DNA from: Kineococcus rhizosphaerae
GTDB taxonomy: Bacteria > Actinomycetota > Actinomycetes > Actinomycetales > Kineococcaceae
Direction: 5' to 3'
Assembly (NCBI RefSeq): GCF_003002055.1
Contig: NZ_PVZF01000005.1
Location: 1 to 64,000 of the forward strand
DNA length: 64,000 nucleotides
Positions 1 to 64,000 of the stretch are shown in pieces. The number at the start of each line of letters is the position of its first letter. The first letter of the stretch is position 1. Position numbers and translations under genes: made by a program. The notes beneath the pieces are model-generated. The model saw nothing but the letters and a program-made list of their open reading frames with translations. It was not told the origin of the DNA and searched no databases.

Positions 1-212
1 CCGCCGAGGTTGAAGGCCAGGTTCTTCTCGTGCAGGTTGACCGTGGCCAGGTCGTCCTTCGAGCGGGCCTCGGCCAGCTTCTCCAGGGCGGTGTTGACCC
101 CGGCGACGTAGGTGGCGTGGTGCTTGTCGTGGTGCAGCTCCATGATCGCCCCGGAGATGTGGGGCTCGAGCGCGGAGTAGTCGTAGGGCAGGTCCGGGAG
201 CGTGTAGGTCAT
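1..212 (-). CDS. sodA: superoxide dismutase (Fe/Mn type), N-terminal part only
   Basis: The first 70 residues of an Fe/Mn superoxide dismutase, which converts superoxide to oxygen and hydrogen peroxide in the cytoplasm. The protein begins [19 protein letters not shown], the usual family start, and has the metal-site helix [11 protein letters not shown], where His27 is the expected first metal ligand. The ATG lies at 210-212; a GAGGGT box 6 nt upstream fits a leaderless start. The rest of the gene, including the other metal ligands, lies before base 1, so Fe or Mn specificity cannot be judged. An 18-bp palindrome sits just upstream. Confidence 0.93.
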
Positions 213-227
213 GGCCCGACCCTCGAT

Positions 228-245
228 CCTCCAGCGCGCTGGAGG
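228..245. promoter_or_regulatory. perfect 18-bp palindrome upstream of sodA
   Basis: CCTCCAGCGCGCTGGAGG reads the same on both strands. It fills the gap between the stop codon of the oxidoreductase gene (246-248) and the sodA start at 212. It could be an operator for sodA or a short hairpin ending the upstream transcript. No T-run follows, so an operator is at least as likely. Confidence 0.5.
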
Positions 246-1208
246 TCAAGCGGGTGTGACCGTGATCTCCTCGCCCACGGCCCGGGAGACGCAGGGCATG
301 ACGTACCCGGCGCGTTCGTCGGCGCTCAGGACGAGGTCGCGGTGGTCGGCCTCACCGGCCACCAGCCGCAACCGGCAGGTGCCGCAGGTGCCCGACTCGC
401 AGGAGGCGTCGACGTCGATCCCGCGGCCCCGCAGGGCGTTCAGCAGGGTCTTGTCGGCCGGCACCTCGACGCGGGCCCCCGTCGGGGCCCAGACGGCGGT
501 GAACGGGGCGCGCCGTCCCCCGAGGGCGTCGACGCCGGCGAAGTCCTCGACGTGCACGCGGCTGGGCCGCCAGTGCACCGTGAGGGCGAGGACCTCCTCG
601 ACGAGCGGCGTCGGGCCGCAGCAGTAGACCCGCGCGTCGTCGTCGGGGTGCTCCAGGAGGGGCCACAGGTCGAGGCGGCCGTGGGTGGCGCTGTGGTGCA
701 GCAGCGTCCCGTCGCTCGAGAACTCGTCGAGGAACGCCGTCTCCCCCGGGTTCCTCGTCAGGTAGACCAGCTCCACCTGCACTCCCCCGCGGGCGCGCAG
801 TTCCCCGACCATCGCCCGGATCGGGGTGATGCCGATGCCCCCGGCGATGAACAGGTACCGCTTCGCCGGCCGCAGCGCGAAGGTGTTGGTGGGCCAGGTG
901 ACCTCCAGGACGTCGCCCACCCGCACGTCGTCGTGCAGGCTCACCGAGCCGCCCCGCCCGCCGGCCTCCCGGCGCACGCAGACGACGTACTGCCCGGGGG
1001 TGCGCCCACCCGGCTCGACCAGGCTGTAGCTGCGACGCTGCCCGTTCGGGGTCGTGACGGTGACGTGCGCCCCGCCGCGGTAGGCGGGCAACGTCGCACC
1101 GTCCGGGTCGCGCAGGACGAACCGGGCGACGGCGGGGGTCAGGTCGGTCCTCTCGGCCACCCGCAGGTGCAGGAGCTCAGGCAACGCGCTGCCCCACCGC
1201 GAGTTCAC
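246..1208 (-). CDS. PDR-type flavin/2Fe-2S oxidoreductase
   Basis: A 320-residue electron-transfer protein with the phthalate-dioxygenase-reductase layout: an N-terminal flavin-binding barrel (RRSYSLVEPGG), an NAD(P)-binding domain (AGGIGITPIRAM, then CCGPTPLVEEV), and a C-terminal plant-type ferredoxin domain with CESGTCGTC plus a later Cys (VMPCVSRA) as the 2Fe-2S ligands. It should pass electrons from NAD(P)H through flavin and the cluster to a partner. The GTG start lies inside the 3' end of the MOSC gene (32-nt overlap), so the two are translationally linked and the MOSC enzyme is the obvious partner. Partner assignment is inference; the family call is firm. Confidence 0.9.
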   Translation of the reverse strand: MNSRWGSALPELLHLRVAERTDLTPAVARFVLRDPDGATLPAYRGGAHVTVTTPNGQRRSYSLVEPGGRTPGQYVVCVRREAGGRGGSVSLHDDVRVGDVLEVTWPTNTFALRPAKRYLFIAGGIGITPIRAMVGELRARGGVQVELVYLTRNPGETAFLDEFSSDGTLLHHSATHGRLDLWPLLEHPDDDARVYCCGPTPLVEEVLALTVHWRPSRVHVEDFAGVDALGGRRAPFTAVWAPTGARVEVPADKTLLNALRGRGIDVDASCESGTCGTCRLRLVAGEADHRDLVLSADERAGYVMPCVSRAVGEEITVTPA

Positions 1209-1947
1209 CGGCGGTCAGGACCTGGACGTAGAACCCCATGACCTCGTGCCCGTACGTCCGCGAGAGCAGTTGCGGCACCGGCAGGTCGCGCCGGCCGGTG
1301 CCCGGTTCGACCTCCGTCGCGGCGCAGCGGGCGGTGGGCTTGGTCCCCCGCACGCGCACGCCGCCGAGGGAGAACTCCCGGCCCACCAGGTCGGTCTCGG
1401 CCCACGGCTCCAGCCCCTCGACGTGGACGTTCGCGCGGAACCGCAGCGGGTCCAGGCGGGTGCCGGTCCGCTCCTGCAGGTCGCGCACCGAGGCGAGGTT
1501 GACGACGGACACGTACTCCATCTCCTCGTCGGAGTTGTGGGCGGTGTCGGTGAAGCGGCGGCCGGGATCGCGGGCCACGACGGGTTCGACGCCGGGGGGC
1601 AGGTCCAGGACCCGGGCGTAGAAAGCCCGCAGCTGCGCCAGCCCCGCCTCGCTGCCGAGGTCCGCGGTGAGCACGCGGTGGCCGCGGACGTCGACGGTGA
1701 AATCCCCCGTCGCGGTGTCCAGGTGCGTGCTCAGGCCCGCGAGCCGTTCCTCGGCGACGAGGACGAAGTACTCGCGCTTGGAGATGCCGTGCCGCATCCC
1801 GGGCACGTACTTCCCGCCGGGGCGGGCCAGGGCGATCGTCCGGTCGTGGGGGACGCCACGACCGGGCGTCAGCGCGACGCGCTCGAGGGGTTGCGGCGTC
1901 ATGCCCTTGACCGGGTAGACGAACAGGCCCTCCACGTAGGCGTCCAC
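1177..1947 (-). CDS. MOSC-domain molybdenum enzyme, mARC/YcbX-like
   Basis: A 256-residue protein with an N-terminal MOSC_N barrel (YVEGLFVYPVKGM) and a C-terminal MOSC domain. The motif KPTARCAATEVEPGTG matches the mARC/YcbX signature, and Cys208 is the expected ligand of sulfurated molybdenum cofactor. Family members reduce N-hydroxylated compounds such as amidoximes and hydroxylaminopurines. E. coli YcbX carries its own 2Fe-2S domain; here that domain is absent and a separate reductase gene overlaps the 3' end. The GTG start at 1947 follows a TACGAT box by 6 nt, consistent with a leaderless mRNA. Confidence 0.85.
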   Translation of the reverse strand: MDAYVEGLFVYPVKGMTPQPLERVALTPGRGVPHDRTIALARPGGKYVPGMRHGISKREYFVLVAEERLAGLSTHLDTATGDFTVDVRGHRVLTADLGSEAGLAQLRAFYARVLDLPPGVEPVVARDPGRRFTDTAHNSDEEMEYVSVVNLASVRDLQERTGTRLDPLRFRANVHVEGLEPWAETDLVGREFSLGGVRVRGTKPTARCAATEVEPGTGRRDLPVPQLLSRTYGHEVMGFYVQVLTAGELAVGQRVA

Positions 1948-1953
1948 GCCGTG

Positions 1954-1959
1954 ATCGTA
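1954..1959 (-). promoter_or_regulatory. -10 box of a leaderless promoter (MOSC gene)
   Basis: TACGAT on the minus strand, 6 nt before the GTG at 1947. No Shine-Dalgarno sequence precedes this start. The same TANNNT-N6/7-start layout recurs at many genes in this window. Confidence 0.55.
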
Positions 1960-2036
1960 GGGGTCCGGACCGCGGCGGTGCGCTCGGCGGCGGCGCGGCG
2001 GACACCACCGGGTGGCGACCGGCGCGGGGGTCCCCG

Positions 2037-2042
2037 TAGATT
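2037..2042 (+). promoter_or_regulatory. -10 box of a leaderless promoter (DinB gene)
   Basis: TAGATT followed by 7 nt and then the ATG at 2050. There is no ribosome-binding site, so transcription probably starts at the ATG itself. Divergent from the MOSC promoter. Confidence 0.55.
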
Positions 2043-2049
2043 CCGGCGC

Positions 2050-2568
2050 ATGACGCTCGTTCCGTACACCGCGGGAGAGAAGCCGAGCCTGGTGGCCAGC
2101 CTGCAGCGTCACCGCGAGGCGCTCCTGTGGAAGCTCGAGGGTCTCGACGACGAGCAGCTGCGCCGGCGGGTCGTCGGGTCGGAGATCACCCTGCTGGGCA
2201 CCGTGAAGCACCTGGCCAGCGTCGAGTACGGCTGGTTCTGCTCCACCTTCGGCCGCCCCAGCGACGAGATCTCCTCCGCCGTCCTCGACGAGGACCCGCA
2301 GGCGGACTGGCGGATCCACCCCTGGGAGACGACCGAGGGGGTGCTCGCCTACTACGAGCGCGCCCGGGCCGCGGCCGACGCGGTGATCGGCGAGCTGAAG
2401 GTCACCGAACGCGGGACCGCGTGGCACGGGGCCACCGTCACCCTGCGCTGGGTGCTGATCCACATGATCGAGGAGACGGCCCGGCACGCCGGGCACGTGG
2501 ACGTGCTGCGCGAGCTCGTCGACGGCCGCACGGGCGACCACCGGGAGACGCCGACCTCCGTGTCGTGA
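2050..2568 (+). CDS. DinB/DUF664 four-helix protein
   Basis: A 172-residue protein of the DinB/DUF664 fold, a four-helix bundle with a three-histidine metal site. The likely ligands are the His of TVKHLASVEYGW and the two in LIHMIEETARHAGHVDVLREL. In actinobacteria many such proteins are mycothiol-dependent transferases or isomerases, but no substrate can be read from the sequence. The ending WVLIHMIEETARHAGHVDVLRE is typical of the family. The start is fixed by a TAGATT box 7 nt upstream and the lack of a Shine-Dalgarno sequence. Confidence 0.85.
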   Translation: MTLVPYTAGEKPSLVASLQRHREALLWKLEGLDDEQLRRRVVGSEITLLGTVKHLASVEYGWFCSTFGRPSDEISSAVLDEDPQADWRIHPWETTEGVLAYYERARAAADAVIGELKVTERGTAWHGATVTLRWVLIHMIEETARHAGHVDVLRELVDGRTGDHRETPTSVS

Positions 2569-2607
2569 ACAGCCGGCGAGCGCTTGAGTTCTAGCCCCCA
2601 TGGGCCG

Positions 2608-4752
2608 ATGTCTAGATCCGTGGCCCCTTCTCTGCGCCCCCGTTCGCTGCGCTCCCAGCTCCTGCTGCCGGGGGTGGGCGCGGTCGTCGTGACCGCCGGC
2701 CTGCTCAGCGCGCTGTCCGCGGTGCAGGTCCGGGGGCTGTCCCAGGACACCGCCGCCGACGTCCGCACGATGTCCGAGCAGTCCCTGCACGACGCCGGGA
2801 CGCAGGTGCAGACGACGGTGGCGGCGCAGGCCGCCGCCGTGCAGAACTGGCTCGACTCCGACCTGCGCGTCACCGGTGACCGGCTGGGCCAGTTCGGCCC
2901 GGCCGCCGTCGACACCGGGCAGAGCGCGACGTGGACCGCCACCAACCAGGCCACCAAGGCCAAGAGCAGCGTGACGCTGCCGCGGCTGGAGTTCGGCGGC
3001 ACCTGGCTCGGGCAGCAGGGCGACCCGTCGGTGCCGGTCCCCGCCATCGACGAGTCGGCCCGGCTGACCGGGGCGGCCGTCACCGTCTTCCAGAAGATGA
3101 ACGACGCCGGCGACATGCTGCGGGTCGCGACGACGGTCGTCGGTGCGAACGGCTCGCGCGCCATCGGCACCTACATCCCCGCCACCGGCGCCGACGGCAC
3201 CCCCAACGCCGTCGTGAAGTCGCTGCTGGCGGGCCAGACGTACCACGGCACCGCGACGGTCGTGGACAAGCCCTACGTCACGGTCTACGAACCGCTGAAG
3301 GTCGGCGACCAGGTCGTCGGGGCGGTCTTCGTCGGCCTGCCGCAGGCCGACGTCACCGACACCCTGCGCCAGGCCCTGGCGTCCTCCACGGTCGGCCGCA
3401 ACGGCTACTACGCCGTCTTCTCCGACGCGGCCGCCACCAGCGGGACCGCCGTCGTCGCGCCGGAAGGGGCGAAGGACGGCGACGCGATGGCCGACGCCGT
3501 CGACGCCGACGGGCACCCCTACGTCCAGCAGCTGCTGGCGACCGCGAAGGGCCTGCAGCCCGGGGAGTTCACGACCACGCACGTCCGGCTGCCCGCGGGC
3601 GGCTACACCGTCGGCGTCTCACGCTACGGCGCCTACAACTGGGTCGTGACGAGCTGGCTGCCCGACGCCGACACGACGGCCGTGACGGACCGGGTCGCCG
3701 CCGGCGGGGCCAGCCTGGTCCGCAACACCGTCCTGCTCGGGGCCGGCGTCGCGCTGCTCATGGCCGCGGTGATCGCCCTGCTGGCCCGCTCGCTGGTGGC
3801 CCGCATCGGCCGGCTCACCGCCGTCCTGCGCCGCGTGGCCGCCCGGGACCTGTCGGCGCGCGTCCTGGCCGACGGCGAGCGCCACGGCGACGACGAGCTC
3901 GGCACGATGGGCCGGGCCCTGGACGAGGCCACCTCCGCGGTGCGCGACGCGCTCGTGGCCATGAACGCCGGCGCGGGCCGCGTCACCGAGGCCGCCCGCA
4001 CCCTCGACGGGGCCAGCGACCGGCTGGCGGGGACGGCGACGTCGACCGCGGCGCAGATCGTGCAGGTCACCGGGGACGCGACGACCGTCTCGGCGGGGGT
4101 CCACGAGGTGTCCGCGGCCGTCGAGCAGCTGCGCGCGGCCGCCGACGAGGTGTCCGCCACGACCAGCAGCGTGACGCTCGTGGCCGCCGACGCCGTGCAG
4201 CTCGCGCAGACCGCGACCGGGACGGTGGAGCGGCTGGGGTCCAGCTCCCAGCAGATCGCCGACGTGCTGCGCACCATCACGGCGATCGCGGCGCAGACGA
4301 ACCTGCTGGCCCTCAACGCCACCATCGAGGCCGCCCGCGCCGGGGAGGCCGGGGCCGGGTTCGCCGTCGTCGCCGAGGAGGTCAAGGAGCTGTCGCGGCA
4401 GACGGCGCTGGCCACCGAGGAGATCGCCCCGACGCTGACGGCCGTGCAGTCGGAGGCGTCCGCGGTGCGCGCCGACATCGCCCGCATCACCGAGACCATC
4501 GCGCACATCGACGAGCTGCAGACGACGATCGCGGCGGCCGTCGCCGAGCAGCTGGCCACCACGACGGCCGTCAGCGGCACCCTGCACGTCGCGGCCGACC
4601 GGTCCTCGGGGATCTCCAGCGCCCTGGAGCGGACGGTCGGGGCCGTGCACGGGACGACGGCGGAGGTCGGCGCGGTGCGCGGTTCCGTCGAGGACCTGTC
4701 GGCGGTGGCGCGCCAGCTCGACGACCAGGTGCGCCAGTTCACGCTGCGCTGA
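2608..4752 (+). CDS. methyl-accepting chemotaxis protein with periplasmic Cache-type sensor
   Basis: A 714-residue chemoreceptor. Order: one membrane helix near the N-terminus ([20 protein letters not shown]), an extracellular region of about 320 residues resembling a single Cache domain (ends [20 protein letters not shown]), a second membrane helix ([19 protein letters not shown]), a HAMP linker, then a cytoplasmic signalling helix pair with the hairpin tip [20 protein letters not shown]. It would bind a small ligand outside and control CheA. I chose ATG 2608; an in-frame TTG at 2584 would add 8 residues. No che genes lie beside it, so it is an orphan receptor. Confidence 0.92.
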
Positions 4753-4786
4753 CCCGCGACGGTGCCGGGGCTGGCACGCTGGTGCC

Positions 4787-5305
4787 GTGTCCAACACCGC
4801 CGACTCGACCGTCACGTTCTTCGCGCTGGACCCCGCGGTCCTGGCGGCGGTCCGGGAGCAGGTCCGCCCGCCCGTCCCGGCGTTCCCGGGGCACGTGCTG
4901 AGCCTGGAGGCCGCCGTCCCCACCGGCCTGGACGTGAACGCCTGGGACCACGAGCGGGCGTTCGCGGCCTGGGGCACCTCCCGGCCCGAGGTCGACACCG
5001 AACTGCTGGAGGAGCGGGCCGACCGCCTGGTGTACGGGCTGGGGACGCCGTGGTCGGGGCCGGAGACGGTGTGGAGGACGCTGAGCGCGCAGCACCCCGG
5101 CCTCGTGGTGCACAGCGTGTCCTCCGACGGTTCGGAGTTCCGCTCCTGCGGCTGGTACGTCGGGGGCCGGGCCGTCCGCTGGGAGGAGGACGACGTGCCG
5201 GGCCTGGAGGAGGCGCAGGCCAGGGGTGAGGACCTGGAGGTGACGTTCCCCGAGGACTGGGCGTTCTCGGAGGCCGTGGCCCGCGAGCTGCTGGCCGGCG
5301 GCTGA
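4787..5305 (+). CDS. conserved hypothetical protein
   Basis: A 172-residue soluble, acidic protein with no motif I can assign. It has no signal peptide or membrane segment. The C-terminal half is tryptophan- and aromatic-rich (GTPWSGPETVWRTL, SCGWYVGGRAVRWEE, FPEDWAFSEAV), which suggests a small compact alpha/beta domain; a YubB/Api92 ferredoxin-like fold is possible but unproven. GTG 4787 is preceded by CACGCT and 6 nt, a weaker version of the leaderless pattern seen elsewhere. It is convergent with the BrkB gene. Confidence 0.7.
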   Translation: MSNTADSTVTFFALDPAVLAAVREQVRPPVPAFPGHVLSLEAAVPTGLDVNAWDHERAFAAWGTSRPEVDTELLEERADRLVYGLGTPWSGPETVWRTLSAQHPGLVVHSVSSDGSEFRSCGWYVGGRAVRWEEDDVPGLEEAQARGEDLEVTFPEDWAFSEAVARELLAGG

Positions 5306-5347
5306 CCTCTCGGCCCGGTCCGGCGCCCGCCGGTGCGCGGGCCCGCC

Positions 5348-6211
5348 TCAGACCGCGCTGACCGCGTCGTGCGGGGTGCGCGCGTCCCGGTGCCGCTGCA
5401 GTTCGAGGGTGACCGCGTAGCCGTAGACCGTCAGTGCGGTGAAGACCCACAGCCACAGGCACACCGCGACCGCTCCCCCGACCTGGGCGTACCCGCCGAA
5501 GGGGGCGCCGAGGTCGACGGGGATGGCCAGGAACAGCACGAAGCCCTGCAGGAAGCCCGACACGAACGCCCCGGTGGCGTACCCGCCCCACAGCGCCGCC
5601 CACCACCCCGGCCGGACGGGCCCGAGGACCTTGTAGACGTAGACGAGCACGGGCGACACGACGAGCCAGTCCACGTTGAGCGCGACGTAGACGGCCAGGG
5701 CCGAGCTGCCGAAGGAGCCGGAGCCGAACAACCGCACGAGGAAGGGCGCCACCTCCAGGACGGCCAGGAAACCCGCCGGGGCCAGCAGGAGCAGCGGCAG
5801 CGCCTTGGCCCGCACCTTCCAGGACCCGATCCGCCCCCGCACCGCCGGGGGCGCGGGCTCGGGGTGGCGGACGCTGACGCGGGCGAACCCCCGGCGCAGC
5901 CCCTCCCCGTAGACGGTGGCGGGCACGAGGGCGACGAGGACGGCGACCCAGCGGACGTCGACGGCGGTCGCGGCCAGGCCCCGCACCACCTCGCCCGCAC
6001 CCTGCGCCTCGGGCAGCGCGCGGCCGACGGCGTCGGCGAGCTCGACGACCTGGCCGGGGCCGATGACGGCGGCCAGCAGCCGGACGACGACGACGAGCGA
6101 GGGCACGAGGGCGATGGCGGCGTAGAACGTGACGCCGGCGGAGACGAGGAACAGGTCGTGCCCGTGCAGGCGGGCGTGGACGTCGGCGAAGAGCTTGCGC
6201 AGGAACGTCAT
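5348..6211 (-). CDS. YihY/BrkB family membrane protein
   Basis: A 287-residue integral membrane protein of the YihY/BrkB family with about six hydrophobic helices. The N-terminus (HDLFLVSAGVTFYAAIALVPSLVVV) carries the family hallmark of a polar kink in the first helix, FYAAIALVP. The family's function is unsettled; earlier annotation as RNase BN was wrong for E. coli YihY. The ATG at 6211 overlaps the stop codon of the upstream regulator gene (ATGA), so the pair is co-translated. The C-terminus is charged and cytoplasmic (ELQRHRDARTPHDA). Confidence 0.9.
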   Translation of the reverse strand: MTFLRKLFADVHARLHGHDLFLVSAGVTFYAAIALVPSLVVVVRLLAAVIGPGQVVELADAVGRALPEAQGAGEVVRGLAATAVDVRWVAVLVALVPATVYGEGLRRGFARVSVRHPEPAPPAVRGRIGSWKVRAKALPLLLLAPAGFLAVLEVAPFLVRLFGSGSFGSSALAVYVALNVDWLVVSPVLVYVYKVLGPVRPGWWAALWGGYATGAFVSGFLQGFVLFLAIPVDLGAPFGGYAQVGGAVAVCLWLWVFTALTVYGYAVTLELQRHRDARTPHDAVSAV

Positions 6212-7209
6212 GCGGTGGGTGCGAGCCGGACGGGCTCGGGGTGCCGGGCCCCGCGGAAGGTCCGGCGGTAGGCCGTGGGGGTCGTGCCGACCAGCCGCAG
6301 GAAGTGCTGGCGCAGCATGGCCGGGGACCCGAACCCGCACCGCCGGGCGACCTCGTCGACGCTCTCGTCGCCGTCCTCCAGCAGCAGCCGGGCGGCCGCG
6401 ACACGGCGTTCCAGGAGCCAGCGGTGGGGCGTGACCCCGGTCTCGGCGCGGAACCGGCGGGCGAAGGTGCGCGGCGACATGGTCGCGGCGCGGGCCCAGG
6501 CGGCGACGTCGATGTCGGTGTGCAGGTGCCCCGCGGCCCAGTCGAGGGCGGCGGCCAGGGACTCGTCGGCGCACGGGCGCACGGGGGCCTCGACGTACTG
6601 GGCCTGGCCGCCGTCGCGGTGCGGGGGGACGACCATGCGCCGGGCGATGGCCGTGGCGACGGCCGACCCGTGGTGGCGGCGGACCAGGTGCAGGGACAGG
6701 TCGATGCCCGCGGACGTCCCGGCGCTGGAGGCGAGCGGGCCGTCCTCGACGTACAGGACGTCGGGCACGACCTCGACGAGCGGGAACCGGCGGGCCAGCT
6801 CGGCGGCGTACAGGTAGTGGGTGGTCGCGCGGCGGCCGTCCAGCAGACCGGTGTGGGCGAGGGTGAAGGACCCGCTGCAGAAGCTGGCCACGGTCGCCCC
6901 GCGGTCCACGGCGGCGTGCAGGCGCTCAGTGAGCTGCGGGCGGGGCGGCCCGAAGCCCAGCTTCGTGGGCGTGACGATGACGAGGTCGGCGGTGTCGAGA
7001 CGGTCGAGCCGGTCCTCGGTGCTCAGGGAGAACCCCTGCCGGGAGGCGACGGGGCCGGCCTGCTCGGTGCAGACGGCGAAGCGGAACGGCGGGACGCCGT
7101 CGTCGGTGCGGTCGATGCCGAAGACCTCGCAGGCCACGGAGAACTCGAACGCGGAGAACCCCTCGTCGACGACGACGGCGACGTCGTGGAGGTCTCCGCT
7201 GCGGCCCAT
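6208..7209 (-). CDS. GlxA/AdpA-type AraC-family transcription regulator
   Basis: A 333-residue regulator with an N-terminal DJ-1/PfpI-like domain (nucleophile-elbow Cys in ASFCSGSFTLAHTG) and a C-terminal AraC DNA-binding domain with two helix-turn-helix units (DVAAWARAATMSPRTFARRF and DEVARRCGFGSPAMLRQHF). This is the architecture of AdpA from Streptomyces, whose sites have a TGGC core. A 39-bp element with inverted TGGCAG half-sites lies 28 bp upstream of this gene, between it and the divergent isomerase-like gene, so it probably controls that gene and itself. It overlaps the BrkB gene by ATGA. Confidence 0.92.
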   Translation of the reverse strand: MGRSGDLHDVAVVVDEGFSAFEFSVACEVFGIDRTDDGVPPFRFAVCTEQAGPVASRQGFSLSTEDRLDRLDTADLVIVTPTKLGFGPPRPQLTERLHAAVDRGATVASFCSGSFTLAHTGLLDGRRATTHYLYAAELARRFPLVEVVPDVLYVEDGPLASSAGTSAGIDLSLHLVRRHHGSAVATAIARRMVVPPHRDGGQAQYVEAPVRPCADESLAAALDWAAGHLHTDIDVAAWARAATMSPRTFARRFRAETGVTPHRWLLERRVAAARLLLEDGDESVDEVARRCGFGSPAMLRQHFLRLVGTTPTAYRRTFRGARHPEPVRLAPTA

Positions 7210-7237
7210 GGGCCGAGTGTGCCAGGGCCTGACGTGG

Positions 7238-7276
7238 TTGGCAGGATGCGGTGCACCCGCGGCAGAGCTGCCACTC
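7238..7276. promoter_or_regulatory. 39-bp element, copy 1 (candidate operator of the GlxA-type regulator)
   Basis: Begins TTGGCAGGATG and ends CGGCAGAGCTGCCACTC. It holds TGGCAG near the left end and its reverse complement CTGCCA near the right end. A second copy of exactly the same length lies at 8042-8080; the two match at the outer 10 and 17 bases and differ mainly in the middle. It sits between the divergent regulator and isomerase-like genes. Confidence 0.7.
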
Positions 7277-7309
7277 GCCGCCGGGGACGACGGCCGACAG
7301 GCTGCCGGG

Positions 7310-8026
7310 ATGACGACCAGCCCTCCCCCGCCACCTGCGGACGCCCTGGACGCCCGGGCCGCGCTCGAGGCCCAGCAGCGCGCGTTCTGGACCCTGGCCC
7401 GCGAGACCGACCCGGACGCCCGCGTCCCGGGGTGCCCGGGCTGGCGGGTCCGCGACCTGCTGGCCCACCTGACCGGCGTGCACCGCTGGGCCGCGGCCGT
7501 GACGCGCCTGCCCGTCGGCGCAGCGCTCCCGGACGACGCCGACCCCGCCCCCGACCCCGCGCCGTGCGCGGCCTACGCGGTCGCCGCGCGCGAGCTGCTG
7601 GCGGCGCTCGACGAGGACCCGGCCCGGCCGTGCCCGACGTTCGCCGGTGCCGGGGTGGTCGCCGACTGGGCGCGGCGGCAGCTGCACGAGACCCTCGTGC
7701 ACACGTGGGACCTGGCCGACGCCGCGGGGCTGCCGCGCGGGGGCGGGGCCGGGGTCGTCGCCGACGCGGTCGCGGAGGTCGTGGACTCGGTGCACCCGCG
7801 CCAGGTGCGGCTGGGCCGGGTGCCCGCCCCCGTGGTGGCCGTCGAGCTGCTGGGGTCGCGGCGCTGGGTCCTGGGCGCCGGCCCGGTCGTGGCGTCGGTG
7901 GCCGGGCCGGACGTCGACCTGGTGCGCCTGCTGTGGCGGCGCGCGACGCCGCAGGAGCCGACGCTGGTCGTGCGGGGCGACACCGGCCGAGCGCTGGACC
8001 TCCTCGGCAGCGCCCTCACCCCCTGA
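7310..8026 (+). CDS. maleylpyruvate isomerase-like (MDMPI) mycothiol-dependent family protein
   Basis: A 238-residue protein of the actinobacterial MDMPI family. The N-terminal DinB-like bundle has RVPGCPGWRVRDLLAHLTGVHRWAA, the family signature, with His residues in LLAHLTGVH and LHETLVHTWD forming the metal site. The C-terminal half resembles the MDMPI C-terminal domain (ELLGSRRWVLGAG). Such proteins usually act on mycothiol-linked substrates; the substrate here is unknown. It lies between two copies of a 39-bp element and divergent from a GlxA-type regulator, so that regulator is its likely controller. Confidence 0.85.
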   Translation: MTTSPPPPPADALDARAALEAQQRAFWTLARETDPDARVPGCPGWRVRDLLAHLTGVHRWAAAVTRLPVGAALPDDADPAPDPAPCAAYAVAARELLAALDEDPARPCPTFAGAGVVADWARRQLHETLVHTWDLADAAGLPRGGGAGVVADAVAEVVDSVHPRQVRLGRVPAPVVAVELLGSRRWVLGAGPVVASVAGPDVDLVRLLWRRATPQEPTLVVRGDTGRALDLLGSALTP

Positions 8027-8041
8027 GGGCGCCCCGACATG

Positions 8042-8080
8042 CTGGCAGGATGTGGACGAACACCGGCAGAGCTGCCACTC
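8042..8080. promoter_or_regulatory. 39-bp element, copy 2 (candidate operator)
   Basis: Begins CTGGCAGGATG and ends CGGCAGAGCTGCCACTC, the same length and ends as copy 1 at 7238-7276. It lies after the isomerase-like gene and 33 bp before the small membrane-protein gene at 8114, suggesting that the regulator encoded at 6208-7209 controls both. Confidence 0.7.
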
Positions 8081-8113
8081 GTCGCGCCGGGCCGGGCGGC
8101 GGAGGCTGACGCT

Positions 8114-8257
8114 GTGACCACCGACCTGCCCGCCCTGCTCGTCCTCCTCGTGCTCGTGGTGCTGGCCCTGACCGCACCCCGCTTCGGCGCCGACTCCCGC
8201 GCCTCGCGGGAGTGGTCCGAGGACGGCCCCCTCCCCCACCTCCCGCAGCGCCGGTAG
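8114..8257 (+). CDS. 47-residue membrane protein
   Basis: A short GTG-started gene for a 47-residue protein: a single hydrophobic helix (LPALLVLLVLVVLALTA) followed by a charged tail (GADSRASREWSEDG). No homologue is recognised. The hydrophobic and then polar composition is typical of real small membrane proteins and unusual for random reading frames in this GC-rich DNA. The second copy of the 39-bp element lies just upstream, so it may belong to the same regulon as the isomerase-like gene. Confidence 0.55.
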   Translation: MTTDLPALLVLLVLVVLALTAPRFGADSRASREWSEDGPLPHLPQRR

Positions 8258-8329
8258 GGGCACGAGCCGTCAAGTCCGTCCCCGGAGGCGTCGAGAACAC
8301 CACGACGACCCGTCCGAGGAGGAACCGAC

Positions 8330-9505
8330 GTGCGAGTGCACCACGCGCGCTGGGACCGCGCGCAGGGGTGGTCCACGCCGCTGCCGGTCGCGGACGGACC
8401 CCGCACGCTGGTCCTGGTGCTCGCCGGCCCGGCCGTGCCGGCCGCCGACGTGCCCGTCGACGACGTGCGGGCCGCCTACCCGACGTCCAGCGTCCTGGGC
8501 TGCTCCACCGCCGGTCTCGTCCTGGGTGAGGGGCTGCTGGACGAGGAGGTCCTCGTCGCCGTCCTCGTCTTCGAGCGCACGCGGCTGGTGCTCGAGCACA
8601 CCCCGCTGACGGCGGCCACCTCCGAGGAGGCCGGGGCCCGGCTGGGCGAGCGCCTGCTGCGGCACGGCCGCCCGGACCCCTCGGCCGACGGCGGCGACCT
8701 GGCCGCCGTCCTCGTCCTGTCCCAGGGCCGCGACGTCGTCGGCAACGCGGTGGCCGCGGGGCTGTCCCGCGGCACCGGCGGCACCGTCCCCGTCTTCGGC
8801 GGCATGAGCGCCGGGTTGCCCGTGCCCGGCGGGGCGCTGCCCCAGTGCTGGGTGCTGGTCGAGGGCCGCCCGCAGACCGGGGCCCTGACCGCGGTGGGCC
8901 TGTACGGCGACCGGGTCGGGCTCGGCGTGGGCACCGGCAGCGGCTGGGCCGACCTGGGCCCGCAGCGGCGGGTGACCCGCTCGGAGGGCGCCACGCTCCA
9001 CGAGCTGGACGGCCGGCCCGCGCTGGCCCTGTACGAGCGCTACCTCGGCGATGAGGCCCGCGGCCTGCCCGTGGCCGGTCTGCGGTTCCCGCTGGCCATC
9101 CGCCGGCCCGGCGAACCGGACACCCCCGTGGTGCGCTCGGTGCTGGGCGTCGACCACGCCGCCGACACCATCCTGCTCACCGGCGACGTGCCCCAGGGCT
9201 GCACCGCGCAGCTGCTGCACCAGGACTCCGAGGCGCTGGCCGACGCCGCCGAGGTCGCCGCTCGGGACGCCGTCGCCGCCGCCTCGGCCCCCGTCGGCCT
9301 GGCGCTGGTCGTCACGTGCCTGGGGCGGCGGCTGGCCCTGGGCTCGCGCACGGAGGACGAGCTGGAGTCGGTCGTGGCGGGGCTGCCCGCCGGGACCCCC
9401 GTCGTCGGGTTCTACACCTACGGCGAGCTCGCGCCGACGGCCGCGCGCTCGTGCGACCTGCACAACAAGACGCTCACCGTCGCCGTCCTCGGCGAGCGCG
9501 CGTGA
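8330..9505 (+). CDS. FIST sensor-domain protein
   Basis: A 391-residue protein with FIST_N (about residues 25-205; motif SSVLGCSTAGLVLGEG) and FIST_C (about 215-375; ends TPVVGFYTYGELAP). FIST is a cytoplasmic input domain thought to bind small ligands such as amino acids and is usually linked to diguanylate cyclases or chemoreceptors. Here the partner is a separate gene: its GTG overlaps this stop codon (GTGA), giving a coupled sensor-cyclase pair. The GTG start at 8330 has a strong GAGGAGGAA ribosome-binding site. Confidence 0.92.
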   Translation: MRVHHARWDRAQGWSTPLPVADGPRTLVLVLAGPAVPAADVPVDDVRAAYPTSSVLGCSTAGLVLGEGLLDEEVLVAVLVFERTRLVLEHTPLTAATSEEAGARLGERLLRHGRPDPSADGGDLAAVLVLSQGRDVVGNAVAAGLSRGTGGTVPVFGGMSAGLPVPGGALPQCWVLVEGRPQTGALTAVGLYGDRVGLGVGTGSGWADLGPQRRVTRSEGATLHELDGRPALALYERYLGDEARGLPVAGLRFPLAIRRPGEPDTPVVRSVLGVDHAADTILLTGDVPQGCTAQLLHQDSEALADAAEVAARDAVAAASAPVGLALVVTCLGRRLALGSRTEDELESVVAGLPAGTPVVGFYTYGELAPTAARSCDLHNKTLTVAVLGERA

Positions 9506-10383
9506 GCGCCGACGCGGGCCCCGCCGTGCACCGGGTCCTGGCCCGGCAGCTGCGCCGGCTGGGGCTGGACGCCTCGAGCGCACCGGACCCGCAGCAGTGG
9601 CGCACGCTGATCACCGGCGTCTCCGACGTCTACACCGAGCACGACCGGTCCCGGTACGTGCTGGAACGGGCCATGCGCATCTCCTCCGAGGAGATGAGCG
9701 AGCTGCACGCCGAGCTGCGCTCGCGCGCCCTGCGCGACGACATGACCGGCCTGGCCAACCGGGCCGGGCTGCTCGACGGTCTCGACGACCTGCTGGGGCG
9801 CGCCGCCGTGCGCGGTGCCCGGGTGGCCGTGTGCTTCGTCGACCTCGACGGGTTCAAGGCCGTCAACGACCGCTACGGCCACGGCGCCGGGGACGAGCTG
9901 ATCACCGCCGCCGCCGCGCGGCTGCGGGCGGGCTGCCGGTCGGCCGACCTCGTCGGGCGCCTGGGCGGGGACGAGTTCCTCACCGCCTCGACCTGCGCTC
10001 CCGCCGGACCCGGCGCGATCCCCGAGGCGCTGACCGTGGCCGAGCGCCTGACCGCGACGCTGGCCCGGCCGTTCCCGCTGAGCGCGGCGACCGTGACCGT
10101 CAGCGCCAGCCTCGGCCTGGTCCTGGGCCGTGCGGTGCGGCGCTCCGGTGAGGACTTCGTCCGGGCCGCCGACGACGCGATGTACGCGGCGAAGGCGGCA
10201 GGCAAAACCGGGTCCACCTCGTGGACCTGGACGCCTGAGCGGGCACCGGGACCGTCCCCGGCGGGTGCCCCCGGGAGGTCGCCCTCCGGGGGACCCGCGC
10301 TCAGGCCAGGATCCCCAGCCGGCGCAGCTCGACGGCGAGGTCGTGGGGGCTGCTCGCGGCGCCCTGCGCGTCCTCGAGGGTGA
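9502..10383 (+). CDS. diguanylate cyclase (GGDEF), apparent frameshift near the 3' end
   Basis: An N-terminal helical region of about 80 residues precedes a GGDEF domain (DDMTGLANRAGLLD, FVDLDGFKAVNDRYGHGAGDE, RLGGDEFLTA). The active site GGDEF and the inhibitory RxxD site (RSAD, five residues upstream) are intact, so it should make cyclic-di-GMP. GTG 9502 overlaps the FIST stop. At 10201-10207 the sequence has GGCAAAACC; one more A would give the usual domain end GKNRVHLVDLDA with a stop at 10236-10238. As read, the frame runs on through a strong hairpin and 83 bp into pilT, which argues for a one-base deletion or a sequencing error. Confidence 0.85.
   Translation: MSADAGPAVHRVLARQLRRLGLDASSAPDPQQWRTLITGVSDVYTEHDRSRYVLERAMRISSEEMSELHAELRSRALRDDMTGLANRAGLLDGLDDLLGRAAVRGARVAVCFVDLDGFKAVNDRYGHGAGDELITAAAARLRAGCRSADLVGRLGGDEFLTASTCAPAGPGAIPEALTVAERLTATLARPFPLSAATVTVSASLGLVLGRAVRRSGEDFVRAADDAMYAAKAAGKTGSTSWTWTPERAPGPSPAGAPGRSPSGGPALRPGSPAGAARRRGRGGCSRRPARPRG
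10261..10298. terminator. bidirectional terminator between the diguanylate cyclase and pilT genes
   Basis: A nested hairpin: outer arms GCGGGT and ACCCGC, inner arms CCCCCGGGAGG and CCTCCGGGGG with one bulge. It lies between the expected cyclase stop (10238) and the pilT stop (10301). Confidence 0.65.
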
Positions 10384-11479
10384 CGATGCCGTCGCGGACC
10401 AGCGCCACGAGGTGCTGGTCGAACGTCTGCATCTGGTAGTACTGCCCCTCCTTGATGAGGTCGGTGATGAGGTTCGTCTTGTCGGGGTCGGCGATCGCGT
10501 CGGCGACGCGCCCGGTGTTGACGCAGATCTCCATCACGACGCACCGCCCCGCCCCGTCGGCGCGGGGCACCAGGCGCTGGCAGACGATGCCGCGCAGCGA
10601 CCCGGCCAGGGCCAGGCGGACCTGCTTCTGCTCGTGCGGGGGGAAGAAGTCGATGATGCGCGAGATCGTCTCGGCCGCGTCGATGGTGTGCAGGGTCGAC
10701 ATGACGAAGTGCCCGGTCTCGGCGGCCGACAGGGCGGCCTTGACGGTCTCCTGGTCGCGCATCTCCCCGACGAGGATGACGTCGGGGTCCTGGCGCATGG
10801 CGGCCCGCAGCGCGGTGGTGAAGTCGGCGGTGTCGAGGCGGACCTCGCGCTGGCTGATCATGGAGCGGTTGTCGGTGTGCAGGACCTCGATGGGGTCCTC
10901 GATGGTCACGATGTGCGACTCGCGGACCGTGTTGATGTGGTCGATCATCCCCGCCAGGGTCGTCGTCTTGCCCGAGCCGGTGGGGCCGGTGACGAGCAGC
11001 AGCCCGCGGTGCTCGAGCGCGAGCTGCTCGATGACCGGCGGGACGCCGAGCCCGGCCAGCGGGACGGCCTGGGCCGCGACCCGGCGCAGGACGAGCCCCA
11101 CGGAACCGCGCTGGCGGAAGGCGTTGACGCGGAAGCGGCCCGCCCCGGCGGGCAGGCTGTAGGCGAAGTCGGCCTCGTGGGTGCGGGCGAACTCCTCCAC
11201 GAGGTCGTCGCGCAGGATCTCCTCGAGCATCCGCTCGGTGACCTCGGCGGTGAGCGCGGGCGCCTGCAGCGAGCGCAGCCGGCCGTCGATCCGGATGCGC
11301 GGGGGCGAGCCGGCCTTGCAGTGCAGGTCCGAGCCCCGCAGGTCGACCAGCGCACGCAGGTAGGGGGTGATCAGCGGTTCGGCCGGCACGGCCCGGTGCC
11401 CGGCGCCGGCGTGTCCCTCGGTCCCCTGCGTGATCGTCACCCGTGCGGCATCGGACGCCCGGGGCGCGACCTTGAGCAC
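10301..11479 (-). CDS. pilT: PilT-type retraction ATPase
   Basis: A 392-residue hexameric ATPase that would depolymerise type IV pili at the inner face of the membrane. It has the PilT N-terminal domain (GSDLHCKAGSPPRIRIDGRL), Walker A GPTGSGKTTT, the Asp box TIEDPIEVLH, Walker B DPDVILVGEMRD and the His box MSTLHT. The C-terminus shows the retraction motif region AGSLRGIVCQRLVP. The GTG start is preceded closely by a GGGGTGAGGG ribosome-binding site. No other pilus gene lies in the window. Confidence 0.95.
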   Translation of the reverse strand: MLKVAPRASDAARVTITQGTEGHAGAGHRAVPAEPLITPYLRALVDLRGSDLHCKAGSPPRIRIDGRLRSLQAPALTAEVTERMLEEILRDDLVEEFARTHEADFAYSLPAGAGRFRVNAFRQRGSVGLVLRRVAAQAVPLAGLGVPPVIEQLALEHRGLLLVTGPTGSGKTTTLAGMIDHINTVRESHIVTIEDPIEVLHTDNRSMISQREVRLDTADFTTALRAAMRQDPDVILVGEMRDQETVKAALSAAETGHFVMSTLHTIDAAETISRIIDFFPPHEQKQVRLALAGSLRGIVCQRLVPRADGAGRCVVMEICVNTGRVADAIADPDKTNLITDLIKEGQYYQMQTFDQHLVALVRDGIVTLEDAQGAASSPHDLAVELRRLGILA

Positions 11480-11536
11480 CCCTCACCCCGTGGGACGATG
11501 GTCGACGGAGATTCACCCACCACCGAGGAGGACACC

Positions 11537-11611
11537 ATGAGCAAGCGAGGCCGCAAGCGCCGCTCGCGCAAGGGCAACGGCGCCAACCACGGCAAGCGCC
11601 CCAACGCCTGA
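11537..11611 (+). CDS. 50S ribosomal protein bL37
   Basis: A 24-residue, extremely basic protein (starts MSKRGRKRRSRKGN, ends ANHGKRPNA) that matches the actinobacterial ribosomal protein bL37 described in mycobacterial ribosomes. The ATG has a perfect GAGGAGG ribosome-binding site 5 nt upstream and a strong terminator follows. Easily missed because of its size. Placement beside sigR/rsrA is common in actinobacteria. Confidence 0.9.
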   Translation: MSKRGRKRRSRKGNGANHGKRPNA

Positions 11612-11629
11612 GCGAGCGCTCACGACGAA

Positions 11630-11658
11630 GGCCCCGGATCCTCGACGGATCCGGGGCC
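11630..11658. terminator. bidirectional terminator between bL37 and rsrA
   Basis: A perfect 12-bp stem (GGCCCCGGATCC with GGATCCGGGGCC) and a 5-nt loop, between two convergent genes. Confidence 0.85.
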
Positions 11659-11673
11659 TCGTTCGTGCCGGGC

Positions 11674-11943
11674 TCAGCGGGCGGTGCCGACGCCGACCTC
11701 GGTGATGGACACGAGGATGCGCGCCCGCAGGGTCTGCGGGGCCTCCTCGCACGGGCAGCCGTCGCGGATGACCCGCTTCAGCTTCTCGTCCTCGGCCAGC
11801 TGCTCCAGGCAGCTGGCGCACTCCTCCAGGTGCGCGCGCAACTGCTCGCAGTCCAGGTCGGGCATCTCCCCGTCCAGGTACTCGAACGCACGGTCCAGGA
11901 CCTCGTGGCAGTGCTTGGCCCCGTGGGCACCGGTCCCGCTCAC
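11674..11943 (-). CDS. rsrA: zinc anti-sigma factor RsrA
   Basis: An 89-residue ZAS-family anti-sigma factor. It carries the zinc motif H38-x3-C42-x2-C45 (HLEECASC) and the upstream Cys12 (KHCHEVLD), the set that binds zinc and forms disulfides on oxidation. Reduced RsrA holds SigR inactive; oxidation releases it. Late cysteines (GCPCEE) are also family-typical. The GTG overlaps the sigR stop (GTGA), giving matched synthesis of the pair. Confidence 0.95.
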
Positions 11944-12572
11944 GACGCACTCTCCTTCTGGGTCGCACCCGAGACGCCGCGGTCGACGGCGTAGTCGCGC
12001 AGGAGCTCGCGCAGCTGACGACGACCACGGTGCAGCCGGGACATCACGGTCCCGATCGGCGTGCCCATGATCTCGGCGATCTCCTTGTAGGCGAACCCCT
12101 CGACGTCGGCCAGGTAGACCGCCAGCCGGAAGTCCTCCGGGACCTGCTGCAGCGCCCGCTTCACGTCGGAGTCGGGCATGTGGTCCAGCGCCTCGGTCTC
12201 GGCCGAACGCAGACCGGTGGAGGAGTGCGCCTCGGCCCGCGCCAGCTGCCAGTCCTCGATCTCGTCGGAGTGCGACTGCTGGGGTTCGCGCTGCTTCTTG
12301 CGGTACGTGTTGATGTACGTGTTCGTCAGGATCCGGTACAGCCACGCCTTGAGGTTGGTCCCCGGGGTGAACTGGTGGAACGCGGCGTACGCCTTCGCGA
12401 ACGCGTCCTGGACGAGGTCCTCGGCGTCGGCGGGGTTGCGGGTCATGCGCAGGGCGGCGGAGTACAGCTGGTCCAGGAACGGCAGCGCGTCGCGCTCGAA
12501 GCGCGCGGCCCGCTGGTCCGCGGTCTCCTCGGCCGACGTCGCGTCGGCGACCTGCTCGGTCTTCTCGGTCAT
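11940..12572 (-). CDS. sigR: RNA polymerase sigma factor SigR (thiol-oxidative stress)
   Basis: A 210-residue group IV sigma factor. Region 2 is seen in [17 protein letters not shown] and region 4 in [28 protein letters not shown]. It recognises GGAAT-N18/19-GTT promoters of thiol-stress genes in Streptomyces and mycobacteria (SigH). I took ATG 12572 as the basal start. An in-frame ATG at 12743 would give a protein with a 57-residue N-terminal extension, and a perfect SigR promoter sits where it would start mRNA at or next to that ATG. Coupled to rsrA. Confidence 0.96.
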
Positions 12573-12752
12573 CGCGCCCGAGCCTAGGCCCTGGGTGGGG
12601 GCGGCGCTCACGCGCGGACCCCGTCCGTCCCGCCGACCGGGTGGGCCGGCCGTCCCCCGGCGGTGCGGGGAACGCGGCTCGACCCGGCGCGCGGGCTCGC
12701 GAACGGGCTCACGTACTGGTTCGAGGAGTGGAGCGGACGGCATGCCCGGGAC

Positions 12753-12778
12753 AACGCAGCACCCGGCGCGACCATTCC
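12753..12778 (-). promoter_or_regulatory. SigR-dependent autoregulatory promoter
   Basis: On the minus strand: GGAAT (12778-12774), exactly 18 nt, then GTT (12755-12753), the SigR/SigH consensus with no mismatch. The predicted transcription start falls at about 12743-12746, on or beside the upstream in-frame ATG, so the induced mRNA would be leaderless and encode the longer SigR isoform. Confidence 0.85.
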
Positions 12779-12779
12779 G

Positions 12780-13592
12780 TCACGCGCCCAGCAGCTCCCC
12801 CGTGCGCAGGTCGACGACCCCCTCGAGGTCGGCCGGGGGCACGGGGTCCAGCAGGTCGGCGCCGTGGTTGCGCACGTTGCCGACGGCACGGGAGACGGGG
12901 TGGGCCTCCAGCGCGCCGCCGGCGAAGAGGTCGCGCGGCACGGCCTGCAGCAGGGACGACACGTCGTCGGCGTCGTCGAGGGAGGGATCCAGCCAGGGGT
13001 CGCGCAGGTCGCGCGGGACCACCAGGGGCATCCGCTCGTGCAGCCGGTCCAGGCCCGGCTCGGCGGCCGTCGTCACGACCGCGAAGGACACCAGCCAGCG
13101 CGAGGGGTCCTCGGGGGCCTTGGACTCGTCCTTCCAGAACTCGTAGACGCCGGCCAGCGACAGGACGGACCCGTCGGCGGCGGCGACGGCGAACGGCTGC
13201 TTGCGGGGCTTGCCGCCCTCGGTGGCGCTGGGGCTGGTCTGCCACTCGTACCAGGCGTCGACGGGCACCAGGCACCGGCGGGCGAGCGCGGCCTTGGCGA
13301 AGGCGGGCTTGGACAGCAGGGACTCCACGCGGGCGTTGACCATCCGCGCCGCCCCCGAGGCGTCCTTGGACCAGCTGGGGACCAGACCCCAGCGCAGCGC
13401 GCGCAGGGAGCGCGTGGGCGGGGCGTCGGGCTCGTCCTTGCGGAAGCGCTCCAGGACCACCGGCGGGGTCGTCGTGGGCGCGACGTTGGTGGAGCGCGTG
13501 ACGGCGTCGTCGGCACCGATGGTGTTGTCGTCGACCTCGAACTCCTCCACGAGGTCGTCGAGCTCCCGACGCAGGGCGTAGCGACCGCACAT
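12780..13592 (-). CDS. SOS response-associated peptidase-family protein (YedK/HMCES)
   Basis: A 270-residue SRAP-domain protein that crosslinks to and shields abasic sites in single-stranded DNA. Cys2 is the catalytic residue (MCGRYALR), exposed after Met removal. Other conserved parts are [42 protein letters not shown] and the His of HERMPLVVP. Length is normal for the family. The stop codon lies 2 bp from the SigR promoter. Confidence 0.95.
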
Positions 13593-13667
13593 GGGGCCCA
13601 CCCTGCCACCCGGGTCCGACACGGGCCCCCGTTCGCGGTGATCACGCGGGTGCGGTAGGCAATGCCC

Positions 13668-14198
13668 ATGACTGTGGTGCGACGACTGGCCCGCCCGATG
13701 CTCGCGGCGATCTTCATCAAGAACGGGATCGACCAGGTCCGGCACGCCGGCGACCTCGCCCCCTCGGCCGAACCGCTGGCGCACCGCGCGGCGGGCGTCC
13801 TGCGCCTGCCGGACGACCCGGTCCTGCTCGTGCGCCTCAACGGGGCCGTCACGGTCGGGGCCGGGGTGCTCTTCGCGCTCGGCAAGGCCCCGCGGCTGGC
13901 CGCGACGGTCCTGGCCGTCACGGCCGCGCCGAGCGTGGTCGTGAACCACCCGTTCTGGTCCGAGAAGGACTCCACCGTGCGCGCCGAGGTCCTGGGCGAC
14001 TTCCTCGCCGACGTGGGCCTGCTCGGCGCGGCCCTGCTCGCCGCCGCCGACACCGCCGGCAAGCCCGGCGCGCTGTGGCGGGGCAAGCGCGCGGGCCGCG
14101 ACGCGCAGCGGCTGGCGAAGCTGGCGGCGCGCGAGGCCCTGCACGCCGCCGAGCTCGGCAAGAAGGACGTCCAGCTCGCGGCCGCCAAGCTGGGCTGA
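13668..14198 (+). CDS. DoxX family membrane protein
   Basis: A 176-residue protein with four hydrophobic segments (first, [20 protein letters not shown]; others around [17 protein letters not shown] and [16 protein letters not shown]) and a charged cytoplasmic tail of about 50 residues rich in Lys, Arg and Ala. It is a DoxX-like protein; some relatives work with SOD and rhodanese-type proteins in oxidant defence, but function here is unknown. Two ATGs lie in frame (13662 and 13668); the GTAGG 8 nt before the second favours it. Confidence 0.85.
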
Positions 14199-14263
14199 GC
14201 GGCGGCCGGGGCCGGGCGGTCCGTGCTCGCCAGCTGTCCGGGGCGGCTGCGAGGATGCCTCCC

Positions 14264-15616
14264 GTGACCCCGAACGATCCGCCCAGCAGACCCTCGAGCC
14301 CGGCGCCCGCACCCGACGAGCTGTGGGCCGCGCCGACCGCGGCCGGTCCCCTCGACGCGGTGGTCCCGGTGCCGGGCTCGAAGTCGCTGACGAACCGCTA
14401 CCTGGTGGTCGCGGCGCTGGCCGAACGCCCCTCCCTGCTGCGCGCGCCGCTGGCCTCGCGCGACACCCTGCTCATGGCCGACGCGCTGCGCCAGCTCGGC
14501 GCCGACGTCGTCGAGGGCGGCCACGCGGCCGAGGGCGTGGGCCCGCACGACTGGGTCGTGCGCCCGGGGCCGGTCACGGGCGGGTCCCGCATCGACTGCG
14601 GCCTCGCCGGGACCGTCATGCGCTTCCTGCCGCCGGTGGCCGCCCTGGCCGACTCCCCCGTCGAGTTCGACGGCGACGACCGGGCCCGCGAGCGCCCCAT
14701 GGGCGCCGTCCTGGACGCGGTCCGGCAGCTGGGCGCGGTCGTCGAGGACGGCGGCCGCGGCCTGATGCCATTCAGCGTCCAGGGCCCGGCCGGCGGCCTG
14801 CGCGGGGGGACGGTCCGCATCGACGCCTCGGCTTCCAGCCAGTTCGTCTCCGCGCTGCTGCTGGTGGGCGCCCGCACGCGCGAGGGGCTCGAGGTCGTCC
14901 ACGACGGCCCGCCCGTCCCGAGCCTGCCGCACATCCGGATGACGGTCGAGGTGCTGCGCGACGCCGGGGTCCTGGTGGACGACTCCGTCCCGGGCCGCTG
15001 GCTCGTCGAGGCCGGGGAGATCAACCCCCTGGACGTCCAGGTCGAGCCGGACCTGTCCAACGCCGGGCCGTTCCTGGCGGCGGCGGCCGTGGCCGGCGGC
15101 CGGGTCCGCGTCCCGGGCTGGCCGCAGTCGACGACCCAGGCCGGCGACGTCCTGCGCGACGTCCTGGACCAGATGGGCGCCGAGGTGTCGCTGGACCGCG
15201 ACGGCCTGCTCGTGGAGGGCACCGGCGAGCTGTACGGCGTCGACCTGGACCTGCACGAGGCCGGCGAGCTCGCCCCCGTCGTCACGGCGCTCGCGGCGCT
15301 GGCCTCCTCCCCCAGCCGGCTGCGCGGCATCGCCCACCTGCGCGGGCACGAGACCGACCGCCTCAAGGCCCTGGTGACCGAGGTCAACAGCCTCGGCGGC
15401 GACGCCGAGGAGACCCGCGACGGCCTGCTGGTGCACCCGAAGCCGTTGCACGGCGGGGTCTTCCGCAGCTACGCCGACCACCGGATGGCCACCGCGGGGG
15501 CCCTCGTGGGCCTGCGCGTCGAGGGCGTCCTGGTCGAGGACATCGCCACCACCCGCAAGACGCTGCCCGACTTCCCCGGGATGTGGGCGTCGATGCTGGC
15601 CGGAGTCGGCGCCTGA
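14264..15616 (+). CDS. aroA: 3-phosphoshikimate 1-carboxyvinyltransferase (EPSP synthase)
   Basis: A 450-residue enzyme of the shikimate pathway that joins PEP to shikimate 3-phosphate. Conserved segments are present in order: [15 protein letters not shown] (substrate Lys), [67 protein letters not shown] and [15 protein letters not shown] chose GTG 14264, which has GAGGA 8 nt upstream; ATG 14255 would add three residues. The downstream rsgA gene overlaps or abuts the stop. Confidence 0.96.
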
Positions 15617-16752
15617 GCCCGCGGCAGCGGGGGCCGCTGGGCCGCTTCGACGAGGACGACGTCCGGGTCCGCCCCAACCGGCGGGGTTCGCGGCCGCGCA
15701 CGAAGGACCGCCCTGCCCACGCCGACGCCGTCGACGCCTTCGTCGTGGCCGTCGACCGCGGCCGCTCGACGTGCCTGGTCGGCGAGGGCAGCGCCGAGCA
15801 GCGCGTCGTGACGGCCATGCGGGCGCGGGAGCTGGGGCGCACGGGGGTCGTCGTGGGCGACCGGGTGGGGCTGGTCGGGGACACCTCCGGCACGACGGAC
15901 ACGCTGGCGCGGATCGTGCGCATCGACGAGCGGCGCACGAAGCTGCGCCGCTCGGCGGACGACACCGACCCGATCGAGCGGGTCGTGGTGGCCAACGCGG
16001 ACCTGCTGGTCGTGGTGACCGCGGTGGCGAACCCCGAACCGCGCTCGCGCCTCGTCGACCGCTGCCTCGTGGCGGCCTACGACGCCGGGATGACGCCGCT
16101 GCTGTGCCTGACCAAGGGCGACCTGCGCCCCGCCGAGGAGGTGCTGACGACCTGGGCGCCGCTGGGGCTGGAGGCCGTCGTGACCTCGCGCGGGCCCGGG
16201 GGGCTGCTCGGCCTGGACGCGGTGCGCGAGCGGCTGGCGGGCCGCACGAGCGTGCTGGTGGGGCACTCCGGCGTGGGCAAGTCGACGCTGGTCAACGCCC
16301 TGGTGCCGGACGCGGAGCGGGCCACCGGGCACGTGAACGCCGTGACGGGCCGGGGCCGTCACACGTCGTCGGCGTCGTCGGCGCTGGCGCTGCCCGGCGG
16401 CGGGTGGGTGATCGACACCCCGGGCGTGCGCTCCTTCGGGTTGGCGCACGTGGACCCGGAGTCGGTGCTGCGGGCCTTCCCCGACCTGCTGCCCGGCGAG
16501 GAGGACTGCCCGCGCGGGTGCACGCACGTCGAGCCCGACTGCGGGCTCGACGGGTGGGTGGCCGCGGGCCGGGCCGGGGCCGCGGGCCCGGTCCGGCTGG
16601 CCTCGTTCCGCCGGCTGCTGGCGGCGCGGCGCGGCACCCTCGACGACCGCGGCGAGGACCGGGCAGATGACCGCGGCGAGGACCGCGGCGAGGACCGGGC
16701 AGACGACCGGGGCGAGGACCGGACCCCGCAGGAGGGCCGGGAGCCGGAGTGA
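15583..16752 (+). CDS. rsgA: ribosome small-subunit GTPase RsgA
   Basis: A circularly permuted GTPase that checks 30S maturation. Motifs occur in permuted order: LTKGDL (G4), GHSGVGKST (G1), DTPGVRSFG (G3), then a zinc site [13 protein letters not shown]. The N-terminus [12 protein letters not shown] is the actinobacterial form. The start is uncertain: GTG 15583 overlaps aroA by 34 nt, while a CTG at 15613 overlaps the aroA stop (CTGA) and has GGAG 7 nt upstream, better placed for translation. The last 35 or so residues are a repetitive Asp-Arg-Gly-Glu tail. Confidence 0.93.
16642..16722 (+). repeat. tandem repeats coding the charged tail of RsgA
   Basis: Degenerate 9-15-bp units around GACCGCGGCGAGGACCGG, encoding repeated DDRGEDR and ADDRGEDR. 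The tail follows the last conserved RsgA segment and looks disordered. Confidence 0.75.
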
Positions 16753-16789
16753 CGCCCGTCGTTCTCCGGATGCGCACTCGTCGTTGATC

Positions 16790-16815
16790 ACCGATGCCCT
16801 AGGGTGACCATCGGT
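16790..16815 (+). promoter_or_regulatory. -10 box flanked by an inverted repeat, before the kinase-GGDEF gene
   Basis: ACCGATG, 12 nt, CATCGGT: perfect 7-bp arms that bracket TAGGGT (16800-16805), a good -10 box 39 nt before the ATG. A protein bound here would block the promoter, so it is a candidate operator. Confidence 0.5.
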
Positions 16816-16844
16816 TCCGGTCGACGACGAGGAAACGGCTTCTC

Positions 16845-19800
16845 ATGGGGGATGCGAGCTCGACCCGTCCCGGGCGCGGCACGACGCTGCCCCCCGGGGA
16901 GGTGAGTCTGGTCCCCGCACCGACCGTCTCCCGGCTGAGCGTGGAGACCGTCGAGCCCCCGTGGACGGTCCTGCGCGAGCTCGGCCGCGGCGCCGGGTCG
17001 GTCGTCCACCTCGCCGTGCGCGGCGACCGGGAGTACGCCCTCAAGCGCCAGCGGCCCGGTCCGCCCGGCGCTGCCCCGCCGGACCCCTCCGAGGGCGAGC
17101 GCACCCTGCGCCGCGAGGCGGCGCTGCTGGCCAGCGTCCACCACCCGGGGCTCACCCGGGTGCACGCGGTGACCGAGGTCGAGGGCCGGCTCGCGATCGT
17201 CATGGACGCCCACGACGGCACCTCGCTGGCCGACCTGCTGCACTCCCCGGCCGGCCCCGCCGCGGACCCCTCCGAGGTCCCCACGGGCCCGCTGCCGGTG
17301 GCCACGACCCTGCGGCTGGTCGTCGACGTCTGCGACGCGCTGCACGCGCTGCACCTCAACGGCCTCGTGCACCGCGACGTGAAGCCGTCGAACGTGCTGC
17401 TCACCCGGGCGGGCCGGGGCGTGCTGGTCGACCTCGGCGTGGCGCACCTGGAGACGGGCAGCCCCACCGGGCCGCCGGCGCACCCCGACGAGCCCGGACG
17501 GCGGCACGCCGACCCGCGCGGCACCGGCGGCGACGGCTCGGACGCCGAGACCGGGGCCCTGCTGTACCGCTCCCCCGAGCAGGCGGGGGTCGTGCGCAGC
17601 CCCGTGGACCACCGCTCCGACCTGTACTCGGTGGGCGCGGTCCTCCTGGAGTGCCTGACCGGACGCACCCCCGTCACCGGCGCCGACGCCGCGCAGGTCC
17701 GCCGCCGGCTCGCGCGGCTGGCGCCCCTGGACCCGCGGACCCTGGGCCCGGACGTGCCCGCGGCCCTGGGCGGACTGCTGCGCCGGCTCCTGCTGCCGGA
17801 CCCGCAGGAGCGCCCCGACGACGCCGGTGCCGTGGCGGACGAGCTGGCCCGGATCGCCGCCGACACCTCCCCCGACGTCGCGCTGGGACGGCGCAGCTGG
17901 ACCAGCCCGACCGACGGGCCGCTGCTGGAGCGCGGTCGACAGAGCGCCCTGCTGGACGCCGCCTGGGACAACGCCGGCGCCGGCGCGGGAGGTGTCGTCG
18001 TCGTGCGCGGAGCCGCGGGGACGGGACGCTCGGCCCTCGTCGAGCGGTTGCGGCGCAAGGTCCTGGCCCAGGGGGCGGCGGCGGTCGTGCTGGACACCAC
18101 CCGGTCCCCGAGCGCGCCGCTGAGCGCGCTGCGCCGGGCCATGACCACGGCCGGCCTCACCGCGACCGGCCCGGGCACCGCCGAGGCGCCCGCGGCGCAG
18201 AGCGGGACGGCCGTCCTCGACCGGGAGGACCTGGACGACCCCCGCCCGCAGGCCCTGGCCGAGGAGCTGCTGCAGCACGCGGCGCGCACCGGTCCCCTGC
18301 TCGTCGTCCTCGACGACACCGAGCACGCCGACGCCTCGACCCTGGCCGTCGTGCGCTGGGTGGCGGGCGAGTGCGCGGACCTGCCGCTGCTCGTCGTGCT
18401 GGTCGACCGGCCCCGCTCCGGCACCGACGACGACGACGCGATCCCCGGCTTCGAGACCGCGCGCGCCGTCGTGCTGGAGGTGCCCGCCCTGTCCGACGCC
18501 GCGGCCCGCGCCGTCGTGCGCCGCCGGTTGCCGGGCGCCGTGGTGACCGACTCGGTCGCCACGGCCCTGGTCTCGCGCGCGGCGGGCAACCCCGGCGCGC
18601 TGCTGACGTTGCTGACGACGCTGCTCGACGCCGGCGGACTGCTGCCCGACTGGGGCCACTGGCGCCTGGAACACGCTGCGCTGGAAGCGGTTCCCGTCGC
18701 ACCGCGGCTGCTGACGGCGCTGCTGCGCCGGCTGGACGAACTGCCGGCGGGACACCGCGACGTGCTGCGGCTGGCCGCGGCGTGCGGACGCTCGGTCGAC
18801 GACCACCTCGTGCTGCGCGCCGCGGGCCCGCGCGTGGACGCCGACGCCGTCCACGCCGGGCTCGCCTCCGGGGTCGCCGCCCGGTTGCTGCGGGCCCTGC
18901 CCGGGGGCCGACACGAGTTCCTGCACCAGCAGGTCGTCGACGCCGTCCTGGAGGGCGTCGAGGAGGGCGAGCGCCGTGCCCTGCACGCCCGGCTGGCCCG
19001 CGTCCTGCGCGCCGGTCCCCGGGCCCGCGGGGAGGGCACCGACCGGGACGCGCTGTTCGCGTGCGCGCACCAGCACCTGCGCGCCGGGGACGCGGTCACC
19101 CCCTCCGAGGTCGTCGACGCGTGCGCGGCCGCGGGCGTGGAGGCGGCCCGCCAGTTCGCCTCCGACAGCGCCGTCACGCTGCTGTCGCAGGCGGTCCGGA
19201 CGGCCGACGGGGCCGGTCTGGCCCTGGACCCCCGGCTGCGGCGGCTGCTGGCCGCGTGCCTGGCCCGGCAGGGCCGCCACGCCGACGCCCGCACCCACCT
19301 GGACCACCTGGTCCGCACGGCGCAGGACCCCGTCGAACGCGCCGTCGCGCTCGGCGAGGTCGCCGTGCTGCACCGGCACGAACGGACGCCGCGGGCACCG
19401 GACCGCACCTCCCGCGCCGCGGCCGAGGGGTTGCGGACCCTCGGGGCCCCCCGGCCCACGGGCACGACCGGCTGGTGGACGTTCGCGCTGGCCTCGCTGC
19501 TGGTCCTGGCCGGGTCCGTCCTGGCCCGCGGCCACCGGCGCGCCAGCCGGCACCGGCTGGACTCCCCGCGCGAGGTGGAGCGGGCGACCCTGGAGGGCGC
19601 GCACGCCGTCCTGCTGCGGGAGGCCGCCGCCGCGGACCTGCAGACGGGGCGGGCGGTGGTGGCAACCCCCACCGCGGTGGCGGCGTGGGCGCACGCGCTG
19701 CGGGCGCGCCGGCCCGACCTGGCCCGCGACGCCCGGCGGACCGTGCGCGCGGCCCTGGACCAGGCCCTGACCGGACGGCTCACGGTCCTGCCGGTCCGGC

Positions 19801-22451
19801 TGCCCGGCAGCGCCGACCTCGTGGGGCTGCCGCTGACGCCCCCGACCCCCCGCGCCGGTGAGGGCGACCCGACCCTGGTGGCCTCGCTGCGGCTGGCGGA
19901 GGGGTTGCGCCGGTTGCGGGCCGGCGGGACGTGGCGGGCCGTGGCCGACGTGCTGGAGGCCGACGGGCAGTGGCTCGACCTGCCGGCCTACGTCCTCGGC
20001 ACGCAGGCCGTGGTGCTGGAACGGCTGGCCGCGGGGCACCTGGGGACCGCCGCGGCCTGGCAGGCCCGGGCCCTGCGGCGGGTGCCCGAGGGGGCGCCCG
20101 TGCCGGCCGGGCTCGAGCTCGTGCGGGTCGCCGTCCTGGGGGCCAAGGGGCGCCCCGGGGAGGCCGGTGACCTGCTGGAGGCCCTGCGGCGCGACGTGGC
20201 CGGCGAGGCGGTGCAGAACCCGGCGGGCGAGGCCACGAGCGGTGCCACGGACGGCGCGGAGGGGGTCTCGCCCCTGCACGAGCTGCAGCTGCAGCTCGTG
20301 ACGACCGACTGGCTCCTGCAGCAGGGCGACCTGTCCGAGCGGTTCGACCGCGTCGGCGAGCAGGTCCTGCGGCTGGTCCGTGGTTCCCGGCTGCGCGGGG
20401 CGTCCGAGGTCCGCTGGGTGCTGACCCTCGTGCTGCGCGGCCGGCTGACCCGCGCCGCGCAGCTGGAACGGGCCGGCGGCGCCCTGGCCGGGCAGGAGCG
20501 CCAGCTCACGGAGCTGCTGCGCGCCCTCGGTCGGCGCCGGGGCAGCGCCGTGCAGGACGCCCTCGTCGACGTGGCCCGCGCCGAGGTCGCGCACCGCCTG
20601 GGCCGCCCGCGGCGCGCGGCGCGGCTGCTGCGCCGGGTCGAGGTCCGCTGCGCCCACCTCGACGCGCCGCTGGTGGACCACCACGTCCTGCAGCTGCGCG
20701 CCGAGGTGGTCGAGCGGGCCGGGTCCCGGCCGGACGCGGACCGCATGCGGTGGATGGCCACCGCCCTGGCCGAGAAGCACGGCTGGGTGGGCCTCGTCCA
20801 GCGCGGACGCGCGGGCCTGCCGCCCGGGGCACCCGCCGCGGGCGCCGTCCGCGGCCCCTGGACGCCCGCCCCGGGCCGCCGGCGTCGGCTGCTGTCGGCC
20901 ATGCGCGACGTGGGGCACGCCGCGCAGGTCCTGGACCCGCAGGACGTGGTCCGCCTGGCCCTCGACCAGGCGTGCGAGGTGCTCGGCGCCGACCGGGCCG
21001 TCCTGGCCGTCCGGGACGACCAGGACGAGCTCGTCGTGTTCGCCGGCCGGACCCGCTCGGGCACCGACCTGCCGCAGGGTGCCCCCGTCGACCCCGCCGT
21101 CGACCCCGCGGCCGACCGGGCCGCTCGCACCGGCCGGCCCGTCGTGCGCGGCGCCCTCGGCTCCGCCTTCGACACCGGCCCCGAGCCCGCGCCCGACGCG
21201 CAGCACCACGGGGAGGCGGCCCGCAGCGTGGTCGCCGTCCCCCTGCTGGTCCGGGGCCGGCGCACGGGGGTGCTGTGGGCCGTCAGCAGCATGGCCCAGG
21301 GGGTCTTCGGTCGCGGGGACGTGGAGCTGCTGCAGCTCATCGCGGGGCAGGTCGCGGCGTCCCTGGAGACGGCGCGCGCGGCCCGGCTGGAGATCGAGGT
21401 GCACGGCGCGCAGCGCGAGCGCGACCTGGCCGAGGCCGTCCGCCGGGTCACCGAGGAGGTCTCCGGCAGCCTGGACCTGGCCACCGTCCGGCGCCGGCTG
21501 CTGCGCTCGGCCATCGCCGAGCTCGGTGCGCGACGGGGGGCCCTGGTACCGGTCGCGGGACGCCCGGGCGTGGACGCGGACCCGCCGGCCCTCGTCGTGG
21601 CGGCCGGGGCCCCGAGCGTGCGCGAGGTCGCTTGGAGCCGCGACTGGCAGGGCGAGCCCGACTGCGTGCGCCTCCTGGAGAGCGCCTCGGCCACCCACGG
21701 CGACGGTGCGCTGCCGACCCGGCTGGGCGGGCTGCTCGACCTGGCCGGGGCCCGGGGCCCGGTCGCCGACGAGGGCGAGCAGTGGCTCGTCGTGCCCCTG
21801 AAGGACCGGACGGGTCTGGTGGCCGAGGCGCTGGTGCTCTCCGGTGGCGGCGACGGGCCGGCGTCGCGGTCCCACGTGGCGCAGGCCCTGGCCGCTCCCG
21901 CGGCGATCGGCCTGGAGAACGCCCGGCTGTTCGCCCAGGTCGAGCACCTGGCCCGCACGGACTCCCTGACCGGCGTCGCCACCCGGGGCCACCTGCTGCG
22001 CCTGGGCGAGCAGCGGGTGAGCCGGGCGGCGGGGCGCGACGTCGCGGTGATCATGGTGGACGTCGACCACTTCAAGTCCGTCAACGACACCTACGGCCAC
22101 GCCGCGGGGGACGAGGTGCTGACGGCGGTGGCGCGCCGGCTGCAGCACGAGACCCGCGAGTCCGACGTCCTGGGCCGCTACGGCGGCGAGGAGTTCGCCC
22201 TCGTCGTGACCAGTCCCGACCCCGAGGAGGGTCGCGGGCCGCTGGACGCACGGGAGGTGGCCGAACGGCTGCGGCTGGGCGTGCGCCGCACCCCGGTGGG
22301 CGTGCGCGGCGCGCAGCTGCAGGTCACCGTCAGCGTCGGGGTGGCGCTCCTGCGCGAGGGCGAGCAGCTGTCCGACGTCCTCGCGCGCGCCGACGCCGCG
22401 CTCTACCGGGCCAAGGAGTCCGGCCGCGACGTCGTCGCCGTGGACCCCTGA
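16845..22451 (+). CDS. giant Ser/Thr kinase - ATPase - GAF - GAF - GGDEF signalling protein
   Basis: An 1868-residue protein. Residues about 41-320: a protein kinase with intact catalytic residues (Lys67; HRDVKPSN with Asp178; DLG at 196-198; SPE at 243-245). About 360-640: an AAA/STAND-like ATPase with Walker A GAAGTGRS, where Arg395 replaces the usual Lys, and Walker B LLVVLDD. About 650-1330: an all-helical, TPR-like region with one hydrophobic stretch near 876-895. About 1350-1500 and 1540-1690: two GAF domains. About 1700-1868: GGDEF with active site GGEEF (1780-1784) and RxxD inhibitory site (RESD). It resembles HstK-type kinase-ATPase-GAF proteins, with a cyclase replacing the histidine kinase. 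Ribosome-binding site GAGGAAA. Confidence 0.9.
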   Translation: MGDASSTRPGRGTTLPPGEVSLVPAPTVSRLSVETVEPPWTVLRELGRGAGSVVHLAVRGDREYALKRQRPGPPGAAPPDPSEGERTLRREAALLASVHHPGLTRVHAVTEVEGRLAIVMDAHDGTSLADLLHSPAGPAADPSEVPTGPLPVATTLRLVVDVCDALHALHLNGLVHRDVKPSNVLLTRAGRGVLVDLGVAHLETGSPTGPPAHPDEPGRRHADPRGTGGDGSDAETGALLYRSPEQAGVVRSPVDHRSDLYSVGAVLLECLTGRTPVTGADAAQVRRRLARLAPLDPRTLGPDVPAALGGLLRRLLLPDPQERPDDAGAVADELARIAADTSPDVALGRRSWTSPTDGPLLERGRQSALLDAAWDNAGAGAGGVVVVRGAAGTGRSALVERLRRKVLAQGAAAVVLDTTRSPSAPLSALRRAMTTAGLTATGPGTAEAPAAQSGTAVLDREDLDDPRPQALAEELLQHAARTGPLLVVLDDTEHADASTLAVVRWVAGECADLPLLVVLVDRPRSGTDDDDAIPGFETARAVVLEVPALSDAAARAVVRRRLPGAVVTDSVATALVSRAAGNPGALLTLLTTLLDAGGLLPDWGHWRLEHAALEAVPVAPRLLTALLRRLDELPAGHRDVLRLAAACGRSVDDHLVLRAAGPRVDADAVHAGLASGVAARLLRALPGGRHEFLHQQVVDAVLEGVEEGERRALHARLARVLRAGPRARGEGTDRDALFACAHQHLRAGDAVTPSEVVDACAAAGVEAARQFASDSAVTLLSQAVRTADGAGLALDPRLRRLLAACLARQGRHADARTHLDHLVRTAQDPVERAVALGEVAVLHRHERTPRAPDRTSRAAAEGLRTLGAPRPTGTTGWWTFALASLLVLAGSVLARGHRRASRHRLDSPREVERATLEGAHAVLLREAAAADLQTGRAVVATPTAVAAWAHALRARRPDLARDARRTVRAALDQALTGRLTVLPVRLPGSADLVGLPLTPPTPRAGEGDPTLVASLRLAEGLRRLRAGGTWRAVADVLEADGQWLDLPAYVLGTQAVVLERLAAGHLGTAAAWQARALRRVPEGAPVPAGLELVRVAVLGAKGRPGEAGDLLEALRRDVAGEAVQNPAGEATSGATDGAEGVSPLHELQLQLVTTDWLLQQGDLSERFDRVGEQVLRLVRGSRLRGASEVRWVLTLVLRGRLTRAAQLERAGGALAGQERQLTELLRALGRRRGSAVQDALVDVARAEVAHRLGRPRRAARLLRRVEVRCAHLDAPLVDHHVLQLRAEVVERAGSRPDADRMRWMATALAEKHGWVGLVQRGRAGLPPGAPAAGAVRGPWTPAPGRRRRLLSAMRDVGHAAQVLDPQDVVRLALDQACEVLGADRAVLAVRDDQDELVVFAGRTRSGTDLPQGAPVDPAVDPAADRAARTGRPVVRGALGSAFDTGPEPAPDAQHHGEAARSVVAVPLLVRGRRTGVLWAVSSMAQGVFGRGDVELLQLIAGQVAASLETARAARLEIEVHGAQRERDLAEAVRRVTEEVSGSLDLATVRRRLLRSAIAELGARRGALVPVAGRPGVDADPPALVVAAGAPSVREVAWSRDWQGEPDCVRLLESASATHGDGALPTRLGGLLDLAGARGPVADEGEQWLVVPLKDRTGLVAEALVLSGGGDGPASRSHVAQALAAPAAIGLENARLFAQVEHLARTDSLTGVATRGHLLRLGEQRVSRAAGRDVAVIMVDVDHFKSVNDTYGHAAGDEVLTAVARRLQHETRESDVLGRYGGEEFALVVTSPDPEEGRGPLDAREVAERLRLGVRRTPVGVRGAQLQVTVSVGVALLREGEQLSDVLARADAALYRAKESGRDVVAVDP

Positions 22452-22474
22452 CCCCTTTCCCACCACCCCTCGTC

Positions 22475-22539
22475 CCGCCGGAGGCACACCTTCCGCCCTG
22501 ATCCGGCGCGATCCGGGGCGGGAGGTGTGCCCCCGGCGG
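22475..22539. terminator. bidirectional terminator, 24-bp stem
   Basis: Arms at 22475-22498 and 22516-22539 pair over 24 positions with two imperfect pairs (cores GGCACACCT and AGGTGTGCC), loop of 17 nt. It separates the convergent kinase-GGDEF and VKOR genes. Confidence 0.85.
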
Positions 22540-22549
22540 GGACGGGGCG

Positions 22550-23233
22550 TCAGAGGAGGGTCTGCCAGTAGGACCAGAACTTCGTGCCGACCATCGCGAC
22601 GACGGCGAGGTAGCTCAGCACGACGAGCAGCGCGCGGTAGTCGACGACGACGCGGGCCGCGCCGCGCAGCCCTCTCGGCACGGGGATCAGCCCGCGGTCG
22701 AGGCCGTCGGCGACGTGCGTCCAGAAGGTCGGGATGACCACGGCCCACACGACCATGCAGTACGGGCACAGGGCGTGGATCCAGTACAGGCTCTGGCTGA
22801 TGAGCCAGCCGACGAAGACCGCCCCGAGGGTGATGCCGACGAGGTAGCCGCGCTCGACCCAGCGGGGCAGCGCGACGCGCGAGAGCACCAGCACCCCGAG
22901 GAAGACCGAGACCGCGAAGGCCGCGATGCCGATGAGCGGGTTCGGGAACCCGAACACCCGCGCCTGCTCGGTCACCATGACGTTGCCGCAGCTGATGATG
23001 GGGTTGAGGCTGCAGCTGGGGACGTAGCCCGGGTCCTCGGCCAGCTTGATGCGCTCGACGGTGAGGGTGAAGGCGGCGACGAAGCCGAGGATCCCGCCGA
23101 TGACGAGCAGCAGGCCCCTGGTCCGGGGGGCGACGGGGAGGGCCGACAGGTGCCCCTGCGGGGTCCCGTCGAACGCCTCGTCGAACGCCTCGTCGTCGAC
23201 GTCCCCGCCGATCCGGTCGGTCGTGCCCGCCAT
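22550..23233 (-). CDS. vitamin K epoxide reductase family protein (VKOR)
   Basis: A 227-residue, four- to five-helix membrane protein. The redox pair CPYC sits in HALCPYCMVVWAV, and the loop cysteines are in PSCSLNPIISCGNVM, as in bacterial VKOR. In actinobacteria this enzyme uses menaquinone to reoxidise a DsbA-like protein, making disulfides outside the membrane. The N-terminal 35 residues are acidic and cytoplasmic. No DsbA gene is nearby. Confidence 0.95.
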   Translation of the reverse strand: MAGTTDRIGGDVDDEAFDEAFDGTPQGHLSALPVAPRTRGLLLVIGGILGFVAAFTLTVERIKLAEDPGYVPSCSLNPIISCGNVMVTEQARVFGFPNPLIGIAAFAVSVFLGVLVLSRVALPRWVERGYLVGITLGAVFVGWLISQSLYWIHALCPYCMVVWAVVIPTFWTHVADGLDRGLIPVPRGLRGAARVVVDYRALLVVLSYLAVVAMVGTKFWSYWQTLL

Positions 23234-23344
23234 GTCTGGATCCTCCCTCGTCCGCGTGCTCGCTCACAGCATCCTCGACGGCGCTGGGCGTGACCTGAAC
23301 GGGTCGATGGTCCCCGCGTCCGGGGTCGCGGCCGCCCCGGGCGG

Positions 23345-23350
23345 TAGGTT
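23345..23350 (+). promoter_or_regulatory. -10 box of a leaderless promoter (hisN)
   Basis: TAGGTT, 6 nt, then GTG 23357; no Shine-Dalgarno sequence. Confidence 0.55.
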
Positions 23351-23356
23351 CACCGC

Positions 23357-24184
23357 GTGCCCTCCCCCAGCTGGTCCCCGCCCGCGCCGCCTTCCGGGCG
23401 CCCCCGCTACGACGACGACCTGCGCCTGGCGCACGTCATCGCCGACCAGGTCGACGGGCTGACGACGGACCGCTTCAAGGCGCTGGACCTGCAGGTGGAG
23501 ACCAAGCCGGACCTGACGCCCGTCAGCGACGCCGACCGCACGGCGGAGGAGCTCATCCGCAGCCAGCTCAAGCGCACCCGCCCGCGCGACGCGGTGCTCG
23601 GCGAGGAGTTCGGCCTGGTGGGCCACGGGTCGCGGCAGTGGGTCGTCGACCCGATCGACGGGACGAAGAACTTCGTGCGCGGGGTCCCGGTCTGGGCCAC
23701 GCTCATCGCGCTGCTGGAGGACGGCGAACCGGTCGTCGGCCTCGTCTCGGCGCCGGCGCTGGGCCGGCGCTGGTGGGCGGCGACGGGCTCGGGGGCCTGG
23801 ACGGGCCGCAGCCTGTCGTCGGCGACGCGGATCTCGGTGAGCTCGGTCGCGGCCCTGGCCGACGCCTCGTTCGCGTACTCCTCGCTCACCGGCTGGGAGG
23901 AGTCGGACTCGCTCGACGGCTTCCTGGGGCTGACGCGCGCAGTGTGGCGCACCCGCGGGTACGGCGACTTCTGGTCCTACATGCTGCTGGCCGAGGGTGC
24001 GGTCGACGTGGCCGCCGAGCCGGAGCTGGCGCTGCACGACATGGCGGCCCTCGTGCCCATCGTGACCGAGGCCGGGGGCCGGTTCACCTCCCGCGCCGGG
24101 GTCGACGGCCCGCACGGCGGGAACGCGGTCGCGACGAACGGGCTGCTGCACGAGGCGGCCCTGGAGTTCCTGGGGCGCGAGTGA
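23357..24184 (+). CDS. hisN: histidinol-phosphatase of the inositol-monophosphatase family
   Basis: A 275-residue Mg-dependent phosphatase. Metal-site motifs are present: GEEFG (Glu), [15 protein letters not shown] (the DPIDGT signature) and [10 protein letters not shown] (the late Asp). The form [17 protein letters not shown] at the N-terminus and the [12 protein letters not shown] stretch fit actinobacterial HisN, which removes phosphate from histidinol phosphate in histidine synthesis. A general inositol phosphatase is the alternative. The next gene starts within the stop (GTGA). Confidence 0.88.
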
Positions 24185-24957
24185 GCCCCGCCGTCGTCGT
24201 GGACCCGCGCGCGCGCCGCCTGCTGGTCTGGGAGGTCGTCGCCGTCTTCGCCGTCTCCCTGGGGATGAGCGGGGTCCGCGCGCTGGTGCAGTTCGTCGGG
24301 ATCCTCACGGCGCCGGTGGCCATCAACGCGCAGACCTCGACGGTCCTGGGCAGCTACGCCCCGGACCGGCCGTGGCTGGACCTGGCGCTGCAGCTCGTGG
24401 CGATCGCCTCCGGGCTGGCGCCGGTGTTCCTCGTGGGCTACCTGATGGCCCGCGGCGGGGAGTCGCTGCGCACGCTCGGCTTCGACGGGAAGCGGCTGGG
24501 GCGCAACGTGCTCGCCGGGCTGGGGCTGGCCGCGGTGATCGGGGGTTGCGGGCTCGCGCTGTACCTGGGGGCCCGGACGGCGGGGCTGAACACGAACGTG
24601 GCCGCCTCGACGCTGCCGGACACGTGGTGGGCGGTCCCGGTCTCGGTGATGGCCGCGGCCGAGAACGGGGTCCTGGAGGAGGTCCTCGTCGCGGGGTACC
24701 TGCTGCACCGGTTGTCGCAGCTGGGGTTCCGCTGGTTCCCGGCGCTGCTGGTCAGCGCGCTGCTGCGGGGCTCGTACCACCTGTACCAGGGCGTCGGGGG
24801 GTTCGTCGGGAACGTGGCGATGGGGCTGGTCTTCGGCTGGGTGTACCAGCGCTGGGGCCGCACGACGCCGCTCGTGGTCGCGCACACGGCCATCGACGTC
24901 GTCGCCTTCGTCGGGTACGCCGCCCTGGTCGGGAAGGTGTCCTGGCTGCCCGGGTGA
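24181..24957 (+). CDS. CPBP family intramembrane metalloprotease
   Basis: A 258-residue membrane protein with about seven helices and the CPBP/Abi signature: [15 protein letters not shown] (the EExxxR region, here with Ala-Gly-Tyr following), [13 protein letters not shown] and VAHTAIDVV, which supply the glutamates and histidines of the metal site. Relatives process prenylated or other membrane proteins. The usual Arg after EExxx is not evident, so activity is not certain. Translationally coupled to hisN. Confidence 0.87.
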
Positions 24958-25094
24958 GCCGGGCGTGAGGATCCGGTGGGGATCGAGGGGGCCGAGGGCC
25001 CTCGGGCTGCCCCGGGCGCGCACCTGACCTACCGTGGCTGGGGTCCGCAGGACGTCGATGTCCGTACTCGATCCCTGAGGAGTCCCCTCCCTCC

Positions 25095-26174
25095 ATGAGC
25101 TTCTCCCTGAACGTCAGCACGTCCGTGTGGCTCACGATCGGCGTGGCCGTGCTCTCCGCCGCGCTGGCCGCCGGGGTCGGCGAACTCGTCGCCCTCGGCG
25201 TGCGTCGCGCCGGGCGCACCCACGAGATCCTCGCCACCCTGGCCCAGCGCGGCCGGCGGCCCCTGGCGGGGTTCCTCGCGGCGCTGGCCGCGATGGCCTC
25301 CCTCGGCGTCTACACCCAGGAGGCCGCCTGGCGCGGTCCCACGTTCTTCGTGCTGAAGGTGCTCGCCGTCGCCTGCGGGGCCGGGCTCGCGATCGTGGCG
25401 GCGCACGTCGTCCAGGACGTCCTGCTGCTGCGGTACCGGATCGACGTGGCGGACAACCGCCGGCAACGCCAGCGCCGCACGCAGGTGCAGCTCATCAAGC
25501 GGGTCGTCGTCGCGCTGATCGTCGTGGTCGCCGTGGCCGCGGTGCTGCTGACGATCCCGGGCGCGCGCGGCATCGGGACGAGCGTGCTGGCCTCGGCGGG
25601 GTTGCTGTCGGTCGTCGCGGGGCTGGCGGCGCAGACGTCGCTGTCGAACGTGTTCGCGGGGCTGCAGATCGCCTTCACCGACGGCCTGCGCGTCGACGAC
25701 GTCGTGGTCGTCGAGGAGGAGTTCGGCAACGTCGAGGACATCACGCTGACGTACGTGGTGGTCCGGTTGTGGGACCAGCGGCGCATGATCCTGCCCTCGA
25801 CGTACTTCACGACGAAGCCGTTCGCGAACTGGACCCGGAACTCCTCCGAGCTCATCGGTTCCGTCGAGGTCGACGTCGACTGGGACGCCCCCTTCGACGA
25901 GCTGCGCTCCTACGTCGAGGGTTTCGTCGCCGAGCACCCGCTGTGGAACGGGCAGACGTACGCCCTGCAGGTGACCGACGCGAGGAACTCCGTCCTGACC
26001 GTGCGGATCCTGGTCAGCGCGAACTCCGGCGGGGAGCTGTTCGACCTGCGCTGCGCCGTGCGCGAGGAGATCGTCCGCGTCCTGCGCCGCGACCACCCGC
26101 AGGCGCTGCCCGCGGTGCGGCTGGAGACGCCGAGGGTCGCGCACCTGCCCCACCAGCAGAACGCCCGTCCGTGA
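25095..26174 (+). CDS. small-conductance mechanosensitive channel (MscS family)
   Basis: A 359-residue protein with four hydrophobic segments, the last being the Gly/Ala-rich pore helix (SVLASAGLLSVVAGLAAQTSLSNVFAG), followed by the beta domain (DGLRVDDVVVVEEEFGNVEDITL and RMILPSTYFTTKPFANWTRN) and a C-terminal alpha/beta domain. Opens under membrane tension to release solutes. A ribosome-binding site (GAGGAG) precedes the ATG, and a TACCGT box lies upstream near 25031. Confidence 0.94.
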   Translation: MSFSLNVSTSVWLTIGVAVLSAALAAGVGELVALGVRRAGRTHEILATLAQRGRRPLAGFLAALAAMASLGVYTQEAAWRGPTFFVLKVLAVACGAGLAIVAAHVVQDVLLLRYRIDVADNRRQRQRRTQVQLIKRVVVALIVVVAVAAVLLTIPGARGIGTSVLASAGLLSVVAGLAAQTSLSNVFAGLQIAFTDGLRVDDVVVVEEEFGNVEDITLTYVVVRLWDQRRMILPSTYFTTKPFANWTRNSSELIGSVEVDVDWDAPFDELRSYVEGFVAEHPLWNGQTYALQVTDARNSVLTVRILVSANSGGELFDLRCAVREEIVRVLRRDHPQALPAVRLETPRVAHLPHQQNARP

Positions 26175-26280
26175 GGCGGCGGGTGAGGCGGCGGGTGAGC
26201 CCTCGTGTGAGCCAGGTCTCACTCTTCTAGAGGAAGGGCCCGCTCAAGGCGGTACCGGGTGCCGGTCGAAGAACAGGCAC

Positions 26281-26967
26281 GTGCCCGTCACCACCTTGAT
26301 CTCTTCGCTCGGTCTCCTCGCCGCCGGTCTCGGCGTGTTCTGCGGGATCCCCCAGGTCGTCCGCCTCGTCCGGGACCCCGACGCCACCGGCCTGTCCTAC
26401 CCCTCCGCCGTCCTCGGCGCCCTCGCCTCGGCGACCTGGCTCAGCTACGGCGTCGCCCTGCGCGATCCCGCGCAGCTCGTCGCGAACGTGCCCGGGATCG
26501 TCTGCGCGGTCCTCACCGTCGTCCTCGCCGCGAAGCGGCTGGGCCTGCCCCTGCGCACGGCCGCGTACGCGGCCGCGGGGTGGGCGCCGCTCGTCGCGGC
26601 GGCGTTCGCGCTCGGGGGCGTGGTGGTCGTGGGCGTGCTGGGCACGACGGTCTCGCTCGTGAAGATGCTGCCGCAGATCCTCACCGTCGTCCGCCGCGAC
26701 CCCGTGCACGGCCTGGCCCCGGCGACGTTCGTCCTCACGCAGGTCTCGGCGACGCTGTGGACGGCCTACGGCCTGGCGACGGGTCAGTGGTCGGTGGTCG
26801 TGTGCTCGGCGGTCACGGTCGTGCTGGCCGGGATCGTCCTGTCGCGCCGCTGCCCGCCGCTGGCGGTGGCCCGCGCCCTGCACGAGGGCCGCTTCGGCGT
26901 GCCCGGGCAGCTCCTCGTGCGCCCGTTCGTCCTGGCCCGGCGGGCCGGCCTCACGCTGGCGGCCTGA
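26281..26967 (+). CDS. PQ-loop (SWEET-like) membrane protein
   Basis: A 228-residue protein of two PQ-loop triple-helix repeats, with CGIPQVVRLVRDPDATGLSY in the first and KMLPQILTVVRRDPVHGLAP in the second. Each resembles a SemiSWEET half, so this may be a full-length sugar or small-solute transporter; no substrate can be named. The last 35 residues are a cytoplasmic basic tail. The 3' end overlaps the convergent GNAT gene by 17 bp. Confidence 0.87.
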   Translation: MPVTTLISSLGLLAAGLGVFCGIPQVVRLVRDPDATGLSYPSAVLGALASATWLSYGVALRDPAQLVANVPGIVCAVLTVVLAAKRLGLPLRTAAYAAAGWAPLVAAAFALGGVVVVGVLGTTVSLVKMLPQILTVVRRDPVHGLAPATFVLTQVSATLWTAYGLATGQWSVVVCSAVTVVLAGIVLSRRCPPLAVARALHEGRFGVPGQLLVRPFVLARRAGLTLAA

Positions 26968-27418
26968 GCACCTTCGCGAGGTGGACGAGCCGCACGCCGC
27001 GGTCGTCCTCGCCCTGCCCCGTCCGCACGTACCCGGCCCGTCCGTAGCGGGTGACGGTCTCGGCCGAGTCCGCCCCGGTGAACAGCCTCAGTTCCCGCAC
27101 CTCCTGCGGCGCAGCCTCTTCGACGGCGGCCAGCAGGCGCGTGCCGATCCCCAGGCGCTGCCGGTCCGGCGCCACGGCCAGGCGGCCGACGTGCCCGACC
27201 CGACCGTCGAGCCGGACCCGGACGGACCCCACGAGCCGGGTCGCCTCCAGCGCCACGAGCACCACCTGGGACGCGATCGCGGCCCGCACCCCGTCGAGGT
27301 CCTCGCGCAGCGGGGGCAGGAACGGGTCGCCGTAGCGCTGGGCCTCGGCGACGAACGCGGCGCGCTGGACGGTGAGCAGTTCCCCCGCGTCACCGTCCAG
27401 CGCGCGCCGGATCAGCAC
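26951..27418 (-). CDS. GNAT family N-acetyltransferase
   Basis: A 155-residue acetyltransferase. The acetyl-CoA site is seen in VGRLAVAPDRQRLGIGTRLLAAVE (R/Q-x-x-G-x-G/A form, here RQRLGIG), and the C-terminal strand in TVTRYGRAGYVRTGQ. Substrate unknown. The GTG start at 27418 lies 8 bp downstream of the zwf stop, so it is probably transcribed with zwf. Confidence 0.9.
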   Translation of the reverse strand: MLIRRALDGDAGELLTVQRAAFVAEAQRYGDPFLPPLREDLDGVRAAIASQVVLVALEATRLVGSVRVRLDGRVGHVGRLAVAPDRQRLGIGTRLLAAVEEAAPQEVRELRLFTGADSAETVTRYGRAGYVRTGQGEDDRGVRLVHLAKVLRPPA

Positions 27419-27425
27419 GCGGGCC

Positions 27426-28868
27426 TCAGCGCAGGAACCACTGACCGGGCTCGGCGAGCGCGTCGGCGGCCTGCGGCCCCCACGTCCCCGGTGCGTAGGG
27501 CAGCACCTCGGGCCGGTTCTGCGAGAACCGGTCGATGGCCGTCCACGCCGCGCGCAACCCCTCGACCCCGGTGAACAGCGACCGGTCCCCCGTGAGCACG
27601 TGCTCGATGAGGTGGACGTAGGGCAGGGCCGGGGCCGGTCCCTCGAACCCGTCCAGCGGCAGCGAGGCCGTCCCCTGGACGAGGCCGCCGGCGACCCCGG
27701 GTTTGCGGACGGTCGTCGCGACGTCCAGCGCGCCCCCCTCGAGCAGCGAGAAGCTGATCGTGGCGGGTTCGGCGTCGGCGTGCAGGCTCTGGCCCAGGTC
27801 CGCGGGCGACTTCAGGACGAGGGTGACGCGCTGCTCGTCGGCCGTCATCTTCTTGCCCGAGCGCAGCAGGAACGGCACACCGCGCCAGCGGTCGTTGTCG
27901 ATCCACACCCGGCACGCGGCGAGGGTGTCGGTCCGCGAGTCGTCCGGCACGCCGTCGATCGCGGTGTACCCGTCGAACTGCCCGAGCACGACCTCGGCGG
28001 GGTCGAGTTCGCGGAAGTCCTGCAGCGCAGCGTCCCGCGCGGCCTGCAGCGCGCCGGGGCCGAGGTCGGCGGGGGGTTCCATGGCGACCGTGGCGGCCAT
28101 CTGGAACAGGTGGGTGACGATCATGTCGAGGAACGCGCCGGTCGCGTCGTAGAAGCTCGCGCGCTGGGCGACGTCGAGGGTCTCGGCGATGTCGACCTGC
28201 ACCTGCGCGACGAACTCGCGGTTCCAGATCGAGGCCAGCCACGGGTTCGCGAACCGGGCGTGGATGACGTCCTGCTGGGCCTCGAAGGCCAGGAAGTGGT
28301 CGATGCGGAAGACCTGCGACTCGTCGAAGACGCGCTGCACCTCGGCGTCGAGCTCCTCGAACGTCTCCAGCGAGGTGCCGTAGGGCTTCTCATAGACGAC
28401 GCGGGAACCCTCGGCCAGGCCGTGCGTGGCGAACGCCTTCGTCGTGTCGAGGAACGCCCCCGGCGGGATGGCGAGGTAGTGCACGACCTCGACGTCGTCG
28501 CCGAGGTCCTGCTTCGCGGCGGCGAGCACGTCGAGCAGCTCGCCGGGGTCGTCGGCGGTGAACCCGCCGCCGGCGAACAGCAGGTTCGCGGCGAACTCCT
28601 CCCACGGGCCGTCGGCCGGCTGGGGGCCGAACTCCTCCAGCGCCTCGCGGATGAAGTCGCGGAACTCCTCGTGGGACTTGCTGCCGCGGCCGCTGCCGAT
28701 GAGGCGCCACTGCGCGGGCAGGCGCCCGAGGCGGGCGAGCTCGAAGAAGGCCGGGGACACGAGGCGGCGGGACAGGTCGCCGGTGGCGCCGTACATGACG
28801 AAGACCGTGGGCCGGTCCGAGGTCGGGGAGTGCGTCGGGGACTGCGCTGTCTGCGGTGCGGGGGTCAC
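27426..28868 (-). CDS. zwf: glucose-6-phosphate dehydrogenase family protein, active-site variant
   Basis: A 480-residue protein with the G6PD fold: N-terminal Rossmann motif YGATGDLSRRLVSPAF, EKPYGT, and the C-terminal beta-sheet domain (RSGKKMTADEQRVTLVLK, YVHLIEHVLTGDRSLF). The catalytic His is in RIDHFLAFEAQQD. In well-studied enzymes this motif is RIDHYLGKE, whose Lys binds the substrate phosphate; here the Lys position is Phe. This may be a paralogue with altered substrate or kinetics. A TACGGT box lies 6 nt before the GTG start. Confidence 0.86.
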   Translation of the reverse strand: MTPAPQTAQSPTHSPTSDRPTVFVMYGATGDLSRRLVSPAFFELARLGRLPAQWRLIGSGRGSKSHEEFRDFIREALEEFGPQPADGPWEEFAANLLFAGGGFTADDPGELLDVLAAAKQDLGDDVEVVHYLAIPPGAFLDTTKAFATHGLAEGSRVVYEKPYGTSLETFEELDAEVQRVFDESQVFRIDHFLAFEAQQDVIHARFANPWLASIWNREFVAQVQVDIAETLDVAQRASFYDATGAFLDMIVTHLFQMAATVAMEPPADLGPGALQAARDAALQDFRELDPAEVVLGQFDGYTAIDGVPDDSRTDTLAACRVWIDNDRWRGVPFLLRSGKKMTADEQRVTLVLKSPADLGQSLHADAEPATISFSLLEGGALDVATTVRKPGVAGGLVQGTASLPLDGFEGPAPALPYVHLIEHVLTGDRSLFTGVEGLRAAWTAIDRFSQNRPEVLPYAPGTWGPQAADALAEPGQWFLR

Positions 28869-28874
28869 GCCTGC

Positions 28875-28911
28875 ACCGTATTGCCTCCGTCCACCCCGTG
28901 CGGGCTATGGT
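28875..28911. promoter_or_regulatory. divergent promoters of zwf and the trp operon
   Basis: Two -10 boxes back to back. TACGGT on the minus strand (28880-28875) lies 6 nt before the zwf GTG. TATGGT on the plus strand (28906-28911) lies 6 nt before the trp leader GTG. Both imply leaderless mRNAs. A TTGCCT at 28881-28886 is a possible -35 for the trp promoter, with a slightly long spacer. Confidence 0.6.
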
Positions 28912-28917
28912 GTCCCC

Positions 28918-29010
28918 GTGACCACCACCGCACTCCGCGCCACCGAGGCGACGGGAACCGCCAGCGCCTCGCGCCGCGGTGCGTGGTGGTGGGTGTCGGC
29001 GGTCGCCTGA
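28918..29010 (+). CDS. trpL: trp operon leader peptide
   Basis: A 30-residue reading frame with three consecutive Trp codons (TGG at 28984-28992) in RRGAWWWVSAVA, close to its stop. Ribosome stalling at these codons when tryptophan is scarce would affect the hairpin that follows (29018-29062). Streptomyces trpEG leaders have the same design. A TATGGT box 6 nt upstream of the GTG makes the transcript leaderless, so ribosomes load at its very first codon. Confidence 0.85.
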   Translation: MTTTALRATEATGTASASRRGAWWWVSAVA

Positions 29011-29017
29011 CGCTCTC

Positions 29018-29062
29018 GACGTCCTGTGGCCGCCTCGTCGAGGAGGCCGGCCGATGGACGTC
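29018..29062 (+). terminator. trp attenuator hairpin
   Basis: Outer arms GACGTCC (29018-29024) and GGACGTC (29056-29062) enclose an inner stem GGCCGCCTC / GAGGAGGCC with a 3-nt loop. It starts 8 nt after the leader-peptide stop, so a moving or stalled ribosome could change its folding. It lacks a long T-run, as is usual in such GC-rich DNA. Confidence 0.65.
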
Positions 29063-29106
29063 CCCCTCGACGGACGGCTCCCCCTGAAGCCCCGCGAGGA
29101 GAACTG

Positions 29107-31077
29107 ATGACACCCCCCGACCAGACCGTCGCCGAGCTGCTGGACCCCGCGGCCGGCCCCTTCGCGCTGCTGCGCCGCCTGGACCCCCGCACCGGTCAGC
29201 CCGGTCCCGTCGAGGTCCTGCGCGGGCCGGTGCAGACCGTCGAGCACCTCGCCGACGTCCCCCTGGGCACCGCGGCGCGCGGCGCCCTGGCCCTCGTGCC
29301 GTTCCGGCAGCTGCGCGAACGCGGTTTCGACGTCCACGACGACGGCACCCCCCTGCAGGTCCTGCGCGTCGAGTCGGCCGTGGACCTGACGGTCGAGGAC
29401 GCCCTGCGCGCGCTGCCCGACGCCGAGGTCCCGCTGCGCGACGTGGCCCCCGACCTGTCCGACGACGACTACGCGGCCGTCGTGCGCCGCATCATCGACG
29501 ACGAGATCGCCCAGGGGTCCGGGGCGAACTTCGTCATCCGCCGCGACGTCGACGGCGTCATCGACGGGTTCACGGCGCGCACGGCGCTGAGCCTGTTCCG
29601 CCGGCTGCTGGTCGCCGAGCAGGGCGCGTACTGGACGTTCGTCGTGCACGTCCCCGGTTCGGCGTCCGACCCGGCGGGCACCTCGCGCACGCTCGTGGGG
29701 GCCAGCCCCGAGGTGCACGTCCGGATGGCCCGGGGCGAGGTCGTCATGAACCCGATCTCCGGCACCTACCGCTACCCCGCGACCGGCCCGGACGCCGACG
29801 GCCTCGTGGAGTTCCTCACCGACCCCAAGGAGGTCGAGGAGCTCTTCATGGTGGTCGACGAGGAGCTGAAGATGATGTGCTCGGTCGGCGACCTCGGCGG
29901 GGTCGTCCACGGCCCGTACCTGCGCGAGATGGCCAACCTCGCCCACACCGAGTTCGAGCTGCGCGGGCAGTCCACGCTCGACGCGCGGGAGGTGCTGCGC
30001 CAGACCATGTTCGCCGCGACCGTGACGGGTTCACCGCTGCAGAGCGCGTGCCGCGTCATCAAGCGCTTCGAACCCTCCGGCCGCGGCTACTACGCCGGCG
30101 CGCTCGCGCTGCTCGGCCACGACGCCGAGGGCGGGCAGACCCTGGACTCCCCCATCCTCATCCGCACCGCGGACATCCGCAGCACCGGCGCGAGCGCGAG
30201 CGTGCGCGTCTCCGTCGGGGCCACGCTCGTGCGCGGCTCGACGCCCGAGGGCGAGGTCGCCGAGACCCACGCCAAGTCCGCCGGGGTGCTGCGCGCCCTC
30301 GGCGCCCTGCCCCCGCTGCCGCCGCGCACCGGGCCCGACGGCGCGCCCGTGCGCCGGGTGCCGCTGGCCTCCGACGCCCGGGTCGCGACCCTGCTGGCCT
30401 CCCGCCGCGACCGGCTGGCGACGTTCTGGCTCGAACCGCAGAAGCAGCCGACGGGTTCGCCGCTGGGCGAGGCGCTCGTCGTCGACGCCGAGGACACGTT
30501 CACCGCGATGCTCGTGCACCTGCTCGCCGCCGCGGGCCTGCGCGCGCGGGTGCTGCGCTACGACGACCCCGCGCTGGACGCCGAGCTCGCCGCCCACACC
30601 GGGCTCGTGCTGCTCGGCCCCGGCCCGGGCGACCCCGAGGACTCCTCCGACCCGCGCATCGCCCGCCTGCAGGGGCTCGCGGCGACGCTGGCGGCGCAGG
30701 CGCGCGCGGGCGGCAACCCGCTGCTCGGCGTCTGCCTGGGCCACCAGCTGCTGTCCGGGACGCTGGGTCTGCCGCTGCGCCGCAAGGACGCCCCGCACCA
30801 GGGCACCCAGCTGCAGGTGGACCTGTTCGGCACCGGCGCCACCGTGGGGTTCTACAACTCGTTCACCGCCCGCGTCGACGACGCGGCGGTCGGCCGGCTC
30901 GCGGCCGACGGGATCGAGGTCGCGACCGGACCGGCCGGCGAGGTCGTCGCCGTGCGCGGGACGGGGTTCGCGGGGATCCAGTTCCACCCCGAGTCGGTGC
31001 TGACCCTCGACGGTCCCGCCGTCCTGCGGTCCCTGGTCGAACCCCTCGTCCGCGACCGGTTCAGCGCCCGGGGCTGA
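29107..31077 (+). CDS. trpE: fused anthranilate synthase TrpE-TrpG
   Basis: A 656-residue protein joining component I (residues about 1-440; VMNPISGTYRYPATG, DELKMMCSVGDLGGV, FAATVTGSPLQSACRVIKRFEPSGRGYYAG) to a glutamine amidotransferase (about 455-656; catalytic Cys543 in LLGVCLGHQLL, and the HPES motif in IQFHPESVLT). It makes anthranilate from chorismate and glutamine, the first step to tryptophan. The leader peptide with three Trp codons supports a role in tryptophan supply rather than phenazine synthesis, which uses a related PhzE fusion. Strong GAGGAGAA ribosome-binding site. Confidence 0.93.
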   Translation: MTPPDQTVAELLDPAAGPFALLRRLDPRTGQPGPVEVLRGPVQTVEHLADVPLGTAARGALALVPFRQLRERGFDVHDDGTPLQVLRVESAVDLTVEDALRALPDAEVPLRDVAPDLSDDDYAAVVRRIIDDEIAQGSGANFVIRRDVDGVIDGFTARTALSLFRRLLVAEQGAYWTFVVHVPGSASDPAGTSRTLVGASPEVHVRMARGEVVMNPISGTYRYPATGPDADGLVEFLTDPKEVEELFMVVDEELKMMCSVGDLGGVVHGPYLREMANLAHTEFELRGQSTLDAREVLRQTMFAATVTGSPLQSACRVIKRFEPSGRGYYAGALALLGHDAEGGQTLDSPILIRTADIRSTGASASVRVSVGATLVRGSTPEGEVAETHAKSAGVLRALGALPPLPPRTGPDGAPVRRVPLASDARVATLLASRRDRLATFWLEPQKQPTGSPLGEALVVDAEDTFTAMLVHLLAAAGLRARVLRYDDPALDAELAAHTGLVLLGPGPGDPEDSSDPRIARLQGLAATLAAQARAGGNPLLGVCLGHQLLSGTLGLPLRRKDAPHQGTQLQVDLFGTGATVGFYNSFTARVDDAAVGRLAADGIEVATGPAGEVVAVRGTGFAGIQFHPESVLTLDGPAVLRSLVEPLVRDRFSARG

Positions 31078-31732
31078 CCAGCCCGATCTCGTAGCCGAGC
31101 ACGACGGCCTGGACGCGGTCGCGCAGCCCCAGCTTGCCCAGGATGCGGCTGACGTGCGTCTTGGTCGTCTGCTCGGCGATGAACAGCTCCGCGGCGATCT
31201 CGGTGTTCGACAGGCCGCGGGCGACGCAGACCAGGACCTCGCGCTCGCGCGGGGTCAGGTCCGCGACGGCCGCGGGCACCTGCACCGCCGGGCGGCGGGT
31301 GGCGACGAAGTGCTCGACGAGCCGGCGCGTGACGGCGGGGGCGAGCAGCTGGTCGCCCGCCACGACGGTCCGCACGGCCTCGACGAGCGTCTCGGGCGTC
31401 GCGTCCTTGAGCAGGAAGCCGCTCGCACCGGCCTGCAACGCCGAGAAGACGTAGTCGTCGACGTCGAACGTCGTCAGGACGAGGACCTTCGGGGAGGGGT
31501 CCAGCCCCGCGGCGAGGATCTGCCGCGTCGCCTCCAGGCCGTCCAGCACGGGCATCCGCACGTCCATGAGCACCACGTCGGGCCGCACCTCGGCGACCAC
31601 CCGCACGGCCTCGGCACCGTCGGCGGCCTGCCCGACGACCTCGACGCCCTCCTGCGCGGACAGCAGCGCGGAGAACCCCGCCCGGATCATCGCCTGGTCG
31701 TCGACCACGACGGCCCGCACGTCCACGCTCAC
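31061..31732 (-). CDS. NarL/LuxR-family response regulator
   Basis: A 223-residue regulator: receiver domain (VVVDDQAMIRAG, phospho-acceptor Asp in DVVLMDVRMPVLDG, Thr in VLVLTTFD, Lys in GFLLKDATP) and LuxR-type DNA-binding domain (LTPREREVLVCVARGLSNTEIAAELFIAEQTTKTHVSRIL). Its partner kinase gene lies upstream on the same strand. The GTG overlaps the stop of a 47-codon frame that fills the gap. The 3' end overlaps the convergent trpEG gene by 17 bp. Confidence 0.95.
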   Translation of the reverse strand: MSVDVRAVVVDDQAMIRAGFSALLSAQEGVEVVGQAADGAEAVRVVAEVRPDVVLMDVRMPVLDGLEATRQILAAGLDPSPKVLVLTTFDVDDYVFSALQAGASGFLLKDATPETLVEAVRTVVAGDQLLAPAVTRRLVEHFVATRRPAVQVPAAVADLTPREREVLVCVARGLSNTEIAAELFIAEQTTKTHVSRILGKLGLRDRVQAVVLGYEIGLVSPGR

Positions 31733-31872
31733 GCTGCGCCCCCGGTCCGCTCCGCCGCGGCGCCCGTGACGACGCCTTCCCTCGGGTCCGCGCAACGACT
31801 CCGTCGTGGAGCCGGCGCCCAGCGCCGGAGCGTTCCCTCGGTCCAGGCGCCGTCGCGCCGCTCGTCGCTCAC
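31729..31872 (-). CDS. possible 47-residue protein between kinase and response regulator
   Basis: A frame from GTG 31872, 2 nt after the kinase stop, to a TGA that overlaps the regulator GTG (GTGA). The product is Arg- and Trp-rich (GAWTEGTLRRWAPAPRRSRC) with no known motif. The exact fit between the two genes suggests translation, if only to carry ribosomes to the regulator start. Composition is not clearly protein-like, so confidence is low. Confidence 0.3.
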   Translation of the reverse strand: MSDERRDGAWTEGTLRRWAPAPRRSRCADPREGVVTGAAAERTGGAA

Positions 31873-31874
31873 GC

Positions 31875-33185
31875 TCAACCCTCCCACGGCAGCACCGCCC
31901 GCAGCACGAACCCGCCGTCGGGGGTGGGCCCCGCGCTGACGGTCCCCCCCAGCAGCGCGGCGCGCTCGCGGACGCCCACGAGGCCGTGGCCACCGGGGTC
32001 GGCGGCGGGGGCGAACCCCTCGGGGGCCGGTCCGTTGCGGACCTCCACGACGATGCCCGGCGCGGCGCGCAGCACGTCGACCTGCACGAGCGCCCCCGTG
32101 GCGTGCCGCACGACGTTGGACAGGCCCTCCTGCACGATGCGGTGCACGACGATCCCCACCGAACTCGGCAACGGGTTGCGCCGCAACGGCTCGTCGACCC
32201 GCAGGTGCACGACCGACCCCGCCCGCCGGGCGCCCTCCCCCAGGTCCTCCAGACCGTCGAGACCGGCCTGCGGGGCCAGCTCCCCGCCGTCGGCGGAGCT
32301 GCGCAGGACCCCCAGCAGGGTCCGCATCTCGGCCAGCGCCGTCCGCGACTGCGCGGCGATGTCGTCGAACTCGGCCTCCACCTCGGGCGACAGGCCCGGC
32401 AGCCGGTAGCGGGCGGTCGTGGCCTGCACGCCGATGACGGACATGCTGTGCGCGACGACGTCGTGCAGCTCGCGCGCGATCCGGTTGCGCTCCTCGACCA
32501 CGACGCGCCGGGCCTGCTCCAGCTCGGTGTCCCGGCGCGAGCGGGCCAGTTCCTCCCGGACCCGGCGCCGGGCCCCGACGACCCCGCCGACCACGAGGAG
32601 CAGGGCCGAGTTCGACCCGTAGACCACGAGGTCGTTCCAGGCCCCCTCGACCCAGTCGGGCGTGGGGCCGGTCGCGACGACGTCGACGACGACGACCGGC
32701 ACGATCGTCAGCAGCAGGCTCAGCGCCCAGGCCCAGACCGCGACCCGCCAGCGGCGCACGACGCCCAGCACGAGCAGCAGCGCGCCGAAGGTCAGCAGCG
32801 CGGTGACCGTCCAGGGCCACGGGCCCAGGCGCGGGTCGGCGGCCAGGGCGACGGCCACGACCCCGGCCAGCGCGGTCGCCACCGCGGCCCGCGGGCGCCA
32901 CAGGGCCAGGACGAGCGCACCGCACTGCAGCAGGACGGCGGCCATCGCCAGGCCCGCCGGGACGGCGTAGACGGTGGCGGTGACGGGTGCCCCCACCGCG
33001 TACAGGGTGATCGCCAGCAGCAGCACGAGGGAGCGGCCGGTGAGCAGCGGGGCCAGCAGGGGGCGCAGCCGCGCGGACCCCGCCCGGAGCCGGGACCTCG
33101 CGCGCTCCGGGGCCTTCCGGGCCTCCCGGGCCTCCCGGACCTTCGCAGCCCCCGGCGGCGGCTCACGCCGCGAACGACGCCTCAA
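31875..33185 (-). CDS. NarL-type sensor histidine kinase
   Basis: A 436-residue kinase. About five membrane helices lie between residues 45 and 175. The HisKA_3 domain has the phosphorylated His in ERNRIARELHDVVAHSMS, and the ATPase domain has HRIVQEGLSNVVRHA and GHGLVGVRERAALLGG. The short extracellular loops suggest sensing within or at the membrane, as in DesK- or LiaS-like kinases. I chose TTG 33185 because a full AAGGAGGT ribosome-binding site ends 7 nt upstream; GTG 33194 would overlap that site. Confidence 0.92.
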   Translation of the reverse strand: MRRRSRREPPPGAAKVREAREARKAPERARSRLRAGSARLRPLLAPLLTGRSLVLLLAITLYAVGAPVTATVYAVPAGLAMAAVLLQCGALVLALWRPRAAVATALAGVVAVALAADPRLGPWPWTVTALLTFGALLLVLGVVRRWRVAVWAWALSLLLTIVPVVVVDVVATGPTPDWVEGAWNDLVVYGSNSALLLVVGGVVGARRRVREELARSRRDTELEQARRVVVEERNRIARELHDVVAHSMSVIGVQATTARYRLPGLSPEVEAEFDDIAAQSRTALAEMRTLLGVLRSSADGGELAPQAGLDGLEDLGEGARRAGSVVHLRVDEPLRRNPLPSSVGIVVHRIVQEGLSNVVRHATGALVQVDVLRAAPGIVVEVRNGPAPEGFAPAADPGGHGLVGVRERAALLGGTVSAGPTPDGGFVLRAVLPWEG

Positions 33186-33780
33186 GCAGGACACCTCCTT
33201 GGCGCACGGCCCGCAGCGCGGCCCCGACGAGCGACTTCAACCCCAGCAGCACGGCCCCGACCGCGAGCCCGCCCAGGACGGCGAGCCACGGCCGGTCCAG
33301 CACACCCTCGACGCGCGCCGCGAGGTGCTCGCCGGTCAGCACCCCCAGCCCGACGAGCACGCTGACCCGCAGGGCCGTGCACAGCGCCACCCAGCCGAGG
33401 AAGCGGCGGTACGCGACGCCGGACCAGCCGGCGGCCAGGAAGGCCGGGACGGCCCCGACGTCGACGAGCTTGGCGCCCGCGACGACGGCGGGCAGGTGCT
33501 CGGCCGCCCGGCGCGACAGCGCGGCCTGCCGGTCGGGGCCGAACCCGAGCCGGGCGGCCAGGGCCGCCGCGCGGCCGGACCGTCCCGCGCGCCGGGCCAG
33601 ACGGCCCACGACGAACAGCGCGCTGTCGAGGACCAGGTCGACGCCGACCGCGAGCAGCCACACGACGAGCAGCGCCGCGTGCCCGGCCCCGACGAGGGTG
33701 CCGCCGACGAAGGTCGCCACCGGCCCCTCGACGACCATCGCCGGGGCCAGCACCGCGTACGGTCCCGCCAGCACGTCCAT
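33163..33780 (-). CDS. DedA/VTT-like membrane protein
   Basis: A 205-residue membrane protein with the DedA-type start (PAMVVEGPVATFVGGTLVGAGHAAL, the EGP..G pattern) and three or four helices. The motif AGAKLVDVGAVPAFLAAGWSGVAYRRFL resembles the DedA re-entrant region in which an Arg/Gly loop follows. DedA proteins move undecaprenyl phosphate or phospholipids across the membrane; this one is diverged, so function is open. It overlaps the kinase gene, so all probably form one operon. Confidence 0.75.
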   Translation of the reverse strand: MDVLAGPYAVLAPAMVVEGPVATFVGGTLVGAGHAALLVVWLLAVGVDLVLDSALFVVGRLARRAGRSGRAAALAARLGFGPDRQAALSRRAAEHLPAVVAGAKLVDVGAVPAFLAAGWSGVAYRRFLGWVALCTALRVSVLVGLGVLTGEHLAARVEGVLDRPWLAVLGGLAVGAVLLGLKSLVGAALRAVRQGGVLLEASFAA

Positions 33781-33894
33781 CCGGTCCTCCTGGGCTGCGC
33801 CGCGGCCCCCGTGACCGCCTGCTCAGTCCACCGCGCCGGCGCGGTGCGCGTCGTCCCCCGCGGGGACCGTCGCCGCGTAGCTCCCCGGTAGGGG

Positions 33895-36468
33895 TCACAG
33901 CCGGGGGTCGACCGGTTCGGACTCCAGGGCCAGCACGGCGAAGGTGCACTCGTGGACCCGCCACAGCGGTTCGCCCCGCGCGGCCCGCTCCAGGCCCTCG
34001 AGCCCGAGCGCGTACTCGCGCAGCGCGAGGGAGCGCTTGCGGCCCAGGCCGCGCTGGCGCAGCCGGTCCAGGTTCGCCGGTTCGAGGTAGTCCGGGCCGT
34101 AGACGATCCGCAGGTACTCGCGCCCGCGCACCTTCAGCCCCGGCTGGGCCAGGCCCCCTCGGCCCCCTCGCCCCCGGACGCGGTTCGCGAGGGGTTTGAC
34201 GACCATCCCCTCCCCGCCGGCGGCCGTCAGCTCCTCCCACCACGCGACCGCGCCGGCGACCGCGGCCGGGTCGGCGGTGTCCACGACGAGGCGGCGCGTG
34301 GGCGCGAACCGCTCCGAGGTCGCGACGAGCCGGTCGGCGACGGACAGGTGCCAGTCGTGGGGCCGGTCGGCGAACGTGCGCCCGGCCCCGGCGAGGACCG
34401 CGAACGGCGCGAACCGGACCCCGTCGAGACCGTCCGTGGGCCAGCAGTACCGGCGGTAGGCATCGGTGAACGCGACGACGTTCGCGGCCCGCGACCGCGA
34501 CCGGGCCAGGAGGTCGCCGACGTCGAGCCCGCGGGCCGCGGCCCGTCCCAGGACCTCGACGGCGACGGGCAGCGCGGAACGGCCGGCGGCCCCGACCGCG
34601 GCGTACTGGGTGCGCAGGAGGTCGCCCGCCTTCGCGCTCCACGGCAGCAGCTCACCGTCCAGGACGAGCCAGTCCCCGAGCTCGTCGAACACCCCCGACG
34701 ACTCCAGCGCGGCCCGGAACTCCCCGACCAGCGCGGCGGTGAGCGAGGGGTCGAAGAAGCTGCGGCCCGTCCGGGTCCACACCGCCCCCAGCGCCCCGCC
34801 GGGCGCGCCGAAGCGTTCCCGCGCGACCTGCTCGTCCCGGCACACGAGCGCGAGCGCCCGCGAGCCCATGTGCTTCTCCTCGCACACCACGGCCTGCACG
34901 CCGTCGGCGGCGTACGCGGCGAACGCCTCGTCGGGGTGCTCCAGGAACCCCTCGCGCCGCGACGTGGCCACCGGCGACATCGTCGGCGGCAGGTGGACGA
35001 GCCAGCGGGGGTCGACGGCGAAGCGCGAGACGACCTCCAGGGCCGCCGCGGCGTTCTCCTCCCGCACGGTGATCCGGCCGTGGTCGGCGGTCTCGACGAC
35101 GCGCTTGCCGAGGACGTCGGTCACGTCGAGCACGTCGGGGTCGCGCACCGCGGCCCGCTCCGGTTCGGCCGGCACCTGCGACCCGGCGGCCGGGAAGGGT
35201 TTCACGGGGTCGTGGTGGACGGCGTGCGCGGGCACCGCCACGAGGTCCTTCTCGGGGTAGCGCAGCGCCGTCAGGTGGCCGCCGAACACGCAGCCGGTGT
35301 CGACGCAGATCGTCTGGTTGACCCACTCCGGTTCCGGGACGGGGGTGTGCCCGTAGACGACGGTGGCGCGGCCGCGGTAGTCGTTCGCCCACGGGTACCG
35401 GACGGGCAGGCCGAACTCGTCGGTCTCCCCCGTCGTCTGCCCGTAGAGGCAGAACTCCCGGACCCGGCCCGACGCGCGGCCCTGGTACTGCTCCAGGACC
35501 CCGGCGTGCGCCACGGCGAGGTTCCCGCCGTCGAGGACGTAGTGCGAGACGAGGGAGTCCAGGAACTCCACGACCTGCGCGCGGAACTCCTCCGGCTCGG
35601 CGGCGAGCTGCGCGAGGGACTCGGCCAGGCCGTGCGCGACCTGGACCTTGCGACCGCGCAGGGCGCGCAGCAGCTTGTTCTCGTGGTTGCCGGACACGCA
35701 CAGCGCGTGGCCCGCGGCGACCATCCCCATGACCAGGCGCAGGACGCCCGGGGTGTCGGGCCCGCGGTCGACGAGGTCGCCGACGAACACCGCCCGCCGC
35801 CCCGCCGGCGGCACCGCGTCGACGGCCCGCCCCTGCCCGTCGAGGACGACCTCGTAGCCGAGCCGGTCGAGCAGGTCGAGGAGTTCGGCGCGGCAGCCGT
35901 GGACGTCGCCCACGACGTCGAAGGGGCCGGTCTCTTCGCGCTTGTCGACGTACAGGGTGGTGCGCACGATCGAGGCCTGCGCGACCTCCTCGGGGCTGCG
36001 CAGCACGTGGACGGCGCGGAACCCCTCCCGCTGCAGCCCCTTGAGGCTGCGGCGCAGGTCGGCCTGCTGCCGGCGCACCACCTGCGCCCCGAAGCTGCGG
36101 TCGGCGCGCTCGGCGTTGCGGGCCACGCACACCTGCTCGCCCACGTCGAGGACGATCGCGACGGGCAGCACGTCGTGCGCGCGGGCCAGTTCCACGAGCG
36201 ACCTCCTCGCCGACGGCTGCACGTTCGTGGCGTCCACGACCGTCAGCCGGTCGGCGGCCAGCCGTTTGGCGGCGATGAAGTGCAGGACCTCGAACGCGTC
36301 GGCGGTGGCGGCCTGGTCGTTCTCGTCGTCGGAGACCAGCCCGCGGCACACGTCGCTGGACAGCACCTCGGTGGGCGCGAAGTGGGTGCGGGCGAACGTC
36401 GACTTGCCCGACCCCGAGACCCCCACGAGGACGACGAGACTGGTGCGCGGCACGGTGAGCTCGCTCAC
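33895..36468 (-). CDS. pnkp: polynucleotide kinase-phosphatase-ligase Pnkp (RNA repair)
   Basis: An 857-residue three-domain RNA repair enzyme. N-terminal 5' kinase: P-loop GVSGSGKST (residues about 14-22). Middle metallophosphoesterase: VVGDVHGCRAELLDLL, FVGDLVDRGPDTPGV, SGNHENKLLR, VYGHTPVP. C-terminal ligase/adenylyltransferase: the AMP-accepting Lys532 in CEEKHMGSRAL, then DGELLPWS and EGMVVKP. Size matches Clostridium thermocellum Pnkp. It seals cut RNA with Hen1, which methylates the 3' end before ligation. The GTG overlaps the hen1 stop (GTGA). Confidence 0.96.
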   Translation of the reverse strand: MSELTVPRTSLVVLVGVSGSGKSTFARTHFAPTEVLSSDVCRGLVSDDENDQAATADAFEVLHFIAAKRLAADRLTVVDATNVQPSARRSLVELARAHDVLPVAIVLDVGEQVCVARNAERADRSFGAQVVRRQQADLRRSLKGLQREGFRAVHVLRSPEEVAQASIVRTTLYVDKREETGPFDVVGDVHGCRAELLDLLDRLGYEVVLDGQGRAVDAVPPAGRRAVFVGDLVDRGPDTPGVLRLVMGMVAAGHALCVSGNHENKLLRALRGRKVQVAHGLAESLAQLAAEPEEFRAQVVEFLDSLVSHYVLDGGNLAVAHAGVLEQYQGRASGRVREFCLYGQTTGETDEFGLPVRYPWANDYRGRATVVYGHTPVPEPEWVNQTICVDTGCVFGGHLTALRYPEKDLVAVPAHAVHHDPVKPFPAAGSQVPAEPERAAVRDPDVLDVTDVLGKRVVETADHGRITVREENAAAALEVVSRFAVDPRWLVHLPPTMSPVATSRREGFLEHPDEAFAAYAADGVQAVVCEEKHMGSRALALVCRDEQVARERFGAPGGALGAVWTRTGRSFFDPSLTAALVGEFRAALESSGVFDELGDWLVLDGELLPWSAKAGDLLRTQYAAVGAAGRSALPVAVEVLGRAAARGLDVGDLLARSRSRAANVVAFTDAYRRYCWPTDGLDGVRFAPFAVLAGAGRTFADRPHDWHLSVADRLVATSERFAPTRRLVVDTADPAAVAGAVAWWEELTAAGGEGMVVKPLANRVRGRGGRGGLAQPGLKVRGREYLRIVYGPDYLEPANLDRLRQRGLGRKRSLALREYALGLEGLERAARGEPLWRVHECTFAVLALESEPVDPRL

Positions 36469-37880
36469 GCGGACACCTCCTTGCTGAAGACGGCGAGCTG
36501 GGTGGGGGCGCCGGCGTCCTCGTCGGCCTCCCCGACCCCCTGGAACCGGACGGCGTACCCGTGGCGGTCGGCGACGCCGCCGGCCCACCGCGCGAACTGC
36601 GCGCGGGTCCACTCGAACCGGTGGTCGGGGTGGCGGAACCCGTTCTCGCGCAGCCCCGGGTAGTTCACGTTGTACTCGGCGTTCGGCGTGGTCACCAGGA
36701 CGTGGGTGGGGGCGGCGGCGGCGAACACGACGCGTTCGAGCGCGGCCAGCCGCGGCGGGTCGACGTGCTCGACGACCTCGGAGAGCACCGCGGCGTCGAA
36801 CCCGGCCAGCCGCTCGTCGCGGTAGGTCAGCGCGCTCTGGAACAGCCGCACCCGCTCGTCCTGCTCGTCCGGGCCGCGCTGGTCCAGGCGCAACCGCCGC
36901 GCGGCGGTCCGCAGCGCCCGGACCGAGACGTCGGTCCCGACGACCGCCGTGAACCGCGGGTCGGCGGCCAGTTCCCGCACGAGCTCGCCCTGGCCGCAGC
37001 CGAGGTCGATCACCCGGCCGGCGCCGAGGTCGCGCAGGACGGCGAGGACCGTGGCGCGGCGGTGCTCGACGAGCCGCACGGGCCGCTCCTGCTCGGGCAC
37101 CGCGGCCGGCTGCTCGTCGAGGTCGGCGAGCCGGTCGAGCGCGTCGACGACCAGGGGCCGGGAGTGCGCGAGGTACCGCCGGGTGACGAGGTCGCGCTCG
37201 GGGTGGCGCGCCAGCCAGTCGCCGCCGCGGCGCAGCAGCTTGTCGACCTCGGCCTCGCCCACCCAGTAGTGCTTGGCGTCGTCGAGGACGGGCAGCAGCA
37301 CGTACAGGTGCGCGAGGGCGTCGGCGACGCGGGACCGGCCCTCCAGCTCGACGTCGACGTAGCGCGAGGCGCCCCAGCCGGGCACCGTCTCGTCCAGGGG
37401 CAGGACGGTGGCCCGCACGCTCCAGCCCAGGGGTTCGAAGAGGCGGCGCAGCAGGTCCTGCCCGCCCGAGCACGGGACCGCGGGCAACCGCAGCCGCAAC
37501 GGCCACGCCAGGTCCACGAGGTCGGGCCGCGCCGCGCAGCGGCCCGCGAGTGCCGTGGAGAAGACCCGCCCGAGCGCGACGGCCAGCAGGCTGGACGCGG
37601 CGTAGGGCCGGTCGTTGACGTACTGGCCGAGCACGCCGGTGTTCTGGCCCGCGTCGCGGGCGGTGCGCACGAGCCCGACGGGGTCGACGTCGAGCAGGAC
37701 GGCGACCTCGCAGTCCTCCGGGGTGCTCTGCGGGTAGAGGACGTGCGTGGTGACCGCGCCGTGCTCGGCGGTGAGGACGCGGTCGGGGTGCTTGTGCAGG
37801 AGGAAGCCGAGGTCCCCGGCGGGGACGTCGGGCGCCGGCCGCTGCGCGTGCAGGGTGAGGATCACGCTCGAGGAGATCAC
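36465..37880 (-). CDS. hen1: 3'-terminal RNA ribose 2'-O-methyltransferase Hen1
   Basis: A 471-residue protein. The N-terminal half is the bacterial Hen1 region that activates Pnkp ligase. The C-terminal half is a methyltransferase: VIDLGCGQGELVRELA binds S-adenosylmethionine, and SEVVEHVDPPRL with a later His (ENGFRHPDHRFEWTRAQF) forms the metal site. It methylates the 2'-OH at the break so repaired RNA resists recutting. GTG 37880 has no clear ribosome-binding site or -10 box. Only 30 bp separate it from a tRNA terminator, so its mRNA may come from read-through. Confidence 0.95.
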   Translation of the reverse strand: MISSSVILTLHAQRPAPDVPAGDLGFLLHKHPDRVLTAEHGAVTTHVLYPQSTPEDCEVAVLLDVDPVGLVRTARDAGQNTGVLGQYVNDRPYAASSLLAVALGRVFSTALAGRCAARPDLVDLAWPLRLRLPAVPCSGGQDLLRRLFEPLGWSVRATVLPLDETVPGWGASRYVDVELEGRSRVADALAHLYVLLPVLDDAKHYWVGEAEVDKLLRRGGDWLARHPERDLVTRRYLAHSRPLVVDALDRLADLDEQPAAVPEQERPVRLVEHRRATVLAVLRDLGAGRVIDLGCGQGELVRELAADPRFTAVVGTDVSVRALRTAARRLRLDQRGPDEQDERVRLFQSALTYRDERLAGFDAAVLSEVVEHVDPPRLAALERVVFAAAAPTHVLVTTPNAEYNVNYPGLRENGFRHPDHRFEWTRAQFARWAGGVADRHGYAVRFQGVGEADEDAGAPTQLAVFSKEVSA

Positions 37881-37910
37881 ACGCGGGTGGGGGGACGCAC
37901 GGGAAATGCA

Positions 37911-37942
37911 CGAAGGCCCGGACCGTGTGGTCCGGGCCTTCG
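37911..37942 (-). terminator. terminator after initiator tRNA copy 1
   Basis: A perfect 14-bp stem (CGAAGGCCCGGACC with its complement) and loop GTGT. Identical to the hairpin at 38101-38132. Confidence 0.85.
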
Positions 37943-37949
37943 CCTCGAG

Positions 37950-38023
37950 TAGCGGGGACAGGATTTGAACCTGCGACCTCTGGGTTATGAGCCCAGCGAG
38001 CTACCGAGCTGCTCCACCCCGCG
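37950..38023 (-). tRNA. initiator tRNA-fMet (CAT), copy 1
   Basis: Reads CGCGGGGTGGAGCAG from the 5' end, with anticodon stem-loop GGGCTCATAACCC (three G-C pairs, a mark of initiator tRNA) and TTCAAAT in the T loop. The first base pair is a mismatch (C1 with U72), another initiator mark. 74 nt; no CCA encoded. Confidence 0.95.
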
Positions 38024-38100
38024 TCGGTGAACCCCACGTTACGTGCCTGGCCGAGGAGAAGCAAATCCGTTGCGGCGGAGCACGAACGAGGCGGGAACGA

Positions 38101-38132
38101 CGAAGGCCCGGACCGTGTGGTCCGGGCCTTCG
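38101..38132 (-). terminator. terminator after initiator tRNA copy 2
   Basis: A 14-bp stem and loop GTGT identical to 37911-37942. Confidence 0.85.
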
Positions 38133-38139
38133 CCTTCAG

Positions 38140-38213
38140 TAGCGGGGACAGGATTTGAACCTGCGACCTCTGGGTTATGAGCCCAGCGAGCTACCGAGCT
38201 GCTCCACCCCGCG
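38140..38213 (-). tRNA. initiator tRNA-fMet (CAT), copy 2
   Basis: Identical in sequence to the tRNA at 37950-38023, 190 bp away, with the same terminator. The tRNA-plus-terminator unit has been duplicated in tandem; the sequence on either side differs. Confidence 0.95.
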
Positions 38214-38318
38214 TCGTGAGACCAACCTTACGCCAGGGTGGACGGGAGGCCAAATCGCCTCCCGTCCAACCCCGTCACGGCGTCGTCAGCGGGGCGTCAG
38301 CGGGCCGTCGGCGGGGTG

Positions 38319-41300
38319 TCAGGACGTCGGGGTGCCGCTCGGGGTGCCCCCCTGCGGCGGGGCCCCGCTCGCGCTCGGGCTCGCCGTCGACGTCGGGGCC
38401 GCGGTCTGCTCCAGCCGCGCCTCGGCGGCCGTCGCGGCGTTCACGGCGTCGTTCAGCTGCTGCTGCGCGACGCCGTAGGCCGCGAAGTCGCCCTTGGCCA
38501 GCGCCGCGGAGGAGTCGCTGATCGCCTGCTTGGCGGCCGCGAGCGCCTGCTGCAGGTCGGCCTGGGCGTCGCCCGAGGTGGGCTGGCCCGAGGGGGCCTG
38601 CGTCGGGGTCTGCCCGGGGGTCTGCGTCGGGGTGGGCGTCGTCCCGTCCTGCCCGGTGGGCGGCGTCCCCTGGTCGCCGGCGCTGGTCCCGGAGTCCCCG
38701 CCGAAGACGGTGTCGAGCGCCTTGTCCAGGGTGTCGTCGATGGCGATGCTGTTGCCGAACACGGCGACGACCTTGCGCAGCTGCGGGTAGGCGTTGTTGC
38801 CCGTGCCCTGGGCGTAGATCGGTTCGACGTAGAGCATCCCGCCGCCGACGGGCAGCGTGAGCAGGTTGCCGTAGATGACCTTCGACCCGGTGCCCAGGCT
38901 CAGCAACCGCACCTGATCGGCGACGGCCGTGTTGGAGGTGATGTTGTTCTGGATCTGCACCGGCCCCGTGACGGTCGTCGACTGCGGCAGTTCCAGCAAC
39001 CTGATCTTGCCGTAGTCGGGGCTGCGCTCCCCCTCGGTGGTCCCCGCGTCGGAGTCCACCGCGGCGAACCCCCGCAGCACCTGGCTGCCGGAGTTGTTGC
39101 CCGTCGACTGCGGCACGTAGGTCGTGGTGAGGCTGTAGCGCGCGTCGGTCTGGTTCGGCATCCGCAGCGTCAGGTAGTACGGCGGCTGCTTGGCCTTCGC
39201 GTCGTTGCCCTCGACCGTCGGGTCCTCGGGGATGTCCCAGAAGTCCTGCCCCGTGAGGAAGGAGCCCGGGTCGGTCACGTGGTAGCTGGCCAGCACCTCG
39301 CGCTGCACCTTGAACATGTCCTGCGGGTAGCGCAGGTGCTGCATGAGCGAGCCGTCGATCCTCGACGTCGGCTGCACCGTCCCGGGGAACGCCTTCATCC
39401 AGGCCTTCAGGACCGGGTCGGTCTCGTCCCAGGCGTAGAGCGACACCTTGCCCGTGTAGGCGTCGACGGTGGCCTTGACCGAGTTCCGGACGTAGTTGAC
39501 GGTGCGGTCCTGCAGGGCCTGGACGCTGCTGCCCTGGGCCGTCGTGAGCGTGTCGGTCGTGGCCTCCCCGAGCTCGGTCTGCGCCGAGTACGGGTAGGAG
39601 GCGGAGGTGGTGTAGCCGTCGAGGATCCAGACCACGCGGCCGTCGACGACCGAGGGGTAGGCGTCGCCGTCCATCGTCAGCCAGGGGGCGACCTTCTCGA
39701 CCCGCTCGCGCGGCGTGCGGTCGTAAAGGATCTTCGACTGCGCGTTCACCGAGCTGGACAGCAGGATGTTCTGGTCGCCGAACTTCAGGGCGTACACCAG
39801 CTTCTCGAACGCGTTCCCCACGTCGACCCCGCCGGTCCCGTCGTACTGGGTCGTGGCGAAGCCCGCCGGCGACCCGTCCGGGTAGTCGATCTCGTTGTCG
39901 CGGCCCCCGACGATCGAGTAGTCGGTCGTGCCCTCGCCGAAGTAGATCCGCGGCTGGTCGATCTCGACCTCCCCCGAGGTCGGCACGTTCGCCTCGAGGT
40001 AGCTGGGGCTGCCGTTGGCGTTGCGGTCGTTGCCGCGCGCCACCACGACGCCGTAGCCGTGGGTGTAGATGGTGTGCTCGTTGACCCACGTCCGCTGGTT
40101 CGCGGACAACCCGGCCAGGTTCAGCTCACGGGCGGCGACGACCGCGTCCTGGGTGCCGTCGGCCGTCGTGTACCGGTCGACGTCGAGGGTCTCGGGGAAC
40201 TTGTAGTACCCGCGCTGGCCCTGCGTCTGCTGGAAGGCCCTCGAGACGACGGAGGGGTCCAGCAGCCGCACGCTCGGGATCGTCGAGGCGTCCTGCGCGA
40301 GCTGCCCGGAGGCGGTGCTGGTGTCCGCCTCGTAGGTGCTGACCTCGACGTCGGACAGGTCGTAGGCGGAGCGGGTGGCGTCGATGTTCCGCTTGACGAA
40401 CTCGGACTCCGACGTGGCCCGGTTCGGCGTCACCTGGAACTTCTGCACCGCCCAGGGGTAGATCCCGCCGATGGCCACGGCGCTCACGACGAGCAGCCCC
40501 GTGCCGATGGCCGGCAGGCGCCAGGACACCCCGAAGGCCGCGGCCAGGAACAGCAGCGCCACGACGACCGCGACGATCGTCAGGATCGCCTTGGCCGGCA
40601 GGACGGCGTTGACGTCGGTGAACGTCGGGCCGACGACCCCGCGCACGTGGCCGGAGGTGCTGACGAGCAGCTCGTAGCGGTCCAGCCAGTACCCCACCGC
40701 GCGCAGGAGCAGGAACAGCGTCGCCAGCACGGCCAGGTGGATGCGCGCGGCGCGCGTCGTGCGCTGCCCGCCCCCGGACAGCCGCAACCCGCCGTAGAGG
40801 TAGTGGGCGGCCAGGGCGCCCAGGCCGGCCAGGACCACGGCCGCGGTCGCGAAGCCCACGACGAACGTCAGCCACGGCAGGGTGAAGACGTAGAACCCCT
40901 GGTCGAGGTGGAACTGCGCGTCCTTCGTGCCGAAGGTCGTGCGGTTCAGCCACAGCAGCAGCGTCTCCCAGCGGCTCATCGCCACCGAGCCGCCGAACAG
41001 CCCCGCGGCCACCGACACGACGACCACCACGACGCGGCGCAGCGGTTCGAGGGACTCGCGGTAGCGGTCCAGGCCCGCCTGCTCGGTGGACATCGGCGCG
41101 TAGACGGGGCGGGTGCGGTAGCCGACGCCGAGGGAGATCGCGACGGCCGCGGCGAGCAGCCCGCCGCCCACGACGAACAGGCCCAGCTGCAGCCACAGCT
41201 TGCGCGAGAAGGTGGACAGGAAGCCCAGCTCGTCGAACCACCACACGTCCGCCGTGACACGGGCACCGACGATCACGGCGATCACGACCCCCACCAGGAT

Positions 41301-41384
41301 CAGCACGGTGGGCAGGGCTGCGCCCCGGCGACGACGCCGGAGCACCGGCCGGGACGGACGGCGTGGGGGGAAGCTCACGATCAC
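38319..41384 (-). CDS. UPF0182 family membrane protein
   Basis: A 1021-residue protein typical of actinobacteria. Seven hydrophobic helices lie in the first 330 residues, with the marker ARVTADVWWFDELGFLSTF. A very large extracytoplasmic domain follows (NRATSESEFVKRNIDATRSA, YTHGYGVVVARGN, PPYYLTLRMPNQ). The C-terminus is a disordered Thr/Pro/Gln-rich stretch (TPTPTQTPGQTPTQAP) and a helical segment. Function unknown. GTG 41384 and GTG 41378 are both possible starts; neither has a clear ribosome-binding site. Confidence 0.92.
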   Translation of the reverse strand: MIVSFPPRRPSRPVLRRRRRGAALPTVLILVGVVIAVIVGARVTADVWWFDELGFLSTFSRKLWLQLGLFVVGGGLLAAAVAISLGVGYRTRPVYAPMSTEQAGLDRYRESLEPLRRVVVVVVSVAAGLFGGSVAMSRWETLLLWLNRTTFGTKDAQFHLDQGFYVFTLPWLTFVVGFATAAVVLAGLGALAAHYLYGGLRLSGGGQRTTRAARIHLAVLATLFLLLRAVGYWLDRYELLVSTSGHVRGVVGPTFTDVNAVLPAKAILTIVAVVVALLFLAAAFGVSWRLPAIGTGLLVVSAVAIGGIYPWAVQKFQVTPNRATSESEFVKRNIDATRSAYDLSDVEVSTYEADTSTASGQLAQDASTIPSVRLLDPSVVSRAFQQTQGQRGYYKFPETLDVDRYTTADGTQDAVVAARELNLAGLSANQRTWVNEHTIYTHGYGVVVARGNDRNANGSPSYLEANVPTSGEVEIDQPRIYFGEGTTDYSIVGGRDNEIDYPDGSPAGFATTQYDGTGGVDVGNAFEKLVYALKFGDQNILLSSSVNAQSKILYDRTPRERVEKVAPWLTMDGDAYPSVVDGRVVWILDGYTTSASYPYSAQTELGEATTDTLTTAQGSSVQALQDRTVNYVRNSVKATVDAYTGKVSLYAWDETDPVLKAWMKAFPGTVQPTSRIDGSLMQHLRYPQDMFKVQREVLASYHVTDPGSFLTGQDFWDIPEDPTVEGNDAKAKQPPYYLTLRMPNQTDARYSLTTTYVPQSTGNNSGSQVLRGFAAVDSDAGTTEGERSPDYGKIRLLELPQSTTVTGPVQIQNNITSNTAVADQVRLLSLGTGSKVIYGNLLTLPVGGGMLYVEPIYAQGTGNNAYPQLRKVVAVFGNSIAIDDTLDKALDTVFGGDSGTSAGDQGTPPTGQDGTTPTPTQTPGQTPTQAPSGQPTSGDAQADLQQALAAAKQAISDSSAALAKGDFAAYGVAQQQLNDAVNAATAAEARLEQTAAPTSTASPSASGAPPQGGTPSGTPTS

Positions 41385-41495
41385 GCAACTTACAAGCCCC
41401 CGCCCGGGTGCCCCCGCTGACGCGGGTCGGGCGCATCGTGACCGTTTCGTTGTCACTTTCCCCTCGACACCCCGCTCGTGCGACCATCGCTGCCC

Positions 41496-42080
41496 GTGAG
41501 TCCCGAAGCCAGTCGTCCTCCGGTCGCGTCCCCCGGCACCTCCGGGCTGTGGCGGACCGTCGCCGAGATCGAGCGCTACGTCGCCGCGGACGGGTGGGGC
41601 GCGCCCCTGCGCCTGTTCGCCCTGGTGCGCACCGCCGACGCCCTGGACCGCGACCCCGGCCTCGCCCACCGCCTGCCCGTGAACGTCGTCGAGGAGGCCC
41701 GCGCCGACGTCGACCACCTGACCTCCGTCGAGCAGGACGGCGTACCCGAGGTGGCCGACCTCGACGAGCTGCTCGGCCAGCTCGCCTGGCCCGACGGCGT
41801 CGACGGCGCCGCCCTGGTCGTGGAGAGGATCCTCGTGCCGCCGGACGCCGAGGCCGAGGTCCGCGCCGCCACGGCCGCGGACGACGAGGCCGGCCGCGCC
41901 CGGGCGCTGGCCGCCCACCCCCTGGCCGAGGACGTCCGGATCGCCGTCGGCGTGCTGCGCGACGGCCGCCACGAGTGCGCCGTGCGCTCGCGCTCGAAGG
42001 ACTCCGACGGGGAGGTCGCCACCGGCGCCGACCTCGTGCCCGGCCTCGTCAGCGCCCTGCAAGCGACCCTGCAGGACTGA
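41496..42080 (+). CDS. PPA1309 family protein
   Basis: A 194-residue acidic cytoplasmic protein of an actinobacterial family of unknown function (GLWRTVAEIERYVAADGWGAPLRLFALV; WPDGVDGAALVVERILVPP; VRIAVGVLRDGRHECAVRSRS). It commonly lies next to the PDZ/Lon protease and zinc metalloprotease genes, as here. GTG 41478 in the same frame would add six residues. It is divergent from the UPF0182 gene and ends before a very long inverted repeat. Confidence 0.87.
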   Translation: MSPEASRPPVASPGTSGLWRTVAEIERYVAADGWGAPLRLFALVRTADALDRDPGLAHRLPVNVVEEARADVDHLTSVEQDGVPEVADLDELLGQLAWPDGVDGAALVVERILVPPDAEAEVRAATAADDEAGRARALAAHPLAEDVRIAVGVLRDGRHECAVRSRSKDSDGEVATGADLVPGLVSALQATLQD

Positions 42081-42112
42081 CGGGCCCCTTCCCCGCCCGC
42101 ACCACTCACGCC

Positions 42113-42185
42113 CTTCCCGCGCGAAGCACACGTCGGACCCGCCGGGCGGCGTCCGGCGGGTCCGACGTGTGCTTCGCGCGGGAAG
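42113..42185. terminator. 33-bp perfect inverted repeat, bidirectional terminator
   Basis: Arms at 42113-42145 and 42153-42185 are perfect complements over 33 bp, with a 7-nt loop (GCGGCGT). It lies between two convergent genes. The stem is more than twice as long as most terminators. Confidence 0.8.
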
Positions 42186-42203
42186 CGGGCTGGGGGTCGA
42201 GGG

Positions 42204-43349
42204 TCAGTCGGAGGAGGCGGCCGCGGCGTCGCAGGTCTCCAGCGTCCCTCCCTCGCCCCGCCCGATCGCCTCGACGGCCTGGCGGGCGTCGTGCAGCGTC
42301 GTGATCGGCACGACCGTGATGCCGTCGGGGGTGGCCCCGGCGACCTGGTCGCACTCGGCCCGCGGGGCCAGGAACCACCGGGCCCCGTCCGCCTGCGCCC
42401 CCAGCACCTTCTGCCGCAGGCCGCCGATCTGCTCGACCGTCCCGTCGGCGTCGATGGCGCCCGTGCCCGCGACGTGCTGACCGCCCGTCATGGCCCCCGG
42501 CGTCAGCTCGTCGACGATCCCGAGGGCGAACATCGTCCCGGCGCTCGGGCCGCCGACGTCGTCGATGGCCACGTCGATGTCGAACGGGAACTCGTAGTCC
42601 ACGTGCGGGGTGATGCCCAGCAGCGTCGTCCCGTTCGCCGACACCGTCGTCGTCGTCACCGTCGTGGCCTTCCCGCCGCGGGTGACGCCCAGCGTGACCC
42701 GCGCGCCGCCCGGCAGCGCCCGGACCGCCGCCTGCAGGGCGGCGAAGGTGGTGACCGGCTCCCCGTCGACGGCGGTGATCGTGTCGGCGGGCCGCAGCAC
42801 CCGCGCGGCCGGGGCGTCGGCGGCGACCTGCTCGACCTGCGTCGTCGTCGTGGCCGGCACCTCGATGCCCAGCTCGGTCAGCGCGGCGACCTTCGCGTTG
42901 GTCTGCGAGCTCGTCATCTCCGCCGCGCTCTCGTCGTCGGCCTCCTGCTGCGTCTGGGAGTCGGGGAAGTACAGCGAGCGCGGCACGACGTTGACCGCGG
43001 GGTCGACCCAGTCGAGCAGGAGCTCGCCCAGGGTCATCTCCAGCCCCGGCCCGCCCCGCAGCGACACCGTCGTCAGGTCCAGCTGACCGTCCGTCGGGTA
43101 CGTCTCGTGCCCCGAGATCGTGATCAGGCCCTTCCCGTCCCGGTCCCCGGCGATGACGTCGGTCACCGGCCCGGGGCTCAGCGCGACGTACGGTACGTGC
43201 ACGACCCCGAACAGGCCCGCGAGCAGGACCGCGCAGAACGCCGACGCCGACAGCAGCACCCCGCGGGCGCCGAGCGAGGAGGACCGGCCGTCCACGTCCA
43301 CCGGGTCGAAGGGCTCGTCCGCGGGACCGGTGGAGGGGACGCTCGACAC
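42204..43349 (-). CDS. YlbL-type PDZ-Lon membrane-anchored protease
   Basis: A 381-residue protein: one N-terminal membrane helix (LLSASAFCAVLLAGLFGVVHVPYVAL), a PDZ domain (PAARVLRPADTITAVDGEPVTTFAAL), and a Lon-type Ser/Lys protease domain with the catalytic Ser in DDVGGPSAGTMFALGI and Lys in EQIGGLRQKVLGAQ. It would cut or remodel proteins outside the membrane; the substrate is unknown. A TAGAGT box 7 nt before GTG 43349 indicates a leaderless start; GTG 43358 is the alternative. Confidence 0.92.
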   Translation of the reverse strand: MSSVPSTGPADEPFDPVDVDGRSSSLGARGVLLSASAFCAVLLAGLFGVVHVPYVALSPGPVTDVIAGDRDGKGLITISGHETYPTDGQLDLTTVSLRGGPGLEMTLGELLLDWVDPAVNVVPRSLYFPDSQTQQEADDESAAEMTSSQTNAKVAALTELGIEVPATTTTQVEQVAADAPAARVLRPADTITAVDGEPVTTFAALQAAVRALPGGARVTLGVTRGGKATTVTTTTVSANGTTLLGITPHVDYEFPFDIDVAIDDVGGPSAGTMFALGIVDELTPGAMTGGQHVAGTGAIDADGTVEQIGGLRQKVLGAQADGARWFLAPRAECDQVAGATPDGITVVPITTLHDARQAVEAIGRGEGGTLETCDAAAASSD

Positions 43350-43356
43350 GTCCGGC

Positions 43357-43362
43357 ACTCTA
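43357..43362 (-). promoter_or_regulatory. -10 box of a leaderless promoter (PDZ-Lon protease)
   Basis: TAGAGT on the minus strand, 7 nt before GTG 43349. Confidence 0.55.
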
Positions 43363-43538
43363 CGGTCGCCGCCGCGGGCCCGGCTCCGGGCCGACCCGGG
43401 GCCGGCCGGCCCGGGACCGTTCGCCCTGGGCGGATCGGCCCCGGCCGGGGGAACCCCGACCTCCCGCCGCTCGTCGGGCCGGGGGCGGGGCGTCATGATG
43501 GACGGACGACCCGCAGGTCGAGGCGAGCGGAGGACACG

Positions 43539-45164
43539 GTGGACCAGCGAGACGACGACGGGCGCGAGCGTCCGGAGGACGGGGACGAGGGCACCGGACG
43601 GCAGGACTCCGGCCCGCAGGACGAGGGACGGCACGAGGACCGCCACGACGACCAGCGCGACGACCAGCGCCGGGGGGGCCAGCCGGGCTTCCGGCCCTCG
43701 GGCACCCCCGACAAGCGCCGCGAGCCGACCTCCGGCACGGGCTCGGGCGGCAGCGGCAACCCGCTGGAGGACCTCCTCGGGCCGCTGCTCGGCGGACTCG
43801 GCGGGCAGGGCGCCGGCGGTCAGTTCCCCGGCTTCCCGGGCGGACTGCCGCAGGGCATCCCCGGTTTCGGCGAGGCCGGTTTCGACCCGGCCGTCATGGG
43901 CCAGGTGCTCGCCCAGCTGCAGAAGTTCCTGTCCAACCCCTCCGACGCCCCCGTCAACTGGGACGTCGCGCACGACCTGGCGCGCCAGGCCGCGGCCGCC
44001 AAGGGCGACCCGACCCCGCACGCGGTGGACCGCCGCGAGGTCGAGGACGCCCTGCGCGTGGCCGACCTGTGGCTCGACGGCGTCACCGACCTCGCCCAGG
44101 CCGCGACCTCGCTGGAGGCGTGGAGCCGGGCCGAGTGGGTCGAGAAGACGATGCCGGTGTGGCGCCAGCTCGTCGAGCCCATCGCCGCGAACGTCGCGGC
44201 CGCCATGGGCGACGCGATGGCCGCGCAGGCGCCGCCGGAGATGGCCGCGATGATCGGTCAGGCCGGCGCCATGCTCCGGCAGGTCGGCGGCGGCGTCTTC
44301 GGCATGCAGGTGGGGCAGGCCATCGGCCAGCTCGCCGGGGAGGTCCTGTCCACCACGGACGTCGGGCTCCCGCTGGCCCCCACGGGCCGGGCGGCGCTGC
44401 TCCCGGAGAACGTGCGGGCCTTCACCGACGGGCTCGAGGTGCCCGTCGACGAGGTCCGGCGCTACCTCGCGCTGCGCGAGGCCGCCCACCAGCGCCTCTT
44501 CGCGCACGTCCCGTGGCTGCGCTCGCACTTGCTCGGGTCGGTGGAGTCCTTCGCCCGCGGCATCTCCGTCGACGCCGACCGGATCGCCGAGGCGGCCCAG
44601 GGGGTCGACCCGACGAACCCGGAGTCCCTGCAGGAGGCGCTGCAGTCGGGGATCTTCGAACCCGAGAGCACCCCGGCGCAGAAGGCCGCGCTCGCCCGCC
44701 TCGAGACCGCGCTCGCGCTCGTCGAGGGCTGGGTCGACCACGTCACCGACGAGGCCGCGAAGAACGTCCTGCCGCACGCCAACGCGCTGCGCGAGACGAT
44801 GCGCCGACGCCGGGCGACGGGTGGTCCGGCCGAGCACGCCTTCGCGACGCTCGTCGGCCTCGAGCTGCGCCCCCGCCGGGCCCGCGAGGCGACGCAGCTG
44901 TGGGAGCTGCTGCTGACCCGGGGCGGGCAGACGGCCCGCGACGCGGTGTGGGACCACCCCGACCTGCTGCCCGTCGCCGAGGACCTCGACGACGCGGCCG
45001 CGTTCGTGGACCGGCGCCTGGGGGGCCCGCAGGGGTCCGGCGAGGGCACCGGCGGCGTCCCCGACGACATGGACGCAGCCCTGCGCGAACTGCTCGACGG
45101 CGGTTCGGAGGGCGGTTCGGGGGGCGGTTCGCAGGACGGCCCGAAGGGCCCCGAGCAGGGCTGA
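43539..45164 (+). CDS. zinc-dependent metalloprotease (DUF2342)
   Basis: A 541-residue protein. The first 50 or so residues are highly charged and disordered (DDDGRERPEDGDEGTG and similar). A Gly-rich linker follows, then the conserved DUF2342 body: VNWDVAHDLARQAAA, REAAHQRLFAHVPWLRSHLLG (AH...H metal-site region), SVESFARGISVD and LALVEGWVDHVTDEAA. Often annotated as a hydrolase; the natural substrate is unknown. GCGGAGGA lies 4-5 nt before the GTG. Divergent from the PDZ-Lon gene. Confidence 0.9.
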   Translation: MDQRDDDGRERPEDGDEGTGRQDSGPQDEGRHEDRHDDQRDDQRRGGQPGFRPSGTPDKRREPTSGTGSGGSGNPLEDLLGPLLGGLGGQGAGGQFPGFPGGLPQGIPGFGEAGFDPAVMGQVLAQLQKFLSNPSDAPVNWDVAHDLARQAAAAKGDPTPHAVDRREVEDALRVADLWLDGVTDLAQAATSLEAWSRAEWVEKTMPVWRQLVEPIAANVAAAMGDAMAAQAPPEMAAMIGQAGAMLRQVGGGVFGMQVGQAIGQLAGEVLSTTDVGLPLAPTGRAALLPENVRAFTDGLEVPVDEVRRYLALREAAHQRLFAHVPWLRSHLLGSVESFARGISVDADRIAEAAQGVDPTNPESLQEALQSGIFEPESTPAQKAALARLETALALVEGWVDHVTDEAAKNVLPHANALRETMRRRRATGGPAEHAFATLVGLELRPRRAREATQLWELLLTRGGQTARDAVWDHPDLLPVAEDLDDAAAFVDRRLGGPQGSGEGTGGVPDDMDAALRELLDGGSEGGSGGGSQDGPKGPEQG

Positions 45165-45179
45165 GCGCCGGCCCGGGGA

Positions 45180-45923
45180 TCAGCCGGTCGTCGCGATGAC
45201 CTCGACGGCCGGCGTCCCCGGCGGACCCGCCTCGGCGGGGGTGTGCTCGGGGGCCTCGTCCTCGGGCAGCTCGTCCTCGTCGTCGCGGTCGTGGTGGCCC
45301 GGCCCCTCCCGGCCCGTCGCGTGGTCGAACCCGGCGAGGAAACCGCGCGCCCGCTCGGTCTTCGGGTAGGACTCCAGCAGCCCCCAGAACTGCCGGGAGT
45401 GCGTGGGCACCAGCAGGTGCGCGAGCTCGTGCAGGATCACGTAGTCCAGGACCCAGCTCGGCATGCCCTGCAGCCGGCTCGACAGGCGGATGCTGCCGTC
45501 GGCGGGGGTGCACGAACCCCACCGGTGGTGCTGGTTGTCGACCCAGGCGACCGACTGCGGGCGGGCCAGGCCGTCCAGGTGGCGCCGGGACAGTTCGCGG
45601 GAGCGTTCGAGCAGGTCCCCGTCGAGGGGGTTGCGGCGGCGGTCGGCGGCCTCGAGGCGGGTGACCATGCGGTCGACCCACTCCTGCTCCTCGGCCGGGC
45701 TGAACCGGGCGGGGATGAGGACGACCGTGCGGTCGCCGTCGCGGTAGGCCGACACGGTGCGGGTGCGGCGACGGCTGCGGCGCACGTCGACGTCCCCGAG
45801 GTGGTCGTCGCCGCGGTGGTCCGGGAGGTGCCCGCGAGGGGTGCCGTCGGGGACACCCGTCACCGGAGCAGCGGCCACCGGAGCAGCGTCGAGCGCCGCT
45901 GCACCCTCCTGGTGAGCCCTCAC
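45180..45923 (-). CDS. YgjP-type M48 metallopeptidase
   Basis: A 247-residue protein with the DUF45/YgjP signature: NQHHRWGSCTPADGSIRLSSRL and the zinc motif HELAH in YVILHELAHLLVPTHSRQFW (third ligand in THSRQFW). The last 50 residues are acidic and disordered. GTG 45923 follows a TAGCCT box by 7 nt, and GGAG abuts it. The N-terminal 40 residues are Ala-rich and variable. Confidence 0.9.
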   Translation of the reverse strand: MRAHQEGAAALDAAPVAAAPVTGVPDGTPRGHLPDHRGDDHLGDVDVRRSRRRTRTVSAYRDGDRTVVLIPARFSPAEEQEWVDRMVTRLEAADRRRNPLDGDLLERSRELSRRHLDGLARPQSVAWVDNQHHRWGSCTPADGSIRLSSRLQGMPSWVLDYVILHELAHLLVPTHSRQFWGLLESYPKTERARGFLAGFDHATGREGPGHHDRDDEDELPEDEAPEHTPAEAGPPGTPAVEVIATTG

Positions 45924-45930
45924 CTCCGGC

Positions 45931-45936
45931 AGGCTA
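45931..45936 (-). promoter_or_regulatory. -10 box of a leaderless promoter (YgjP-type peptidase)
   Basis: TAGCCT on the minus strand, 7 nt before GTG 45923. Confidence 0.5.
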
Positions 45937-46134
45937 CCCTGCGGCCCCCCCGGCGGCGGCGGGAAGCGGCGCGGATCGCCGCGACCGGGCGCGCCGACGC
46001 GCCCCGCGCCGTGGATCAGGGCACGATGCCGGACGGGACCGCGACCCACCGCCGGGTCGCCGCGGTCCCGGCGGACCGCCGTCCGACGCGGACCGCCGAA
46101 GCGGAGCACGAGCACCTGAGTCGAGGAGGGCACC

Positions 46135-46293
46135 ATGGCCGACACGTGGAGCGGGGAGTTCTACTGCGTGAAGTGCAAGGAGAAGCGAGAGGCGGAGGGC
46201 CAGGTCGTGGAGACCAACGGCCGGCGGATGGCGAAGGGCACCTGCCCCGTGTGCGGGACGAACCTGAACCGCATCCTGGGCAAGGCCGGCTGA
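46135..46293 (+). CDS. DUF5679 zinc-ribbon protein
   Basis: A 52-residue protein with two CxxC knuckles (FYCVKCKEKREAEG and GTCPVCGTNLNRIL), a small zinc ribbon common in actinobacteria. The ATG has a strong GAGGAGGG site 5 nt upstream. Function unknown; nucleic-acid or protein binding is likely. A terminator hairpin follows. Confidence 0.9.
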   Translation: MADTWSGEFYCVKCKEKREAEGQVVETNGRRMAKGTCPVCGTNLNRILGKAG

Positions 46294-46308
46294 CCGCACG
46301 ACCACGGT

Positions 46309-46342
46309 CCGGTCGGTGACCCCGTCACGGGGTCACCACCGG
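46309..46342 (+). terminator. terminator after the zinc-ribbon gene
   Basis: A perfect 10-bp stem GGTGACCCCG / CGGGGTCACC with a TCA loop, extended by four more pairs after a small internal loop. Confidence 0.75.
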
Positions 46343-46412
46343 GCGGCACGACCGGCGGGCGACCTGTGGACGACGGCGTCCACGTCGGGAGCGGCTGCGG
46401 CACAGTGGCCGG

Positions 46413-47204
46413 GTGCCCCTCCCCCACACCCCGCTCCCCCCGGAGGTCCCGGACGGGGTCCCCGTCGCGCGGCGCCCCGACGGCAGCGTGCAGGTCGGGT
46501 CCAGCCCGCGCAGCGCCGTCGTGATCCCCGCCGGCCGCGCCGCGCCCGGGCCCGGCGAGCCCGATCCGTTCCCCGCGTCCGGCGAACTCCTCGCCTGGGC
46601 GGCGTACGACCGGCACGGGCCGGCGCCGCAGGCGCGCCGGCGCCTGCGCTCGCGCGCGGGGGTGGCCGTCGTCGGCCCCGCGGCGACGGCCGACGCCCTG
46701 CTCGCCGTCCTCGCCGACGCCGGGGTGGGCCGGTTGCTGTGCGACCGCGACGTCCCCGGCACCTCGCCGTCCCGGCGCCCGGCCGACCTGCTCGTCCTCG
46801 TCCACGACCACGTGGCCCACCCCGTCCAGGCCGACGGTGCGCAGGCCGACGGCGTGGCCCACCTGTCGGTGGTGCTGCGCGACACCGACGCGGTCGTGGG
46901 ACCGCTGGTGCTGCCGGGACGCTCGGCGTGCCTGCGGTGCCTGGACCGCTGGCGCACCGACGACGACCCGCAGTGGCCCGCGGTCCGGGACGCGTTCTCC
47001 CGCAGCGCGGGCCGGCCCGCCGACGCCGCGACGGCCCGCGCGGTGGCGGGGCTGGCCGCGCTGCAGGTGCTGACGTTCCTCGACGGAGCGCGCCCCTCGA
47101 CGGTGGGGGCGAGCCTGGAACTGCTGCTGCCCGAGGGCCGGGTGCGGCAGCGCTGGTGGCGACCGCACCCGGCGTGCGGGTGCCTGGACCTGCCGGTCCG
47201 CTGA
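46413..47204 (+). CDS. cyclodehydratase-like (ThiF/TOMM leader-binding type) protein
   Basis: A 263-residue protein resembling the cyclodehydratase or leader-binding subunit of azole-peptide (TOMM) pathways: a degenerate E1-like core (GVAVVGPAATADALLAVLADAGVGRLL), then PLVLPGRSACLRCLDRWRTDDDP and the C-terminal HPACGC; the CxxC and CxC pairs probably hold zinc. No precursor peptide, YcaO or dehydrogenase gene lies nearby, so it is probably a stand-alone actinobacterial homologue. CACAGT lies 6 nt before the GTG. Confidence 0.75.
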   Translation: MPLPHTPLPPEVPDGVPVARRPDGSVQVGSSPRSAVVIPAGRAAPGPGEPDPFPASGELLAWAAYDRHGPAPQARRRLRSRAGVAVVGPAATADALLAVLADAGVGRLLCDRDVPGTSPSRRPADLLVLVHDHVAHPVQADGAQADGVAHLSVVLRDTDAVVGPLVLPGRSACLRCLDRWRTDDDPQWPAVRDAFSRSAGRPADAATARAVAGLAALQVLTFLDGARPSTVGASLELLLPEGRVRQRWWRPHPACGCLDLPVR

Positions 47205-47246
47205 CCTCGGGGGCGGGAGGCTCCGCCGGCCCCCCGCCCGGCCGGC

Positions 47247-47444
47247 TCAGACCCCGAGCAGTTCGCGGTCCGGGTCGGCCAGGGCCTCAGCCCGCTCGGC
47301 GCGCACGGCCAGGACGAGGGCCCGCCGGGCGGCCACCTCGGCCCTGCGCCGGGCGCGCAGGGCCCGCAGGGTGCGCAGGCGGACGGCGTGACGGTGCGCC
47401 TCGGCCGTCCGTTCTCGCAGGAGTTGTTCTTCGACGTACGACAC
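47247..47444 (-). CDS. small helical protein, unknown function
   Basis: A 65-residue protein predicted to be almost all helix and rich in Arg, Ala and Leu (SYVEEQLLRERTAEAHRHAV), with a short acidic end (ADPDRELLGV). It may be a coiled coil or bind nucleic acid. GTG 47444 has GGAGA 8 nt upstream; GTG 47468 would add eight residues. It lies 44 bp downstream of whiB7 on the same strand and may share its transcript. Confidence 0.55.
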   Translation of the reverse strand: MSYVEEQLLRERTAEAHRHAVRLRTLRALRARRRAEVAARRALVLAVRAERAEALADPDRELLGV

Positions 47445-47488
47445 GGTGATGTCTCCAGTGGTTGTCACGAAAGGGTCCCCCGTGCCGT

Positions 47489-47746
47489 TCACGCGGCGAC
47501 GGGGTGTTTGCGCGGGCGACCGCGCGGGCGCTTGCGGGGTACGACGACCCCGGCGAGCACGAGCTGCCCGCCCCAGACGCCCCAGGGTTCTGCGCGTTCG
47601 AGAGCGCCTGCGAGACAGGCATTCACGAGCGGGCACTCCTGGCACAGCGACTTGGCGAGTTCGACGTCGTCGGGCTTCTCGGCGAACCAGAGCTCGGAGT
47701 CGAAACGGCGGCAGGGCAGCGGGTCCGGCGTGTGGCGGCGCGTCAT
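47489..47746 (-). CDS. whiB7: WhiB7 iron-sulfur transcription activator
   Basis: An 85-residue WhiB protein. Cluster ligands are Cys12, Cys35, Cys38 and Cys44 (SLCQECPLVNAC). The turn ERAEPWGVWGG and the C-terminal AT-hook KRPRGRPRK identify the WhiB7/WblC subfamily, which binds the primary sigma factor and switches on antibiotic-resistance genes after ribosome inhibition. The ATG has a perfect AAGGAGGTGA site. A 450-nt leader with an 84-codon reading frame, an intrinsic terminator and an A-tract promoter lies upstream. Confidence 0.95.
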   Translation of the reverse strand: MTRRHTPDPLPCRRFDSELWFAEKPDDVELAKSLCQECPLVNACLAGALERAEPWGVWGGQLVLAGVVVPRKRPRGRPRKHPVAA

Positions 47747-47885
47747 GCCGCTCACCTCCTTCTCTCGTCCGGTGGTACCGGTGGTGCTGGTGGTTCGGGT
47801 GCTCGGTCGGGTCCTGCGGAGCGTGGACTGGCTGGTCAACTGTTTCTCCGGCGGTGGTGGTTCGGCGTCGAAGAGCCCACGAACG

Positions 47886-47924
47886 CAAAACGGCCGCGGA
47901 CCCGAGGTGTCGGGATCCGCGGCC
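47886..47924 (-). terminator. attenuator terminator in the whiB7 leader
   Basis: On the minus strand GGCCGCGG and CCCGA pair with TCGGG and CCGCGGCC around a 4-nt loop, followed by GTTTTGCG. A T-run is rare in this GC-rich DNA. It lies 23 nt after the stop of the upstream frame and 140 nt before whiB7. GGGACCC in the tail of the upstream frame could pair with GGGTCC in the terminator arm, a possible antiterminator. Confidence 0.8.
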
Positions 47925-47946
47925 TGGAGGCTGCCGTTCTAGCGAG

Positions 47947-48201
47947 CTAGGACGGTGGACTCGAAGCTGAGGGTCCCGAGGACGGGATGGAGGTGGCGCC
48001 GTAGGCACCCTTGTCGTGGCGCAGGCGCCCGGCGGTGGCCGGGAGCAGACGCACTCCACCCGTGGTCATGACGGGGGTGGACGCGTGGCTGCGCTCCCAC
48101 GTGGCGCACGCGGGCGTCGACGCGGACCGAGCGCGGGCGACGGCGGAGGAGGCATCGGCGACGATGCCGGTGGTCGCGTTCGCGAACGTGGTGCTTTCCA
48201 T
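47947..48201 (-). CDS. 84-codon upstream reading frame in the whiB7 leader
   Basis: ATG 48201 has a strong GAGGAGGG site 8 nt upstream, so translation is likely. The product is Ser/Thr/Ala-rich (begins MESTTFANATTGIVADASS) with no known domain and ends SGPSASSPPS at a TAG next to the terminator. In mycobacteria and Streptomyces, slow or stalled translation of a leader frame allows read-through into whiB7/wblC; this frame is placed to do the same. It could be purely regulatory. Confidence 0.7.
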   Translation of the reverse strand: MESTTFANATTGIVADASSAVARARSASTPACATWERSHASTPVMTTGGVRLLPATAGRLRHDKGAYGATSIPSSGPSASSPPS

Positions 48202-48262
48202 CGTGCTGCCCTCCTCTGCTGCGCGTCCGCGCGGGGCCTGTACCCGCGCTGTGGTGCTTCCG

Positions 48263-48301
48263 ACTCTAGGGGTACCCGCGAGGGAACGACAACGCCTTTT
48301 T
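48263..48301 (-). promoter_or_regulatory. whiB7 promoter with upstream A-tract
   Basis: On the minus strand: AAAAA (48301-48297), 4 nt, TTGTCG (-35, 48292-48287), 18 nt, TAGAGT (-10, 48268-48263). WhiB7 is known to bind an AT-rich stretch just upstream of the -35 through its AT-hook, so this promoter looks autoregulated. Confidence 0.75.
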
Positions 48302-48351
48302 CGGCGATCCACCCGCCGAGATTCCGGTGACGTTCTCAACGACCCCTCGAA

Positions 48352-48368
48352 CCGTTGCGACGCAACGG
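48352..48368 (-). terminator. short palindrome after uvrD2
   Basis: CCGTTGCG and CGCAACGG around a single base, 11 bp after the uvrD2 stop. A weak terminator or protein-binding site. Confidence 0.35.
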
Positions 48369-48378
48369 GTCAGGTGGT

Positions 48379-50478
48379 TCAGCTCGCCAGAACTCCGAGC
48401 ACGTCGTCGCCGTACTTCTCCAGCTTGGCCGGGCCGACGCCGGTGATGCGCGACAGCGCCGCCGTGGTCGTGGGCATCGCCTCGCAGATCGCGACCAGCG
48501 TGGCGTCGGTGAACACCACGTACGCGGGCACCCCGTCCGCCTTCGCCGTCGCGCTGCGCCAGCCCCGCAGCTTCTCGAACACGGCCTCGTCGTAGCTGGC
48601 CGGGCAGTCGGCGTGCCGGCGCAGCTTGCGGTCGACGGCCGCGCTCAACGGCTGCCCGCACACGCGGCACGTCATGGGGCCCTGGGCCTTCTGCGTCCCC
48701 GGGGCCGTCCCGGCCCGGCGTCCCGCGGGCGCGGCCTGCGGCCGGACCGGGTCGAGGAACCGGGACGGCTTGCGGCTGGCGCGCCCGCCCGGCGTGCGGG
48801 CGCTGGCCCACGACAGGTGGATGCCCTCGCGGGCGCGGGTGATGCCCACGTACAGCAGCCGGCGCTCCTCCTCGACGTCCTCGGGCGTCTCGGCGAAGGA
48901 GATGGGCAGCAGGCCCTCGCTGACGCCGACGAGGAAGACGACGTCCCACTCCAGGCCCTTGGCCGCGTGGAAGGAGGCCAGGGTCACGCCGTCGACCGTG
49001 GGGGCGTGCTGGGCCTGGCTGCGTTCGACGAGCTCGTCGACGAGGTCGGCCAGTCCCGAACCGGGCCGCTTCTCGGCCAGCTCGTCGGCCAGCAGCACGA
49101 GCGCCTGCAGCGACTCCCAGCGCTCGCGGGTCGCGCCGCCGGCGCTCGGGGCCTTCTCGGCCCACCCGGCCGAGCTCAGCACCGCGCGCGTCTCCACGCC
49201 CAGGTCGTGGCCCGGCAGCGCCGAGCGCGCCTGCCCGCGCAGCAGCACGATGGCGTCGCGGACCTCCTTGCGGGAGAAGAAGCGCTCCCCGCCGCGCACG
49301 ACGTAGCCGACCCCGGCGTCGGCCAGCGCCGACTCCAGCGCCTGGGACTGCCCGTTGGTGCGGAACAGGACGGCGATGTCCTTGGCGCTGCGCCCGGCAC
49401 GCACCTCGGCGGCGATGCGGGCCGCGACCCCGGCGGCCTCGGCCACGTCGTCGTCGTAGGCCGTGAACGTCGGCGGCGGGCCCGAGGGGCGCTGCGCGAT
49501 GAGCTCCAGGCGCGCCCGGGCGTGCAGGCCGGTGGCCAGCGACAGCACCGAGTTGGCCAGCCCCACGACCTCGGGGGTGGAGCGGTAGTCGCGGACCAGC
49601 CGCACGACCTTCGAGCCCGGGTGGCGCTGGGGGAAGTCGAGCAGGTGCTCGGGGGTGGCCCCGGCGAAGGAGTAGATCGTCTGGCTGGCGTCGCCGACGA
49701 CGCAGACGTCCTGGCGCTCGCCCAGCCACAGGTCGAGCAGCCGCTGCTGCAGGGGCGAGACGTCCTGGTACTCGTCGACGACGAAGTGCCGGTACTGCTC
49801 GCGCACGGTGGCGGCCACGTCGGGGCGCTCGTCGAGGATGCCCGCGGTCAGCAGCAGGACGTCCTCGAAGTCGATGACGGCGCGGTCGGTCTTGACGTCC
49901 TCGTAGGTCCGCACGACCCGGGCGACCGTCGGCAGGTCGAGGCCGCCCGGTTCGCCGCGGCCGGTGGCGGTGGCGACCTTCACGTAGTCGTCGGGGTCGA
50001 CGAGCATGACCTTGGTCCACTCGACCTCGGCGGACAGGTCGCGGATGCGGGCGCGGTCGGCCTGCAGGCGCAGCCGGTTGCAGGCGTCGGCGATCAGCGG
50101 GGCCTTGTGCTCGACCAGGTTCGGCAGCGTCCCGCCGATCGACTGGGGCCAGAAGAACTGCAGCTGGCGCAGGGCCGCGGCGTGGAAGGTGCGGGCCTGG
50201 ACGCCGGCGACGCCGAGGTCGCGCAGCCGGGTGCGCATCTCCCCGGCGGCGCGGGCGGTGAAGGTGACGGCCAGGACGCGGTTGGGGACGTACGCGCCGG
50301 AGTGGACCCCGTAGGCGATGCGGTGGGTGATGGCGCGGGTCTTGCCGGTCCCGGCACCGGCCAGGACGCAGACGGGGCCGTCGAGCGTCGTGGCGACCTG
50401 CCGCTGCTCGGGGTCGAGCCCGTCGAGCACGGAGTCGGCGTTCACGGACCCGGAACGGGGGAAGTCAGTCGTCGTCAT
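48379..50478 (-). CDS. uvrD2: ATP-dependent DNA helicase UvrD2
   Basis: A 699-residue SF1 helicase. Walker A GAGTGKTRA, motif II VVDEYQDVSPLQQ, motif III VVGDASQTIYSFAGA, motif IV VRDYRSTPEVV, motif V FHAAKGLEWDVVFLVG and motif VI LLYVGITRARE are all present. A Cys cluster (MTCRVCGQPL with HADCPASY) precedes a C-terminal HRDC domain (DATLVAICEAMPTTTAAL), the exact architecture of mycobacterial UvrD2, a DNA-repair helicase. Length matches. ATG 50478 chosen. Confidence 0.96.
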   Translation of the reverse strand: MTTTDFPRSGSVNADSVLDGLDPEQRQVATTLDGPVCVLAGAGTGKTRAITHRIAYGVHSGAYVPNRVLAVTFTARAAGEMRTRLRDLGVAGVQARTFHAAALRQLQFFWPQSIGGTLPNLVEHKAPLIADACNRLRLQADRARIRDLSAEVEWTKVMLVDPDDYVKVATATGRGEPGGLDLPTVARVVRTYEDVKTDRAVIDFEDVLLLTAGILDERPDVAATVREQYRHFVVDEYQDVSPLQQRLLDLWLGERQDVCVVGDASQTIYSFAGATPEHLLDFPQRHPGSKVVRLVRDYRSTPEVVGLANSVLSLATGLHARARLELIAQRPSGPPPTFTAYDDDVAEAAGVAARIAAEVRAGRSAKDIAVLFRTNGQSQALESALADAGVGYVVRGGERFFSRKEVRDAIVLLRGQARSALPGHDLGVETRAVLSSAGWAEKAPSAGGATRERWESLQALVLLADELAEKRPGSGLADLVDELVERSQAQHAPTVDGVTLASFHAAKGLEWDVVFLVGVSEGLLPISFAETPEDVEEERRLLYVGITRAREGIHLSWASARTPGGRASRKPSRFLDPVRPQAAPAGRRAGTAPGTQKAQGPMTCRVCGQPLSAAVDRKLRRHADCPASYDEAVFEKLRGWRSATAKADGVPAYVVFTDATLVAICEAMPTTTAALSRITGVGPAKLEKYGDDVLGVLAS

Positions 50479-50644
50479 GGCGGGGCCATCTTCTCCCACC
50501 CGGGGCCGGGCCGGGAGCAGGCGGGGCGGGGTGTGGACGACGCGCCGGGTGCGGGTGGGGGGAAGATGCCCGCGGGCCCCGTGGTTGCACGGGGGGTCAC
50601 AGCACCGGCAGCGGTCACCAGACGGTCAACAGGAGGAGCAGGAC

Positions 50645-50905
50645 GTGTCCACGATCGAGGCCCCGGCGGCCGGCAGCGTCACGATGTTCACGACGACGTG
50701 GTGCGGCTACTGCCGTCGCCTGAAGTCGCAGATGGACCGCGAGGGCATCAGCTACTCCGAGGTCAACATCGAGGAGGTCCCGGACGCGGCCGAGTACGTC
50801 ATGCAGGTCAACGGCGGCAACCAGACCGTCCCGACCCTGCTGTTCCCCGACGGTTCGGCGGCCACCAACCCCTCCGTGGCCGAGGTCAAGGCGAAGCTGT
50901 CCTGA
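50645..50905 (+). CDS. mrx1: mycoredoxin
   Basis: An 86-residue glutaredoxin-like protein with the active site CGYC (Cys20, Cys23) in TTWCGYCRRLKSQM and the cis-Pro loop GNQTVPTLLFPDGS. Mycoredoxin reduces mycothiol-protein mixed disulfides. Its likely partners are mycothiol-dependent enzymes such as those encoded near 2.0 and 7.3 kb. GTG 50645 follows GGAGGAG. The next gene starts within its stop codon. Confidence 0.92.
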   Translation: MSTIEAPAAGSVTMFTTTWCGYCRRLKSQMDREGISYSEVNIEEVPDAAEYVMQVNGGNQTVPTLLFPDGSAATNPSVAEVKAKLS

Positions 50906-51531
50906 CCACGACCTTCCGGCCCACCGGCCCCCGCGAGTTCGCGGACCGGTGGGCCGTCTCGTTGCCCCCGGGGGCGCGGGTGGGGGTCGACGGGGCGGTC
51001 GACGCCGACACCCGCTGGTACGCCGAGCACCTGGTCGCGGCTCTGCGGGCGCTCGCGCGGCCCGTGCTGGTCGCCGACTGGCGGGGTTTCTGGCGGCCCC
51101 GGTCGCTGCGGTTCGAGTTCGGCCGCGACGACCCGGACACCTACTACGACTCCTGGCTCGACGTACCGGGCGTGTACCGCGAGCTCCTCGCACCGCTGGG
51201 AGAACCGTCCGGGCGGCGGTGGGTGGAGTCGCTGTACGACCCGCAGACCGACCGGGCCTCGCGCGCGCCGCGGCAGGACGCGCCCGACGACGCGGTGCTG
51301 GTGTTCGCCGGCTCGTTCCTGCTCAAGGACGACGTGCGGTGGGGCTTCGACGCCGTGGTGCACCTGACGACGTCGGACGCCGCGATCCGGCGGCGGGTCC
51401 CCGCCGAGGACGCCGCACGGGTCCTCGGCGGCTGGAACCGCTACCTGGCCGAGGACTCGCCGGCCGACGCCGCAGCGGTGGTGCTGCGCTGCGAGGACCC
51501 GCGCCACCCCGCGGAACTGCTGCGGGAGTGA
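50902..51531 (+). CDS. uridine kinase-like P-loop-fold protein, degenerate
   Basis: A protein of about 209 residues with the layout of actinobacterial uridine-kinase-like proteins: DTYYDSWLDVPGVYRELLAPLG, LVFAGSFLLKDDVRWGFD and VLGGWNRYLAEDSP are family-like. The expected Walker A site is missing; GARVGVDGAVDADTRWYAE stands where a GxGKS loop belongs. No ATG, GTG or TTG suits the N-terminus. Homology begins at a CTG (50902) that overlaps the mycoredoxin stop (CTGA); TTG 50962 is an alternative that would cut into the domain. Confidence 0.7.
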   Translation: MTTTFRPTGPREFADRWAVSLPPGARVGVDGAVDADTRWYAEHLVAALRALARPVLVADWRGFWRPRSLRFEFGRDDPDTYYDSWLDVPGVYRELLAPLGEPSGRRWVESLYDPQTDRASRAPRQDAPDDAVLVFAGSFLLKDDVRWGFDAVVHLTTSDAAIRRRVPAEDAARVLGGWNRYLAEDSPADAAAVVLRCEDPRHPAELLRE

Positions 51532-51534
51532 GCC

Positions 51535-52521
51535 TCAGGTCCAGGGGTGGTCGTTCGGGACGGGCAGCGGACCGCCGTACCAGGCCTCGATGAGCCGGCG
51601 CGCGATCGAGACCCCCGGGGGCGGCAGCACCCCGCCCGTCTTCAGCTCCTCGGTCAGCTCCTCGCGGGTGAACCACCGGGCCAGCGCGATCTCGTCGCCG
51701 TCGACCTTGATGTCGGTCGTCACGGCGCGGGCCGCGAAACCCACCATGAGGCTCGCGGGGAACGGCCACGGCTGGCTGCCCAGGTAGCGGACGTCGTCGA
51801 GCTCGGGGCCGATGACGATCCCGGCCTCCTCGAACGCCTCGCGCCGCACGGTGTCCTCGAAGCACTCCCCCGGTTCCACGAAACCCGCGAGCACCGAGTA
51901 GCGGTTGGCGGGCCAGACCGGCTGGTGCCCCAGCAGGAGCCGGTCGTCCGGGGAGACGATCGCCATGATGACGGCGGCGTCCGAGCGCGGGAAGTGCTCG
52001 CGCCCACCGGGTTCGGCCTTGACCCAGCCCGACGTCGTGGCCGTCAGCGGTTCGCCGGTGCGCGGGGAGAACCGCGTGACGGCGTGCCAGTTGCCCATCG
52101 CCAGGGCCTCGGTGAACAGTCCCGCGTCGAGGGCGGGCAGGTCCTCGCCGACCTCGCGCAGCCCCCGCCACTCCTCGCCGCCCGCGGCGCCGTCGGTGGC
52201 CTCCGGTTCGGCGTCGGCGGACACGAGGGCGACGTGGTGGACCGGCGTGCCGGTGCTGTCGTCCACCCCGAGGTAGAGGGTCAGGTCGTCCGGGCCGGGG
52301 GCGGGCACCTCGGACGGCGCGCGCAGGACGAGCCGGGGACCCTCGGGAGTGGTCACGACGGGGGCGCGGCCGGCGTGCACCCGCAGCACGCGCGTGGTGT
52401 CCGAGCGCCACAGGTCGGCCAGCCAGGTCGGCGACGTGCGGTTCGCCCCGGCCCGGTCGAGGTGCTGGCGGGACAGCGCGAGATCGCGCAGCGGAGGACT
52501 CGGGAGCGGCACGGGGGTCAC
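51535..52521 (-). CDS. nudC: NADH pyrophosphatase NudC-type, lacking zinc ligands
   Basis: A 328-residue Nudix hydrolase that should cut NADH or NAD-capped RNA. The Nudix box GFVEPGECFEDTVRREAFEEAGI is complete and SQPWPFPASLMVGF is the NudC specificity motif. The usual four-Cys zinc ribbon before the box is absent: the stretch NWHAVTRFSPRTGEPLTA keeps the surrounding residues but has no Cys. A TAGGGT box lies 6 nt before the GTG. Confidence 0.9.
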   Translation of the reverse strand: MTPVPLPSPPLRDLALSRQHLDRAGANRTSPTWLADLWRSDTTRVLRVHAGRAPVVTTPEGPRLVLRAPSEVPAPGPDDLTLYLGVDDSTGTPVHHVALVSADAEPEATDGAAGGEEWRGLREVGEDLPALDAGLFTEALAMGNWHAVTRFSPRTGEPLTATTSGWVKAEPGGREHFPRSDAAVIMAIVSPDDRLLLGHQPVWPANRYSVLAGFVEPGECFEDTVRREAFEEAGIVIGPELDDVRYLGSQPWPFPASLMVGFAARAVTTDIKVDGDEIALARWFTREELTEELKTGGVLPPPGVSIARRLIEAWYGGPLPVPNDHPWT

Positions 52522-52527
52522 TCCTGC

Positions 52528-52556
52528 ACCCTACGCAGCCCCCTTCCCCATACCGT
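52528..52556. promoter_or_regulatory. divergent leaderless promoters of nudC and the phosphotransferase gene
   Basis: TAGGGT on the minus strand (52533-52528), 6 nt before the nudC GTG, and TACCGT on the plus strand (52551-52556), 6 nt before GTG 52563. Confidence 0.6.
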
Positions 52557-52562
52557 AGGGGC

Positions 52563-53489
52563 GTGCCCGCCCGCTCCCCCCGTGTCCTCGCCGCCCTCGC
52601 CACCGCCGCCGTGCGGGGTCTGGACGTCGTGGCCGCGGGTCCCGCCGACGCCGACGGGGCGGACTTCGACGTCGCCGTCGTGGTCGACGACGGCGGCGGG
52701 CGCTTCGTGGTCCGGACCCCCCGGCGCGCCGCGGCCGCCGCGGCGCTGGACACCGAGATGGACCTGCTGCGGGGCCTGCTGAAGGACCTCGCGGCCCCGC
52801 TGCCGTTCGCGGTCCCGGAGGTCGTGGGGACCCTGGCCCTGCCCGACGGGGGCCGCTGCGTCGTGCACCCCGAGCTGCCGGGCCACCCGCTCGACCCCGG
52901 CGACCTGCGCCCCGGTCCCGGGCTGGCCGCCTCCCTGGGGGTCGGGCTGGCCGCGCTGCACCGCGTCGACGCGGCCGTCTTCACCGAGGCCGGGGTGCCG
53001 GTGTACGACGCCGAGGAGTACCGCCGCCGCCGGTTGTCCGAGCTCGACCGCGCCGCGGGCACCGGTCACGTCCCGCCGCGGCTGCTCACGCGCTGGGAGG
53101 CGCTCATGGAGGACGTCACGCACTGGCGGTTCGCGGCGACGCCCGTGCACGGCGACCTCGTCGGGGAGCACGTGCGCACCGACGGCGCGACGCTGACGGG
53201 CATCACCGGCTGGGTCGACGCCAAGGTCGCCGACCCCGCCGACGACTTCGCCTGGCTCGCCGTCGGGGCCGACCCCGACGCGCTGGAGTCCGTGCTGGAG
53301 GCCTACGCCCACGCCCTGCCCGAACCGCCCGACCCGGACCTGCTGCTGCGGGCGCGCCTGGCCGGCGAGCTCGCCCTGGCCCGCTGGCTGCTGCTCGGGC
53401 TGCGCATCGAGGACGCCGAGATCGTCGAGGACGCCCGGCGGATGCTCGACGAGCTCGCCACCCACGCCGACGCCCACCCGCTGGGCTGA
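52563..53489 (+). CDS. aminoglycoside/macrolide phosphotransferase-like protein
   Basis: A 308-residue APH-fold protein. The catalytic loop is intact in ATPVHGDLVGEHV. In the following metal-binding motif, where relatives have VIDW, this protein reads ITGWVDAKVADPADDFAWL, so the DFG-type Asp is replaced by Gly. It may use another Asp or be a non-catalytic relative. Antibiotic resistance should not be assumed. Leaderless-type promoter upstream; the next gene starts 4 nt after the stop. Confidence 0.8.
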   Translation: MPARSPRVLAALATAAVRGLDVVAAGPADADGADFDVAVVVDDGGGRFVVRTPRRAAAAAALDTEMDLLRGLLKDLAAPLPFAVPEVVGTLALPDGGRCVVHPELPGHPLDPGDLRPGPGLAASLGVGLAALHRVDAAVFTEAGVPVYDAEEYRRRRLSELDRAAGTGHVPPRLLTRWEALMEDVTHWRFAATPVHGDLVGEHVRTDGATLTGITGWVDAKVADPADDFAWLAVGADPDALESVLEAYAHALPEPPDPDLLLRARLAGELALARWLLLGLRIEDAEIVEDARRMLDELATHADAHPLG

Positions 53490-53492
53490 TCC

Positions 53493-54272
53493 GTGCGGTT
53501 GCGGCTGGCGTCGGTGAACGCCGCGTCCGGGCGCGACCTGCGCTCCGGGCGCGTCGACACGCCCGCGCTCGTCGAGGCCGTCGCGGCGCTGGACGCCGAC
53601 GCCGTCGCCGTCCAGGAGGTGGACCACCTGCTGCCGCGCAGCGCCGGGGTGGACCAGACCGCCCTGCTGGCCGCCGGCCTCGGCGGCCGGGGCCGTTTCG
53701 TGGCGACCGTCCACGGCACACCCGGTGCACCGCAGGGGGTCCGCGAGGCGCACCGGACGGTGGCGGACGAGCCGTCGTACGGGATCGCCCTACTGCTGCG
53801 CGGCCCGCACGACGAGGCGCTGGGGTTCCGGGAACTGCGGATGCCCGCCGGGCGCGGGCGGTTGCCCGTGCTGGACCCCGCCGCGGGGCTGCGGCTGATC
53901 CCCGACGAGCCGCGCGCCGTGGTGGCCGCGGTGCTGCGGACCCCGGCCGGGCCGGTCAGCGTGCTCGCCACGCACCTGTCGTTCACGCCCTGGCAGGCCG
54001 GGGTGCAGCTGCGCAGGATCCGCGAGTTCGCCCGGACCCTGCCCCGGCCACTGGTGCTGCTGGGGGACCTGAACCTGCCGCCGGGCGTGGTGCGGCGGGT
54101 GCTGCCGTGGACGCCGCTCGTGACCGGCCCGACGTTCCCCTCCCCCGCGCCCAAGGTCCAGCTCGACCACGCCCTGGCCGACGGCCTGCCCGCCGCGGTA
54201 CGCGTCTCGGGGCGCGTGGAGCGGGTCGGGGGCAGCGACCACCGCGCCGTCGTGGTGGACCTGGAGCTCTGA
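53493..54272 (+). CDS. endonuclease/exonuclease/phosphatase (EEP) family protein
   Basis: A 259-residue EEP-fold hydrolase: Asn in RLASVNAASGRDL, Glu in AVAVQEVDHLLP, ATHLSFTPW, GDLNLPPG and SDHRAVVVDLEL supply the metal and catalytic residues. It has no signal peptide, so it probably acts inside the cell. Substrate could be a nucleic acid or a phosphoester. Same operon as the phosphotransferase-like gene. Confidence 0.9.
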   Translation: MRLRLASVNAASGRDLRSGRVDTPALVEAVAALDADAVAVQEVDHLLPRSAGVDQTALLAAGLGGRGRFVATVHGTPGAPQGVREAHRTVADEPSYGIALLLRGPHDEALGFRELRMPAGRGRLPVLDPAAGLRLIPDEPRAVVAAVLRTPAGPVSVLATHLSFTPWQAGVQLRRIREFARTLPRPLVLLGDLNLPPGVVRRVLPWTPLVTGPTFPSPAPKVQLDHALADGLPAAVRVSGRVERVGGSDHRAVVVDLEL

Positions 54273-54284
54273 GGGGCGGGCGCG

Positions 54285-54515
54285 TCAGCCCGCGTCGCGC
54301 TCCGGTTCCAGCAGGGCCGAGGTGCGCTGGCGGGTGACCCCGAACAGCTCCGCGATCTCGGGCACGCTGCCGCCCCCGGCCCGCAGCGCCCGCGCCTGGG
54401 CGCGGCAGCCGTCCTGCTTCCCGGAGCCGCCGTCGGGCAGGCTCTCTCGTGGTCGAGCCACCCCCGCGCCCCGGTGCGCCGGCGGAACCGTGCGGAGCCG
54501 GGTGTCGCCCGTCAC
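54285..54515 (-). CDS. small helix-turn-helix protein, possibly a remnant
   Basis: A 76-residue frame whose C-terminal half has a convincing helix-turn-helix ([21 protein letters not shown]). The N-terminal 35 residues are low-quality (Gly, Arg, Pro-rich) and may not be translated. It could be a short DNA-binding protein or the 3' remnant of a larger regulator. Ends convergently with the EEP gene, 12 bp away. Confidence 0.45.
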
Positions 54516-54640
54516 TGCGGCTCAGGTGCCGGGCCCGCCGGTCGATCGGCACGGTCAGGAGCGCTGGGCCGGCCAGCGCGGGCCGCCGCCACCGGGGCCG
54601 ACGTCACCGGGCCGACCTCGCCCGGACCGTGGGAGAGAAC

Positions 54641-56227
54641 GTGTTCGCTGCACTGCGCGACCTGCGCGTGGCCGCCAAGCTGGCGGTCGGTTTCAGCCTC
54701 GTGGGGGTCCTGCTGGTCCTCGTGGCCGGTGTGGGCGTCCAGCGCCTCAGCGCCGCCCAGGCGAAGATGGACTACCTGTCCACGTCGGGCATCGCCTCGG
54801 TCGACAGCATCGACACGGTCCAGACCGCCTTCGTCCGCCTGCAGCTGGACATCGCGAACGCCGCCCTGACCCCCGACGCGGCCGGCACCAGCGCCGCGCT
54901 GGCGCAGACGGACGCCGACGGCAAGGCCCTCGACGCCGCCTGGACGACGTACCTGGGCACCGACCCCGCGGCCGGCACCGACGAGCAGCGCACCTACACC
55001 GACGCCCTCACGGCCTACCGCAGCGCCGCCCAGGGCCTCGTCCCGCTGGCCACGGACAACGACCTGGCCGGTTTCGTCGCGCTGCGCACCTCCACCGTGA
55101 CGCCGCAGGGCGAGAAGGTCGCCCAGGCCCTCGCGACGATCAACGAGGCCGAGGCCGCCTCGGCCGTGCAGCTCGCCGCGCAGGGCAAGGCCGCCTACCG
55201 TCAGGCCGTCGCGGTCCTCGTCGTGTGCGTCCTGGTCGCCCTGGCCCTGGCCGTCGTCGTGGCCGTCCTCATCTCCCGTTCCATCGCCCGCCCGCTGGGC
55301 CGGGCCGTCGTCGTCATGGAGGGCCTGGCCGCGGGCCGGCTCGACCAGCGCGTCGCGTACGTCGCCAAGGACGAGGTCGGCCGCCTGTCCGCCGCCACCG
55401 ACACCTCCCTGGACTCCCTGTCGGCCACCGTCGGGCGCATCAGCGTCAACGCCGGCGCCCTGGCCGCCTCCAGCGAGGAGCTGACCACGGTGGCCACCCA
55501 GCTGTCCGGCGGGGCCGAGGAGTCCGCCGCCCAGGCCCAGGTCGTCTCCAGCGCCACCGAGCAGATCAGCGCCTCCATCGGCACCGTCGCCGCGGCCGGG
55601 GAGCAGATGACGTCGGCGATCCGCGAGATCGCCTCGGCCACCGCCGACGCCTCCGCGACCGCCGCCACCGCCGTCACCGCCGCCCAGGACGCCTCGGTGA
55701 CGCTGGCCCGCCTGTCCGCCTCCAGCCGCGAGATCGGTGACGTGGTCAAGCTCATCACCTCCATCGCCGAGCAGACGAACCTGCTGGCGTTGAACGCGAC
55801 CATCGAGGCCGCGCGGGCCGGGGAGATGGGCAAGGGCTTCGCCGTCGTGGCCGGGGAGGTCAAGGAACTGGCCCAGCAGACTGCCCGGGCCACCGAGGAG
55901 ATCGTCGCCAAGGTCGGGGCGACGCAGGCCGACGCCCAGGCCGCGACCGCCGCCATCGAGCAGATCGGCGAGGTCATCGTGCGCGTCGACGCGCTGCAGG
56001 CCACCATCGCCGCCGCGGTGGAGGAGCAGTCGGCGACCACCGCCGAGATGGTCCGCAACGTCACCGAGGTCTCCACCGGCAGCCAGGAGATCTCGGTGAA
56101 CATCTCCGGCATCGCCGCCGCCTCCTCCCAGACGACGACCAGCGCCGGGCACACCGCGACCACGGCCGACGAGGTCGCCCGGTCGGCGGCCGAGCTGAAC
56201 GCCCTCGTCGCCACGTTCACGCTCTGA
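54641..56227 (+). CDS. methyl-accepting chemotaxis protein with four-helix sensor
   Basis: A 528-residue receptor: membrane helix ([20 protein letters not shown]), an extracellular helical sensor of about 150 residues of the four-helix-bundle type, a second membrane helix ([20 protein letters not shown]), HAMP ([21 protein letters not shown]), then a signalling domain with the tip [20 protein letters not shown] and [21 protein letters not shown] 54641 has GGGAGAG just upstream; GTG 54629 is also possible. An orphan receptor with a different sensor from the one at 2608. Confidence 0.93.
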
Positions 56228-56832
56228 GGTCCGGCCCCGGGTGGGCCGTGACGTCGCCCCGCCCGCGGGGCCACCCGGGGCGGCACCACGGTCCCCGGCC
56301 GGCCCCTCGGGTCCGCCGGCGGCCCGCCGCCGCTGGTGGTCGGTGTCGAGGAACCGGTCGAGGGACGGGGCCGCTCGCTCGTCCGCACCGAGCCGAACAC
56401 CCCGCCCGGTCCGCCGGGGCCGGCCGATGACCCGGCACGCGGGTCGGCGCGCTCGCGCAGGTCGACGCCCGCGTCCCGGCGGCCGCGAGCGCCGGTGCGG
56501 TACCGCACGGACGGCCGAGCGCCGGCGCAGCACCCGCGCTGCTGCCCGGCGGCTCGTGCACCTCAGTCCCAAGCTCGGCCCCTGCGCCGACCACGGTCGG
56601 GACCCCGGTGGACGCCGCACGACCGGGGCGGCCCTCCTCGGTCGCCCCACCCGGCCCGGCGCCGGGAGGAGGTGGCTCAAGGCGGACCCCGCCCCGTCCC
56701 GGGCCCCGCGGTGCGGGACGTCGCACGACCGGTCTCACCCGCGGTACCCGCGGCCGTGCAGTCCCGGCCCGGACGGTGAGCGCTCGTCGTACCGGGTCTC
56801 GCCGCGGACGTCGCGCAGGCCGGTGGACGGGA
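56228..56832. other. 605-bp intergenic region, no gene seen
   Basis: Open frames exist on both strands but are Arg/Pro/Gly-rich and show no domain, signal or ribosome-binding site. No tRNA, hairpin of note or repeat is evident. It separates the convergent chemoreceptor and HD-GYP genes. Confidence 0.5.
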
Positions 56833-58740
56833 TCAGCAGTGGGCGTTCCCGTGTCCTCGACCGTTGCCGTTGCCGTTGCCGCTGCAGTTCCCCACCTGGG
56901 TGGCGGTGGCCGTGGCCGTGGCCGTCGCGGTGGCCGTGGCCGTGGCCGTCGCGGTGGCCGTGGCCGTCGCGGTGGCCGTGGCGGTGGCCGTGGCCGTGGC
57001 CGTCGCGGTGGCCGTGGCCGTCGCGGTGGCCGTGGCCGTGGCCGTGGCGGTCCCCGTAGCCGTCGGCGTGGCCGTCGGCGTGGCCGTCGCGGGCCCCGGT
57101 GCCGTGGACCCGGTACTCGTGGGGGCGGCCGTCGACCCGCCAGGCGTGGTCGGACCGGACGTCGGACCGGACGTCGGACCGGACGTCGGACCGCTGGGTG
57201 GGGCCGTGGTCGGACCGGACGTGGGGACGGCGGCGGGACTGGCGGTGGGACTGGCGGCGGGCGACGCCGTCGGGCGGCTCGTGGGAACCGGGCTGCGGAC
57301 GGGCGTCACGGTCGGTCGGGCGGTGGGCGTGCTGCGGACCGCGGTGGCCGCCGGACGGCTGCGGACGGTCGACGCCGGGGAGGCGTCGCGCAGCGCCGAG
57401 CTCGTCGGAGGCGGGGCGGTGCCCTGCCCCGCGGGGGGCGTGGCCGCCCCGGGCCCCAGGGTCGGCGCCGCCGTGGACGACGACGCGGCGGCCGCCGTGG
57501 GCGCGTCGGAGGTGGGGACGGGAGCGGCTGGGGGCGCACCGGTGGGTGTGCCGGTGGGAACGGTGCCGGGAGGGGTGGTGGCGTGGTCGGCCGCGGGACG
57601 GGCGGTGGCGGCGGAGGCGGTCGGCAGGTCCACCGAGGCCGCGGCGGTGCTCGCACCGACTCCCACCGTCGCCGTGAGCACGGCCGCCAGGACCTGGCCA
57701 CCGGCCGTCTGCCCGATGGCGGCCACGGACGACAGCGCCTGCGCCGGCAGTGACCCGACGCCCGGCAACGCCGCGAGCAGGGTCGCCGGTCCCGCGACCA
57801 GCCGCAGCCGCCCGATGCCCACCGACAGGAAGGCCCGCACGACGTCGGGGTCGAACTGGGTCCCGGCACAGCGGGTGATCTCGGCGCGGGCCTGCTCGGC
57901 GGGCATCGGCTTCTTGTAGGAACGCGCCGAGGTGATGACGTCGTAGGTGTCGGCCACGGCGATGATGCGCGCCGCCAGGGAGACGTCCGTGCCGGCCAGC
58001 CCCCGGGGGTAGCCGGCGCCGTCCCACCGTTCGTGGTGCTGGTCCACACCGTCCAGCCACGGGCCCAGCCACGAGCGCAGGGGCTGGACCAGGCGCGCGC
58101 CGTGGCAGGGGTGCTGCTGCAGCTGCGCCCACTCGGCCTCGGTGGGGCGCCCGTTCTTGTTGATGACGTCGACGGGCACGTGCAGCTTGCCCACGTCGTG
58201 CAGCAGCGCGGCCCAGCTGAGCCGTTCCACGTCGGCCTCGGGCAGCTTCAGCTCGCGGCCGATGAGGGCGGCGTAGGCCTGGACCCGTTCACCGTGCGCG
58301 CGGGTGCGGGCGTCGTGCGCCGCGAGGCTGCCGACGAGCGCGAGCAGGCGCTCCGCGGACTCGTCCGCGCCGTCCCCCGCGCGGTCCTGCTCCAGGGCCG
58401 CGGGCGAGAAGGTGCGGCGCGCGACCTCGAACCGGCTGGGCACGCGGTCGGGCAGCACGAGGCTGAGCCGCAGCATGGAGGCCAGCGGCACGAGCCGTCG
58501 CAGCCAGCGGGAGAGGGCCACGAGCACCGACGTCGGCAGGACGACGACGAGGACCAGCCACAGCACCGGCGGCACCCCCACGCGCGAGGCCGGCGCCCAG
58601 TGCGCCGCCGCCGCCCCCACGCCGAGCGCGAACAGCACCGGACCGAACGAGGCGGTCCCACGGACGAGCGCCGCCAGCACGGGGCGGGGTCGCCAGCTCG
58701 TCCCTCCTGCCGCGTAGTTCTGCGTCGGTCCGCCTGCCAC
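56833..58740 (-). CDS. membrane HD-GYP phosphodiesterase with long repetitive tail
   Basis: A 635-residue protein. Two membrane helices lie near residues 31-50 and 57-80, then a cytoplasmic HD-GYP domain (about 130-310) with LLHDVGKLHVP (HD 181-182) and HHERWDGAGYP (235-245), which should break down cyclic-di-GMP. A hydrophobic stretch near 320-380 may be a third membrane helix. The last 250 residues are Thr/Ser/Pro/Ala-rich with GPTS repeats, 25 Ala-Thr repeats, and an Asn-Gly-rich end (NCSGNGNGNG) with two Cys. If the tail is outside, it looks like a glycosylated, mucin-like stalk. Confidence 0.9.
   Translation of the reverse strand: MAGGPTQNYAAGGTSWRPRPVLAALVRGTASFGPVLFALGVGAAAAHWAPASRVGVPPVLWLVLVVVLPTSVLVALSRWLRRLVPLASMLRLSLVLPDRVPSRFEVARRTFSPAALEQDRAGDGADESAERLLALVGSLAAHDARTRAHGERVQAYAALIGRELKLPEADVERLSWAALLHDVGKLHVPVDVINKNGRPTEAEWAQLQQHPCHGARLVQPLRSWLGPWLDGVDQHHERWDGAGYPRGLAGTDVSLAARIIAVADTYDVITSARSYKKPMPAEQARAEITRCAGTQFDPDVVRAFLSVGIGRLRLVAGPATLLAALPGVGSLPAQALSSVAAIGQTAGGQVLAAVLTATVGVGASTAAASVDLPTASAATARPAADHATTPPGTVPTGTPTGAPPAAPVPTSDAPTAAAASSSTAAPTLGPGAATPPAGQGTAPPPTSSALRDASPASTVRSRPAATAVRSTPTARPTVTPVRSPVPTSRPTASPAASPTASPAAVPTSGPTTAPPSGPTSGPTSGPTSGPTTPGGSTAAPTSTGSTAPGPATATPTATPTATGTATATATATATATATATATATATATATATATATATATATATATATATATATQVGNCSGNGNGNGRGHGNAHC
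56900..57049 (-). repeat. 25 hexanucleotide repeats coding (Ala-Thr)25
   Basis: Plus-strand units GTGGCC, GTGGCG and GTCGCG alternate 25 times in 150 bp without interruption, with a higher-order 12- or 18-bp pattern. It lies inside the HD-GYP gene; unit gain or loss keeps the frame. Confidence 0.9.
57149..57193 (-). repeat. 12-bp tandem repeat coding GPTS units
   Basis: GTCGGACCGGAC occurs three times in full and a fourth time in part, encoding Gly-Pro-Thr-Ser repeats in the HD-GYP tail. Confidence 0.85.
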
Positions 58741-58805
58741 GGGTGGACCGTCGACCGCCGGGGGGCGCTGGTTGAGGGGCGTTCACCCGGGTGGAGGGGT
58801 CCCGT

Positions 58806-61800
58806 TCACCCCACCGGTACCGACAGCACCAGCCGTTCCAGGTCCCCGGGCCCGAACAGGTCGACCGGACGCACCGTCTCGCCCGTGGAGGCGTAGAAGA
58901 ACGCCGCGCTGACGTCCTCCAGCGGTACGCCGTGCCACCGCGACCACGCCAGCCGGTAGACGGCGAGCTGCACGTCCCGGGCCCGGGCGGCCTCCCCCTC
59001 GGGCGGGCGACCGGTCTTCCAGTCGACGACGTCCCAGCGGGTCCGGCCGTCGGCCCCCGTCGTCGCGAACACGGCGTCGATGCGGCCGCGGACGACGAGA
59101 CCGGCCACGGGGGTCTCCACGGACACCTCGACGAACTCCGGGTCCCGCGACGCCCACTCGGAGGCGAGGTAGGTGCGTTGCAGCGCAGCCAGTTCACGGT
59201 CGTCGGCGGCGTCCTCGTCGGCCGACCCCGGAAGGTCGACGAGGTCGAGGAGGGAGCTGGTGGTGAACCGTTGCTCCAGCCACGCGTGGAACGCCGTCCC
59301 GCGCCGGGTCGCCGGGCGCGGTTCGAGCGGGACGGGCCGGCGCAGCTGCAGCGCGAGCGCGTCGGGGTCCTGGGCCAGGGCGACCAGGCGCGAGGCGGAC
59401 AGGTGGGCGGGCAGCAGGACTCCCGGCACCTGGCGCGCCGCGGCGCGCTCGCCGAGCAGGAGCTCGGTCTGCTCGCTCCAGGAGCGGACCTCCTCGTCGA
59501 GGGCCGGGTCGAGGGCCGGGTCCACGGCGGGCAGCTCGCCCGCGAGCGCGGCGCGCACGAGCGCGGCGCCGGCGTCGACCTCGGTGCGGCGCGAGGCCAG
59601 CGGGTCCACCGGCCACACGACGCGCTGCGGGTTCGCGGTGCGCGGGTTCACCGCGTCCGGTCCCGGCGAGGGGGCCGGCGGCAGCGAGACGAGCCCGGGG
59701 ACCGCCCCCGGGGGCGCCTCGAGCACCTCGCGCAGGAACCGGGACGGTTCGCGGGGCTTCGTCGCGTCGTCCCAGTACGCCCCCGACAGCAGGAGCTCCT
59801 CCTTGGCGCGGGTGAAGGCGACGTAGGCCAGCCGGCGTTCCTCGGCGAGCTGGTGGTCGCCGCAGCCGAGGAGGAACTCCTCACGCGCCTCGTCGAGCTC
59901 CTTCTGCGTCGAGGCGGAGAAGACGCCGAACTCCGGCAGGCTGGCCCGGTCCCCGCGCAGCGGGTACGGCAGGACACCGAGGGAACTCGTCCCGCCCAGC
60001 CAGCCGGGGGCGGTGTCACCGGTCGCCGGGAAGTTCTTCTCGACCAGGCCGGGCACCGCGACGACGTCCCACTCCAGCCCCTTGCTGGCGTGCACGGTGA
60101 GCAGCTGGACGGCGTCGGTCGCCACGTCGGAGGCGCCCGGCTCGAGGCCGCGCTCGCGGACCTCCGCCGCCTCGAGCCAGGCCAGGAACCCGCCGAGCCC
60201 GGGGCGCTGGGCACTGGCCGAGAACGAGGCCGCCGCGTCGGCGAGGGCGTCGAGGTTGGCCCGCTCGAACGACGGGGAGCTGCCGGGCCGGGCCCCGACC
60301 TCGACGTCGAGCAGGAGGGCGCGTTCGACCTCCCCCACGAGGTCGGCGACCGGCAGGTGGGTCCGGGTCCGCAGCCGGCGCAGCGTCGCGGCCAGCCGGG
60401 ACAGCCGGCGGTGGGCCCGTGGCGACAGGCCGCGGCCGTCCGGCCCGGTCCAGGTGGGGGCGGGCAGCTCGTCCAGGGCCTCGACGAGGCTGACGGTCTC
60501 CACCTCGTCGGGCAGCACGACGACGTCGACGGGGTCGACCTCCGCCTCGCCCTGGTGGGTGCGACGGCGCTGCAGCTGCCGGGCCCAGACCCCGAGGGTC
60601 GCGAGGTCGCGGGCCCCCAGGCGCCAGCGCGCGCCCGTCACCAGGCGCGCGAGGTGGTCCCCGCGGCCGGGGTCGTGCAGGACGTGCAGGGTGGCGACGA
60701 CGTCGGCGACCTCGGGCGTCGACAGCAGGCCGCCCAGACCCACCACCTCGACGGGCAGCCCCGCCTCGCGCAGCGCCTTCTGCAGCACGACGAACTGCGA
60801 CCGCTTGCGGCACAGCACGGCCGCGGTGCGGCGCGGCCGGGGGTCGGCGCCGGGCACACCGCGTTCGAGGGCCCGGCGCTCGACGGCGAGGCGCTCGGAG
60901 TCGGCCCGCCACACCTCGGCCAGCCGCGCGGCGACCTCGGCGGCCTCCTCCTCGACCGTGCTCGCGAACGCCGTCCGCACCCGGCCGGCACCGGCACCCG
61001 GGCGCGGCCGCAGGACCGCGACGGTGCCGGCCGCCAGGGTCGCGTTCAACGGCGCGGCGGCCAGGTTCGCCGCCGCGAGGACCCCGGAGTCGTTGCGCCA
61101 GCTCGTCGCGAGCGGCAGCTGCGGGGCGGGGGTGTCGTCGGCGCGGCGGAAGTGGGCGGGGAAGCTCACGAGGTTGCCCGCGCTCGCGCCGCGCCAGCCG
61201 TAGATCGACTGGTGCGGGTCCCCCACGGCCGTCACGGGGTGCCCCCCGCCGAACAGGGACCGCAGCAGGGCCAGCTGCGCGTAGCTGGTGTCCTGGTACT
61301 CGTCGAGCAGCACGATGCGGTGCGCGGCCCGCTCGGCGGCCGCGACCGCGGGCACCTCCTCGGCCAGGCGCGCGGCGAGCAGGACCTGGTCGCCGAAGTC
61401 GAGCTGCTCGGCCTCGCGCTTGCGGCGCTGGTACTCGCGCAGCAGCGGGACGACGTGCTTGCGGGCCTGCTGGACACCGAGGATCGCGGCCACCTTGGCG
61501 TACGGCTCGCCCGGGACCCCCGCGCCGAACGTCGCGACGCTCTTGTCGTCCTTGGGCAGGGTCCGGACGTACGCCTCCACCTCGTCGACCAGACCCAGCA
61601 CCGCGTCGGCGTCGACGAGGTGCTCGGCGCACTCCCCGGCCAGCTGCAGCAGCGCCGCGGCCAGCGTCGAGGGCGCGGCGTCGATCCCGGGCAGGTCCCC
61701 GCGCCAGGTCTCGACGACCTCCGAGGCCAGCTGCCACGCACCGGCGTCGGACAGCACCGTCGACTGCGGCTCGATGCCGAGGCGCAGCCCGTGGTCGGTG

Positions 61801-62159
61801 ACGAGCGACGCGGCGTACGCGTGGTAGGTCGAGACGACCGGTTCACCCTCGCCCAGCCCGTCCCCGTCCGCCCCCGAGGGACCCAGCCCGTGCGCGCGCA
61901 GCGCCCGCAGCCGGCGGCGCACCCGTTCGGCCAGCTCACCGGCGGCCTTGCGCGTGAACGTCAGGCCCAGGACGTCCTCGGGGGCGACGAGGCCGTTCGC
62001 GACGAGCCACACCACCCGCGAGCTCATCGTCTCCGTCTTGCCCGAGCCCGCCCCCGCCACGACGAGCATCGGCTCGACGGGGGCCTCGATGACGGCGACC
62101 TGCTCCGGGGTCGGGGCGGGCCGGCCCAACCGGGCGGCGATGTCCAGCGCGGACAGCAT
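58806..62159 (-). CDS. adnB: ATP-dependent helicase-nuclease subunit AdnB
   Basis: An 1117-residue UvrD-like helicase with a C-terminal RecB-type nuclease. Helicase motifs: VVAGAGSGKTETM, TFTRKAAGELAERV, LLDEYQDTSYAQLALL, AVGDPHQSIYGWRGA, VHASKGLEWDVVAVPG, LAYVAFTRAKEELLL. The nuclease has the metal-site Asp and Lys in RWDVVDWKTGRPP. With AdnA it forms the actinobacterial double-strand-break resection machine that replaces RecBCD. ATG 62159 overlaps the adnA stop (ATGA). Confidence 0.95.
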   Translation of the reverse strand: MLSALDIAARLGRPAPTPEQVAVIEAPVEPMLVVAGAGSGKTETMSSRVVWLVANGLVAPEDVLGLTFTRKAAGELAERVRRRLRALRAHGLGPSGADGDGLGEGEPVVSTYHAYAASLVTDHGLRLGIEPQSTVLSDAGAWQLASEVVETWRGDLPGIDAAPSTLAAALLQLAGECAEHLVDADAVLGLVDEVEAYVRTLPKDDKSVATFGAGVPGEPYAKVAAILGVQQARKHVVPLLREYQRRKREAEQLDFGDQVLLAARLAEEVPAVAAAERAAHRIVLLDEYQDTSYAQLALLRSLFGGGHPVTAVGDPHQSIYGWRGASAGNLVSFPAHFRRADDTPAPQLPLATSWRNDSGVLAAANLAAAPLNATLAAGTVAVLRPRPGAGAGRVRTAFASTVEEEAAEVAARLAEVWRADSERLAVERRALERGVPGADPRPRRTAAVLCRKRSQFVVLQKALREAGLPVEVVGLGGLLSTPEVADVVATLHVLHDPGRGDHLARLVTGARWRLGARDLATLGVWARQLQRRRTHQGEAEVDPVDVVVLPDEVETVSLVEALDELPAPTWTGPDGRGLSPRAHRRLSRLAATLRRLRTRTHLPVADLVGEVERALLLDVEVGARPGSSPSFERANLDALADAAASFSASAQRPGLGGFLAWLEAAEVRERGLEPGASDVATDAVQLLTVHASKGLEWDVVAVPGLVEKNFPATGDTAPGWLGGTSSLGVLPYPLRGDRASLPEFGVFSASTQKELDEAREEFLLGCGDHQLAEERRLAYVAFTRAKEELLLSGAYWDDATKPREPSRFLREVLEAPPGAVPGLVSLPPAPSPGPDAVNPRTANPQRVVWPVDPLASRRTEVDAGAALVRAALAGELPAVDPALDPALDEEVRSWSEQTELLLGERAAARQVPGVLLPAHLSASRLVALAQDPDALALQLRRPVPLEPRPATRRGTAFHAWLEQRFTTSSLLDLVDLPGSADEDAADDRELAALQRTYLASEWASRDPEFVEVSVETPVAGLVVRGRIDAVFATTGADGRTRWDVVDWKTGRPPEGEAARARDVQLAVYRLAWSRWHGVPLEDVSAAFFYASTGETVRPVDLFGPGDLERLVLSVPVG

Positions 62160-64000
62160 CAGCGCCCCCCTTCCTCGACGACGCTGCGCCCGGCGTCCTG
62201 GGCCGGGCAGGAACTGCGCACCGGGCAGTAGCTGCAGTGCGGGCCGACGACCGCCTCGAAGGTCGCGGCGGCCATGCCCTCGGCGGCGCGCGCGACCAGG
62301 TCGCGCGCCCAGTGCGGGTCCTCGTCCTCGGCCAGCGGCACCTGGTGCTGCTGGGGTGCCTTCTTCTGGGTGCCGCCCAGCTGGACCAGCGCGGCACCCC
62401 CCGACCCGGCGGCGGACCCGAGCGTGCGGAAGGCGCCCTCCTCGGCGGCCAGCTGGTACACGCCCAGCTGCGGCAGCCGCGCGAGGTCGGCCTTCGACGG
62501 CTGGGTCTTGCCGGTCTTGAGGTCGACGACCACGGGCCGGCCCTGCGCGTCGCGTTCGAGCCGGTCGACGCGGCCCCGGACGCGGGCGCGCCCGACCGTG
62601 ACGTCGACGTCGAGCTCAACACCGTCGAGCGTGCGGCCCTCCCGGCGGGCTTCGCGGTAGTACTCGGCGAGCTTGTCGACCATCCGGTCTGCGCGGGCCC
62701 GGGCCCGGTCCGCGACCCAGCCGTCGGGCATCCCGAGCGTGGGCCACAGCGCGTCCAGGCGCCGGCGCAGCTCGAACGCGTCGGCGTCGGGGGCCTCGGA
62801 GGCGATGCGGTGCACCAGGTTCCCGATCGACTGGCTCGTGGAGTCCGTGGGGCGGGCCCCGGAGCTCTCCAGCAGCCAGCGCAGACCGCAGCGCTCGAAG
62901 CTCTCGACGCGCGAGGGCGAGACGGCGACCTCGGCGTCCGGGGCGCGCAGGGGTCCGTCGTCGGTGAGGTCCTCGACGCCGTACCAGTCGCCGGGGTCGG
63001 CGCCGGGCACGCCGGCGCGGGCCAGGGCCGCCAGCCGGGCGGCGGCCGCGGCCCGGCGGGCGGGGGTCTCGACGGCGGCGGGGGCGCAGACCACCTGCCG
63101 CAGCCGCGCGACCAGCGCCGGCAGCGACACGGCCCGGGGCACGGCGGCGACGGGCCGCTCCTCCTCGCCCGCGTCCTCGAGGCCGGCGGCGGCGGCGACC
63201 AGGCCGACGAACGCCGAGGGCCGTTCGTCCTCGGTCCGCACCGCGGTCACCACGAGCTCGTCGCGGGCCCGGGAGACCCCGACGTGGAACAGCCGCAGCT
63301 CGTCCTCGAGCACGGCCCGGCGCGCGCCGGGCCCGCCGCTGTCGCGGCCCTCGAGGACGTCGACGAGGGCCTGCGCCCCCAGGACCGAGCCGCGCAGGCG
63401 CAGGTCGGGCCAGACGCCCTCCTGGACGCCGGCCACCACGACGAGGTCCCACTCGCGCCCGACCGCGCCCTGGGGCGTGGTCAGGGTCACGGCGCCGGCG
63501 TCGGGCGCGCGGTCGGCGAGGGTGTCCTCGGGGACCTCGGCCGCGCGCAGCTGCGCCAGGAAGCGCCCGGCGCTGCCGCTGCCGGGGAACCGGTCGACGA
63601 AGCGGCCCGCCGCCTCGAACAGGGCGAGGACGGCGTCGAGGTCGCGGTCGGCCCGGCCGGCGTCGGCCCCCTCGAACGTCGCGCCCGCGAGCGCCGACCG
63701 CTGCCAGCGCGCGGCGAGGCCGGTGGCGTCCCAGACGGCCCACAGCACCGTCTCGGCGCTCGCGTCGGCGGCCAGCGCCGCGCGGCGCCCGGCCCGCAGC
63801 ACGGCGGCGACGCGCAGGGCCGGGTCCAGAGCGGGGTCCGGGGCGTCCGGGGCGTCCGGGGGGCCCTGGAGGAGGGCGAGGTCCCCCGCGGCGGGCGCGT
63901 CGGGGTCGGCGAGCACCTGCGCGAGCGCGCGGGTGAGCACGACGTCGCTGCTGCGCCCGCCGCCGGCCTCCAGCTCCGCGCGCCGCAGCGCCTGCCGCAG
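62159..64000 (-). CDS. adnA: ATP-dependent helicase-nuclease subunit AdnA, C-terminal part
   Basis: The 3' end (about 613 codons) of adnA; the gene runs past base 64000, so its Walker A site is not seen. Present are the late helicase region (GREWDLVVVAGVQEGVWPDLRLRG; LRLFHVGVSRARDELVVTA), and a RecB-type nuclease with VVDLKTGKTQ and an iron-sulfur cluster formed by Cys in FERCGLRWLL and PHCSYCPVRSSCPAQ. Pairs with AdnB. Confidence 0.94.
   Translation of the reverse strand: MRQALRRAELEAGGGRSSDVVLTRALAQVLADPDAPAAGDLALLQGPPDAPDAPDPALDPALRVAAVLRAGRRAALAADASAETVLWAVWDATGLAARWQRSALAGATFEGADAGRADRDLDAVLALFEAAGRFVDRFPGSGSAGRFLAQLRAAEVPEDTLADRAPDAGAVTLTTPQGAVGREWDLVVVAGVQEGVWPDLRLRGSVLGAQALVDVLEGRDSGGPGARRAVLEDELRLFHVGVSRARDELVVTAVRTEDERPSAFVGLVAAAAGLEDAGEEERPVAAVPRAVSLPALVARLRQVVCAPAAVETPARRAAAAARLAALARAGVPGADPGDWYGVEDLTDDGPLRAPDAEVAVSPSRVESFERCGLRWLLESSGARPTDSTSQSIGNLVHRIASEAPDADAFELRRRLDALWPTLGMPDGWVADRARARADRMVDKLAEYYREARREGRTLDGVELDVDVTVGRARVRGRVDRLERDAQGRPVVVDLKTGKTQPSKADLARLPQLGVYQLAAEEGAFRTLGSAAGSGGAALVQLGGTQKKAPQQHQVPLAEDEDPHWARDLVARAAEGMAAATFEAVVGPHCSYCPVRSSCPAQDAGRSVVEEGGR

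Follow-up and report, generated by a model that had tools for sequence, protein, structure and literature searches.

Does one polypeptide of Kineococcus rhizosphaerae tie protein phosphorylation to the synthesis of cyclic-di-GMP? The question is raised by a gene within the window, the whole stretch of 64,000 nucleotides analysed here, which comes from a genome of 5.61 Mb in 63 contigs (G000). Positions 16845-22451 of the forward strand form a single open reading frame that begins with ATG, contains no internal stop codon and encodes 1868 amino acids. Its G+C content at codon positions 1, 2 and 3 (0.858/0.558/0.966) follows the pattern expected of a coding frame where genomic G+C is very high, and the full-length protein is 72-76% identical to four Kineococcus orthologues and 56% identical to a fifth, which rules out a chance frame. 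An antisense frame of 2159 amino acids across the same stretch was dismissed as an effect of high G+C: both the codon-position G+C and the orthologues favour the forward frame. In gene order it comes after aroA and rsgA, with a VKOR-like gene facing it (names read from the translations); a search for consensus promoters and terminators found none for it. Elsewhere in the window, the DNA at 4251-4551 resembles parts of Azospirillum plasmids whose annotation names methyl-accepting chemotaxis or cache-domain proteins and is probably part of a chemoreceptor gene.

From the letters alone, the original prediction had read a kinase, a STAND-like ATPase, a long helical region, two GAF domains and a GGDEF domain with an RxxD site, in this order and in one frame. 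The order was borne out by the reading frame, by four Pfam domains (Pkinase, AAA_16, GAF_2 and GGDEF, in that sequence), by an AlphaFold2 model of the middle part and by a profile of the second GAF domain (Table 1). The individual residues named in the prediction (Lys67, Asp178, DLG196 and SPE243 of the kinase, Arg in place of the Walker A Lys in GAAGTGR389-395, RESD1771 and GGEEF1780) were likewise all found where they had been placed. The protein is probably cytosolic. Its most hydrophobic stretch (aa 876-894, Kyte-Doolittle 1.71) was considered as a membrane anchor and rejected, being weak and lying, in the AlphaFold2 model, inside one of the repeat-region helices. A reading as a defence system was also rejected: among the 31 PADLOC matches, the best stretches of the 25 listed all fall within aa 25-428, that is the kinase and its edge, as a generic kinase would fit.

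Table 1. Features of the kinase-GGDEF gene, with positions in the window
Feature	Position	Strand	Basis
Whole gene: 1868-aa kinase-STAND-GAF-GAF-GGDEF protein	16845..22451	+	ORF, Pfam, orthologue identity
Ser/Thr protein kinase domain, aa 40-332; Lys67, Glu91, HRD176-178, Asn183, DLG196, SPE243	16962..17840	+	Pfam, motif check, alignment
AAA_16 / predicted STAND NTPase core, aa 360-518	17922..18398	+	Pfam, AlphaFold2, Foldseek
P-loop GAAGTGRS, aa 389-396, Arg395 instead of Lys	18009..18032	+	Motif check, alignment
Walker B VVLDD, aa 487-491	18303..18317	+	Motif check, alignment
Winged-helix-like region after NTPase core, about aa 569-692	18549..18920	+	Helix/strand pattern of AlphaFold2 model, our reading
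Predicted helical-repeat (TPR-like) superstructure, about aa 707-1324	18963..20816	+	AlphaFold2, 13 sequences, mean pLDDT 81; TPR_19 match below cut-off
GAF domain 1, aa 1363-1508	20931..21368	+	Pfam
Inter-GAF coil, aa 1513-1541; 97-100% identity to five orthologues	21381..21467	+	Alignment
GAF domain 2, divergent, aa 1542-1690	21468..21914	+	Profile search, hhalign
GGDEF diguanylate cyclase domain, aa 1704-1862	21954..22430	+	Pfam, phmmer
RESD inhibitory-site motif, aa 1771-1774	22155..22166	+	Motif check, alignment
GGEEF active-site motif, aa 1780-1784	22182..22196	+	Motif check, alignment

The two ends of the protein carry the domains that would perform catalysis. The kinase is matched by Pfam over aa 41-325 (5.6e-26) and, among solved structures searched with phmmer, by PknB (3f69_A, 2.7e-23). 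Counting HQD for HRD in four members of one family (f36) as complete, the Lys, Glu, HxDxKxxN and DxG residues of a Hanks-type kinase are complete in 11 of the 12 GGDEF-bearing members described below, the K. rhizosphaerae protein included. The exception is the orthologue of genome G008 (L021, 6263-11785), in which the kinase is eroded (HGD, DVEP and DPD, with most of the activation segment missing) and the GGDEF domain is kept, which suggests that kinase activity is unnecessary in some members. At the C-terminus, the GGDEF domain matches Pfam over aa 1704-1862 (8.7e-40) and solved diguanylate cyclases (3ign_A, 3.6e-32). GGEEF is a motif of cyclase activity and RxxD one of product inhibition; both, together with Asp1739, which we take to be a metal ligand of the domain, are kept in all 12 members with a GGDEF domain among the 13 proteins aligned. 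Apart from this gene, the source genome has another 69 GGDEF-like places at E <= 1e-3 (73 rows in all, including three kinases), which is remarkably many for 5.6 Mb.

Between these ends lies a putative STAND-class module. AAA_16 is matched at aa 360-518 (5.2e-16), and the sequence GNP581-583, in which Gly581 and Pro583 are invariant in all 13 aligned members, presumably represents the GxP motif that ends the NTPase part of STAND proteins. A single-sequence model of aa 345-1355 reached a pLDDT of only 42.5 and was discarded; modelling was repeated with 13 sequences for aa 355-1345 (mean pLDDT 81.4, pTM 0.68). The resulting model predicts an alpha/beta NTPase core, followed by short strand pairs that we read as winged-helix-like and then by 27 helices, in agreement with the long helical region that had been proposed. 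Searched against the PDB with Foldseek, it gave 73 matches at E <= 0.001, of which the top one is a STAND-TPR protein (6mfv_A, 2.8e-8) and later ones include ORC/Cdc6, a structure of a maltose-system regulator (8bob_C, 7.9e-6), CED-4 and NLRP7; many further matches are unrelated TPR or repeat proteins. TM-scores by query length reach 0.13-0.31 in the 50 matches listed, as low as a long flexible superhelix would lead one to expect, but not strong taken alone. Together, model and structural matches support the assignment of the middle part to the STAND class. The P-loop residue divides the aligned members, with Arg in eight (six Kineococcus proteins and two of family f35) and Lys in five (four of f36 and L030, a protein without a GGDEF domain). 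Because it is inherited across a whole subgroup, Arg395 is no accident.

The two GAF domains differ in how readily they are recognized. GAF 1 is matched by Pfam (GAF_2, 1.1e-15), and GAF 2 has no Pfam match in this protein. A profile of GAF 2 (A8; 11 of the 13 aligned members, leaving out L019 and L021) retrieved 13 sequences from the PDB at E <= 1. Sensor histidine kinases, an adenylate cyclase and a sensor protein make up the best ten (4.2e-5 to 0.014), which include 8w26 (4.2e-5) and 1ykd (8e-5); one entry is assigned by name to the GAF family, and we take the others to be GAF domains as well. In addition, hhalign pairs this profile with GAF 1 of the same proteins at a probability of 94.4%; both results support the second GAF domain. 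Pfam itself marks two GAF stretches in some relatives (L039, L040, L052, L053 and L054) and one in others (L055 and L030). The coil between the two domains is near-invariant, also in the orthologue whose overall identity is 56%. Identity to the five Kineococcus orthologues is 62-79% for the kinase, 57-79% for the ATPase core, 63-85% for the region after the core, 42-66% for the repeat region, 73-85% for GAF 1, 53-75% for GAF 2 and 72-88% for the GGDEF domain. Thus, the GGDEF domain is well conserved, although other parts are likewise.

The genus offers a natural comparison of genomes with and without the gene. Seven of 12 family genomes, the source genome included, match at 1e-12; six have full-length frames, so that there are five full-length orthologues besides the protein itself, and in the seventh (G009) the gene is split by contig ends and was for this reason left out of the alignment. 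In six of the seven (the source genome, G001, G002, G006, G008 and, over two contigs, G009) rsgA precedes the gene and VKOR follows it. G005 (L019, 1-5885) retains the upstream side from a sigma factor to rsgA; a search of the 5.9 kb that follow the gene found no homologue of VKOR, hisN, CPBP or mscS, indicating that its downstream side is rearranged. Four relatives (G007, G003, G010 and G011; L067, L068, L070 and L071) have a clean empty site, with 61-127 bp from rsgA to VKOR measured between tblastn ends. In a fifth, G004, the gene was not found, in an assembly of 1060 contigs whose relevant contig ends just after VKOR, so the gene may be missed there. Its absence at this junction indicates that the gene is dispensable. 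On a genus tree built from the concatenated neighbour genes of the 12 genomes, in which 40% of columns are filled for G004, the distribution of the gene takes three changes. We read these as one gain at the rsgA-VKOR site and several losses, because repeated independent insertions into the same junction would be less probable.

Beyond the genus, a search for the same domain order, which had been suggested with the original prediction, yielded further proteins. Eleven more full-length proteins have the order kinase-AAA_16-GAF-GGDEF. Five of them are from Kineococcus and six from two further actinomycete families (G099 and G192 in f35; G083, G202, G221 and G100 in f36), giving 12 in all from three families. 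A search within the taxonomic order covered 39 genomes with up to 21 candidates scored in each and gave one new match, G025. A search within the class with the middle part as query (118 genomes, up to six candidates scored in each) gave five matching genomes, the source included, of which G083 and G099 hold members and G062 and G081 do not; a second, with profile A3 (197 genomes, three candidates scored per listed row), gave seven, again including the source. These searches drew partly on the same genomes, and the lack of a match in them says little. A first scan of genome contigs was without a relative, a second returned two Kineococcus and three distant loci, and plasmid searches gave no record covering 80% of the query among the matches listed. 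Other proteins with AAA_16 matches were set aside as non-members because they carry BTAD (L022, L024, L041, L043 and L044), GerE (L026) or guanylate cyclase (L042).

The match in G025 (L030, 6549-13290) has the Pkinase-AAA_16-GAF order without GGDEF, and its kinase reads HRDIRP..T with GFG in place of DFG. The gene for a separate protein of 572 amino acids lies 70 bp upstream in the same orientation; the C-terminal part of this protein is a GGDEF domain, and its N-terminal part looks repeat-like by eye and is matched by nothing in Pfam. In both f35 genomes a GGDEF-EAL gene lies divergent to the family gene (L039, 9063-11390; L054, 9839-12244). These neighbours are circumstantial links to cyclic-di-GMP. 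Two f36 genomes have another frame with a kinase match upstream of the family gene (L040, 1993-4080; L052, 11009-13000).

Trees were inferred for both ends of the architecture. In the GGDEF tree the 12 family domains stand on one side of a branch and ten others, seven of the 69 from the source genome and three from neighbour genes, on the other (support 76/73; 70% of bootstrap trees), which is compatible with a single origin of the family domains. In the kinase-plus-ATPase tree the 12 proteins and L030 split from five other proteins of the same chassis, three of them with a histidine kinase (97/94); long branches meet among these five. Here, because L030 lacks the domain, the GGDEF label requires two changes.

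What might such a protein do? We give about an even chance to the reading that it is a one-protein signal integrator with cyclic-di-GMP as output, a STAND- and GAF-gated diguanylate cyclase tuned by its own kinase. In the mechanism we infer, the STAND ATPase and helical superstructure would sense a ligand or partner and change their assembly state, the GAF-coil-GAF array would provide a second input and set the geometry of the GGDEF dimer, and the GGDEF domain would make cyclic-di-GMP, limited by its own RxxD site. The N-terminal kinase would most likely phosphorylate the protein itself or a partner and thereby tune the switch. Besides the eroded kinase of L021, the absence of the gene from several relatives and the low TM-scores, two observations count against this explanation: none of the neighbours recognized in Kineococcus is a cyclic-di-GMP gene, and Arg for the P-loop Lys in eight of 13 members could make the STAND part a switch without hydrolysis. 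A bolder version turns the latter point around, and we offer it only tentatively, as doubtful. These proteins would form an actinomycete family of STAND-gated diguanylate cyclases with NLR- or MalT-like assembly and built-in tuning by the kinase, transmitting to cyclic-di-GMP synthesis via the near-invariant inter-GAF coil; the fixed Arg of Kineococcus and f35 would mark a non-hydrolysing switch, so that the kinase would replace ATP hydrolysis as reset or trigger.

There are three rival explanations. The kinase may be merely a regulatory nucleotide-binding module, leaving a STAND/GAF-gated diguanylate cyclase without any phosphorylation step. This is rather unlikely, given the full residue set in 11 of 12 GGDEF-bearing members from three families; what speaks for it is the erosion of kinase residues in L021, where GGDEF is kept, and in the GGDEF-less L030, together with GFG for DFG in the kinases of two Microvirga HstK-type proteins (L074 and L075). 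Conversely, the kinase could be the real output and the GGDEF domain a sensor of GTP or cyclic-di-GMP acting through RxxD. GGDEF domains acting as receptors are known, and RxxD is invariant in 12 of 12; such receptor-type domains usually lose the GGDEF motif, however, whereas here GGEEF and Asp1739 are invariant and it is the kinase that erodes in one member, so we regard this explanation as improbable. More improbable still is a relic, an accessory gene that is enzymatically competent, of little consequence and retained by drift among the roughly 70 GGDEF domains of its genome. The 69 other GGDEF-like places and the three presence/absence changes would fit this, but synteny is kept on both flanks in six of the seven Kineococcus genomes with the gene (on the upstream flank alone in the seventh), the frame is full-length in six of seven (G009 being cut by contig ends), and motifs and coil are strongly conserved. 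Returning to the integrator tuned by its own kinase, patchy presence and the eroded kinase of L021 point to an accessory role in which the kinase is not always needed. The predicted tie between phosphorylation and cyclic-di-GMP synthesis is thus possible, but it is not universal in the family, as L021 and L030 illustrate. Should the protein be active as predicted, Ser/Thr phosphorylation, STAND nucleotide switching and cyclic-di-GMP would meet in one polypeptide as three currencies of signalling, and nature provides variants that separate the parts: kinase complete or eroded, P-loop Lys or Arg, GGDEF fused or next-door, and gene present or cleanly absent at the same site.

The original prediction knew of no described system of this kind, and for the architecture this was wrong, as the 11 further full-length proteins and an earlier survey demonstrate. 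That survey (PMC1262709, 2005) describes a protein of 1826 amino acids from Clostridium thermocellum ATCC 27405 (gi|23020879) with an N-terminal kinase, six TPR repeats and a C-terminal GGDEF domain, and takes the occurrence of GGDEF with such kinases to imply that they take part in making cyclic diguanylate; both the idea of the fusion and its cyclic-di-GMP interpretation had therefore been put forward before. Compared by description only, this protein resembles that of Kineococcus in its N-terminal kinase, helical repeats, C-terminal GGDEF and length; it differs in being clostridial, and the portion of its description consulted mentions neither ATPase nor GAF. A literature search covering open-licence papers found no experimental or functional work on such fusions. 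The middle part shares its NTPase core, winged-helix-like region and TPR-like superhelix, as modelled, with STAND NTPases that carry a TPR superstructure (6mfv; MalT), but it has Arg for the P-loop Lys, is fused to kinase, GAF and GGDEF domains, and a DNA-binding domain was not found in it.

The TOMM system kinase/cyclase fusion protein (NCBIfam TIGR03903) joins, by model name, a kinase to a cyclase, which in that family is of another kind; the Kineococcus protein scores 132.7 against its cut-off of 705.75, and the best-matched stretch is the kinase. PMC7159879 offers a parallel to this family, formed by different proteins: conflict systems in which STAND NTPases occur along with kinases that are mostly inactive and, in rare cases, with GGDEF. 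A protein of Nostoc sp. ATCC 43529 (L060; Pkinase-AAA_16-GAF-AAA_35) shares the chassis of the Kineococcus protein, with a C-terminal AAA_35 domain where the Kineococcus protein has GGDEF. Anabaena HstK is of the kinase/ATPase/GAF/histidine kinase build. A title to this effect is cited in PMC2176072. The likeness to HstK-type proteins that had been predicted held up: three plasmid-borne examples of 1596-1966 amino acids have the order Pkinase-AAA_16-GAF-HATPase, with the same N-terminal kinase, AAA_16 ATPase, long middle region and GAF, and one of them, from Microvirga terrae (WP_259061015.1, L074), is annotated 'trifunctional serine/threonine-protein kinase/ATP-binding protein/sensor histidine kinase'. 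Their output is a histidine kinase, whereas the six aligned Kineococcus proteins have no C-terminal HisKA or HATPase and carry GGDEF there instead. Judged by its domains, the Kineococcus protein is an HstK-type kinase/ATPase/GAF chassis in which a predicted diguanylate cyclase replaces the histidine kinase output, inherited within a protein family of actinomycetes.
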